DNA from: Amphiura filiformis
Lineage: Eukaryota > Echinodermata > Ophiuroidea > Amphilepidida > Amphiuridae
Length of the DNA: 64,000 bases
Direction of reading: 5' to 3'
NCBI RefSeq assembly: GCF_039555335.1
Contig: NC_092646.1
Coordinates: forward strand, 28,325,780 to 28,389,779
Under the pieces are notes generated by a model. The model did no database searches. It saw nothing but the letters and a program-made list of their open reading frames with translations, and was not told where the DNA came from. Below, piece by piece: positions 1 to 64,000 of this stretch (its first letter is position 1; the number at the start of each line of letters is the position of its first letter). Position numbers and translations under genes: made by a program.

Positions 1-878
1 GGCCCTATATTATAGCAAAATTCACCTTCATTTTTTCCGTGCTTCACCCGTACCCGCAAATGTCATGGTAAAATCGAAAACAAAATATGCCCGATTCTAA
101 ATTCTTATGTTTCTGCCGCAATCTTATATGTAAATCAAATTAAACTAAGCCACTTGAGTGCATATAGGCCTTCCTTTCAGAGTTTGGGGCCCTCCAAATT
201 TGGCCGGGCCCAGGGCCCCCAAAAGGCAAATCCGGCCCTAAGTTGCATAGGCGTAGATCCGGGGGTGTGGGGGTGGGAATAAATCCCCCCTTTTGCACCA
301 TATTTTAACAGTTTAGTTTCAAAATGGCAACATTTTTCGCGTGCTTCGCGCGCATTTGTGTCATAAACTTGAGAGCCAAAAAGTCCTGGATTTAAGAATT
401 TTTTCCCAATGTCAAAATTCAGGCGTACCAACGTATTGGCTTCGTAGCCTATTCCTTGAGATCAGATTATGACCATTAATCTGGGATTTTGCTTGCTTCT
501 TGACTATCACAAGCAAAAACAGAAAAGGAAATGTTCCTTGTTCTTTAGCACAATTAAGTACTCACAAATCTGATAAACCCCCGAATTGGGTATAGAATAG
601 TGTGAAATTGCACATTTTCGCGCGCTTCGCGCGAAATTTACTGCAATAATATCGGCATACATCAACTTTTACTTCAAATAGTATGAAATGGAATAAATGT
701 TTGCGCACTACGCGCACGTATCTCATAACATTGGGCCGAACTAATGATCACTATCAAATTTTGTTCTTACTCTTGATTTCAACTCTTTACCATTGGGCCC
801 CCAGGATATTTTGCTGACAGGGCCCTTTTCTTTAAATCCGCCTCTGTCCGGGGTATAGCATTTTTAGGGATTGCCACT
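1..878. repeat. Dispersed-repeat mosaic with CGCGCTTCGCGCG-type motifs
   Basis: No gene seen. The segment carries a recurring short palindromic word, GCGCTTCGCGCG or close variants, near 335-352, 617-636 and 701-718. Each copy is followed by an A/T-rich stretch beginning 'aaattt' or 'atttg'. The GGGCCC-rich text at 178-240 and 795-830 looks like two ends of related repeats. The recurrence shows repetitive DNA, but no family can be named. Confidence 0.4.
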
Positions 879-1060
879 GTCTATAATTTATAAAGACCCT
901 GTATGGGTTATCATCATTGGCAAATATGTAAATTTTAACACAATTTTCCCTATTTTTAGAGTGTAAGGTCTATAATTTGTTAAGACCCTGTATGGTAGGG
1001 TTATCATCATGGACTAATGTGTAAATTTTAACACATTTTTCACTATTTTTAGAGTGTATA
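879..1060. repeat. Two-copy tandem duplication, about 90 bp unit
   Basis: Two consecutive copies run from 'gtctataattt' to 'tttttagagtgta' at 879-966 and 967-1060. They differ by small indels, for example 'gtatgggttatcatcattgg' against 'gtatggtagggttatcatcatgg'. This is a simple local duplication with no coding content. Confidence 0.75.
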
Positions 1061-1189
1061 TAATCGAAAAGACAGTGTTTAATTCAACCATCCATAAAGG
1101 AATTCAGTTTTTATGACAGCTGCTTGTATGAACTCCCGTATGTCAAATCATATTGTGGTTTAATAAATGACAGCACCATCACTTCTTCT

Positions 1190-1430
1190 ACAGAGAAAAT
1201 AATTACTCTCTAAGAGTGAAATTTTCACTCCCTGTCAAGAGTGAACTGATTTTCATTCTTATCGAGTAAAATTGGCTCCTATTCGAGTGACAAGAGAGTA
1301 ATATAATTCACTCTAAAAAGATTGATAAGTTTTCACTCAATTAAGAGTGAAATACCATGCACTTTTTTGGAGTGAATTTTCACTCTTTTATACATTAAGA
1401 GAGTAATTTCACAAGATAATTCACAAGAGA
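1190..1430. mobile_element. GAGTGAAA-rich MITE-like repeat, copy 1
   Basis: About ten alternating occurrences of GAGTGAAA and its complement TTCACTC lie within 240 bp. The segment ends in 'acattaagagagtaatttcac'. A related block with the same words and a similar 'tattaagagagtgc' end lies at 28930-29265, and a weaker third at 42880-42980. Multiple inverted subrepeats with a shared end are consistent with a small non-autonomous DNA element. Confidence 0.5.
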
Positions 1431-1579
1431 TACCGATACTCTTTTTGATCAGGAGTTATACCATCAGAGAAGATGCTTGCCTTGATACTATCAAGCATCT
1501 TCTTTTTCTATAATAAACATTACTTTTTCACCAGGGTCCCCGTCGCAAATAATAAAAAGAGTCAAATAGAAACAGTGAT

Positions 1580-1658
1580 CCCTCCCTGGAATCGGACCCA
1601 GGACCTCAGGTTTATGAGACATCATGTGACTTGACCACTTGACTACTGTAACGAGAGG
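1580..1658 (-). repeat. tRNA-like SINE head or tRNA pseudogene (Met-like, CAT)
   Basis: The minus strand shows an A-box-like 'GTAGTCAAGTGGTCAAG', an anticodon-loop-like 'TCTCATAAACC' with CAT in the middle, and a B box 'GGTCCGATTCC'. The ends CCTCTC and GGGAGG can pair as an acceptor stem with one G-T wobble. The T-loop departs from consensus (GTCCGAT for GTTCGAT). It may be a degenerate tRNA(Met) gene or, more likely in this repeat-rich setting, the head of a tRNA-derived SINE. Confidence 0.5.
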
Positions 1659-1721
1659 TTTATGGTTCTAAAGGCAGGTTGAAATTAGAACTTATATAAC
1701 TCAACTTCCTTAATCATGAAA

Positions 1722-1792
1722 CTCCCGCGTCAAGAATGGTTAAGGCACGTGCTTCGTAAGGCTGAAGTCTTGGGTTCGATTTCCGGGCACTC
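1722..1792 (+). repeat. tRNA-like SINE head (Thr-like, CGT)
   Basis: The plus strand shows 'GTCAAGAATGGTTAAGGCAC' (A-box-like), a loop 'TTCGTAA' with CGT in the anticodon position, and a good B box 'GGGTTCGATTTCC'. The acceptor ends do not pair well, so this is a derived sequence and not a functional tRNA gene. It sits about 65 bp from the oppositely oriented tRNA-like sequence at 1580-1658 and runs directly into a hairpin. Confidence 0.45.
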
Positions 1793-1862
1793 TTCAAGCT
1801 TTCAAAAAAGGGCTTTAAATATTGGGGACCCCAATATTTAAAGTCCTTTTTAAAGCTTGAAG
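1792..1862. repeat. Near-perfect hairpin, about 34-bp arms
   Basis: The two arms read from CTTCAAGCTTT inward to TATTGGGG and mirror each other across a single central base at about 1828. The arms differ by a short indel and one or two substitutions. It directly follows the tRNA-like sequence. It is compatible with a foldback element or a tail-to-tail junction. Confidence 0.8.
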
Positions 1863-2440
1863 ACTTTACATATACAGTCTCTCTTTAAAAACCCGGTATA
1901 TGTATATGCATTTCATAAAAATGAGGCAAATGGATATTTTCCGTCTTTCCTCGAAATTGATATATTTACCCCCCCCCCCCCTCCAACCACCAAGAAAGCT
2001 GGCTCCACCCCTGTCTACAATGGTATACTTCCATATTCGCACCACAAAAATTGCGATTTTACTTTCATCATAATACAGTATTTAAAAGAAACAAGCCCAG
2101 CGCCATGAAGGCATCATCATGTCGATATATTTGAAATTGATCCGCGATATTTTAATAGCTCTCTAGCTCTGTCTAGTCTGAACCTGGCTCTAGTACGAGC
2201 GTATACATCGATTTCTACTCGTTTTCATCACGCTATGATTGAAGCTTTCATATAATGCCTGCGATGAGACCGAGATATACCTTTCTCGGATTAATATCCT
2301 CTCCTCATGACGGTAATATATGTTTCAAACCGTCTGACTTTTCTGGCTAAACTTTTAGATTAGCTTTGCATTTTCTTTTTGAATATTTACAGAAGCGCCT
2401 TCTTCACTTTCTATTTACTCCTATGTCTTGTTCTTCTTTC

Positions 2441-3180
2441 TCCTCCTCCTCCTCCTCCTCCTCCTCCTTCTTCTTCTTCTTCTCCTTCTTCTTCTTCTTC
2501 TTCTTCTTCTTCTTCATCTCCATCTCCATCTCCATCTCCATCTCCATCTCCATCTTCATCTTCATCTTCATCTCCATCTCCATCTCCATCTTCATCTTCA
2601 TCTTCATCTCCATCTCCATCTTCATCTTCATCTTCATCTCCATCTCCATCTCCATCTCCATCTTCATCTCCATCTCCATCTCCATCTCCATCTCCATCTT
2701 CATCTCCATCTTCATCTCCATCTCCATCTCCATCTTCATCTTCATCTCCATCTCCATCTCCACCTTCATCTTCATCTCCATCTCCATCTCCATCTCCATC
2801 TTCATCTCCATCTCCATCTTCATCTTCATCTCCATCTCCACCTTCATCTTCATCTCCATCTCCATCTTCATCTCCATCTCCATCTCCATCTTCATCTCCA
2901 TCTCCATCTTCATCTTCATCTCCATCTCCACCTTCATCTCCATCTTCATCTCCATCTCCATCTCCATCTTCATCTCCATCTCCATCTCCATCTTCATCTC
3001 CATCTCCACCTTCATCTTCATCTCCATCTCCATCTCCATCTTCATCTCCATCTCCATCTTCATCTTCATCTTCATCTCCATCTCCATCTTCATCTCCATC
3101 TTCATCTTCATCTTCATCTTCATCATCATCTTTATCATCATTTCTTCCTCTTCTTCTTCTTTTTCTTCTTGCTCTCATCT
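2441..3180. repeat. (TCC/TTC)n then (CATCTC/CATCTT)n microsatellite
   Basis: Roughly 70 bp of TCC/TTC trinucleotides lead into about 620 bp of the hexamer CATCTC alternating irregularly with CATCTT and a few CACCTT, then back to TTC-rich sequence. The hexamer contains no stop codon in five of the six frames, so long low-complexity ORFs (Ser-Pro, Leu-His, Ile-Ser, Asp-Glu-Gly, Met-Glu-Lys types) appear. They are artefacts of the repeat. Confidence 0.97.
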
Positions 3181-3580
3181 CTTTAAAACCCTTTTAGATG
3201 TATCATACATAAAAAGTCGATATCGTGATAAATCGTATTCTCATAAGAGAATACCTTTTGAATCTTTCATCACATTTTAAATCTCACAACCTCTTTAATA
3301 ATATCCCAGACGATTTTAGTAACAATACTTTTCCACATAGTACCATCTTTGAAAGCTTTACTATTTGAAACATGTTTTTTGCTTAAAATATTTGCAAGTA
3401 TCATTTTTGAATCTATAATCTGTCACAAATTGATCGCAACAAAATATTTTGCTGAAAAATTATCTATTCGCCCATCATGCATGTATAAAAGTGTATTACC
3501 GCTCATATTACGTATCTAAAAATCAATATGAGAACATTCTTCTATGTCTATTTCAGCACATAAAGGACCCATGGGGTTTG

Positions 3581-3886
3581 TTGGCTGTTCCAGTTGTAAT
3601 CCACACACCCCCTATGGAAGGCATGACCTTAATCTCCCACACAGGGGGTGTAGATTTCATATGGAGCCACCCATCCAGGTAACCCCATTTGAAATTCACA
3701 CTCCCTGTGTGAAAGATTAAGGTGATGTCTTCCATATGGGGTGTATGGATTTCAACTAGAATAGCCCATTTTGGAGCAGACGACACTGAATGGGGCGACT
3801 CCATTTGAAATTCACACTCCCTGTGTGGAAGACAAGGTCATATCTTCCATAGGGGGTGTATGGATTTCAACTGAAATAGTCCATTT
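3581..3886. mobile_element. GGGCTATTCC palindromic MITE, copy 1 (composite)
   Basis: One and a half copies of a palindromic repeat lie fused here. Arms read 'ccagttgtaatccacacacc' outward-in and 'ggtgtatggatttcaac' outward, with internal 'atgaccttaatc' and 'gattaaggt' mirror words. At least eleven other copies occur in this window (coordinates in separate entries). The structure is that of a foldback, non-autonomous DNA element. No target-site duplication is certain. Confidence 0.8.
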
Positions 3887-4389
3887 TGTGAGAGATGAAG
3901 TAAAGTCTTAATTGATTTTGTTTCCATTTTGAGATTGGTATTTCCAAAGGGTTAGAGAGCAAGAAGACCCTATCGCAAAAAGCTGCCCTAAAGATATTTG
4001 CCAATCTCTGCATTCTATATAGGCCTACTGTATAGACATATGACATGTGGCAGCTATTACAGATTAGACCTTCTTGCGCTAGCTAGTCTAATTATGTGAT
4101 TATGAGGCAAAGATTCATTTTGATGTAGAAAGATACATTCGAGATTACATTACGTCATTCAAGACTGTTCATCATGGAGTCATTGACTTGGAAAAGATGT
4201 AATTATTTTATTTTCTGTTCGCGTCATAGTAATTGCTATCAATGTTGTATTTTGAATAGCAAGAGCTTGTCAAATTAGTTATTGCGAATATATTTGTGAA
4301 ATGCAACTATATATTTAAAAACTAAAACATACAACGGCCCCGATTTTTAATAACAAGATAATTATAAATTACGCTACTTTGTTGGCCCA
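3887..4389. other. No gene seen
   Basis: AT-rich sequence without a convincing ORF, repeat or RNA gene. Confidence 0.6.
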
Positions 4390-5945
4390 ATCTAAGACAG
4401 CATTCGCTTTTCGTGATATCCAAAGTAACGCTAATGTTAGTCCTATTGAAGACAGCATTCGCTTTTGCTAATGCACAAAATAACTCTATTATGTTGATGC
4501 TCTCTACTGAAGAAAAGCATGAACGTTAACGTTATAGTCATATAAAAGATAATAGTATCATTTTGGCACTATCTTCTGAAGACAGCACTCACTTGTAGTA
4601 ATATCCAAAATAACACTATATCATGATGCTGCTGTCTACTGAAGATAGCATTCGCTTTTCGTCATTTTGGTGATACACAATATAACGCTATTATGTTAGC
4701 TTTACCTACTGAAGACAGCATTCGCTTTTCCTAATGCACAAAATAACTCTATTATGTCGATCAACTGAAGAAAGCATAAACCTTTGGTCATATAAAAGAT
4801 AACACTATACAATGTTGGCACTATCTTTTTAAGACAGCACTCGCTTTCCGTGATGTCCAAAATAACGCTAATTATGTTAGCCCTACCTACTGAAGACAGA
4901 TACACAAAATAACTCTATTATGTTGATGCTATCTACTGAAGAAAGCGTCAACTATTGGTTACATACAAGACAATACTATCATTTTGGCAGTATCTTCTGA
5001 AGACAGCATATATGCTGATATAAGCGGATATATCCGCTTGTAGTAATATCCAAAATAACACTATCATGATGCTGCTGTCTACTGAAGACAGCATTCGTCT
5101 TCGGTAATACCCAAAATAATGCTTTTATGTCGGTACAAAATTGAGGCAGTATTTGCCTTTGGTGATATACCCACTATAACACTATTATGTTAGTACTATC
5201 TATACTGAAGACAGCATTCGCCTTTCGGGATACCCAAAATAACGCTATTATGGCGGTACATACATGTATTTACAAGATAGCTTTCTTCTTTGGTAATACC
5301 CAATATCATGAATATAACAATAACATGTCGGTACTCATTAGCTTAGGAAGATTTTCAATATTTGGGGGCTAACGAAACAAACAATTTTGGTGACCCATGG
5401 GGGTGCCCGAGGGGGTTCCCCCGTCGGTGTCAGGAAATATTGTAAAAACTAGGTCAAAAACACCCGTTTTTCCCGGTATCTGATCGCTTTTTTTACTTCA
5501 TCTGGAATTATTGGGGGCGAGCCCCAGGCCAAAATAATAGAGGGGCTGAGCCCACGCAAGCCCCCCGGTTCCTTAGCCTATGGTACTATCTACTGAAGAA
5601 AACATTTGCTGTTGGTAATACTACTCAATGTATAACGTGATTATGTAGGCCTATGTGTCGGTGCTATCTACTGAAGATAGCTGCATTCTCTTAGTGATGT
5701 CAAATAACCATGATAACGCTATTATGTCAGTGCTATCTACTGTAGAAATCGCTCATTTTTTGTTTAACATCCAGAATATCTCTATTATGTCCGTGATATA
5801 CCGGTATCTACTGAAGAAAGCATACGCCATACCCAAGATAACACTAATTATATGCGCTATCTACTGAAGACAGCATTCGCTTTTGACGATACTTAAAATC
5901 ACGCTTATAAAACAAGAATGCTGATACTATCTACAGAATTTGTAA
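4390..5945 (-). repeat. Hairpin-word tandem array 1, about 60-bp unit
   Basis: About two dozen degenerate units of roughly 60 bp each contain 'CTATCTACTGAAGACAGC' followed by 'ATTCGC..TT' and 'ccaaaataacgctattatgt'. On the minus strand the core reads GCTGTCTTCAGTAGATAG, the same stem-loop word as arrays 2 and 3 at 15440-17860. One unrelated insertion lies at about 5338-5581. There are no long ORFs, and divergence between units suggests an old satellite. Confidence 0.85.
5338..5581. mobile_element. Small element inserted in array 1
   Basis: This interrupts the array. It is bounded by 'TTAGCTTAGGAA' on the left and 'TTCCTTAGCC' on the right, an inverted repeat, with G/C-rich inner ends ('tttgggggcta' and 'agccccccgg'). 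Similar 'gggggcgcgagccc'-type text occurs at 28010-28030. It is probably a non-autonomous transposon, and no target duplication was identified. Confidence 0.45.
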
Positions 5946-6415
5946 CGTTCTTATTGTTGAAACCTTTGATTACTGGAATTTCCAAACTATAAGCACAATT
6001 AAAATATAACATAAATCAGACATTTCGATTTCTGAGATTATGATATTTTTTAACGCTGTTGAAAAAAAGCCGAGTGGAGTCTTGCGATGAAAACGCACAG
6101 CTTTATATTCAGTATGCTCAACAGGTGGTATACACATAATTGTGCATCGCGTCGACAAAAGCATCCCAACTATAGACGATGAAAAACATGTTTAAACCTT
6201 ACGGACTTTTTGAAATATTTATTTCATTCCCTTCTTGCCAACCTGCAGAGTTTATATGTGAATTGATATGAGCTATATGTCCACTCTTTAAAATGCATCG
6301 AATTGCCAACGCACTTTGCAGCTATAAGTATGGTGACATTATAATAAACATATATTAAAATTGCTATGAAATTCCCTTTAAGGGTGCCTATAGTATGTCT
6401 AGGATAACAATGTTC
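5946..6415. other. No gene seen
   Basis: AT-rich sequence. No ORF of interest, repeat or RNA signal was recognised. Confidence 0.55.
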
Positions 6416-6417
6416 CT

Positions 6418-6615
6418 ATTAGAAAAGGGGAGTTCTACATACAGAACAGCTTAAGAGAAAATGGTTCTATGAAATTGAAAGAACCCTAAAATGGTTCTTT
6501 CTGGCGTTTCCAGAACCATGTTTGGTGCTTCGTAAAACAATAATTATAAGGTTTACATACAGGTCAGCTCTATATAGGACATTTTAGGTTCTACTTAGAA
6601 CCTTTCTATAAGTTG
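6418..6615. mobile_element. AGAACC-rich MITE-like element, copy 1
   Basis: The words GGTTCT and AGAACC recur in inverted arrangement ('aatggttct', 'ttctttctggcgtttccagaaccat', 'ggttctacttagaacc'). Three related copies lie at 50882-51080, 59455-59870 and 60525-60765, sharing 'ctttctggc(c/g)ttt' and 'catacaggacagc'. This is a dispersed foldback family. Confidence 0.65.
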
Positions 6616-7363
6616 TGACCAACTTGTTATGTTCGGTATAGACAGCGTCTGTTTCCCGCCTCGGGAGATGTTGCACATTGAGAGATGCTGATAATAATCT
6701 CACGTCTCCCAGAGATGATTTGCCGAAGTGACTTCAAAAATATGACTTCAACCAATGCACACAATTGACCTGTTCAAAAGGCTTTGTCATTTTATTCTTT
6801 CCTTTGAGTAGGCCCCATGCCTTAACTGTCGGATGGAAATGTCCATGTCATGCCAGTTACAAAATATATTCACCGCAAATGTCTCGAAATAGCTTAAGAT
6901 GTGCGATGACTCATACATTATCATTCTAAGAGTGCAAATGTCTATAATGTTATACGTATATAATACAGAATGAACTGTAAAATTTTGGTCGAGAGTGGTT
7001 ACTTAAATGTCATAGAGAATAAGTGAGGCGACTAAGTTTGACAACATATTTGCTTTTATAAAAGCGACAATATTAGTTTGAATTTGATTAGATTTATTTT
7101 TAGCTTGAACGCAAAATATGTTTGCAGTGTGTACAGAGGGTGTATAGTTGTAAAATACATTTGGGCAATGCATAAATAAATATACATGTAAAAATACTAT
7201 TAAAGGTTGAATTTTAGTCATGTATTGATTCATTTAAAAATAATTTTGGAAATCTTCTCGTTTTACGTAATCATAATAAAACAATAATACCCATATATAC
7301 ATATTTAATTAATTCAAGCGACTAGACTATGGTAACGTAAAACACATCCACTTCTGAATTTAC
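6616..7363. other. No gene seen
   Basis: Unique-looking AT-rich sequence with only short, unsupported ORFs. Confidence 0.55.
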
Positions 7364-7367
7364 TTAA

Positions 7368-7704
7368 AGGAGTATTTCGTGATCCTAGCATCCTCTATTT
7401 ATGTCATTTTTCTTTTTTTATTTATGAAAAAAACCTATTCCCAAAATTTCAGTTGATTCCGATTTTGCGTTCGCGAGTTATGCATGATTATGTGTATTAC
7501 ACTGCTCCATAGACAATGCGTTGTAATTTCGTTCTGGTGCACCAGAACGAAATTCAAATTTCACGATATCTTTGCTAAACGAATTAATCTGGAAGTCATA
7601 TTTTGTACATAAACATTATGTAGCCAGAGGTTTCCAGTGATATAAAAATCTAAACTTTTTTGAGAAAAGTGGGGGGATGAGGCTGTGGATCACGAAATGC
7701 CCTT
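7368..7704. mobile_element. TTAA-flanked MITE family B, copy 1
   Basis: The terminal inverted repeats are AGGAGTATTTCGTGATCC on the left and the complement of GGATCACGAAATGCCCTT on the right. TTAA flanks both sides (7364-7367 and 7705-7708). An internal perfect hairpin centres on 'TTCGTTCTGGTGCACCAGAACGAA'-like sequence. Paralogues lie at 56214-56565 and 58096-58433. TTAA duplication is the hallmark of piggyBac-type transposases; this copy encodes none. Confidence 0.85.
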
Positions 7705-8005
7705 TTAATTAGTTCATGAAGCCCAAAGATGCATATTTCCCGGGATATTTCCCCACGAAGTATACGGTACTGGTATACAGTGTCAAAAAGTGTTAGGGAA
7801 TACAATTACAGATATCATTCTAAAGATAAAACTCAGGAATAGAAAGCGACCCCGGAGAACTCATTAAAGGTTAATGACCGGATATTTTTCATCACTTTTG
7901 ATTAACTGTCATCCATCCATTCACTCAATATTCATTCACGTTGGTTTACTTAGTCCTTGTGGTGAATTGGAAAAAAAACATATGATCAAATGAACTTGAA
8001 TATAA

Positions 8006-8330
8006 GGGCTGGCGTATGAACGTTTGGACAGTATTTTTTGTGGGACATTAGAGCACATCAGACATATCGAATTGAATTCTGAATACAAAGAATAAGTTAG
8101 ATCTTGTTTAAATTCGCGATATGATACACATTTTATGGCAAATGATTCAAAATTGATATTTTTGATATTTAACAGTCCTCGAAGTAAACTTTCTGAGTCT
8201 AATGATAATGTACTTTAGCTTAAAGTGTATATGTAGCTGGGATGAAATGATCAATTGAAAATTTTGACCTTTTGTATTGAAGATATGGATTTTTCCCAAA
8301 ACACTAAAAAAAAGGTCTTTGTGGGATAAA
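8006..8330 (+). mobile_element. TTAA MITE family A, half copy
   Basis: One arm of the 650-bp palindromic family, starting 'GGGCTGGCGTATGAACG' after ATAA and ending near the family centre ('cccaaaacactaaaa'). The other arm is missing. Internal words shared with the full copies include 'cagtcctcgaagtaaa' and 'ttaaagtgtatatgtagc'. Confidence 0.8.
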
Positions 8331-8337
8331 ATTCATC

Positions 8338-8640
8338 ACAGTGTTCTAGGTTTGTTCCACTATTGAACACTGGATGTTCAAACCTAGAACATATTTGGAA
8401 CACCGCCTTGAACACTGCCGTTCATATTTGCCAGTGTTCGATAGTGGAACATATATATAGTGTTCAAGAACTGTTACAAAAAAAAGTGTCTAAAAAGGTG
8501 TTATCAGGCGTCCAAAAATTTGTGCACAAGCCATTTTTCGGCAATTTTCTTATGGGATTTTCTGAATTTTCAAATCGATTGGGGGCACGTGCCCCCCGTT
8601 CGCCTATGACGCTACGCACTGTGTGGGGGATTGCAAGCTC
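8338..8640. repeat. GAACAC palindrome and adjoining GC-rich element fragment
   Basis: At 8342-8470 'gttctaggtttgttccactattgaacact' mirrors 'aacctagaaca' and 'ccagtgttcgatagtggaac', giving nested inverted repeats. From about 8560 comes 'ttgggggcacgtgccccc', which resembles the G-rich element ends at 5338-5581 and 28003-28200. No coding function is evident. Confidence 0.5.
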
Positions 8641-9025
8641 CGTCCATGATAAACGAATGAACCGCAAGATATTGCTTAATATAAGACAAGATTATCACCA
8701 TTATTCGGAAAGCATGATTATCTACCAATACTAAAGTTAGTTAGAGTGTTGATTTTCCAACTTGTGCATAAATTTACATTTTAAAACTCGTATAGTCAAT
8801 GAATATTTCTTGAATTATGTTTTCTGAATAAACGGGGACCATATTCATTATCCGGTTTATTCTGTCCGTGTTTAATATTCAACGATTTATATTGTACTAA
8901 TATAAGATCGACGATGAAAGCGATGCACTATAATTAGTGGTTTTTACTTGTGATGACAGAGTCAATGAATAATGCAAATTTGATGGGAGCAGGTAAATGG
9001 TAAATAAAATTCACACCCATCGGAA

Positions 9026-9290
9026 GTGTTGGATCTATTGATGCCTTTCAGGGTCTGAGGCTGATGATTCACGCGTGACCATTACATTATCCAAAACATT
9101 CTCATTCATCAGGACACAGTTCTTTAACCCCAATACATTTGTACATTCATTGAATGACCTTTGAAAATTTAGGTACAAAAACTCACACTCTGCAAATTTT
9201 GAGGTAAAATTTTGCACTATGAGTGTTTAATTGAGGTTATTGAACTATGCCATTGGGAAGAGGCCATTGTAGTCTATAGTGCAAGGTTAT
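9026..9290 (+). mobile_element. Dispersed repeat family F, copy 1
   Basis: Shares 'tttaaccccaatacatttg', 'cattcattgaatgacctttg' and 'attgaggttattgaacta' with copies at 29925-30120, 40896-41090, 46330-46480 and 47385-47570. Copies are about 200 bp, oriented either way, and end at 'cactaggatcc' where complete. No ORF. The mechanism is unknown. Confidence 0.75.
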
Positions 9291-9944
9291 TGTCTCAGAC
9301 GATACATACCACTATCGGAAGAAATGCTTCTGAGATGGTGAAATAAATCCATGAGAAATACCTGCCGATTGGCCAAGAAGAAGTTTTCATTATCAATTGG
9401 CCAAATCAGCAACACTGTTAGAATAATTTCACCACGCAAAAAATAGGGTGAGATATTTGCAAAGCTCCATTCTGATTGGTGATTTACGGTAAGTGAAAAT
9501 ATCATGTAATTGACCAATCAGAGGCAATGTTAGATCGGCAGGCAGTGCTCAGGGGGTTAAGAATATAACCATGATAACGTTGTACCATTTCGCTATTCAA
9601 TAGTTTCACTGTAAAAAAAAAGGAAAAATGATTTCTTCGCAATTTTAATTTGAATATGTTTTTATTAATTTATTACCTATCTTACATTGAACTTTCGGTT
9701 TGTTCCCTGATATAGAGTTAACAAATCGACCGTCTAGTAATTAGCGTATGATAGCAAAACGAGTGGTGATTCGTGTGTGCATAATTATGTTGATAAAAAG
9801 GTTTGAATCATCACACGTAACCTCATCTGAATCACTGTTTCAATATGCGAATCCTGTTGTAAATGTGTCCGGCTTATTATATTCATTTCCAAATCTCATC
9901 TCAATATGCATAATGACACTTGAAATACCGATGATATAGTAAGT
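9291..9944. other. No gene seen
   Basis: Holds several 'attgaccaatcag/attggcc' words (CCAAT-like) at 9365-9530 but no recognisable gene. Confidence 0.5.
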
Positions 9945-10018
9945 AGGTATCTACTGATGATAGCAAGCATATATATATATAAATTGTGTCGACTGATGCC
10001 TACCCAGCAAACACACAA

Positions 10019-10190
10019 CGTTTTACAAAAAAAGGTTTAAATATCGGGTTACTAGTATATAAAGGGTATAAAAATGTTTTAATAACATTCATAAAAACTT
10101 TTTGAAAACGTGATGCAAACTATTTAACTATTGACAGTTCGCCCAAAATATTTTGACAGTTCGCCCAAAATATTTTGCAACGTATTCATG
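10019..10190. repeat. Dispersed repeat with TTTAAATATCGGGTTA, copy 1
   Basis: 'gtttaaatatcgggtta', 'aatgttttaataacattcat' and 'ttttgaaaacgt' also occur, in the same order, at 30885-31005. This copy also has a 24-bp direct duplication ('ttgacagttcgcccaaaata') at about 10133-10175. It is a low-copy interspersed repeat. Confidence 0.65.
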
Positions 10191-10494
10191 ATCTTTCCGG
10201 CATTGTTGGGATAGTGCTATCTACTGTAGATAGCAAAAAGGTTATCATTGTACTTCTGTGGAAATAGAGCCGAAACATACAGTGCATGACAGGTGCATAA
10301 ACCGAGTTAGATAAACTGTTACTGTAAATGTTTTAATTATGATAACATCCTTATATTTTTGGAAGGATTTAAAAATAGACCATTCTATTATACTACTATC
10401 TTTTGATAATGGCAGTTGTAACAAATATTATCTTTTAAATTCCTATTTACTCTAGTGTTTGAGATGCAAATTATATAGTTGCTTTAATAAAATC

Positions 10495-10650
10495 ATGTAT
10501 AGACACACATAAAGATAGACACAACGACAGACAGACGCAAAAGACATACTGACAGTATAACATACACACATACACCCCTACACACAGACAGAATGATAGA
10601 CACCCAGACAGACACAAACTGACAGACAGTCAGACAAAAGACAGGTTGAC
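10495..10650. repeat. Degenerate (GACA)n-type simple sequence
   Basis: Dominated by 'agacaga', 'gacacac' and 'cagacagac'. It is low complexity, and the minus-strand ORF over it is an artefact. Confidence 0.7.
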
Positions 10651-10768
10651 AGAAAAATAGCGTTCTAAAGAAATATACCATTTTGGACAATTTATTGATG
10701 ATCGATAACTGGGGGGAGTGCACGTGTGATAACAGACGGTAGGGTCTGTAGTGTGATGATGTAAGGGT

Positions 10769-10850
10769 TGAAATCCATATGAAACACCCCCTATGGAAGA
10801 TATGACATTAATCTCCCACATAGATTTTAAATAGAGTCACTCATTCACAC
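10769..10850. mobile_element. GGGCTATTCC palindromic MITE, fragment
   Basis: One arm only: 'gttgaaatccatatgaaaca' and 'ccctatggaagatatgacat', then 'taatctcccaca'. The other arm is lost. Confidence 0.7.
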
Positions 10851-11094
10851 TTCTGTATCTGAAGCGATTTTAGCATGTTGTCAACATATTTTGAATGACT
10901 CATCTAAGTAAATCACAGGGCTTATAATTTGTTGGCATCTTGGAATAATGTTATTTTCAGTTGATCGCACACCTGCTCTCACGAATTAAATGTTACATCG
11001 ATATGAAATAAAATAAACATGTTTGATTTTCTTTCAATAACTTTATGCTATCTTCAGTAGATAGCTAAAGGAGACAAATAAAAAACGTACTTTT

Positions 11095-11625
11095 GATATG
11101 TTATTAATGCTGTCTTCAGTAGATAGCTCAAGAAGAAATCAATGCTATATCTTCGTGAGAAACAGAAACATGTGTTTGATTTTATTTTGCTATCTTCAGG
11201 AGATAGCACACTTAAGTATGTAATTCACACTATTCATGAGAAACAATAAAACAAGTGTCACTCCCTCCCCTGTCTTTCTTTCCCCCTCTCCCCTCTCCCC
11301 TCTCTCTATATTTCTCTCCTCTGCCCTCCCTTTATAGCTGCCTCTCGTCTTTCCCTTTCTCTCTCTTCTTCCTATGATTAATTATGCTATCTTCAGTAGA
11401 TAGTTCAAGAAGAAATCAATGTTATCTTCGTATTTGATTTGATTCATTTTGCTATTTTCAGTAATATAGATAGCTCACGAAAGTATAATTCACACTATTC
11501 ATGAAAAACAATAAAAATGTCTCTCTATCTCCTCTTCTCGCCTCCCCCTCTCCATCTCTCTCTGCTCTCCCCACCCATTCGTCTCCTCCTCTCTTTCTCC
11601 CTTCTATCACAATCTCTCTCCACAT
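11095..11625. repeat. About 285-bp tandem duplication with pyrimidine tracts
   Basis: Two consecutive copies run: hairpin word, 'caagaagaaatcaatg', second hairpin word, 'aattcacactattcatga', then a C/T-only tract (11262-11345 and 11515-11600). The copies differ by indels. The pyrimidine tracts lie between hairpin words and belong to the duplicated unit. Confidence 0.75.
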
Positions 11626-11629
11626 TTTG

Positions 11630-12166
11630 TACTAAATGTTCTTTTAGCATTTTGTTGGACGGCGAATTTAGTATGTATTCATAATTCTATATACTTAGGA
11701 ATATTTTAAATGTCATGATTTAATTATGCATATACATACATAACACGAATGACTTTAAATCGTATGTTACCCATTATGAAGATATCATGTGATAGATATT
11801 TTAAAACATATTTCAAATCATTCAGTTGTTAATTTTTTTGTTTAACTAAATCTCAGCCATGTACAAGTAGGCTATACAATCCCCTATACTACTACTAATA
11901 TTAGCTCTAAATCCGTATATATAAAGGTGACGTGATAAAAAAAAGGTCTCTTGTCGGGAAAAATATTTTATTTTCTGTTTTTCTTTTTACTCATACATGT
12001 TGCAATAAACGGGAAACCCCGTCAAATTACCACATATTGTTCTTTGAGACGTGATAACTTCGAGCTGCTCAAAACAAATCTAGGGAAACACTAAAACAAG
12101 AAATAAATCGACGATTTTCTGAACATTTCTCAGAATCTAATTTCCCCGACTTTTGCCTCATTTTGC
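11630..12166. other. No gene seen
   Basis: AT-rich sequence with no supported feature. Confidence 0.55.
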
Positions 12167-12170
12167 TTAA

Positions 12171-12831
12171 GGGATCCAAAATGAGCGTTTATTGCGTTTC
12201 GACAGTATTTTTTGTGGGACATGAGAGCACCTCAGACCTATCGAATTGCATTCTGAATACGAAGCATGTCTTTCTGATATCAAATAATTTTCATTTTTTA
12301 AAATCACAATATAATACAAATTTTATGACAAATTATAAAAATTTGATATTTTTCAAATTTTTGATATATAACAGTCCTCGAAGTAAATTATATAAATCTA
12401 ATGATATATTCTTAAAGTGTATGTAGCAGGGAGGAAAAGCCGACGGTCAATTGACAATTTTGACCTTTCATATTGAAGATATGGATTTTTATCCCAAAAA
12501 GACCTAATTTTTTTTGGTGTTTTGGGAAAAAAAATCCATATCTTCAATACGAAAGGTCAAAATTTTCAATTGATCGTCGGCTTTTCATCCCACCTACATA
12601 CACTTTAAGTATAAATAATCAGATTTATAAAGTTTACTTCAAGTACTGTTAAATATCAAAATATCAATTTTTAATGATTTGCCATAAAATGTGTATTAAA
12701 TTGCGAATTTCAAAAAATCAAAATTATTTGATATCAGAATGACATTCTTCGTATTCAGAATGCAATTCGATATGTCTGATGTGCTCTAATGTCCCACAAT
12801 AAATACTGTCCAAACGTTCATACCCCAGCCC
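12171..12831. mobile_element. TTAA MITE family A, full palindromic copy 1
   Basis: 661 bp flanked by TTAA on both sides (12167-12170 and 12832-12835). It begins GGGATCCAAAATGAGCG and ends CATACCCCAGCCC. The two arms, each about 300 bp, are inverted copies meeting near 12505 ('cctaattttttttggtgttt'). Shared words in each arm include 'gaagatatggattttt' and 'ttaaagtgtatgtag'. There is no transposase ORF, so it would depend on an enzyme in trans, by the TTAA site a piggyBac-like one. Confidence 0.9.
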
Positions 12832-12835
12832 TTAA

Positions 12836-14526
12836 GCACACACCCCTTAGATTTCCCCGACGGGATGTAAACACGTGTATTCTCGTAAACTCCTTCAGGG
12901 ACAGCTGTCACCGGCGTCGCAAATCTACATTTTAATTCCTCACACCTTTTTGTTGTCATGAACGGAATTGTTTTTGATATTATTATAAAAGCATAATTTT
13001 TAATCTGCAAGGTAAATTTATAATGCAAAATAGCCTGTTCACATATATTGCAAAACGAGTTTGTCAATCTATATTTTTTGCATCTTATACGCCATGACAT
13101 CGTAACCCTTGTATTTTAAAAATATTTTTGTAATTTTACTCTTTAACCCGAATTTTTGACAAAATGGATTAATATTTTCAGCATGCATTGATAGTGATTT
13201 TGATATATATATACTTTAGTCAAATATTTCAATTAAGAAAAATGAAGATAATCTAATAGCCATAATACCACGCCCTTAAATATTAGACTAAGGCGAACGC
13301 GTATACCCATATGCACTTGTCGCTCGCTCCAAACAGCACATCCGTACTTCAACCAACATCTTAACAAAACATCACAAAACATGCTTTTTATTTCAAAACA
13401 AAAACAAAAAACACTCACCATTTTTGCAATATATTGTCAAATCTGATGAAAAAATGAAGAATTTTAGTAATAATGAAGTGAGGTCTACGACTAGTTTTCC
13501 CTGCCGGTTGGTGTGATGAACCACTTGGCTGGTTGTCCCTGCGTAACTGGCCTCCTCGCTTCCCGTACACAGTACACTTGTAAATGTTCCTTGTGTAAAC
13601 CCTGTATCTGCGTATAGCGAGAATCACCGTCTTATTCCCTCTTTTTTTTCAATAAAATTTTTAAATTTTTAAAATTTAAATATTAATGAACATATTTGTA
13701 ATTTGCATGAAAACTGCATTAAAATGAGTATAAACTTGCCTAGTATTGGTTCAGTGGTTCTTAAAATAGAGCAATATTTTGTATGAAGATTTGTGAAAAT
13801 CGGGGACTCTTTATAGTGAAAGGTATGTGTGAGTTAATGCTATAGTGTTGTCATCATTCTGCGGGGAAGCAGGAAGGATATTTTTCTTAACGCTGGGCTA
13901 GGTCTCACCCCAGAGGATGTTTAAAGACATTCCCACAACCCAGTGGGGTTTCTGACCTTGTATGTCTGGCTTTTGTACGCATGTGGTACAGGCGGGTCAT
14001 ACCTTGCATTGGAATTGTGTGCAAATATCTGGTGTTTTCATCCTATTATTTAACATTCAAAGCATCGAGACTTAGGAATAAAATTAATGCAGTGAGACAA
14101 TATGAATGTTTCCTGTAAGAAAATCAAATATCAGTCATAAGTCTCAACTATTAGCTCGTTGGCTGCAGTTTTAAAATTACCATTTTGTGTGTGTGGCAAT
14201 GGGGACTTTGCCTTTAAAATTAGGTTATATTGATCAAATTTCCCAATCATAGTGCATTGTAGGAATGCCTTTAAGCCTCCTCTGGTCTCACCCCATCATT
14301 CGACGTGCGAGAAAAAAAATTGTACCGCCACCATTCTATTTGTAATGATTATATTATTCGGAGCGGGTTAATTTTACATTTTATGTTTGGTGTTGAAATT
14401 CGAATTAATATAAAGACATTCGAAAATGTTAGTTTTATATAATACAGTATAGGCCTATTCATAATTTTCAACTAAAAAAAAACACAGTGATATGCACAGA
14501 CATAAACACACAGGCCTCTGCACACC
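12836..14526. other. No gene seen except a possible ATG exon
   Basis: Only unsupported ORFs, none resembling a known family to my eye. A minus-strand ATG fused to a consensus splice donor lies at 13413-13421 (separate entry). 13855-14300 is less AT-rich and includes 'gggctaggtctcaccccaga', but I cannot assign it. Confidence 0.5.
13419..13421 (-). CDS. Speculative ATG-only first exon of a further gene
   Basis: The minus strand reads AAAATG followed by gtgagt at 13418-13413, a consensus donor right after a start codon. Alpha-tubulin genes commonly have a first coding exon containing only the ATG, and both tubulin genes here require one. Nothing like tubulin exon 2 lies at 1-13413, so if real the rest of this gene is beyond the left edge. 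Chance occurrence is quite possible. Confidence 0.15.
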
Positions 14527-14530
14527 TTAA

Positions 14531-15118
14531 AGGGGTACGGTATGGCATATCAAAAAGAAACCCCCTTTTGTTAAGAATGCTGAATCAATACGAGATGCTG
14601 TTAAAGGAAGGTGACCTGATATATTTGAAAAATCGAATTCTTTAAAACTTACCTATAACATGAAATGTCGTCCCTTTCAAACATTCATGCATAAAGAACA
14701 TGTAAATGTTCCTTGTAAATGTGACTAATTCCTTATGGAATTATTTACATTTTATACAGCGTGATTTTGGTAGTCTACAGTGTTTTTATTAATGATAATC
14801 ATCATAATCATGTAATAAATTGGTATCAAATGAGAGTTTCTATTTTTCTCATTAACATATTGAAATTAGGAGTTCCAAATCGGTGTATTTCCGAAGATAT
14901 GATCAAAAACTGTTGAATTAGTCTAAAATATGGAATACCACATTTGAGACTAATTCGACAGTTTTTTGATGATTTCTCCGGAAATATACCAATTTGGAAC
15001 GCTTAATTTCAGCATGTTAATGAGAAAAATATGAGCTTTCACCTGATACCAAGATCAGCATTTTAATGGGGGTAAAGTGAGGGGATGAGCCTGAGGTTGT
15101 CAACCAGGTTACCCACCT
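14531..15118. mobile_element. TTAA-flanked foldback MITE family D
   Basis: TTAA occurs at 14527-14530 and 15119-15122, with ends AGGGGTACGG and the complement of CCCACCT. An inverted repeat of about 110 bp lies inside (14820-14935 against 14945-15055; shared 'gaaattaggagttccaaat' type words and 'aaactgttgaattagtct'). It is the only copy in the window, so the boundaries are less certain than for families A-C. Confidence 0.6.
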
Positions 15119-15122
15119 TTAA

Positions 15123-15386
15123 ACATGTGGTGAATATTTAATGAGGATCACCCGATTAATTATGCAAAATGTCCCCACATCTTCCTAGGTCGCCCGATGC
15201 ATTTAGAATTGCAAATTATGTTACAACGCATGTAACATCTATGTAACTCAATTCATGGTTAAGGGTGAGATTATAGTATACTATATTCAGCGAATATTTA
15301 GCCGTGGGCCGTGTATAAGGAAATTCAATGAATACTTTAAAATATTAGATTGGTTAGCAAATGTAATGTAGTAAAATGCGCTAAGC
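15123..15386. other. No gene seen
   Basis: Spacer between the family D MITE and array 2. Nothing supported. Confidence 0.5.
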
Positions 15387-16430
15387 TTTGAATAAGTGAT
15401 AGATAATGGTTTCATAAATGGCATATATTGCCATGCATCTTCAAGTTATATGCTATCTTCAGTAGACAGTTATCCAGGAGCTTAAAAATTATAATTATAG
15501 GGGTGCAAAAATGCTATCTGCAGTAGACAGCTATCCAGGAAGCTTAAAATGATAATTATACGGGTGCAAAAATGATATCTTCCGTAGACAGCTATCCAGG
15601 AAGCTTAAAATGATAATTATACGGGTGCAAAAATGATATCTTCCGTAGACAGCTATCCAGAAAGCTTAAAATGATAATTATACGGGTGCAAAAATGATAT
15701 CTTCAGTAGACAGCTATCCAGAAAGCTTGAAATAAGTGATAGATAATGGTTCATAAATGGGATATATTGCCATGCATCTTCAGCAAAAAAAAAAAAAAAA
15801 TCGGAAGTTGTATGTATCGTCGTCAATAGACAGTTATCCAGGAAGCTTAAAATGATAATTGAAGGGGTGCAAAATGCTGTCTTTATGAAGCTTAAAATAA
15901 TAATAGTAGAGGTGTAAAAATGCTGTCTTCAGTAGACAACTATCCATAAAGCTTAAATGATAACTGAATGGGTGTATAAATGCTACCTTCAGTATAGACA
16001 CCTATCCAGGAAGCTTAAAATGATAATTGTATATGTGTGTATAAATGCTGTCTTCAGTAGACAGCTATCAATGAAGCTTAAAACATAATTGTAGGGGTTC
16101 AAAAATGCTATCTTCAGTAGACAGCTATCCAGGAAGCTTAAAATGCTAATTCAAGGGATGCAAAATGCTGTCTTCAGTAGACAGCTATCAATGAAGCTTA
16201 AAATAATAATTTTGTAGTGGTATAAAAATGCTATCGTCAGTTGACAGCTATCCAGGAAGCTTAATATGATAACAGTAGGGGTTAAAAATGCTGTATTCAG
16301 TAGATATCTATCCATCATGTCCAAGAAGCTGAAATGATAATTGTAGGGGTGTAAAAATGCTGTCTTCAGTAGACAGCTATCCATGAACCAACCAAAGCAT
16401 GATACGTGTTTGATATCTTCAGTAGAATGA
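15387..16430 (+). repeat. Hairpin-word tandem array 2, about 61-bp unit
   Basis: About 13 units of the type 'TGCTGTCTTCAGTAGACAGC' plus 'TATCCAGGAAGCTTAAAATG', then 'ataattgtaggggtg'. The stem of the hairpin appears as GCTGTCT/AGACAGC in several units and GCTATCT/AGACAGC in others. A 60-bp non-unit segment ('aagtgatagataatgg', 'gccatgcatcttca') is present twice, at 15392 and 15731, so a block of about 337 bp was duplicated. A 17-20 bp A-tract lies at 15784-15800. Confidence 0.9.
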
Positions 16431-16479
16431 ACCTTCAAACAAAAATGGCGTGGATTATATGCAATATCTGTTGAAATGC

Positions 16480-17870
16480 CATAACTTGTATAATACGCCT
16501 GTCGTGTGCTGCTATCTTTAATAGCCACCAGGAACATTATAATATATAGTAATTTTATGGGTGCATGTAGAGATACATATCCAAGAACTATGGAATAATA
16601 ATTGCATGTGTGTCATACAATGCATCTTGAGTAGACAGGTAGCCAGGAACCTTAAAACAATAATCGTATGGACGTCATGTAATGTTATCTTCAGTAGATA
16701 GCTAGGCAGGACCCTTAGAATAATTATTGTACGACAGGTGTCATGCAATGCTACCTTCAGTAGATAGCTAGCAAGAAACCTTATAATAATAATCATATGG
16801 TTGCCATGCAATGTTATCTTCAGTGGATAGCTAGCCAAGAACCTTAAAATAATAATTGCATGGGTGTCGTACAATGCTATCTTCAGTAGATAGCTAGCCA
16901 GAAATCTTATAATAATAATTGCGTGGGTGTCGTACAATGCTATCTTCAGTAGATAGCTAGCCAAAAACCTTATAAACTAAATAATTGTATGGTGTCATGC
17001 AATATGCTATCTTCAGTGGATAGCTAGCCAGAAACATTATAAAAATAATTGTATGGGTGTCATGCAATGCTATCTTCAGTAGATAGCTAGCCACAAATCT
17101 TGTAATAATAATTGTATGTGTGTCATGCAATGCTATCTTCAGTAGATAGCTAGTCAGAAACCTTATAATAATAATTAAATGGGTGTCGTGCAATGCTATC
17201 TTTAGTAGATAGCTAACCAGAAACCTTATGATAATAATTGCACGGGTGTCATGCAATGCTATCTTCAGTAGATAGCTAGCCAAAACGCTTGTAATAATAA
17301 TTGCATGGGTGTCATGCAATGCTATCTTCAGTGGATAGCTAGCCAAGAACATTATAATAATAATTCTATGGGTGTCATGCAATGCTATCTTCAGTGGATA
17401 GCTAGCCAAGAACATTATAATAATAATTCTATGGGTGTCATGCAATGCTATCTTCAGTGGATAGCTAGCCAAGAACATTATAATAATAATTCTATGGGTG
17501 TCATGCAATGCTATCTTCAGTGGATAGCTAGCCAAGAACATTATAATAATAATTCTATGGGTGTCATGCAATGCTATCTTCAGTGGATAGCTAGCCAAGA
17601 ACATTATAATAATAATTCTATGGGTGTCATGCAATGCTATCTTCAGTGGATAGCTAGCCAAGAACATTATAATAATAATTCTATGGGTGTCATGCAATGC
17701 TATCTTCAGTGGATAGCTAGCCAGATGCCTTATAAAAATAATTAATAATTTTACAGGTGTCATGCATGCTATCTTCAGTAGATAGCTAGCCAGAAACCTA
17801 TTAAAATAATTGTATAAGTGTCATGCAATATATCTTCAGTAGATAGCCAACCAGGAACCCAAGAATAATG
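16480..17870 (+). repeat. Hairpin-word tandem array 3, about 63-bp unit
   Basis: About 22 units of 'GCTATCTTCAGTAGATAGC', 'TAGCCAGAAACCTTATAATA' and 'attgtatgggtgtcatgcaat'. Units at 17305-17720 are almost identical to one another, use GGATAGC on the 3' side of the stem (a G-T wobble) and are exactly 63 bp. The frame therefore stays open on both strands, giving repetitive ORFs that I do not accept as coding. The spacing and spacer sequence parallel array 2. Confidence 0.95.
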
Positions 17871-18585
17871 CTTTTATTAACAAACACGAACAAAGTTTAA
17901 GATTATTTTCACTTTTTCACTTTATTTCCAAACTACAGTTGCCGAACATTTTCACATAAAATTACATACAGTAAGAAAGAAAGACAATGGGTGTCTGTTA
18001 ATCTGTTTGTTTATTGCTTAGTTGGGTTTTTTTGTTTGTTAATATTGTTGCTGTTGTTGTTGTGGTTGTGGTTGTTGTTGAGCAGCGTATAAAATAACAT
18101 TCGGGCCTGGTATCCTAACGTTGATATTCCAAAATGTTTTTTAAAAGCCCAATTAAGTTAACAGATGAAAAGATCGTTTACATATTTCCCGTCTTAATTA
18201 AAAAACACATATCAAAATATATCGTATTATTTGGGTTTATTGCCAAACAACTTTTACAAGGAATAAAATGGTATTTTTACTTATTTAAGTCATATTCTTA
18301 ACTTTTGTGGCAATATTTATAGTACCGAATTTTCTAGGGAATGAGCCGCATGCACTTTGCCTTTGCCATGTCATGTCATTGAAAGTAATCAACCAATTTT
18401 AATAACTACGTATCATAACGAAATGTTAGTGCAATAAGGCTCCATATGCAATAGCTGCCATGTATCATATTTTTAGATGCGTACAACGTAGACTGCAGAT
18501 TTTGTCAAATGTCTATAAGGCAGCAATTGGAGATATAAGGCGTTCTTGCATCAACCCATTGATATATTATTGACGGTAAGTAAGA
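17871..18585. other. No gene seen; short TTG/TGG simple sequence
   Basis: 18020-18080 is TTG/TGG-rich simple sequence. The rest is AT-rich with no supported feature. Confidence 0.6.
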
Positions 18586-18587
18586 AT

Positions 18588-18867
18588 GGGCTATTTCATT
18601 TAAAATCCACACTCCACCTGTGGAAGATCTGGGAAATATCTGCGACAGGGGGAGTATGAATTTCAAATAGAATGAACACATTAGCAGCTCCATTTGAAAC
18701 TCGCCCTCTCTCAGTGGAATATTCAAGTTGAATTTTTCTCAGAAGGTGTATGAAACTCAAATGGAGCTGCCTAATGTGTTCATTCCATTTGAAATTCATA
18801 CTCCCCCTATGGAAGATATTTCCAAAATCTTCCACATGGGGTAGTGTGGATTTTAAATGGAAGAGCC
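18588..18867. mobile_element. GGGCTATTCC palindromic MITE, subfamily 2
   Basis: Begins GGGCTATTTCATTTAAAAT and ends 'attttaaatggaagagcc'. Internal palindromic words include 'gaacacattagcagctccat' and its mirror. It is longer (about 280 bp) than the 190-bp subfamily and closely matches the copy at 59977-60258. Confidence 0.85.
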
Positions 18868-18869
18868 AA

Positions 18870-20850
18870 ATGTAAAGGCACTTAATGTTGCCATATCAAG
18901 TGGAATATTTACAGGAATTTACTAAATGAAGACTGATCGATTTGTGCAAGTGAAAAAGTTTTTAGTTTTGCTCACATTCATTTCTATATGAGTATGGACT
19001 TGCATTCATAATATTAGGTATGTCACAGTGGCTGCACAATAATTCTGCTACACTGTGCATGCAAGCATAACAGTGAATTGAAAAGGGCGCGCTTCAAATT
19101 TGGCCAATTTTAGAAAACATCCATGTCGATAAATGAATTTCTTCATATGCTTCATTTATCCAAATTGTTTGAATTTTTAATATATGGTGTGTGAAGCCTT
19201 CCTGAGGCTACCATCGGGTCCCCCAAAATTAAAAATTGTTTTGTTTAAGAACTACTGCCTGTTTTTATGGATTTTTGAAGATCGCTCATAAATCAGTAAA
19301 TATAGGCCTACCGAAGTAAAGGAACTACCACCATTTAGCTGAAATACTAATCTTTCTTAGCATGTAAATTAATTCCGTCGACAACAAATGAAACACTTCC
19401 CTAAAACCAGTTGAAGCAAAACATTAATCAATGTTTTTTTAGGGAGTAATTTTGCAAACCACAATAGCTCTAAGCCATTGTGTGTGTCCAAGGCCATACT
19501 ATTTTTGTATACGCGGTACAGTAAAATTGCTCTTCATTTTACCGATTATCCTCCCATGTTAATCCAGATGACAAAATGTTAATTTAAAGTCTCATTGCAA
19601 CTGAATTTTAATTTTTAATTTTCGGACTTGGCTTTGAGTAATGGTGACACATACCATGTTTACAGTAAAAATGAAAATTATATTCCAGACACCGTCAAAA
19701 TGTCAAACTTTTAATTTTTTTTGTATTGTTTTTAAATAATTAACTGCAGTTCATTTATTCAACCTCATAACAGGATCATACTTAAAAGATTTATGATGAA
19801 TGAACAGACGTTCATTAAATATTGAAAAAAACCAAAATTACTCATGCCTAATTTGCATAATAATATCATAAATACATAATTAGCTGTAATTACCTAATTT
19901 GCATAATTAATTACTTTTTGTGTATTTTTTGTCATCAATTGAAAGAACTTTGTATACATATGTGTGCAAAAAAACCGCACCTTTATATCATGTACGGTTT
20001 TCTATTGGCATCAATTTTGCATATTAATAAGCTGAACTTAGTCATTTTTTGAGATTTAATTTGTCTGCAGATTGGCCGAAATGGCTAAAATAGTATATTT
20101 GATTAATTTATTATAATTATTCAATGATGGATTTTTTAATTTTGTTTTCTGTAACGAAGTCAGGAAAGATAGGCATTTAACATGTGCTATTTAAATTAAC
20201 GCTGTTTTTCCAAGCAAGCGTCCAAATAAACCTTCAAAATCTCGAAATGTGCCAATTTTGTCATTACAGCCATTTGTGGCAGGATTTCATTCCATCTACG
20301 AGCATCTTTAAATTGACATTACATCACAATGCATTGACCGATTTCAATTCTGTTTTTTTTTTTTTTTTGCTTTAATAAAGCTTAATAATGTAGGAACATT
20401 AAATAACGCGTTTCTGCTGCGATTATTTTTGAGGTGATATACCTAATAATATTGTTCTTTTATCTGTATTGTGAATATAAATTGATTAGGCCGAGTAAAA
20501 ATAAAAATATGCTTTTCATCCGAGTTTTTCGAACAAGAGAAGGGGGGCTTTTTATTTTTTATCGAAAGATAAGTGTAAATACCCATATGTGGCTCTGTAT
20601 TGAGCGTATGCAATATGTCTGAAAAAAGGAGGCCTTTTTTATTTTATCATTCTCGTAGATAGGGTCCTTTAATGATCACAGAACTTTTCAGAAGTGTTTC
20701 TTGTATATTAGCAAGGCTTTTGAAAGCATCTTAACTTCTTAGACATCTTTTTTCAAAAGTTATAAATTAACTTATAAAAAAAGATGTCTAAGAAGTCTAA
20801 AAAAATTGAAGCAGTCTCAAAAAAGGAAGCGGGAGGGGACGAGAAACATG
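18870..20850. other. No gene seen, 2 kb
   Basis: AT-rich intergenic sequence downstream of tubulin gene 1. No ORF with family resemblance and no obvious repeat beyond short T-tracts (20350-20366). 20745-20800 contains a short inverted repeat ('agacatctttttt' and 'aaaaaagatgtct'). Confidence 0.55.
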
Positions 20851-20851
20851 T

Positions 20852-20864
20852 TTTATTTTTTATT
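20852..20864 (-). terminator. Candidate poly(A) signals of tubulin gene 1
   Basis: On the minus strand two AATAAA hexamers (20864-20859 and 20857-20852) lie about 100 nt past the gene 1 stop codon. This is a normal distance for a 3' UTR. Confidence 0.55.
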
Positions 20865-20962
20865 CGGCCTTATGTTAAAATTGAACTTAGAATACTATTT
20901 AAAACGTAATAAAACATAAAGCTAAGACGTTCATCTTAGAGACTGTTAAGTCTTTGTAGAAC

Positions 20963-28468
<7,506 letters not shown>

Positions 28469-28499
28469 CTGTGATGACAAAAGACAAAACAGAAGAGAG

Positions 28500-28925
28500 A
28501 TTACAAAACACGTTATTTGAGAAAGATATATATATTTATATGCTAGTGCTAGAAATTACTTTTTGGAGAGCAAGGTTAACTATTCAAAATGAGAAAAAAA
28601 AATGTATTTTAATATAAATTATGTAAGTGCTTCTCTATGATTTGTACATATTTTTGAACTATGGCAAGTCGTAAAGCAATAACAGTATAAACAAAACCTT
28701 AAATGTTAGAGTCATCTTAAGTTAAATTTAACTTGTTTTGTGCGCCGAAGTTTATTTAGCTATATACAATTATTATTAGTGTACCGTATATATAATCAAG
28801 GGGACCCCGGAACAGGAAAGTCAACATTGCTGCCGACTTTGCTTTTTAGTAGGCTATTGTATGTTACGTACGTATGAAAATACATACACTTGCAAATCTG
28901 TAAGTTTGGAACCTAACAGTAGGAG
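28500..28925. other. No gene seen (tubulin gene 1 intron 1)
   Basis: AT-rich. 28797-28850 ('ggggaccccggaacaggaaa' then 'ctgccgactttg') resembles 33078-33120, a possible shared repeat. Confidence 0.45.
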
Positions 28926-28929
28926 TTAA

Positions 28930-29265
28930 TCTCTTAATGTAAAATAGTGAATCAAAAAGGTGAGTATTTATGCACTCCAAAATGAGTGAAATTCACTAAA
29001 AAAGAGTGAAATTTGCACTCCAAATTAAAAGAGTGAGTTTCACTATAAAAAAAAAAGCAAACTTTTTATCTTCAAAAAGGCATTTATAGGACCACTATAC
29101 ATAAAGAGTTGTCCCTTTTATCATACATTAAAAATGAATATTTCACTCTTGTGGAGTTCAAGTGAAATTCAATTTTTTGGAGTGAATATTTCACTCTTTT
29201 TTAAGTGCATAATTGCTTACTAATTTGGTTCACTCTGTTATATTAAGAGAGTGCAAAATCCGATA
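28930..29265. mobile_element. GAGTGAAA-rich MITE-like repeat, copy 2
   Basis: Many GAGTGAAA/TTTCACTC words in alternating orientation, ending 'ttatattaagagagtgc' like the copy at 1190-1430. No coding potential. Confidence 0.5.
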
Positions 29266-29480
29266 CAAAACTTTTATGCAATACTACGAAAGACCTGAAC
29301 CGATTCAAATGCGCAATATCTCTCCGTGGCTTTTCTTTTCTTTCAAAAGCAGCAAAATCACCAAAATCGTGAATTGATCTAAGGACTATTTTAATTGATT
29401 GAATTTGACCATAAAAAGCAGACCATTAATCTTAATCATGTTAATCATCACACTGTTGTCTACATTATTGGTGACGAATT

Positions 29481-29673
29481 GGGCTATTCCAGTTGAAAAC
29501 CATACACCCCTATAGAAGACATGACCTTAATCTTTCACACAGGGAGTGTGAATTTCAAATGGGATTACTAGTACCTGAATGGATGACTCCATTTGAAATC
29601 TACGCACACCCCCTATGTCGGGAGATTAAGGCCACGGCTTCCATAAGGTGGCGAATTTCAACTGGAATTGCCC
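29481..29673. mobile_element. GGGCTATTCC palindromic MITE, copy
   Basis: Begins GGGCTATTCCAGTTGAAAAC and ends 'ttcaactggaattgccc'. Both flanks carry ATT ('gaatt' before, 'attgc' after), a possible short target duplication. It lies in intron 1 of tubulin gene 1. Confidence 0.85.
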
Positions 29674-29924
29674 ATTGCTTGTTATGAGAAAATCGCACCC
29701 ATCCTTCACCTAGATCCCCTACTCTTTAATAATGTAACAAAACAGGGTTCGCCAAATTGCAAAATTAGGGTAGCCTAAATGGTTCAAAATTCAAATAAGT
29801 ATAGCGATGCACTTACAAACCATAATTGCCCACTTTTGCTGCATATTTAACATAACAAATGTAAGAAAGCTTAAGCACCCCAATAAATTGCTTTAATGGA
29901 CGTAATTGACCACTGACCACAAGG

Positions 29925-30120
29925 CACTAGGATCCACAACATGCCCATCTATCAGGGCACAGTTATTTAACCCCAATACATTTGCACATTCATTGAATGA
30001 CCTTTGATAATTTGGGTATACACGAACTCATACTCTGCAACTTGAGGTCAATTTCGTACTGTGATTGTTTAGTTGAGGTTATTGAACTACACCATTGGGA
30101 TGAGGCCATTGTTGCCCAGT
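29925..30120 (+). mobile_element. Dispersed repeat family F, copy 2
   Basis: Starts CACTAGGATCCACAACATG, then 'ttaaccccaatacatttgc', and ends near 'gaggccattgttgccc'. With copy 3 it preserves the uninterrupted end that is split by an insertion in copy 5. Confidence 0.8.
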
Positions 30121-30359
30121 GAGAACGATATTTATCAAGCCCCTTGTAAGGTTTTCTTTGCCCTCTAAACAGCCTCCTAGCATTTATTGAAGACCTCTCG
30201 AGTTCCTGAAGCTATTTTTCCTTTCCGTATAAATATGCGCATTATAGAAAGGGTCATTGCATCGTTAGTGGGTAAAGAACATTTCCTCGCATAGAAAGCT
30301 ATACTATAGAGGCATACTGGTATTATCTTGAAACCCTTTTTTACCAGCATTTGTTTTAA

Positions 30360-30707
30360 GGGGTACTACACCCCTGGCCAATTTTGTGCCTATTTTTGCA
30401 TTTTTCTCAAAAATTATAGCACATTGGTGACAAGTAAGATATGCATATTATAGGGGCAAGGACTACAACTACTGTACTGAAAATTCAGCAACTCAAAGCA
30501 AGTAGTTATTGATTTATTTATCAAATATTGGTTTTCCCTCATTTTGACTGTAACTCCGCAACTGTTGTCTGTGCTGAAATAAAATTTCCAGTGCAGTAGT
30601 TGTTGTCCTTGCCCCTATAATATACATATCTTACCTGTCCCCAATGCGCTATAAATTTTGAGAAAATACAAAAATAGGCAAAAAATTGGGCAGGGTGTAG
30701 TACCCCC
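30360..30707. mobile_element. TTAA-flanked foldback MITE family C
   Basis: 348 bp between TTAA sites at 30356-30359 and 30708-30711. The ends are GGGGTACTACACCC and its complement GGGTGTAGTACCCCC. Long arms mirror each other ('tataggggcaaggactacaa' type words) around about 30530. No ORF of note. Confidence 0.88.
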
Positions 30708-30744
30708 TTAAATAAAACGTAACTTTGGTCAAATACAACTTTAT

Positions 30745-30835
30745 AGTTAAAACAGAGAGAGGGGAGAGGGGGGCGGGGGATGGAGTGAGAAAGAGAGAGA
30801 GAGAGGAAAGGGGAGAGGAGTGAGGGTGCAAACAA
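30745..30835. repeat. GA-rich simple sequence
   Basis: Purine tract of GAGAG and GGGGA words. Minus-strand ORFs across it are artefacts. Confidence 0.8.
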
Positions 30836-30884
30836 GTAAAACACAATCCAAACTTATTTTGGCACGTGAATATTAGTAACCCAG

Positions 30885-31010
30885 AAACGTTTAAATATCG
30901 GGTTAGGGTGTAAAAACGTTTTAATAACACTCATAAAACATTTTTGAAAACGTCATGTAAAACAATGTGACAGAATATTATTTAATTGTTGACAAAATAT
31001 TTTTTGTTCA
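30885..31010. repeat. Dispersed repeat with TTTAAATATCGGGTTA, copy 2
   Basis: Same word order as 10019-10190: 'gtttaaatatcgggttag', 'acgttttaataaca', 'ttttgaaaacgtca'. Confidence 0.65.
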
Positions 31011-31910
31011 TTTTTTTGTTCTGTATTGTTTTGTTTTGTTTTGTTTTTTGTTTTGTTGTTTGTTTGTTCTGTGGTTTGTTTGACATTGCTCATGTTTGTT
31101 TGTTTTTCATCGCATTCCTTACTTTATTTTCCAAATCATTTCACGGCTTAATATCAGTTTTCCCAACTGCTTGTTTTGGTTTGGTTTGTTTGTTTTTAAA
31201 TTTATATGTTTGTAATTGTTTAGTGTTTTGTTTTGTTTATTTGTTTATTTCTTTATTTCTTTATTATTTTTATTCATGTTTTGTGCGTTGTTTTTGAAAT
31301 CATTTCAAGACTAAATTTCACGAAGTGCCTGAAATTTAGTAAGGCCTAAAAAACTTACGACCGACCCAAAAATCTGGGGGGAAAAATCGTGTTTTTTTTT
31401 AATTCTTTTTAGTTGATTTTCATATACTTGGTATATACAAAATTGGCACAAAAAGTTTGCCTGCTTGTAATTTGTACCAAATAGCTCCGATATGTTCAAA
31501 AAGGGTCTGACAAACCTTTCAAATCATTGTGTACTATAATATTTGTGGTGAACTTGTGTTTTTTAATATTGTACATGGTAAAATAGTTTTAAAAAAGTTA
31601 ACCGACCCTGACTTTGGAGCTTTAAGGGCAATTCAAACTTTCCTCTTTTAGGCCTTAGGTCTATCGTCATCGTTTGTTTTTTTAAAGATCTACAAACAAA
31701 TAACACTGACTGTACTGAGGCACACCCCCTTGATATTATTTTTAATAATCTAACATAATCCCAACCTTGACCATAGCTCTGTACATTGTGTATAACATTC
31801 ATTGTATTTCAAATTTAATTAAACAGTAATAAGCAAAATCAATAAGACGAAGTCACTAAAACAGATGCTATATTGATTTATTTAATTAAAATATCTTCAT
31901 AAAAAAATTG
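31011..31910. other. No gene seen; TTTTG-rich tract
   Basis: 31005-31275 is rich in TTTTG/GTTTG words and yields a Phe-rich ORF without family resemblance. The remainder is unassigned. Confidence 0.6.
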
Positions 31911-31922
31911 TTCATATTGCTA

Positions 31923-32449
31923 CTCCCCATTCCAGAAAAATACGGAACTAATTTTTTGGAATTAAAAAAATATTATCCTGTTTTGCCAAATGAAACATGG
32001 CTAAATCCTAATCCTTTAGTTAGTCCTAACTGACAATAAAAGTCAAGTTTTAATATTTTTGCAATTCGAGGTAAAATGGTCTGAAAACATGCAATTTTGC
32101 ATGTTTTCTTACAACTGCAGTGCCAAAATTGTAAGACTTGGCACAAGTCTAAGCATTCAAAATCTTGAGTATAGGATTAAGCTCATAATTTAAATATTAT
32201 ATGTTAGTTTTCCTAATTGGTTAATGAAAAAGATTGGAAAATGTGTTTTCTAAAAATTAGAATGCAGAACTTGAAATTAGTCTTTGTCTTAGTCTTTGGC
32301 CCTTATTTCCAAAAATAGACCAAATAGACTTTTATTGCCGGTTAGGACTACCTAAAGAATAAGGAATAAGTTATGTTTCATTTGGCACGACCGGATAATA
32401 TTTTTTTAATCCAAAAAAAATTAGTTCTGTATTTTTCTGGAATGGGGAG
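31923..32449. mobile_element. TA-flanked foldback element
   Basis: 527 bp, flanked by TA at 31921-31922 and 32450-32451. The ends are CTCCCCATTCCAGAAAAATA and its mirror. Arms extend inward with 'gaactaattttttggaatta', 'ccaaatgaaacat' and 'agtcctaac' complements. TA duplications point to a Tc1/mariner-type enzyme acting in trans. Confidence 0.85.
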
Positions 32450-32454
32450 TATGC

Positions 32455-33612
32455 CTATATTTGTTTGGTATAAGTCAAGTACCGTATGTCATGATTAACT
32501 CTCTCAGAGCAGTACCTTTTGTCATTCAGTGTTTGTTATAGGTAAAAAAACCGAATATTTAATATATCGAATGTGAATATTAATTAGCAAAGTGAAACAC
32601 TAAAAAAAACTTCTGAAAATTTATGTGATTTTTTTGTTGAATGATTAGCATTAGTATCTTGTTTATTTTGCCTTGAGAAGAAGATACGGATGCAAACAAA
32701 CCAGATATTTTAAAAGCTACTAAAATAGATAAAAAGAATGTTGTTGGACTCTTAAAATTTGAAAAAATAAAACACATTTTTAGCTACGATTTTGCTTCTT
32801 TTTTTTTTTTGTTTTTTTTTTTTTGCATTTAAGTTTTTGACACATTCTTACAAAAAAAAAAAAAAAGAATTGGCAAAATTATAATGGCTGTAAAATTGAC
32901 TTCAAATAAATTTCCATGTTCTGTAAATTAAGACCCAAAAAGTGAGACAAAAATGCTCAAGCTAGTATGAATGTGAATTTCAAAGAAAGAACATTTAATA
33001 ATTTCCCCAAAATTGAAATCGCGGCGTCAGCTTAAACCAAATTCGCCAAGTTTATTCGGCCTCGATTATTATACTAAGGGAACCCCGTACTGGAAAGTAT
33101 ACGCTACTGCTGACTTTGTGCACAGAAATACATTGAATACGCTATTACTAAAATCCACGGGCGTATGTGTGGCGTATGGAAGGAGGCCGAGGGTGTATAT
33201 AGTCTGTCATGCCTTGACGTAAAAATATCCATTATCATACGAATGGATAAGAAGGGCTGCTTAAAAAAGTTGCTTAACCAATGACAAATTTCAAAAAAGT
33301 CGGCTCACATTGTTTTACTTGACGGTGCTTATATAAATTAAATGTTGCCACTTTTTCTTGTTTCTCATAATACTATTGACTTAATCAACATGTCAACTTA
33401 ATGATATTAAAAATATAGTGGACCACAAAAAAGATTTCACAATGCAACTTTAGTAAGTCTACCCTCCACATACAAGCGCAGTATACCGTTTCAGATGTTG
33501 CATTTTTACTCGAGAAGCAGGTGTTTTTTATCATGTTCCTGAAATGCAATATCTACAAGTAAATAACTTATTTAGCAGATACTGGTTCATATTGTGTTCT
33601 GCTTAATTTTAT
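32455..33612. other. No gene seen; poly-T/poly-A tracts
   Basis: T-tract at 32800-32824 and A-tract at 32853-32866. No supported gene. Confidence 0.55.
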
Positions 33613-33616
33613 TTAA

Positions 33617-33795
33617 GGGCTTCGGATAGCGACGTTTTCACTTATTTATTGTGGGATATTAGAGCACGTCAGACATATCGAATAGCATTTTAAAAACGAG
33701 GAATGTCCTTCTGATATCAAATAATTTTGATATTTTGAAATTAGCGTTGTAATACACATTTTATGGCAAATGATTAAAAATTGATGTTCCCACAA
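33617..33795 (+). mobile_element. TTAA MITE family A, partial
   Basis: TTAA at 33613-33616, then GGGCTTCGG and the family words 'ggatattagagcacgtcaga' and 'aatgtccttctgatatcaaa'. Only about 180 bp of one arm remains. Confidence 0.75.
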
Positions 33796-33873
33796 AAATA
33801 CTGCGCACACGTTGCTATCCAATTCCTTAAGAAATATTTTTAATCAATCGTCTCTTCTAAAGAAAATTGCAAT

Positions 33874-34303
33874 ATGTGACGTGTCATGTCAAAAGGAGAC
33901 ACTTTTGGGCAGAATTTTAAATGGAGAAATAGCCACAAATCTGCCCAGGGGTGATTTTTTCACAATTTGGGTTTGTTGCGAATTTGTGATGTTATTAATG
34001 TTAAAAATATTGTCTGATAGTTTCAGACCGGAATACAACTGGCATCTTGTATTGTTTTAGACAATTTTCAAGGTAATTCCTACTCTCAACATTGTCAATT
34101 ATATTTTTAAAAGACCAATATCTCAATTTCCAATTTTATAATACCATAACTTACGAACACAATATCTTCGCTTAGGAATGTCCGATTTCATTGGGAAAAC
34201 GGCGTTGTGGAGCAAAATATCTCTATATTTAAGATACGTAAAAACCTCAAAATTGATAACCTGCCCAAAAGTGTCTCCTTTTGACATGACGCGTCACACA
34301 TAT
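33874..34303. mobile_element. TIR element, about 430 bp
   Basis: About 40-bp terminal inverted repeats: TGTGACGTGTCATGTCAAAA on the left, and the complement of 'ttttgacatgacgcgtcaca' on the right, continuing through 'ggagacacttttgggcag'. The short ORF inside has no family resemblance. Confidence 0.8.
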
Positions 34304-34355
34304 GCTAGTATATAAAGCAAATACTGCCCTTTACTTGCGAAGGCAAACTTGAAAT

Positions 34356-34543
34356 GGGCTATTCCAGTTGAAATCCATACACCCCCTATGGAAGACATGA
34401 CCTTAATCTCCCACACAGGGGGTGTGAATTTCAAATAGGATTACCTGAATGGGTGACTCCATTTGAATCTACACCCCCTGTATGGGAGATTGACGAGGTC
34501 ATATCTTCCACAGGGGGTGTATGGATTTGAACTGGAATAGCCC
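34356..34543. mobile_element. GGGCTATTCC palindromic MITE beside tubulin gene 1 exon 1
   Basis: Perfectly bounded copy, GGGCTATTCC to GGAATAGCCC, 188 bp. Its edge lies 17 bp beyond the putative gene 1 exon 1 donor (34566-34561), so a transcript would carry a long hairpin just inside intron 1. Confidence 0.92.
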
Positions 34544-34566
34544 GATAGTTTAACTCTCAAACTTAC

Positions 34567-34569
34567 CAT
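34567..34569 (-). CDS. TUBA: Probable ATG-only exon 1 of tubulin gene 1
   Basis: The minus strand reads CCAATATG|gtaagt. Family knowledge: alpha-tubulin genes frequently have an intron right after the start codon, and exon 2 here begins at codon 2 (Arg) with an acceptor. Phase 0 on both sides agrees. A TATA box lies 156-164 nt upstream. It would make intron 1 about 6.1 kb. This is an inference; transcript data would settle it. Confidence 0.5.
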
Positions 34570-34724
34570 ATTGGCAGTAGCTTTGGTACTTCTCGATAAA
34601 TATTTCAAAATTAGCACAGCAAACTTCTGGTCCTTTTGCAGTAGTTCTCCTCAGTCCGTAGAGCTACGATGTGCGAACGGATAAGGTAAGTTCACGGTAT
34701 GAAATCAATTTCAATATATCACCT

Positions 34725-34733
34725 CCTTTTATA
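34725..34733 (-). promoter_or_regulatory. TATA box candidate for tubulin gene 1
   Basis: TATAAAAGG on the minus strand, upstream of the candidate ATG exon. Initiation about 30 nt downstream would give a 5' UTR of roughly 130 nt. This is a consensus match in a plausible position, nothing more. Confidence 0.45.
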
Positions 34734-34739
34734 TCAACT

Positions 34740-35300
34740 AATATTAATCGATATATAAGATTAATTTGTAAAAAACAAAACCGCGTTTGGTTACTATGCC
34801 AATATCAATATTTTCTAGATATTCGTTAATAAAATGATATTAATGCAAACTTATATATACATATATTTACAATCCAGCTTGATTCACCCTCTTTTTGTTT
34901 TTAGTTTGTTTATAACTAAACGTAATGCGTCTACAAGGGCATTACAAAGAGGTATTAATATTGAAATGTTCATATTTATAATTATTAAAAGTATAATTGA
35001 AATTAAGAATATTACTTCTAGAAACATATTATTTTTTAATTAATTTGTCGATCGAATTGAATTAACACCTTACTTCGGTTTTATGATTCTACCAGTAACA
35101 ATGGCAACGCCAGAACAATAGAAATATTGATAATAGATATTCATCACCGATTATAATCATTATTTTATTCAGCTTTTAGTGGTTATATTATAACTATATT
35201 TTGGCATGAAAATTCACGTAGAAATAATTGGGGGAATTTCTTGTAAATTACGCAAAGATGCGACAACGTATAGTTTTTCCTAATCTTGGCAATCAACAGT
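34740..35300. other. No gene seen
   Basis: AT-rich sequence upstream of the putative tubulin gene 1 promoter. No supported feature. Confidence 0.5.
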
Positions 35301-35304
35301 AAAA

Positions 35305-35653
35305 TTCACAAATCTAACGATATGTATAATTTAAAGTGTATGTAGCTCTGAGGAAAAGCCGTTTTTTTCATATGAAAATTTTGACCTTTCGTATTCACAT
35401 TTTTTCCCAAAAAGACCTAAATTTTTTAAATTTTTAAAAAAAAAAGGATATCTTTAATACGAAAAGTCAAAATTTTCAATTGATCGTCGGCCTTTTCTCA
35501 CAGCTACATAATAGATCTACATATCATTAGATTTATAAATTTTACTTCGAGGACTGTTAAATGTCAAAAATATCCATTTTTAATAACTTGCCATAAAATT
35601 TGTATCATATCGCGAATTTCATAAAATCAAAAACCGTTGCTATATCCGAGCCC
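35305..35653. mobile_element. TTAA MITE family A, one-arm-truncated copy
   Basis: Contains the palindrome centre ('aaaaagacctaaattttt') and one whole arm ending 'ccgagccc' followed by TTGA. The other arm is shortened. Family words 'cgaaaagtcaaaattttcaa' and 'gaggactgttaaatgtcaaa' are present. Confidence 0.8.
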
Positions 35654-35699
35654 TTGATCCTCTGAATAAAAATTGCGCATGCATCCAAACACTTTAACA

Positions 35700-35786
35700 C
35701 ATCCCATTTGAAATTCACACTCCCTGTGTGGGAGATTAAGGTCATGTCTCCCATAGGGGGTGTATGGATTTCAACTGGAATAGCCC
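35700..35786. mobile_element. GGGCTATTCC palindromic MITE, half copy
   Basis: One arm, 'catttgaaattcacactccc' to GGAATAGCCC. Confidence 0.8.
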
Positions 35787-35870
35787 AAATCGAGAAGTCA
35801 CCTGATGAAGAAGATCGTGCTTCTCCATCAGAAAGCAAGCTCAAATATCACGCTGATCTAAAAAATCACT

Positions 35871-36056
35871 GGGCTATTCCAGTTGAAATCCATACAACCC
35901 CTCTGGAAGGTATGACCTTAATCATCTACATATGGGGTGTAGATTTCAAATGGAGTCATCCATTCAGGTAGCCCCATTTGAAATCCACCCTCCCTGTGTG
36001 GAAGATTAAGGTCATGTCTTCCACAGGGGGTGTATGGATTTCAACTGGAACAGCCC
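35871..36056. mobile_element. GGGCTATTCC palindromic MITE, full copy
   Basis: GGGCTATTCCAGTTGAAATC to 'ttcaactggaacagccc', 186 bp. It lies 84 bp from the half copy at 35700-35786. Confidence 0.9.
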
Positions 36057-36422
36057 GTTGCCTGTGTATGATATTGGATAAGTGCGCAGGTGGGTTTAGC
36101 ATTCTTTCAGATTTGCAATAGGATACTATATATACCATTTTAGAAGTAGATCATGATTTTTTTCCCTTCAAATATGATAGAATTAACTGCGTGTTTAAAC
36201 AAAACTAAGTCAAACGTTTTATTGTGTCTTAAAATTAATACGCGGCACAATTTCGTAAAACTTATTCCGTATTCGAAATTTAAGGGACTAGGGCAAAACG
36301 CCAAGAAGAAAACGCAGCTGAATTGCACGGATAATTTCAGCAAAGAACCAAAAACGTAGCGTTGGTCGTAACAGTAAAACGCACGTAACAACGTTTGACT
36401 AATATTACTGGTCCTCATAATC

Positions 36423-36642
36423 TTCCTTACAAGGAAATGATGCTTCCTTAAAAGGAAACGATGCTACCTTAAAAGGAACCGATGCTTCCTTAAAAGGAAA
36501 CGATGCTTCCTTAAAAGGAAACGATGCTTCCTTAAAAGGAAACGATGCTTCCTTAAAAGGAAACGATGCTTCCTTAAAAGGAAACGATGCTTCCTTAAAA
36601 GGAAACGATGCTTCCTTAAAAGGAAGCGATACTTCCTTAAAA
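36423..36642. repeat. 21-bp minisatellite carrying nine perfect CArG boxes
   Basis: Eleven units of CTTCCTTAAAAGGAAACGATG. Units 2-10 each contain CCTTAAAAGG, which matches the serum-response-factor (MADS-box) consensus CC(A/T)6GG, at 36446, 36467, 36488, 36509, 36530, 36551, 36572, 36593 and 36614. Units 1 (CCTTACAAGG) and 11 (CCTTAAAATG) are off-consensus. The 21-bp period equals about two helical turns, so sites would face the same side of the DNA. It lies about 1.7-1.9 kb upstream of the putative tubulin gene 1 TATA box and 1.8 kb past the gene 2 stop. The minus-strand ORF (SFPFKEA repeats) is an artefact of 21 being divisible by 3. Regulatory function is inference. Confidence 0.97.
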
Positions 36643-36871
36643 TGAGACATTGTTTTTAAAAGCAATTAAGGGCACACCTTGTACAATATATATAAAATAT
36701 AATAATTTCAGACAACACACATATTTATATGACCTTTTTCAGCTCTACACTATTTTATTTCGTTGATCAGTTAGCTCAACATTTTCTCTATTTTTAAAAA
36801 TTAATTATAAATACATAAACACATGTTTAATGAGATGTTTATTATATTGCACATAATCTTCCTACAGTGTT

Positions 36872-36958
36872 TAATGGGTCATTCCACTTGAAATCCACAC
36901 CTCCTGTGGAAGACATAATCTTAATCTTCCACAGGAGTGTAGATCTCAAATGGTGCCC
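36872..36958. mobile_element. GGGCTATTCC palindromic MITE, short fragment
   Basis: 'gggtcattccacttgaaatc', 'cctgtggaagacata' and the mirror 'cttccacagg' show a shortened palindrome of about 85 bp. Confidence 0.7.
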
Positions 36959-36959
36959 A

Positions 36960-37370
36960 ATAACAAAATGATTATTATGATACTTAAGAAGTCAATTTGA
37001 AGTATTAACGTTAGCAAAAATACAATATGGATGGCTCTATTACGCAAAATAGTCATTCTATATAAGAATGTTCATGCATTATGTGGCCTGTTACAGTTGG
37101 GAGGTGGGACAATACTTGAGGCTGTATAATTATTGCTGCGGTGGGTGTGTTTCTTGCGGTCACTCTATGTAGAAACACAAGTAGAAACCCCTGCGTAGAA
37201 ACACATCAGAATTTACTGAGGTGTTCAAGTTCTAGACATTAACAATTGTTGCTATGCTCGTTTTTTGATCGTAATTAAATATCTTTGTTATTTTGTTTGT
37301 TCTTGTGTTGTTCTTTTGTTGGTGTTATTGTTCTGAGAGACTTTGTATGTGTATGAATGATGTGATGTTA
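36960..37370. other. No gene seen
   Basis: Nothing supported. 'gtagaaac' words repeat at 37168-37205. Confidence 0.5.
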
Positions 37371-37374
37371 GGTA

Positions 37375-37640
37375 TTGCGCAATGGGGTGATGGGTGTTGC
37401 GCAATGGGGTGATGAACGTGATGATGAGGATGGTGATGATGTGTGATAGTGGTGGTGGTTGCGGTAGTGGTGGTGGTGGTTGTTGTTGTTGTTGTTAATG
37501 TTGTTGTTGTTGTTGTTGTTGTTGTTGTGGTGGTGGTGGTGGTGGTGGTGGTGGTGGGGTGTAGTAGTAGTGGTGTTGATGATGATTTTGATGTTGATGG
37601 TGATGGTGAGTGTACTGATGATGTGAAATTGTGGCTGTGC
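37375..37640. repeat. (GTG/GTT/GAT)n microsatellite
   Basis: GTG- and GTT-rich trinucleotide tract with flanking GATG words. The long ORFs (poly-Val on the plus strand, His/Asn-rich on the minus) follow from the repeat. Confidence 0.95.
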
Positions 37641-37850
37641 TATTGATGCTGATGGTTTAGTGCTAAAAATGTCATGTGATGTCGGTGATGGTGCGAGGTA
37701 CATGGTGTCTGATGGAACGTGTGATTGATTTGTAAGCAAGTGAGACCGAAATGCACCACAGTGATTTGCACGTTTATTTGTATTCGTGTGCAAGTTTGTT
37801 TCTTTGTTCGTTTGTAAACATGATATTTTTTTGTACCTAAGAGCTTATGG

Positions 37851-37856
37851 TTTATT
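37851..37856 (-). terminator. Possible distal poly(A) signal of tubulin gene 2
   Basis: AATAAA on the minus strand, about 555 nt past the gene 2 stop. I saw no canonical hexamer closer, so the gene may use this one or a variant such as AATATA near 38190. Confidence 0.25.
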
Positions 37857-38410
37857 AAAGAAAACATTTTAGATAGATCGGAGGTAGATGATAAACTAAG
37901 TGTCAGACAATTTTAGCAAGTGAAATCTATAATTCTGATTACAAAAAATAAGAAAATTTTCTGGTAGTTTTGTTTAATAACTAGCATTAAGCATATTATA
38001 GGGAGATATGTATGGAGTTATGATTCCCTATTAGTGACAATATAATAAGACACCCTTACATCTGGCAGGGAATCATTTAAATTTGGCTGAAATTTACCAG
38101 AAAACTGAACAATGTCATGAAGTAATGATCTAGTGGTGAGACATTGACGCAAACGTGATCTGTAGTTACCCAAAACTTCTATCCTCGTTTGTTATATTCT
38201 GTATAGCAGTACCTTTAGATATCAACAGAATTCTAATTTTAAAGAGTATTGGCAAATTGGAGTTCAAAGAGTGAAAAAGATATTATGTTTCCTGTGCTAT
38301 TCTGTTGCAATACCTAAAAGAGATGGGTTGAAGCTAAAACTTGCTAGAAAGATACGATTGAAAGAAGTAATTGCTGTATCACTGAGACTAATAGTTGCTG
38401 TCTTTATGTG

Positions 38411-42003
<3,593 letters not shown>

Positions 42004-42117
42004 TTATTATTTAGTACAACAATCAAAAACAGAAAACAAACAACATATTACATTATTATCACGTCATTGTCATTCAACTATAACATAAACGACAACAACA
42101 ACAGCGGCAGCAACACC

Positions 42118-42614
42118 CGGGGGGGGGGGGGGCACTTCAATATGAAATGGATAGGTGTAGGGCTGGAACTTTCGCACTAAGGGCATTCGGTGAGAGCAAA
42201 ATGTAAAAAATATGGGGTCATTGGGTGAGAGCATGATTTTTGGCATTCGGTGAGAGCAAAATGTAAAAAATATGGGGTCATTGGGTGAGAACATGACCTT
42301 TTTTTTAAATGGAATCTTTTGGTGAGAGCCGAAACAGCGCCACAAAAACCTCGAAAATTGAATTTCTAGTTCTAAATGGCTTCAAATTTCATTGTTTTTT
42401 CAAAAGAAGTAACAAAATCAGTGAAAAATGAAAGTTGCTGTTCAAATTGAACTTGTAAGGGTCTTTGGGTGACAGATCAAATGGAAAAATAGGGGTCTTC
42501 GGGTGACAGAGCATGTGTTCGTAAAAAAATATGGGGTCTTTGGGTGACAGCGATGCTGAAAATGAGGTCTTAACAGCCCTACATACGCGTCACCTCCAAA
42601 GTTGGAGTGCCCCC
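42118..42614. mobile_element. Poly-G-terminated element with target duplication
   Basis: Begins with a run of 12-13 G after CCC, then 'gcacttcaatatgaaatgga', and ends 'aagttggagtgcccccccc'. The ends form an inverted repeat. GCAGCAACA occurs immediately outside both ends (about 42107-42115 and 42620-42628), a 9-bp direct repeat that looks like a target-site duplication. Inside, 'ggcattcggtgagagcaaaa' and related 'gggt(c)..ttgggtga(g/c)ag' words repeat in tandem four or more times. Confidence 0.75.
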
Positions 42615-42629
42615 CCCGGGCAGCAACAG

Positions 42630-43260
42630 CGGTATAACAACCATCATCGTCATTACAATTATTGACACTGATAACAATGACAACATGAACTGTAACAACG
42701 ACAACAAACTGTATAACAACAACATAATCAACGACAACAAAATATAACAAAATCAACTGACTATAGTTTTCAGAATAAATTCATGCAAACAGAAATTAAC
42801 AGATGTTTTTGTTAGATAACTTTACAGTGAAAAGTATTATCGATGGGTATAGAACAATTTATTATGTAGCAAATTTTCTACACTCAAATTACTCAATGTT
42901 GTATAACTATTGAGTTCTATTTGCTCATTTTCTTGCCCAATTCCTATACTCAACATTGAGTCATTTTTATTTAGAGTGTATATAACCAAAAGGGTTCACA
43001 TCTTTTCAACTTCAAGTACTAGTACCTTTCATCATATTCTTTTATAGGCTCGTAAAATTCTATAGAGTCTTATCCTATGGCGCTTCAGGAAATAGGTAAT
43101 CATGTTAATCAGAAGTCACCCAGGTTCTGACTCGCATTATTATGTTCATGTGATATGTAGGAATATACCTGTCGACTACATTTTATATTCTGTTAAGAAT
43201 CCGTCGTCTGTATTGTGCGCAAAGCAGCGTAATGTACTAGCATTGTCGCGAATTTTGGCT
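42630..43260. other. No gene seen; CAACAA-rich segment
   Basis: 42630-42745 is rich in AACAAC/AATGACA words. 42880-42980 contains ACTCAA/TTGAGT mirror words distantly like the GAGTGAAA repeats. No gene. Confidence 0.5.
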
Positions 43261-43263
43261 TAA

Positions 43264-43316
43264 GGGTTTAGGGTTAGAGTTTAGGGTAAGGGTTAGGGTT
43301 AGAGTTTAGGGTTAGC
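43264..43316. repeat. Telomere-like (TTAGGG) stretch
   Basis: 'agggttagggttagag' and 'gtttagggttag' give about eight degenerate TTAGGG-type units. It lies directly at the 3' end of a tRNA-like SINE read on the minus strand. Confidence 0.85.
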
Positions 43317-43462
43317 TATCCATTCATTCACCTGGGTGGAGAGGAGTAATCGAGATAAAGTGCCTTAACTCAAGGGCACAACACGATGGCGTCGCCGCGG
43401 CTATAGAACCTGCAACTTATTATGAGTCGGGCCCCGTTTCGCTCCGCTCGGCCACCGTGCTC
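43317..43462 (-). mobile_element. tRNA-derived SINE (Leu/Ser-like head)
   Basis: The minus strand reads GTGGCCGAGCGGAGCG (A box of type II tRNAs), a weak B box GCAGGTTCTATAGCC, then a body with 'TGCCCTTGAGTTAAGGCACT' and 'ctcctctccacccagg'. The CCTTGAG..AAGGCACTT string resembles central domains conserved in widespread animal SINE superfamilies (recalled, not searched). It is followed by the telomere-like stretch. Confidence 0.65.
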
Positions 43463-43464
43463 CC

Positions 43465-43876
43465 ATTATAGAATATCTACTTCCCAATTTAAAAAAAAAA
43501 GTAGTATATTATGTTTAATTGCTTTTTTATTTGGGAGAAGACTGTTTAAAACCATATACATCCCAAGTCAATATGCAGCGTTTTTCCTTTGCTTGGAGGG
43601 TAGACATACGTATATATTGTTACTTGAGTCTCTGCGTTTACCCTCTATTTAGCCTACCATGCGCTATAGAGTATAGTATTACTACTATTAAAAAATCATC
43701 TTAAAGCTATAGAAAAAGATGATCATGATCAAAATCTAGTGCCAATATATTTTCCAGAGACCTGTGACCCTTTGATGATTTCTATCATTATAAACGTCCC
43801 ATATCATAATTATCAGATATGAAAGTGTAATCTGTATAGTGTATATAGCCTATGTCACATAAAGCATATCCCTGCA
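43465..43876. other. No gene seen
   Basis: AT-rich sequence, nothing supported. Confidence 0.5.
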
Positions 43877-43880
43877 TAAA

Positions 43881-44534
43881 GGGATCCAAAATGAGCGTTT
43901 ATTGCGTTTCGACAGTATTTTTTGTGGGACATGAGAGCACCTCAGACCTATCGAATTGCATTCTGAATACGAAGCATGTCTTTCTGATATCAAATAATTT
44001 TCATTTTTTTAAATCACAATATAATACAAATTTTATGACAAATTATAAAAATTGATATTTTTCACATTTTTGATATATAACAGTCCTCGAAGTAAATTAT
44101 ATAAATCTAATGATATATTCTTAAAGTGTATGTAGCAGGAGGAAAAGCCGACGGTCAATTGAAAATTTTGACCTTTCATATTGAAGATATGGATTTTTTC
44201 CCAAAAGGCTTAATTTTTTTGGTGTTTGGGAAAAAAATCCATATCTTCAATACGAAAGGTCAAAATTTGCAATTGATCGTCGGCTTTTCATCCCACCTAC
44301 ATACACTTTAAGTATAAATCATCAGATTTATAAAGTTTACTTCAAGTACTGTTAAATATCAAAAATATCAATTTTAATGATTTGCCATAAAATGTGTATC
44401 AAATTGCGAATTTCAAAAAATCAAAATTATTTGATATCAGAATGGCATTCTTCGTATTCAGAATGCAATTCGATATGTCTGAGGTGCTCTAATGTCCCAA
44501 AATAAATACTGTCCAAACGTTCATACCCCAGCCC
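43881..44534. mobile_element. TTAA MITE family A, full palindromic copy 2
   Basis: 654 bp, GGGATCCAAAATGAGCG to CATACCCCAGCCC, flanked by TAAA on both sides (a variant of TTAA). It is very similar to the copies at 12171 and 54557 over its whole length, including the asymmetric ends. Arms meet near 44215. Confidence 0.92.
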
Positions 44535-44559
44535 TAAAGGGACCCTTAATCTTTCCATG

Positions 44560-45400
44560 ACTTTTTCATTCTTCCGGTGAAATGAATTAAGGAGATTAAT
44601 AATCATGATTTCGAGGGTTGAGAGCCAGAAAGCCTTAACTCACAAATTATTCCTTTGGGAGTTAAGGCTTTCTGGTTCTGAATCCTCGATTTGACCTGAT
44701 GACTGTGAGTTGAAACTTAGAGGAATTAAAATGAAAATTTAAAATAACCACGGAAGAAAATTGCACGAGGAAAATATATATTTTTTGAATATATACAGAC
44801 CCTCTGGAATATATATATATGTGTGTTTTAAGAAGAAATATTATTATCGTTGACAATTTTTTGTCAAATTCCCATTTATACACTTATATGTTAAAATGAT
44901 GTAAATTTAATGCTATATTGTACTGAGGTGTATAACTACAGTAATCACATCTAAATCATTAATTTATTAAATTCCTTTCACATATAAATAGCGGACATGA
45001 TTTAGAATATTATGTTTATGATATTATGGGAAGAAACGTTGCACACATCGTAGCCTTATTTTCAACGAAAATTACGTAAAAATGATTTAATCGTGAGTCC
45101 AATTATTATTCTTGAACCAGTTTTCTGTTTTTCTGTTCTTGAACGAAATGAAATGTATATCAAAATCATATTTCGTAAAGGCACACTCTTTCTAGGGTCT
45201 GTGAGCACAACACATACGTGCATGCATTTTAACATGGGCTCGTCAAATATCAAACATAATTTATGCCCGACGTAAAACGTCCCTCGATCGCAAAACACCC
45301 TTTCAGGTATATAACATACCTCACATGCATACCCGAATAAGTGTACACCTGTCGATTATGCTACACTTAGTAATCTATCTCTAACATCAGATTATCAGAC
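44560..45400. other. No gene seen; short inverted repeat at 44605-44690
   Basis: 'gagggttgagagccagaaag' mirrors 'gctttctggttctgaatcct', with 'ccttaactc' words inside: a hairpin of about 85 bp. The rest is AT-rich without support. Confidence 0.5.
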
Positions 45401-45406
45401 ACGTAC

Positions 45407-45439
45407 CTGAGAAGATGACATTCCACCACCTCGAAACAT
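45407..45439 (-). CDS. TUBA: Candidate exon 1 of tubulin gene 2 (MFRGGGMSSSQ)
   Basis: The minus strand reads an ATG at 45439, eleven codons (MFRGGGMSSSQ), then CAG|gtacgt, a strong donor in phase 0, which fits the phase-0 acceptor of exon 2 at 41913. It would add ten residues before Arg2 and replace the conserved MREC start. An ATG-only exon elsewhere (for instance 62332-62334) is the more conventional alternative. Only transcript data can choose. Confidence 0.3.
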
Positions 45440-46095
45440 TTTCGCTATGGGTTTAAAGAAATGAGCTGAATTTCATATAAATTTGTAGCTAAGATAAATT
45501 TATTCACACCCGTATAATGCCGGTGAAATAAGTCGATTGCATGGCGCAGTCCTTGCAAGGGCTTAACATGCACCAACATGGGTCTGCTGAACGGGAAATG
45601 CAGAATTTCCCCCTAATATTTTAACCCATGACGCGCGTGTATTGAATTGAAATATTAACATCAAAACAACCTAATGTTTAGCTTCCCTATCTATGTAATG
45701 TACATGAAAAATTCTATTCAATCAAGTCCAATAATGCCTAGTTGTGATTCAGTGGTTCTATAAAGTTAAGCTTTAACATGTTTAAAGATGTCAAGAATTC
45801 ACCATAAATTTGCATTGCAAAATATATGGGCACACAAAATACAATTTATTGGCAAACTGCCCCACGTGCATGATGGGTAAGGGGATATTGAGGGACAAAA
45901 CGGGGTCTGTTAAAGAGATAAAAGGTCTGGGGTAGAGATTGTAGGGTAATTCATAATTTTTAATTTCCAGTTAGGAAGCAAGAGACGTCCCGTGGGAATT
46001 GAAGTTTCTTAAGTCACGCAAAGATATACTATTTGAAAATGTCATTCTAAGTTAACAAATAAGAGTATTTCACAATAGTGTGGTTTTCAAGGAAA
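45440..46095. other. No gene seen
   Basis: Possible 5' region of tubulin gene 2 if the 45.4 kb exon is real. 'tttatatgaaattc' upstream on the minus strand is only a weak TATA match. Nothing else supported. Confidence 0.4.
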
Positions 46096-46192
46096 AGCAA
46101 TTTCTCTTATGCACATAAAATATTCTAAATCAAATTTATATTTAAATTTTCTCTTATGCACATAAAATATTCTAAATCAAATTTATATGCAA
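46096..46192. repeat. Two-copy tandem repeat
   Basis: 'tttctcttatgcacataaaa' plus 'tattctaaatcaaatttata' occurs twice in succession. Confidence 0.9.
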
Positions 46193-46329
46193 ACACACAT
46201 CTTTTAAAATATAATTCAGGAGTATTTGTGCAAATTGTAATATTAAATCATGCATGAAAGACAATTACATTTGAGACATTGATGTCACTATGAAGTATGA
46301 GCACAAAATAGTATCAATCTAGTGACACA

Positions 46330-46480
46330 GTTCAATCAACTCCGTTCAGCAAGCATAACTTAAAATTTGACCTCTAGTTGCGGAATATGAGTATTTGTTC
46401 CTAACATATTCAAAGGTCATTCTATGAATGTACAAACATTGAGGTCAATGAACTGCGACGTGATATATGCGCTTGTTTAA
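46330..46480 (-). mobile_element. Dispersed repeat family F, copy 4 (diverged)
   Basis: Minus-strand copy with 'aaaatttgacctctagttgc', 'ggaatatgagtatttgttcc' and 'caaaggtcattc'. Lower similarity than the other copies. Confidence 0.6.
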
Positions 46481-46727
46481 GATCCTAAAGGTGGTTACGG
46501 TAATGAACTACGCTCCGAGTTTAAGAAAATTCAGGAAATGTTCGAAGTTTGCAGAACATTCAACAAATCTAATCGGATTTTAGAATATCTGCAAAATAAA
46601 ATTGAACGTTTGAAAATAAGGTAAAACAAAATTAACCTTAGGTTAGAATAATAATTTTAAAATAGACTTCAACACTACTACTTGTTTATTTCGCTTACCA
46701 GGAACCTTTTGAGGAACGTCCTCGTAT

Positions 46728-46852
46728 TATATCGCGAATTTCAAAAAATTAAAATCATCAGGACATTCCTCGTATTCAGAATGCATGTTGATGTGTCTAT
46801 TGTGCTCTCAGGCCCCTCAAAAAATACTGTGCAAAGGTGGGTGCCCGACACT
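46728..46852. mobile_element. TTAA MITE family A, fragment
   Basis: 'cgcgaatttcaaaaaattaa', 'cattcctcgtattcagaatg' and 'gtgctctcaggcccctcaaa' match the terminal 120 bp of family A, ending at CACTTTAA. Confidence 0.65.
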
Positions 46853-46859
46853 TTAACAC

Positions 46860-47380
46860 GTTCTTTAAAATTGTCTCTGTCTAAGCTTAGAAGCGGCAAC
46901 GTCGTGTCTGAGGTGCATTAATTTATTTGAGGCACGGAACTGAACTTGTAACTGTAACTATATGAGGAGGTTTGGTTAAGTTTAAAGAAACTGTTATTTT
47001 CACGAGTACTTGCCACATATATTAGAGCTAGCATCTTAACACATTTTTGTAGATTTAGATTTTTAAACTTATCAACATATTTCATTTAATTGTATTACGT
47101 TCCACAAAGTCTTTAAAAGGAATCCAACTTGTATCATCATCTACGGTATACCATCTTTCTCAATATTTTTCTCTATCAATACGCTGATATTTTTCGGTAC
47201 AATTAAATAACCTTACCATGTAAAGCATTCGGCCTGAAATAGGTTTCGTGTGAATAAGCACAAAAGTGTTATTGACATTAAACATAATTATAATATCTTG
47301 TATTTTATTCTGCAATGCTGTTTTTTCCGAATCACATCAGGCGCAAATTATTTATACTCGTCATCAAAGTGATACTCATT
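46860..47380. other. No gene seen
   Basis: AT-rich sequence, nothing supported. Confidence 0.5.
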
Positions 47381-47384
47381 ATGG

Positions 47385-47570
47385 ACCACTATGGCCTCAT
47401 CCCAATGGCGTAGTTCAATAACCTCAATTAAACAATCATAGTGAAAAATTTGACCTCAAGTTGCGGAGTATGAGTTTTTGTACCCAAATTTTCAAAGGTC
47501 ATTCAATGAATGTACAATGTATTGGGGTTAAAGAACTGTGCTCTGAAAGATGAGCATGTTGTGGATCCTA
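47385..47570 (-). mobile_element. Dispersed repeat family F, copy 5 (split)
   Basis: Minus-strand copy running to 'gcatgttgtggatccta' where it is cut by the 1.5-kb element. The missing last bases (GTG) appear on the far side of that element at 49072. Confidence 0.85.
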
Positions 47571-49069
47571 CACTGCAAATTTTCCCGAACACATGACGCT
47601 TCTCAGACGCGTCCGGGGTGTTCATAATTGTCTCTTTAGAACACTAGCGTTTTTGGAAATATGATAAGCCTAGCACATTAGTGTTCTTTTAGTATAATGT
47701 AGAACACACAGTATTGATCAGACGTGTCACAAGTGTTCTGAATGATTATATTGAATACTGGTGTTCAAAAATGGAACGCATGAGGTAATGATACCGATGT
47801 GGATGAGCAGATAGAGGCGTTGGAGAGCTGCGACGTGTCAGCGAGAAATACACGGTGCTCCTTTGAAAGAGGGATATAATTGACTACAACAACAATGGCG
47901 ATACAACGTGGAAACGCTATTCCAAACTGTCTTTTTCAAGAAGGATTTAGGGAAGAATGAAATTCTGGGCAACTTTGGGAGTCCGTATATCTGTTGACAG
48001 CGATGAACAAGCATCGGAGAGACACAAGAGGGCGAGATGGCCGAGCGGTTATAGGCGTTGCGCCGCTCAGCCGGGAGATACGATCGGCGAGGGTTCGAGC
48101 ATTGGGCTTGCCTTAGGTGAAAACTCTCGGATTTCATCGGAATTCTTCTGAACACCGCCACACACCGACACCGCCTGGCTAATAATTATTTGGTGCAGAA
48201 GGACACTAAAATGAATACACGGGATCGATACACGTGAATTGCTATGCACGATTTTGATATCAGACGAAAATCTTCTGATACCGGGTTAGAAAATGATGAA
48301 TATCTCCCGTCATGATTTTTTCTCAAGAAACCAGATTTGGTCTCATAAACTTGGAAATACGTGTTGAACAGATATGATAGTCGCTAGAATGCGCTTTGAA
48401 AATTGGCCGTGCGCTTTGAACTCAAAATTTGACCATTTTATATTGCGTTGGTCCTGTTATGGACTACAGCGTGCAGCGTGTAGTACAGCTGCACTCACTG
48501 TAGGCAGTATAAAAGTCGATGACCATTGATGACCTCAATGGGGTATACAAGCTTAATCACGCACAACCAAGATCGATTACCCGGCTATTGTGAGTAGCCT
48601 TAGTTATGTCCCTCGACTAATTATTAGTTTAAAAGAGCTTTAAAGGTTTTAACCAAATGGCTAATCGTGGCTGTGGATTTAACCTACCATGGCGATTCCT
48701 GCCATGAAGATATAGGGTTGAAGACACTGTGCGCCATTATCTTGTTTATACTACCATGCGTTTGTTTATTGTCGAGTAATGAGATTTTGAAAATGTATAA
48801 GTAAAGGTTGAACACCAGCATTCTGAAAATCAATGTTTGAACACGTGTAATGTGTTAAAAAACCGTTACATTTCTTTAATGTGTCCGAGGTGTTCATAGA
48901 TAGCCTAGTAATTTTGGATTAGAACACGTTACACTAGTGTTCTGAGGTAATAACACCTGTGTTCTCTACATTAACACTAGTGTTCTCTAAATAAGTTGAA
49001 CACGTGTCATGTGTTAAAAAACCGTTACATTAATGAACGCGTTCCATGTGTTCTGACCAATTTGCAGTG
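47571..49069. mobile_element. 1.5-kb TA-flanked TIR element nested in repeat F
   Basis: Ends CACTGCAAATT and AATTTGCAGTG form terminal inverted repeats continuing with GAACACATG words. TA flanks both ends (47569-47570 and 49070-49071). Copies 2 and 3 of repeat F show the uninterrupted sequence GGATCCTAGTG, so the empty site can be read directly and the TA duplication verified. Subterminal GAACAC/GTGTTC words recur; 'gaacacgtgt' with 'gttaaaaaaccgttacatt' is present twice (48838, 49007). No transposase ORF. It contains a SINE (next entry). Confidence 0.88.
48030..48200 (+). mobile_element. tRNA-derived SINE (type II tRNA head)
   Basis: 48030-48112 reads as a near-complete type II (Leu/Ser-like) tRNA: GGCGAG/CTTGCC acceptor stem, A box GATGGCCGAGCGGTTATAGG, long variable arm, B box GAGGGTTCGAGCA. 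The non-tRNA body continues 'aactctcggatttcatcgga' to about 48200. No terminator T-run follows, so it is a SINE and not a tRNA gene. It lies inside the 1.5-kb TA element. Confidence 0.7.
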
Positions 49070-49074
49070 TAGTG

Positions 49075-49445
49075 ACTGGACCATCTTCCTTTAAAGAATA
49101 AGATTGATTCTTTATTATTATGTAGGTATATGCGCAGAGAAATGGCAAAGGATGTTTTATCTTTAAATAACGGTAGCCAGACACAGTGTGACGAAAGTTG
49201 AAGGCCCTTGTGAATTAAGCTTTTCTTTGCATTTTAAATTAATGGCTGAGGTCCCGTGTCACACCTTTGAGTTTAGGTAACACCAAGGCACTAAGCAGGG
49301 GATTCCTTCATGAATTTTGAAATGAAAGGCGAATGAACTACAGGAGCTTCTTGAACTTCATTCTCAGATGATGTGCGCCTCGATTTTTTGTGAAGTTAGC
49401 CTACTATATTTAGGGGTTTCCCATAAACACTTTTCAAAGCACTAA
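49075..49445. other. No gene seen
   Basis: Nothing supported. Confidence 0.5.
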
Positions 49446-49449
49446 ATTG

Positions 49450-49655
49450 CACACAGAGAGAAATTTTTGCACAACGTTATTTGTTATAGAACCTCGCAAT
49501 AATTAGGTAAAATTTACCTCAGAACTATGTGATATTTTCTAAATTATGTAAAATTTTACGTATTTTAATAAATATTACATAGTTCTGAGGTAAACTTAAT
49601 CATTATGAGGTTCCATACTTACATACGTTATGTAAAAAAAATCTGTGTGCAGAAA
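49450..49655. mobile_element. Foldback MITE, about 200 bp
   Basis: 'gcacacagagagaaattttt' against the complement of 'aaaaaaaatctgtgtgc', and inside 'gaacctcgcaataattaggt' plus 'ttacctcagaactatgt' mirrored by 'acatagttctgaggtaaact' and 'aatcattatgaggttcca'. Confidence 0.8.
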
Positions 49656-49659
49656 CACA

Positions 49660-50880
49660 AATGTTGGTTAATTCCAAAATACAAATGTCCGATTCCAAGA
49701 TTTGGTGTTTTAATTCCTACACACAAGCCATTCAATTTCCTTAGCATTTAAACCTGTTTAGAAACTTGGTGCAATTTAGTGTTTAGAAAAGTCTAAACAC
49801 TGTTTTTACATAGAATTTAATATCTCTACTCCGGATTACGTCATTTTCCCCAGACAAATACCAAATTATTATTGGTTTAGTTTTTTTTTTGTCTCGGAGT
49901 GAAGAGCAATTATTTTATTCCCCAATTTAGAGGTTTGCTTTTTATTTTTGATCACTTATCGTATTTTGCTATAACAAATAAAGAGGAACTAGATTTGGTT
50001 GTTATTTTCAGCAACAAATTCGGCAATTGGGCTCATTATATCGCGAGGAGAATTTTTTTCTTTATGAAGTCACATTGTGTCTCTAATACATGCTATACAG
50101 GCTTTTCAAAAGGATTATGCTCCGTCCGTATTTTGATTTTTTTAAGTGTCCCCATCTTCTATTCCAAACGCACCGCTTAACATTTCCAGATTTTTAAATA
50201 TAAATTATTAAGTAGGGCCTATATGAAGTCTTGTCATTATGGATCGAATGGTGTATTTTGGAGATGTAGGATTTTAAAAAAAAGCAGTACAATCGTTTTG
50301 ATAACGCCTGTAGCTGCTTGTATATTGAACCATGAAACTAAATCTGGAAGGTTTTTTTTTTTTAATTTTCACTTTCGACCCAGACCATGCAGAGAAAGCG
50401 GGAAGGTGAGACGGAGTGATTGCGACAAACAGACAGAGCAAAGGGACATGAGAAAAGTTGCTATTAAAAGAAGAATGTATGAAGAAGCATCAACATTATA
50501 CGATTCCCTTATCTGTTCCTCCCTGACATAATCAGGTAGTATGAATGTATACTATAAATATCTAAAACAAACTCGGTCTGTAACACTAGCAAAGCGAAGA
50601 CACTCTATATGGTATATGAGGCCTACCATACAAAAAGAACCTGGCAATGCCTCTAGAAGTTGAATTACGGTATACCGTATATTATTGTCTCGACTCGAAC
50701 GGCGTGAAAGATTGAGGGTGAGAGAGGGGTTTGGGTGGTTGAGAGGGATGGGGGGGGGGCGATAGAGATCGAGCTACAGAGAAGGTGCGTATCTTTTGGC
50801 ACACAAGCTTTTATGTCATATCTATTGTAGTTTTACCACTTTCCGCACTACCCTTGTTAAAGATTACACAGCTAACTACT
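49660..50880. other. No gene seen, 1.2 kb
   Basis: Two ORFs of 93 and 102 codons (49899-50180 and 50223-50531) have no family resemblance and biased, low-complexity composition. I do not call them genes. 49680-49800 contains lightly repeated 'aaatgt(t/c)' and 'gtttaga' words. Confidence 0.5.
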
Positions 50881-50881
50881 C

Positions 50882-51080
50882 ACTTAGAAAAAGGGTTCTA
50901 AGTAGAACCTAAAAGGCTTTCCTGTATGTAGAACCTTAAATAGTTCTACAAAAACTAACAAGGTTCTGCAAAGGCCAGAAAGAACCATTCTATACATGAA
51001 AAAGGTTAATGTAAAGGCCAGAAAGAACCATTTTGGGGTTCTTGTAATTTTATAGAACCAACCCTTGTCCTCTAGACCTA
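50882..51080. mobile_element. AGAACC-rich MITE-like element, copy 2
   Basis: 'gttctaagtagaacctaaaa', then two occurrences of 'aaggccagaaagaaccatt' (50969 and 51016), ending with 'tagaacc' words. A 45-bp internal duplication is visible. Confidence 0.7.
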
Positions 51081-51084
51081 TAGA

Positions 51085-51900
51085 AAGATTTTTTTCCTAA
51101 AGTATATGGGCCCACTGTATGGTAATGCCATTCGAACATGTAAAAAGGGAACTGTATTTAAAATAGACACAGAGTTCATGAAATTGATCCACAACAAGAG
51201 GAATTAAGCCAGAGGAAGATGCCATTGCTAGCTAATACCTTAATAGGGTCTATTAACACTCTACTTCATATTTTAAATATATAATGTCAGTGTATAGAAC
51301 GATCGTTGCATTAAAAGCAGACATGATTAAATTTAAGAAATAATATTTGGGCACTCTGTATTCATGGTATTTCGAATCAGTTTTAAAAATATAATAGACA
51401 TTTCTCATGCAAGTTTACCAATTATTCAAGTTTACCAAAATATTGTATTTTGTTTTATTTCAATCGAGGAAACTATATGCTTTATTTGTTGATTAACGTA
51501 AAGTTACATTTTACATTCTAACTTTTTTCAAACCTGATTTGTTGGCATAATTATTTTGTAATGATTACACATGTTCCAACTTACACCCAATTAATTGGTT
51601 TCAGCCAAACTTTCATGTTGGTTTTTTGGACTACAGAGTACGTTTGATGGCTTTAAAGTCCCCATAACAACCACAGTTAAGCAGCTAAGATATAGTGAGT
51701 TATCTTTCTTTTAACCTCATTAAAATAACATAATATTTGGCAAAGAATAACCAAATTAAAAGTTGACCGAAATCGTATACTGTATGCATCTACCCTTTGG
51801 AAGCAAATTATTACATATCGACTGTTATTTCAGATTTAACCCTCTTACCTATTGCAAATTCATATATTTTACATAATGCTTGTTATATTACAATACATAA
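51085..51900. other. No gene; segment paralogous to 61795-62110
   Basis: 51515-51800 shares 'ttcaaacctgattt', 'gcaaagaataac' and 'aaatcgta' in order with 61795-62110, so the two loci carry an older common repeat or duplication. No ORF of note. Confidence 0.5.
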
Positions 51901-52438
51901 TATAAACTGAGCTCAAAAAAGAAACTTATATTTTTTACAACTTGTGAATCACAAGGTCATATCTTAAATACTGTCAATCAAAATGAACCAAAATTACACA
52001 CAGGATTACCTTAATACTCTACTCAAAACACATGTCAGTAACCAAGCAGTTGTCCAACTGACACAACAGCAAAATGCACTGTCATAGGACAGCTTCCTGG
52101 ACTTCCTTCACTTTCACAGCCCAACATTTGGCACCCAGGACAAAAAATCTGTGAGAATGCACACAAGATCCTTGCACAGATGATAAAACGGTGCTGCTTT
52201 CTGCTTTTCATACACTTTTTTCATGAAACAGGGCTGGGCTGTGAATGTGGTCCAGGAAGCTGTCCCATGTCAGTGCATTTTGCTGTTGTGTCAGTTGGAT
52301 AACTGCTTGGTTACTGACATGTGTTAAGAGTAGAGTATTGAAGTAAATCTGTGTGTAATTTTGGTTCAATTTGATGGACAGGATTTCAAGATATGACCTT
52401 GTGAAAAATTATAAGTTTCTTTTTGAGCTCAGTTTATA
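51901..52438. mobile_element. TA-flanked foldback element (ACTGAGCTC ends)
   Basis: About 538 bp. Ends TATAAACTGAGCTCAAAAA and its mirror. Arms of more than 200 bp include 'aaggtcatatcttaaatact', 'atgtcagtaaccaagcagtt' and 'caactgacacaacagcaaaa', each with a complement in the other half; the central 100 bp is unpaired. TA-rich termini fit a Tc1/mariner-type target. No ORF. Confidence 0.88.
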
Positions 52439-52678
52439 TGGGCTTTTGGGTTGGGGTCACAATTTCTTCTTTGCTATAGTTTGAAAACCCAGTGAACTTC
52501 TATTATTTTTACTTCTCATCGTCGTCCAATTTGAACCAAATAATTAATGTAGAGTTACATAGCTGAAACCACTTTGTCGCTCGATGCCACAAAAGGCGCA
52601 AATTATTAATTAGTACTGTTAACTTTAAAATCGTTTAACACAACCGTTACAAATTATTAATGCCTTTATCGTTTATCA

Positions 52679-53471
52679 CTCTTTATGATACCACTCTTAT
52701 TTGTAGCAGCAGAGTAGAGCTGATTGATCTTTTGAAGCGCATCAAAGAGGCCAGCGAAGAAAAACACCTTCTCCTGAACACAAAGAAGACAAAAATAATG
52801 GTTGTAGACAGAGAGCGCGGGAAAAGTGATGAGTTTGTGATAGATGGACAGCAGATTGAGGAGGTGAAGCAATTTGAATATCTGGGTTCAATGATTAACA
52901 ACAGTGGTGACAGCACAACTGAAATTAAGAGAAGACTGGCTATTGCAAGGACAACTGTGCAGGGCATGTCAAGCATATGGAAAAGCAGAGGCCTATCCAT
53001 TGACCTCAAGGTACGCCTATACTTCGTGCAACTGTGTTTTCCATTGCCACTTATGGATGCGAGTCTTGGGCTATGACCAAGAATGATAGGAAAAGAGTAG
53101 ATGCTTTTGAGATGTGGTGTTACAGGAGGCTTCTACGAGTGACATGGAAAGACAGGAGAACAAATTCCTGGATCCTCGACAAGATTGGTACAAGTCTAAC
53201 CATCAGAAGCGGCATAATGGAGAGAAAGCTGAAGTACTTTGGCCATATTGTCAGGAAACATGGAGGTGTAGAAAAACAGATTTTGCAAGGGGCTATGGAA
53301 GGCAAACGAGGAAGAGGACGTCCACCAACATCTTGGACTAATGACGTGAAGCTGGTTTCTAACCAGGGAATGCAAGGTGCAACGCACTTGGCATCAGATC
53401 GAGTGAGATGGCGTACTCTTGTGAAGACCACAGCAGCGCTACACAGCGCCACCTGACACAGAGAGAGAGAG
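52679..53471 (+). pseudogene. 5'-truncated RTE-like LINE, reverse transcriptase C-terminus
   Basis: Encodes the C-terminal part of a non-LTR reverse transcriptase: 'LKLNTKKT'-type thumb (LLLNTKKTKIMVV), QFEYLGSMINNSG, then after a frameshift YGCESWAMTKNDRKRVDAFE, RRLLRVTWKDRRTN and KLKYFGHIVRKHGG. This arrangement is typical of RTE/BovB-like elements (from memory). A 2-nt insertion near 53013 breaks the frame, and the catalytic YADD appears reduced or lost ('LYDTTLIC'). The 3' end is a GA-repeat. ATCGTTTATCA occurs at 52668-52678 and 53472-53482, a plausible 11-bp target duplication. Endonuclease and most of the polymerase are absent; it is dead. Confidence 0.88.
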
Positions 53472-53484
53472 ATCGTTTATCATA

Positions 53485-54085
53485 ACAGGGCAAGCAATTC
53501 ATCTTTATAACAGCACACGTACTCCGTCTTTAAGACGAGCGTGATTGCAGGAGTTACATTTCTAGTTTTAGCCATTTAACTAAAAACCTGTATTGACATA
53601 TTATATTAAATGAGTAAAGTAAGCCAATAATCGCATAATATTTCCTTAGGTCATGCAGTTTTTGACAATAGGTATCAAAACCAAAGTTTTGGGTGTTTTT
53701 CCCCTCCCGAGAACGCACATGAGGAGGAAATGACACCCCTATAGTTTGACCAGCTCTAATCAGCGGGCCTTATAACATCGCGGATCAATATCAATGTCTT
53801 TTATTTGGAGAATATGTCTTGTGACATGGCCAGAAGTATCACAAATTATTAATTGAAGTCTTATACTGCAGATCAACTATATATATCACTCTTAACGTGG
53901 GTCTACTTTTCGGCGTAGTGGTAAAAGCCTAATAATTCCCGCCGATTACGAACTAATAGTATTAAACATTGTGATCTCCTTTATGCATCTTGTCTGTCTG
54001 CTTTATTTGTCTCAATATTTAAGTGCAAACACCGCTAGCTCATGCTCGCTCCCCTAGCTTAAGTTATTATTATATAACATTAGGT
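53485..54085. other. No gene seen
   Basis: Nothing supported. Confidence 0.5.
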
Positions 54086-54092
54086 CATACAG

Positions 54093-54530
54093 GTTGGTCA
54101 ATTCTCGCTATTCACAATAAGGGCGCCGCCAGCGGTTTGCGATGTAATCGTGATGTATCATGGGAAAAGGTCGACATCCAAGTCCGCGCAATACGAATAT
54201 TACCATGCTATTACATAGGAACACGTGACAATATTTTTTAGTTTGTCAAAATAAAGGTGTTACACGCGAATCGATACTCAATAATACTTAATAATGTGAT
54301 TTGAAATGTGCACAATTAATTTTTTCTCTATCGATTTGCGTGTAATACCGTTATATTGACAAACTAAAAAATATTGTCACGTGTTCCTATGTAATAGCAT
54401 GGTAATATTCGTATTGCGCGGACTTGATGTCGACCTTTTCCCATGATACATCACGATTTTCCCATGATACATCACGATTACATCGCAAACCGCTGGCGGC
54501 GCCCTTATTGCGAATAGCGAGAATTAAAAT
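54093..54530. mobile_element. Long-arm foldback MITE
   Basis: Arms of about 190 bp, highly similar: AATTCTCGCTATTC, 'aagggcgccgccagcggttt', 'gatgtatcatgggaaaaggt', 'ttacataggaacacgtgaca' on the left, each mirrored on the right. The right arm has an extra copy of 'cccatgatacatcacgatt' (54440-54480). High arm identity suggests recent origin. Only 26 bp separate it from the next MITE. Confidence 0.92.
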
Positions 54531-54556
54531 TATTTTGTTTTCTATCATGTCCTTAA

Positions 54557-55210
54557 GGGATCTAAAATGAGCGTTTATTGCGTTTCGACAGTATTTTTGT
54601 GGGACATAGAGCACCTCGGACCTATCGAATTGCATTCTGAATACGAAGCATGTCTTTCTGATATCAAATAATTTTCATTTTTGAAAATCACAAAATAATA
54701 CAAATTTTATGACAAATTATAAAAATTTGATATTTTTCAAATTTTTGATATATAACAGTCCTCGAAGTAAATTATATAAATCTAATGATATATTCTTAAA
54801 GTGTATGTAGCAGGGAGGAAAAGCCGACAGTCAATTGAAAATTTTGACCTTTCATATTGAAGATATGGATTTTTTCCCAAAAAGACCTAATTTTGTTTGG
54901 TGTTTTGGGAAAAAATCCATATCTTCAATACGAAAGGTCAAAATTTTCAATTGATCGTCGGCTTTTCATCCCACCTACATACACTTTAAGTATAAATCAT
55001 CAGATTTATAAAGTTTACTTCAAATACTGTTAAATATCAAAAATATCAATTTTAATGATTTGCCATAAAATGTGTATTAAATTGCGAATTTCAAAAATCA
55101 AAATTATTTGATATCAGAATGACATTCTTCGTATTCAGAATGCAATTGATATGTCTGATGTGCTCTGATGTCCCAAAATAAATACTGTCCAAACGTTCAT
55201 ACCCCAGCCC
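54557..55210. mobile_element. TTAA MITE family A, full palindromic copy 3
   Basis: 654 bp, GGGATCTAAAATGAGCG to CATACCCCAGCCC, with TTAA at 54553-54556 and 55211-55214. Nearly identical to copies 1 and 2. Confidence 0.93.
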
Positions 55211-55328
55211 TTAACTTCATAAATTATGAATTAGTCTCATGCACGTTACGCAAAGGGTTACGTTCCTAGTGGGTAGCATGCAATCAGTTCGAATGAGAGG
55301 GGTGTAGAGATCTCAGCTCATGGACATT

Positions 55329-55491
55329 GGGCTATTGCAGTTGAAATCCATACACCCCAGTAACCTTAATCTTATACACACAGGGAGTGTGAATATCGAA
55401 TGGGGTTACCTGAATGGGTAAATCTACACCCCCTGTGTGGGAGATTAAGGTTATGTCTTACAGGGTGTATGGATTTCAACTGGAATGACCC
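55329..55491. mobile_element. GGGCTATTCC palindromic MITE, short copy
   Basis: GGGCTATTGCAGTTGAAATC to 'tcaactggaatgaccc', with a small internal deletion in each arm. ATTG lies outside both ends. Confidence 0.85.
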
Positions 55492-55499
55492 ATTGCAGG

Positions 55500-56208
55500 T
55501 TGAAACCAGCTCTAGTTGATAGTTTAATACCCTCTCTCTGAAATGGAACAGGTGGACACAACTAAATTATGAATAGATATTAATAGTCGTGCCGATTAAG
55601 GTTTTTTTCTATTTTCTATTATTACTTATTTTAGAGAATCTAGGGTTTTATGATTCTAAACAATATATATTTTGTGATAGACTGAAAACCGGCAAGTATA
55701 TCGTTTTGAATATCGCAAAAAACAACTCTTCTTTGCAATATTATACTCTCAGGTAAACTTGAAAAAGAATCAAGTGCTGGAGTGTATGCTCTTGAAAATA
55801 ATACAAAACTTATATTTACAATTATTGTTAATGTAGATCGTCAAGATTTATCCGCAATATTATTTCATCGGGGATGTGGAAAGTGATTTCTCCTTATTGG
55901 AGCAAAGTTTTTCTATTTGCTTTTTCTCCATCTCCTCTTTTCTCCCACATAGCATCATTTCCTCGATTTTGATAGTCATTTAAGGAGCTACCCCGCTTTC
56001 TGCATGTCTGTTATTTCACCATCGTGAACTAGGCCTATGTACTTTACATCGTATTTGATATAAGAATTCTTTTCGCACTTGTTATGTATTAATTTTCCAT
56101 ATTAGTCAATTTGTGAGATTCGCCTATATTGTAAAAATCAAGTTCGAAGATCTAAATCCAGGAACCATTCAAATAAAGCATATATATATCTGTAGGCCTA
56201 CTCATTTG
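55500..56208. other. No gene seen
   Basis: AT-rich sequence, nothing supported. Confidence 0.5.
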
Positions 56209-56213
56209 TTTAA

Positions 56214-56565
56214 AGGGGCATTTCGTGATCTACAACCTCGTCTCCCACTTTTCTATTAAAAAACAGTTGAGATTTTTATACCACTGGAAACCTCTGGTAA
56301 CATAATGTTTATGTACCAAAACATTCTTCCAGATTTACTCGTTTAGCAAAAATATCGTCAAATTTATATTGCGTTCTGGTTAACCAGAAAGAAATTGCAA
56401 CACAGTGGTCCATGGAGCAGTGTATAATACACATACTCATGTATAACTCGCAAACGCAAAATCGGAATCAACTGAAATTTTGGGAATAAGCTTTTTTCAT
56501 GGGTATCTATTAAATCATAAATCATGTCATAAAAAGACGATGCTATAGGATCACAAAGTACTCCT
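56214..56565. mobile_element. TTAA MITE family B, copy 2
   Basis: AGGGGCATTTCGTGATC start and the complement of 'aggatcacaaagtactcct' end, with TTAA at 56210-56213 and 56566-56569. Opposite orientation to copy 1. Confidence 0.88.
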
Positions 56566-56569
56566 TTAA

Positions 56570-57185
56570 ATGTAAATAATGAAAATACGAAGTTTTCATC
56601 ATTTTAGTAAATTCTGTATGTTTTAGTAGCCGATTGTGGTCGATGGCTAATTGTCTCAACTCTCAAGATCATCTTTATATTTGAGAGTTAAAGAACCTGC
56701 CCTGCACAGTAAAGGACTGTATCTGATACGCAATTTAAATACAAATACGGCATTTTAGCTTGGGAGAGCAGCCTCTGTCGCATGTATATGATATGACAAG
56801 ATAGTCCGCGTTTGCCCGCAAGGTGTAAACGGCAGATGCCTGATAAAACTGGGACAAAATATTAATCCCAGTCTGGCTTCCATGTTACACAAATAATAAT
56901 ATTGCGTCGACTAAATATAACGATAGGGAATTTGAAGCAAGCTATTATGCTCAATTTTACAGATGTATGTACTGTAAGAAAATTCCGTAAATTTACAGAG
57001 TTTCACAACTTTCACATGCAGTGTAAATATTTATTAGTTTTAAGGATCCCGTGTTCCGCTAACGCTATTCTCATATATGCGACCACCCATTACATGCACC
57101 CAGCCAACATATCCCTACCCAACACCCCTCCCCCAATAATACGTTTAATATTTCGGATTCCCTGCAAAATGTTTGGAAACTATTT
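56570..57185. other. No gene seen
   Basis: The ORF at 56902-57201 lacks any family resemblance. Nothing else supported. Confidence 0.5.
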
Positions 57186-57188
57186 GCC

Positions 57189-57546
<358 letters not shown>

Positions 57547-57549
57547 TTT

Positions 57550-58090
57550 TGAGGTTCGTGTAGCTACAATTTCTGGAACCATGTAAGTGGGTGGGATCAT
57601 GAGAAGGGAAGGAAATTTGAATATTCGTTTATGGAATTCTGTAAAAATACAAAATATTACACTGCAAAACGAATCGGCAATTATTGCCTGTAAATATGTT
57701 ACAGTGTATGCATGAACATGTTTATATACAAATAACCATTAGCCCATATACATGATGTTCAGATATTGCCGAATTTGCCGCAGAGTATTTGCGTTTGAAT
57801 GAAATATCTAGATCTTTAAACATGGGATTTTATATGTTACGCTATATACCATGGGTAGTAATTTAATTTAAAAAAATATGTTTTATAGCTTCTGAAATTT
57901 ACATTTTATGCTTCTACACAATAATCTTGATATGTACATGTAAAAACATAATAAATGATAACATGAATAACATATATACATGTATGTAACGTTTGAACAG
58001 AACACAACAACACAACACAACAAGCTACAACACATTTGACCAATGGTATGATTACAAAATTCGAAAGCTATCCAATAATATAGTTCTTCA
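57550..58090. other. No gene seen
   Basis: 'acacaac' words at 58000-58025; nothing supported. Confidence 0.5.
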
Positions 58091-58095
58091 TTTAA

Positions 58096-58433
58096 AAGGG
58101 CATTTCGTGATCCACAGCATCATCCCCCCACTTTTCTAAAAAAAAGTTGAGATTTTTATATCACTGGAAACCTCTGGTTACATAATGTTTAAGTACAAAA
58201 AATTTCTTGCAGATTAATTCGTTTTGCAAAGATATCGTGAAATTTGAATTTCGTTCTGGTATACCAGAACGAAATTACAACACATTGTCTATGGAGCAGT
58301 GTAATACACATAATCATGCATAACTCGCAAACGCAAAATCGGAATCAACTGAAATTTTGGGAATAAGTTTTTTTCGTGGATATGTACTGAAAAATGTCAT
58401 AAAAAGAGGATGCTAGGATCACGAAATACTCCT
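58096..58433. mobile_element. TTAA MITE family B, copy 3
   Basis: AAGGGCATTTCGTGATCC start and 'ggatcacgaaatactcct' end, with TTAA at 58092-58095 and 58434-58437. 338 bp, with the internal 'ttcgttctggtataccagaa' hairpin. Confidence 0.9.
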
Positions 58434-58437
58434 TTAA

Positions 58438-59200
58438 ATACACAGTTGATTACTGAAATGGAATATTCGTATTTTGTTATTATTGGATAGGACCTATGTG
58501 CTATATCAATTCAATTTATCAGCTTATTATCAAGGAAGGGAACGTTCATTATCAAACTGTTTAATGCTCTTTGTGCTCTTGCGTCCATGTTTTGAGATAT
58601 TTTCTCAAAATATCCAGAGCTATCTCAAGAACCACTGAACCAATACTAGTCTTGTTTGTACTCATTTCAATGCAATTTTCATGTTGATTCCAAATATGGT
58701 CATGAACATTTATAATTCTGAATGTTTTAATTTTTTTTTTTAACTTGTCATCTGCAGTCGACATCCGCGTGGATAGGGTTAATGAAAGAAAGTGACACCA
58801 GACCAAAGCAAAATATTTTCTGATGTTATGTTTAGATATATTATTTAATATTTTCTTAACTATAAGGGTTCATCTGCTGCAATCATAATTATCCTCAATC
58901 CATTCCAAAGTAATAATTTCACATACTTAAAACAAAAACAGTAAATTGAATTTATTCTACCGTAGTGTAAGTCATAATTATAAGCAATTTTCTACTCAAG
59001 TGGCTCAAGGCATTTTTAATTAGCTCTGTTTCATCAGGCGTGTATATTCTGATCACGTAACCCTGATTTACTATTAAGACAACGCCAGAGATATATAAAG
59101 AGGTTAACATCTTGGACAAGTAGTCTAGATTACCCACCACTCAAAAATAAAGATAGTATTATGATGAAAAGAACACGTCCATCTAAAACGGGGCCTATTA
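58438..59200. other. No gene seen
   Basis: Nothing supported. Confidence 0.5.
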
Positions 59201-59206
59201 TATAAT

Positions 59207-59435
59207 GGGCTATTCCACTTAAAATCCACACTACCCCTGTGGAAGATTTTGTCTAACTTCCACTTAAAATAGTCACTCCAATTGTGGAAGATATAGCTAA
59301 AGCCGTAATACAGGGGGAGTATGGGTTTCAAAAAGATTAACCCTTACCAATTACATTTGAAAAACATACTCCCTCTGTGGAAGATATTTCCAAAATCTTC
59401 CACAGGGGTAGTGTGGATTTCAACTGGAATAGCCC
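59207..59435. mobile_element. GGGCTATTCC palindromic MITE, subfamily 2
   Basis: GGGCTATTCCACTTAAAATC to 'ttcaactggaatagccc', with 'tgtggaagatatttccaaaa' near the right end. Confidence 0.9.
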
Positions 59436-59454
59436 AATGTAATATCAATTTCAA

Positions 59455-59870
59455 GTACACCCTTAGAAAAAGGTTCGCCTTGAACCTTTTTTGTCCTGTA
59501 TACGGAACCTTCTCCCAACATGGTTCTAGAACAAACCATTTTCCCTATAAAATGGTTCTAATAGGAACCAAAATAGAAGATAGAACTGCCAAAAACATTC
59601 TATGGGTTTAAGAAACCTTTTTAGGTTCTGTAGAGAAACCTTTAAAATGGTTCGTTGACAAAAAGCGCAGTGATTTATAGTGCGCTATGCACAGGCACAT
59701 CGCCTAGACCATGTAGACGTTTATCCACAAGCCTCAGCACACTTTACAGGTTTTTACAGCTTTAAAGGTTCTATATAGAACCAAAAAGGTTCTTAAACCC
59801 ATGAAAATGGTTCTTTATAGAACAAATCTGATAGAACCTTTTTGGTTCCTTTTAGGCAAATATTGAATCA
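59455..59870. mobile_element. AGAACC-rich MITE-like element, copy 3
   Basis: Dense GGTTCT/AGAACC words over 400 bp: 'cacccttagaaaaaggttc' at the left, 'ctatatagaaccaaaaaggt' and 'agaacctttttggttcctt' at the right. It begins 20 bp past the preceding MITE. Confidence 0.65.
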
Positions 59871-59976
59871 ATCTGCGCACAGAGTTAAGGGCAGTATTTG
59901 CTTGTGATTAACAAACCAAATACTATGTTCTTACTAGTACTTTGGAATGAGAATTGTATAGAGACGTTAGCAAAAT

Positions 59977-60258
59977 GGGCTATTCCATTTAAAATCCACA
60001 CTACCCCTGTGGAAGATTTTGGGAATATATTCCGCAGAGGGACATGAATTTCAATGGAATGAACACATTTTGGCAGCTCCATTAGAATTTCATACACATT
60101 CTGAGAAAGATTCAACCTGAATCTTCCACTGAGGGAGGCTGAGTTTCAAATGGAGCTGCCTATAATGTGTTCATTCCATTTGAAATTCATACTCCCCCTG
60201 TGGCAGATATTTCCAAAATCTTCCACAGGGGTAGTGTGGATTGTAAACGGAATAGCCC
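59977..60258. mobile_element. GGGCTATTCC palindromic MITE, subfamily 2, full copy
   Basis: GGGCTATTCCATTTAAAATC to 'attgtaaacggaatagccc', 282 bp, with a central 'ggcagctccattagaatttc' palindrome. Close match to 18588-18867. Confidence 0.92.
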
Positions 60259-60524
60259 AATTAACAACCCAGATACTGTTTTTTTTACTTTGGAGTGAGA
60301 ATAGAATATTGTATAGAGAAAATGTAATAATAATAGTGATGATCCATTTGCTCTTGGCAGAGTTGAAGAATATTTTTGTTCGATTTTGTGTTTGATAGGT
60401 TACCTTGGGCAAAAGAGCGGATCCATTAAAATGCATGGTTTCCAAAAAGTCGAAATATTGGTCATATAGGCCTATTTTGTAGCATTGTAAAATTCTCTTA
60501 TAAATCAATAATTATATAGGGTAT

Positions 60525-60765
60525 TGGTACACTCTTAGAGAGAGAAAAAGGATTCTACATAAAAGACAGCTCAAGCGAAAATGGAAAATGGTTCTAGGAA
60601 ATTGAAAATAGGAACTCCAAAATATCTGAAATGGCTCTTTCTGGCCTTTGCACAACCTTTTTAGTTATTTGTAGAACTATTTAAGGTTCCACATACAGGA
60701 TAGCCGAAGAACCTTTAGGTTCTACTTGGAACCCATTTCTAAGAATGGGCCTTAAGAGTGTATCT
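60525..60765. mobile_element. AGAACC-rich MITE-like element, copy 4
   Basis: 'acactcttagagagagaaaa' at the left mirrors 'ctaagaatgggccttaagag' plus 'tgt' at the right. Inside are 'ctttctggcctttgcacaac' and 'catacaggatagcc'. Terminal ACACTCTTA inverted repeats are clearest in this copy. Confidence 0.75.
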
Positions 60766-60769
60766 TGTA

Positions 60770-61350
60770 CAATTAAAAACTCACTTTTTAAACTTTTGAA
60801 ATCATTTGAAACGATTTTGTTTTCTTTAAAAAAATCTCCGCAGTGTTTTTTTTAAGGAACGGTCCAATCAGTGTAAAAGTTAACCATTATTTAAGTGTTC
60901 CTTAATATTAATAGCTGTCAATGTGAACTATGACTTTCATCACGATCAGTGTGGTTATATACTTGCGCTACAGGATATTTAGATTATTATATCTTCAAAT
61001 TCAATTTCCGACAAATAAGTACAAAATAAGATGTGCATGGTTTGAAGCTTGATTCGTTAATAAATTCGTTTATAAGTTATAGCTTCTAAGTAAAAACGAA
61101 ATATCTGGTTTGTTTAATTGCTATCACATACTGCCCTTTACTCCAAGAGCAGACTGGTTCAAAATAGTTGCCTCGCAGACAAAAACCACAGTAATCTGCT
61201 ATGTTATTCACTTGAAGATATTATAGTTTACTTTATGAGTAACCCATCTCACGAGTAAGAAAGCAGTATCACTTTGGTAATTTGTTCATAGATACGTTTT
61301 TTGTACGTGGGAGAACAGAACTTGCGGTGATTTTCTGTTCCAAACGACTG
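60770..61350. other. No gene seen
   Basis: AT-rich sequence, nothing supported. Confidence 0.5.
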
Positions 61351-61367
61351 TATCCTACGCCGACTGA

Positions 61368-61722
61368 ATTCGCCGAAGTGATGATGCAACAGGATTAACT
61401 ACCATAGCAATAGGTTTAAACAATTTTTGAATATATCGCACTGCACTTGTACGTTCACGTGGTAGGCCCTACCTCTGCATTGAACCTTAGATGTTAAAGA
61501 ACAGAGATGAAGACCTGGATTGTAATTTTATAGAATATTCATATCAATTTTGATCAATCGCACCTGTAAGATTAGTATCTTTGAAAAGAGCAGTACTATG
61601 ATTACATACATACACAGGTGATGAGTGCAACCTGTTTGAAGCACAGGGCGATATATTAAAAAAACTAAACCTATTGCTATGGTAGTTAATCCTGTTACAT
61701 CATCACTTCTACGGCGAATAGT
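61368..61722. mobile_element. TIR element, about 350 bp
   Basis: 'attcgccgaagtgatgatgc' and 'aacaggattaactaccatag' at the left are mirrored by 'ctatggtagttaatcctgtt' and 'catcatcacttctacggcga' at the right, giving about 55-bp arms. Confidence 0.85.
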
Positions 61723-61724
61723 TT

Positions 61725-63220
61725 AACATAAGCCTACTGGTTGCTTCAAAATCGTTTATATCGCCGATTCCCCGGCATAATATGATTTTGAAATTGGTTA
61801 ATTTGTTTTCAAACCTGATTTTTTTGGCATACTTATCTGTAATATTTACTCACTTCACCTATTATAGGCTATATGGAATCAGAAAATTTTGTTGTATTTG
61901 TAAGATCGACATAGCAATATTAGTATCGTATTCAGACATTGAGTCTCCCCTAGAACTCCACGTTGAACGACCAAATCAGCCGGTGTGATTTCTTTTATTT
62001 TACCTTGTTTATTTTGACTTCAAACCTTTCCTGGCGGTTATTACAACAAATATTATCTTAACATTTTAGCAAAGAATAACAAAATTAAAATTGGACAAAA
62101 ATCGTACATTACGCCTTTAACAAAGTGTGCAATGAACACTATACTAAAACCGTTACAATTTATGCATTATAACGAAATAATGTGTAAGATACCACTTTTA
62201 TTACCAATTAGAAAATACAAGTTGTTTAAAATGCTGAAAATAATTTTATACCGTGCATAATCCTAAACAACATTCCTTTGCATTATACTATACAAAAACA
62301 TACAAAATGTAATAGACATGGTACCACTCACCATTTTGATGATGAACAAGAACTAGAAGCACACGATGCAGACTAATATAAAATGGAACAAAACTACTAA
62401 ATTACTTGTAGTTTAAAATTTTTAGATGATGTTGTAAAATTTTGTAGCTAAGACCGGTCTCATCCACCATATGATGTTAGGGCAAGACTGCGCTATAGCT
62501 TAGTGTCGAGTTTTACATGAGAACGGCGGCTTGGTGGTTAAATTTGTTATCAGATTGGAACAGACGTAGTGAAGGATGCCACCATTTTATAGAGAGGGAC
62601 AATCTCTTATTATTCGTTGATATTGAGGCACTAAGGTAAATCGGATATTTCAACAGATTTTGAAAAGAGATTGTGATTATTAATTTCCTTGTAGAGATTA
62701 ATTTAATCAAAATATTGTGGAGGTATGTAGGGATAACAGATTGCGCATTTACTGCCCCAGGATCGGTAACGAGAAAGAAAAAATATACTAGTATTTTGTC
62801 AATGCAAAAATTTTATTTTTTACAGAACTGTTTAAAAATCGGGTCGTTTAAGTGCCAGGCTTAAAACAACTTGCATATTGTTTTGCTTTTTCATGGGGGA
62901 CATCTTCCCTTAATCTTAATAAAATAGAACAATAAATCAATAATTAATCAATAATTGCCCTACACATTTTTAGCCCGAAAAACACAATTTTTTTTCAAAA
63001 TCTGTTGAGTAACTTTCAGGTTGTCGCTGGCCACTACGAGCCCATCAGTCCACAAACCATAAGCAACAACACAGACACTATACATGTAGACATTCCACAA
63101 TCGATCTTCGCAACCAGGATCAGCTCCCGGGATCAGCTCCCCAATGTTCGTACGGTTGCAACGAGATAATTAGCAGTAAGTTCCTTGTATCCAGGGAATT
63201 TCAAGCCAACTCAATTTTAC
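61725..63220. other. No gene; includes paralogue of 51.5 kb segment and a possible ATG exon
   Basis: 61795-62110 is related to 51515-51800. A minus-strand ATG|gtgagt lies at 62334-62326 (separate entry). Otherwise AT-rich and unassigned. Confidence 0.5.
62332..62334 (-). CDS. Alternative ATG-only exon candidate for tubulin gene 2
   Basis: The minus strand reads ATCATCAAAATG|gtgagt, with 'ttttatatta' 41-50 nt upstream. It is structurally the usual alpha-tubulin first exon, but would need a 20-kb intron 1 to reach exon 2 at 41913. It competes with the candidate at 45407-45439. Chance or another gene is equally possible. Confidence 0.2.
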
Positions 63221-63228
63221 ACGAGAGC

Positions 63229-63317
63229 ATTACCACCGCCAAGGTTCGAACCCGCAACCTCTCGCACCATAGTCACGAACGCCTTATCGATTGCGCTAAC
63301 TTGACTGCTAAGAGCTT
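63229..63317 (-). repeat. tRNA-like SINE head
   Basis: The minus strand shows 'GTTAGCGCAATCGATAAGGC' (A box) and 'GTTGCGGGTTCGAACC' (B box) at tRNA spacing. Acceptor pairing is poor, so a SINE head or pseudo-tRNA. The body may run on toward 63180. Confidence 0.55.
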
Positions 63318-63319
63318 CT

Positions 63320-64000
63320 ATAAAGCTAATTGATCGAGATTATGATTTTCGTCACCACCAACTTTGTTGTCATCAACTTGAATTATGCAAGTGAAAATGT
63401 TGGCAGTGACGACTCTTGATCATTTTACACGTTTTTTGTCTGTTGCGACAAGAGCAAGGGGCAAAACGTCGAAACCAGACAATCGCAGCCGTATAGAAAG
63501 TGACAACGTATAAAAAGCGTTGCCGTTTTGGCTTAAAGAGTTTGGGGTTCAAATCCCCGGGTCAAATCGTTGGCAGGGCAAGACCAAAGTGCAATAGAAT
63601 GCAATCGCTGTCATTTGCAACCTTAGTTACTTTTGATCAATACCCAGCCATGTAAAGGTGATATCTTGGGTTAGCTTAGAAGCCATCAGGAAAGTAGACC
63701 ATTAACAATGATAAGCACATGAGTTTAACACAAGGCAGCTATTACATTCTACATGTTCTACTGCACTTATATTACAAGGGTCTTGCGCTCTGTCTATACG
63801 AAATTTGCTTCACATAAACTTGTTTAAAATATTTTAAGCCAAAGAACGTGTTTTTTGTATGGTTTGTTTTTTATTTGATCTCATAATTGCTAAGGCTAGG
63901 ACTTTTCAGAATACAGAACACGATTGGCAAGACACAATGTTTTTCAGTGTTAAGGTGAGTCGGAGTGGTGCCTGAGCTAGTCGGGAGGTACTTTTTCTCA
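63320..64000. other. No gene seen
   Basis: 63545-63570 contains a palindromic B-box-like 'ggggttcaaatccccgggtc' without an A box. 63725-63755 has 'cacaaggcagctattacatt', resembling the inner end of the hAT-like MITE at 22438-22801. Nothing coding. Confidence 0.45.

Follow-up and report, generated by a model that had tools for sequence, protein, structure and literature searches.

Predicted CArG boxes within a natural tandem repeat are known from D4Z4 of human 4q. Excerpts of the D4Z4 report (PMC2719609) describe a 3.3-kb unit with two predicted CArG boxes, promoter contacts of the repeat that include FRG1 and the tubulin gene TUBB4q, and a repressive state in myoblasts, in which YY1 and Ezh2 are bound. 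MORC3-repressed enhancers, such as the IFNB1 element IFNB1-MRE (PMC13373173), are minisatellites with homotypic motif clusters. According to excerpts of that report, their units measure 20-192 bp and their motifs are SPI (PU.1), AP-1, and SP/KLF; the natural tandem repeat of the IFNB1 element holds 45 PU.1 motifs and acts as a strong enhancer. The terms "SRF" and "CArG" are absent from the main text of PMC13373173. In the synthetic promoter BC-STAR-PROM, excerpts of PMC5024686 describe CArG-bearing 84-bp units placed in tandem beside a minimal promoter, and such promoters respond to actin/tubulin drugs. Among the matches listed from one open-access library, titles and abstract starts describe no short CArG-built minisatellite, D4Z4 being the nearest, and no literature match was found there for the letters of the unit studied here or of the other repeats around it.

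In this study, we analyzed a stretch of 64 kb, referred to as the window, in which a 21-bp minisatellite carrying CArG boxes lies between two alpha-tubulin genes. Intron-bearing tubulin genes and numerous dispersed repeats suggest that the window is of animal origin. Like minisatellites and VNTRs, the array has a 21-bp tandem unit in about eleven copies, with an identical centre and diverged ends, and no feature that was compared sets it apart from them. It shares with D4Z4 a natural tandem origin and a CArG box in the unit, the promoter contacts being those of D4Z4 itself, and differs from it in having a 21-bp rather than a 3.3-kb unit. D4Z4 is the nearest natural precedent, and by analogy it would point to YY1 repression as much as to SRF activation. 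The array also resembles the MORC3-repressed enhancers, since 21 bp falls within their reported range and a homotypic motif cluster inside a minisatellite was found here as well; unlike them, it holds 9 CArG words instead of 45 PU.1 motifs. BC-STAR-PROM likewise has a CArG-bearing unit in tandem, but this array is natural, its units have 21 bp, and it would lie 1.7 kb from the candidate promoter. In the unit, the AP-1, SP1, and KLF patterns of our motif panel had no match and the generic ETS pattern did. The word AAAAGGAA, which we take to be SPI-like, occurs nine times in the array, and GAGGAAGT does not occur in the window. The SRF/TCF serum response element combines a CArG box with GGAA letters near it, as the array does. 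However, both GGAA and TTCC share bases with the CArG box in the unit rather than flanking it, and the unit has no other GGAA or TTCC and thus no separate ETS site beside the box. The initial annotation had named GGAA as an ETS core. Because GGAA shares two Gs with the CArG box, an ETS protein could presumably only compete with SRF and not sit beside it.

Tandem Repeats Finder reported one array at 36422-36642, with a period of 21, 10.5 copies, 96% matches, and the unit CTTCCTTAAAAGGAAACGATG. The layout was as follows.

36422-36652, no strand: minisatellite of eleven 21-bp units in register, unit CTTCCTTAAAAGGAAACGATG (Tandem Repeats Finder limits 36422-36642)
36446-36623, no strand: nine perfect CArG words CCTTAAAAGG at a spacing of 21 bp (word count)
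36425-36434, no strand: CCTTACAAGG, in-register word one base from CArG (unit layout)
36635-36644, no strand: CCTTAAAATG, in-register word one base from CArG (unit layout)

With head-to-tail units within about 10-100 bp and many copies, this array is an ordinary minisatellite. All nine occurrences of CCTTAAAAGG in the window lie within it, the first starting at 36446, the last at 36614, and each 21 bp after the one before. The consensus unit was matched exactly by unit 2 and units 4-9, and the six central units, 4-9, show no difference at any of the 21 positions, whether in the core or in the flanks. Units 1, 3, and 10 depart from the consensus at two positions each and unit 11 at four, after which the register is lost. 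The initial annotation had described nine consecutive CArG words exactly 21 bp apart, and both the word count and the register layout agree with this. The words are also perfect matches to CC(A/T)6GG in nine copies, as claimed, and their spacing is exact across all nine, in keeping with the proposed two helical turns. Its symmetrical TTCC..GGAA frame stood for eight of the nine CArG units, which carry the full TTCCTTAAAAGGAA frame, and failed in unit 3, which has TACC instead. Similarly, the end units are one base off within the decamer, as stated, but over the whole unit they are two (unit 1) and four (unit 11) off.

Dinucleotide shuffles of the window predict 0.17 occurrences of CCTTAAAAGG, and nine were reached in 0 of 100 shuffles. 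This excess does not represent nine independent events, because the words are copies of one unit. Outside the array, the window holds 5 further CC(A/T)6GG words against 6.6 expected from whole-window shuffles, and thus shows no excess there. The rest of the window contains no close copy of the unit, with 16/21 at 49085 as the top ungapped match. Any word inside a repeat takes on the look of a designed cluster, and the number of copies does not count as independent evidence.

The array lies between two tubulin genes, whose arrangement is listed below.

20963-28477, minus strand: alpha-tubulin gene A, coding exons at about 20963-21958, 22221-22382, and 28243-28477 (frames, similarity to gene B, Pfam tubulin domains)
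38411-41922, minus strand: alpha-tubulin gene B, coding exons at about 38411-39415, 39899-40060, and 41688-41922 (frames, similarity between genes A and B, Pfam, alignment to solved structures)
34569-34733, minus strand: best candidate for the 5' end of gene A, with TATAAAAGG at 34733 and ATG|GTAAGT, a putative Met-only first exon, at 34569

Pfam tubulin domains were found in exon pieces of both genes. The long exon of gene B, the only gene searched in this way, aligned best with the alpha-tubulin chains of solved structures, and the matching exon of gene A is 82% identical to it at the DNA level. The genes are in tandem, head to tail, on the minus strand, and the array lies 1.77 kb past the stop codon of gene B (gene end 38411). 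The domains and alignments bear out the earlier statement that tubulin genes lie on either side. AATAAA words occur on the minus strand at 37856 and 37778, with two more adjoining the array at 36843 and 36759, which leaves more than one possible 3' end for the gene B transcript. The second coding exon of gene A starts near 28477. In animal alpha-tubulin genes, the first coding exon commonly consists of the Met codon alone. The pattern ATGGT[AG]A[GT], which would miss a first exon with another splice donor, had a single occurrence on the minus strand of 28481-38400, at 34569. Six TATA[AT]A words lie in the 500 bases upstream of 34569, TATAAAAGG at 34733 among them. From these positions, the array would lie upstream of gene A, at a distance of 1.69 kb from the TATA candidate and 1.85 kb from the candidate start codon. 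The earlier claim that it lies less than 2 kb upstream of the likely promoter therefore holds at about 1.7 kb for the best candidate, if the exon at 34569 is right. Gene B has three first-exon candidates of this form, at 47219, 54206, and 62334.

We then compared changes in the 10-bp CArG core with those in the rest of the unit. The eleven units contain ten substitutions, 2 in the core and 8 in the flank (P 0.074 in a one-sided binomial test and 0.106 in a Fisher test). With unit 11 left out, 1 of 6 fell in the core (P 0.13 and 0.22), and without both end units, 0 of 4 (P 0.075 and 0.12). When changes were placed at random, some circular window of 10 columns was as clean, with two or fewer changes, in 53% of placements. 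The bias runs toward core constraint, yet it falls short of significance and is too weak to count. In the identical units 4-9, flanks and core are equally uniform, which is the pattern that recent homogenisation gives.

These results suggest that the array very probably arose when one 21-bp unit expanded by slippage or unequal exchange and was then homogenised, leaving an ordinary minisatellite. A single 21-bp stretch may by chance have held the dyad TTCCTT-AA-AAGGAA and hence the word CC(A/T)6GG. It would have been amplified through replication slippage or unequal exchange, and the copies would then have been homogenised, presumably without selection, with the most diverged units left at the ends of the array. 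The perfection of the CArG words would reflect the youth of the copies, and their phasing the 21-bp length of the unit. In open chromatin, SRF may contact individual copies, but a regulatory role need not be assumed.

We examined how often an amplified unit would hold a CArG box. In the array-masked window, 101 of 55178 real 21-mers (0.18%) would give a perfect CArG array if amplified, and the figure was 0.41% for 46-bp and 0.59% for 62-bp units. Arrays with at least 5 copies of 10-100 bp units number four in the window, or five counting the T-rich tract at 31000-31081. With several arrays in one window, many CArG arrays would be expected genome-wide, as an extrapolation from this window. Of 9 array units, hand-chosen and some with only two copies, 7 held at least one pattern of a panel of 40 transcription-factor patterns. 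Random 21-mers held one in 1296 of 4000 cases, or in 530 of 4000 for the 34 longer patterns. Spotting one afterwards is therefore unsurprising. A search of genome_contigs, covering 84,980 prokaryote species, with a triple-decamer pattern gave one match, a bacterial one. This match, an array in an Oscillospiraceae MAG (L001, 4401-4517), has three perfect copies of CCTTAAAAGG that are again 21 bp apart, next to decayed units on one side, and is an independent instance of this decamer in tandem. To our knowledge, SRF is not expected in bacteria. The exact triple-decamer arrangement is rare in this prokaryote collection, and a two-unit pattern search of viral_contigs gave 0 matches.

The inverted repeat TTCCTT-AA-AAGGAA is present in the unit, and arms of at least 6 occur in about 5% of the 21-mers of the window. 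CC(A/T)6GG is itself a dyad. Among 21-mers with a dyad (arms of at least 6, spacer of at most 4), 19 of 2785 held a CArG box, compared with 82 of 52393 without one. CArG boxes are thus about four times commoner in dyad 21-mers, so slippage-prone dyads and CArG boxes tend to co-occur. Dyads with arms of at least 6 were found in 4 of 9 array units, a weak proportion since two of those arrays look related, and the largest array of the window, the 46-bp array, has none. The dyad as a driver of expansion is therefore a guess and suggestive only, because about 5% of 21-mers equal it and the largest array lacks it. The single strand of the array folded better than 200 of 200 of its own shuffles (z -6.9), in part as a product of repetition. 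The neighbouring 63-bp array likewise folded better than all of its shuffles (z -5.1), and the 46-bp array gave a modest z -2.1.

The initial annotation had proposed a natural homotypic enhancer or, alternatively, chance amplification of one unit. As an enhancer of gene A, the array would bind SRF (MRTF) dimers on one face of the helix about 1.7 kb from the promoter, or would be a latent element silenced by chromatin. This is very unlikely, although nine perfect CArG words fit the consensus in multiple copies and the distances to a plausible TATA word and Met exon are 1.69 and 1.85 kb. The responses of the synthetic CArG promoters, the strength of the IFNB1 repeat, and the D4Z4 contacts described above are consistent with it. 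ChIP in mouse jejunum, in the published excerpts, places SRF on a region of Dmpk intron 1 holding CCTTAAAAGG. However, in the excerpts CCTTTTAAGG, the same word on the other strand, falls at Lcn2 within an amplicon negative for SRF; the Gadd45g amplicon is SRF-positive and has a predicted site on each side, one of which is this word. The word alone is thus insufficient for SRF binding. SRF could bind single copies of the array, as predicted from the Dmpk site. Twelve of 27 places in a review of actin/tubulin regulation include one that ties CArG to actin promoters, none that ties it to tubulin promoters, and one cited title linking SRF-MRTF to tubulin acetylation; the literature covered also includes PMC12868001, PMC5289827, PMC4789231, and PMC10178880. 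Nothing in the letters themselves indicates that the array controls a gene, and there is a small chance that it has a weak or latent regulatory role. SRF bends DNA by about 70 degrees. At this angle, in-phase bends at 21-bp intervals would complete a circle within about five fully occupied sites, so that only partial occupancy seems possible. If the array is regulatory, it would be a natural case of an SRF enhancer built from one site, joining actin-sensing transcription to a tubulin gene. It is very improbable that slippage built an SRF enhancer that puts an alpha-tubulin gene under actin-sensing SRF-MRTF, possibly latent and silenced like the MORC3-repressed and D4Z4 repeats; slippage would then have raised one CArG site to nine phased copies and tied microtubule supply to the state of actin. 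The lack of significant core sparing, the identity of units 4-9 throughout, the 0.18% of 21-mers that suffice, and the bacterial parallel speak against the enhancer proposal, as does the overlap of GGAA with the CArG box, and we prefer its chance alternative.

That the array is a coding exon encoding a seven-residue protein repeat is extremely unlikely. The consensus unit is open in four of its six frames. Two of them span the whole array; the one on the plus strand would encode SLKGNDA repeats, and the one on the minus strand, which includes an ATG, FPFKEAS repeats. Each of the remaining two open frames meets one stop near the left end, and with 21 divisible by 3, several open frames are expected by chance. 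Most of the ten changes are non-synonymous, 8, 8, 9, and 9 of 10 in the four open frames, and show no sign of constraint on a protein, and we rejected the protein-coding repeat on these grounds. A structural element, in which curvature of phased A-tracts or a hairpin would position nucleosomes or separate the tubulin genes, is very unlikely. It would account for AAAA at every two turns and for the strong single-strand folding, but the same features follow from any AT-rich 21-bp tandem unit. No Rfam family reached its gathering score within the window, and ARAGORN, run with the bacterial code, found no tRNA in it.

About 80 bp long, a dispersed foldback repeat containing CTTCCACA..GGGG and TTTCAAATGG is present at 34350-36060, 36872-36955, and many other places. 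Its copies flank the CArG array and the candidate first exon of gene A, and it gave 52 overlapping profile hits on both strands at E < 0.001 in the window. An origin of the array from this flanking repeat was rejected, since a profile made from 17 family copies gave E = 35 and 0.3 bits at the array start, unlike the 52 of 73 listed hits at E < 0.001. An 18-bp stretch at 36418, a query chosen post hoc, matched the family copy at 35991 at 15 of 18 positions; 15/18 matches occurred by chance at a mean of 0.1 in 20 random Markov sequences of 128 kb. The 46-bp satellite at 22837-27808, with about 109 copies and 95% matches, lies in an intron of gene A; two patterns of the panel, forkhead and AGGTCA, match its unit. 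Three neighbouring arrays at 15450-17847 have 60-63-bp units and a common TCTTCAGTAGA and look related, and in two of the three the unit includes a hairpin whose arms measure 7 bp. A long (TCTCCA)n tract at 2426-3170 has several open frames. At 52639-53076, we observed a reverse-transcriptase-like open frame with a weak RVT_1 match below the Pfam cut-off.
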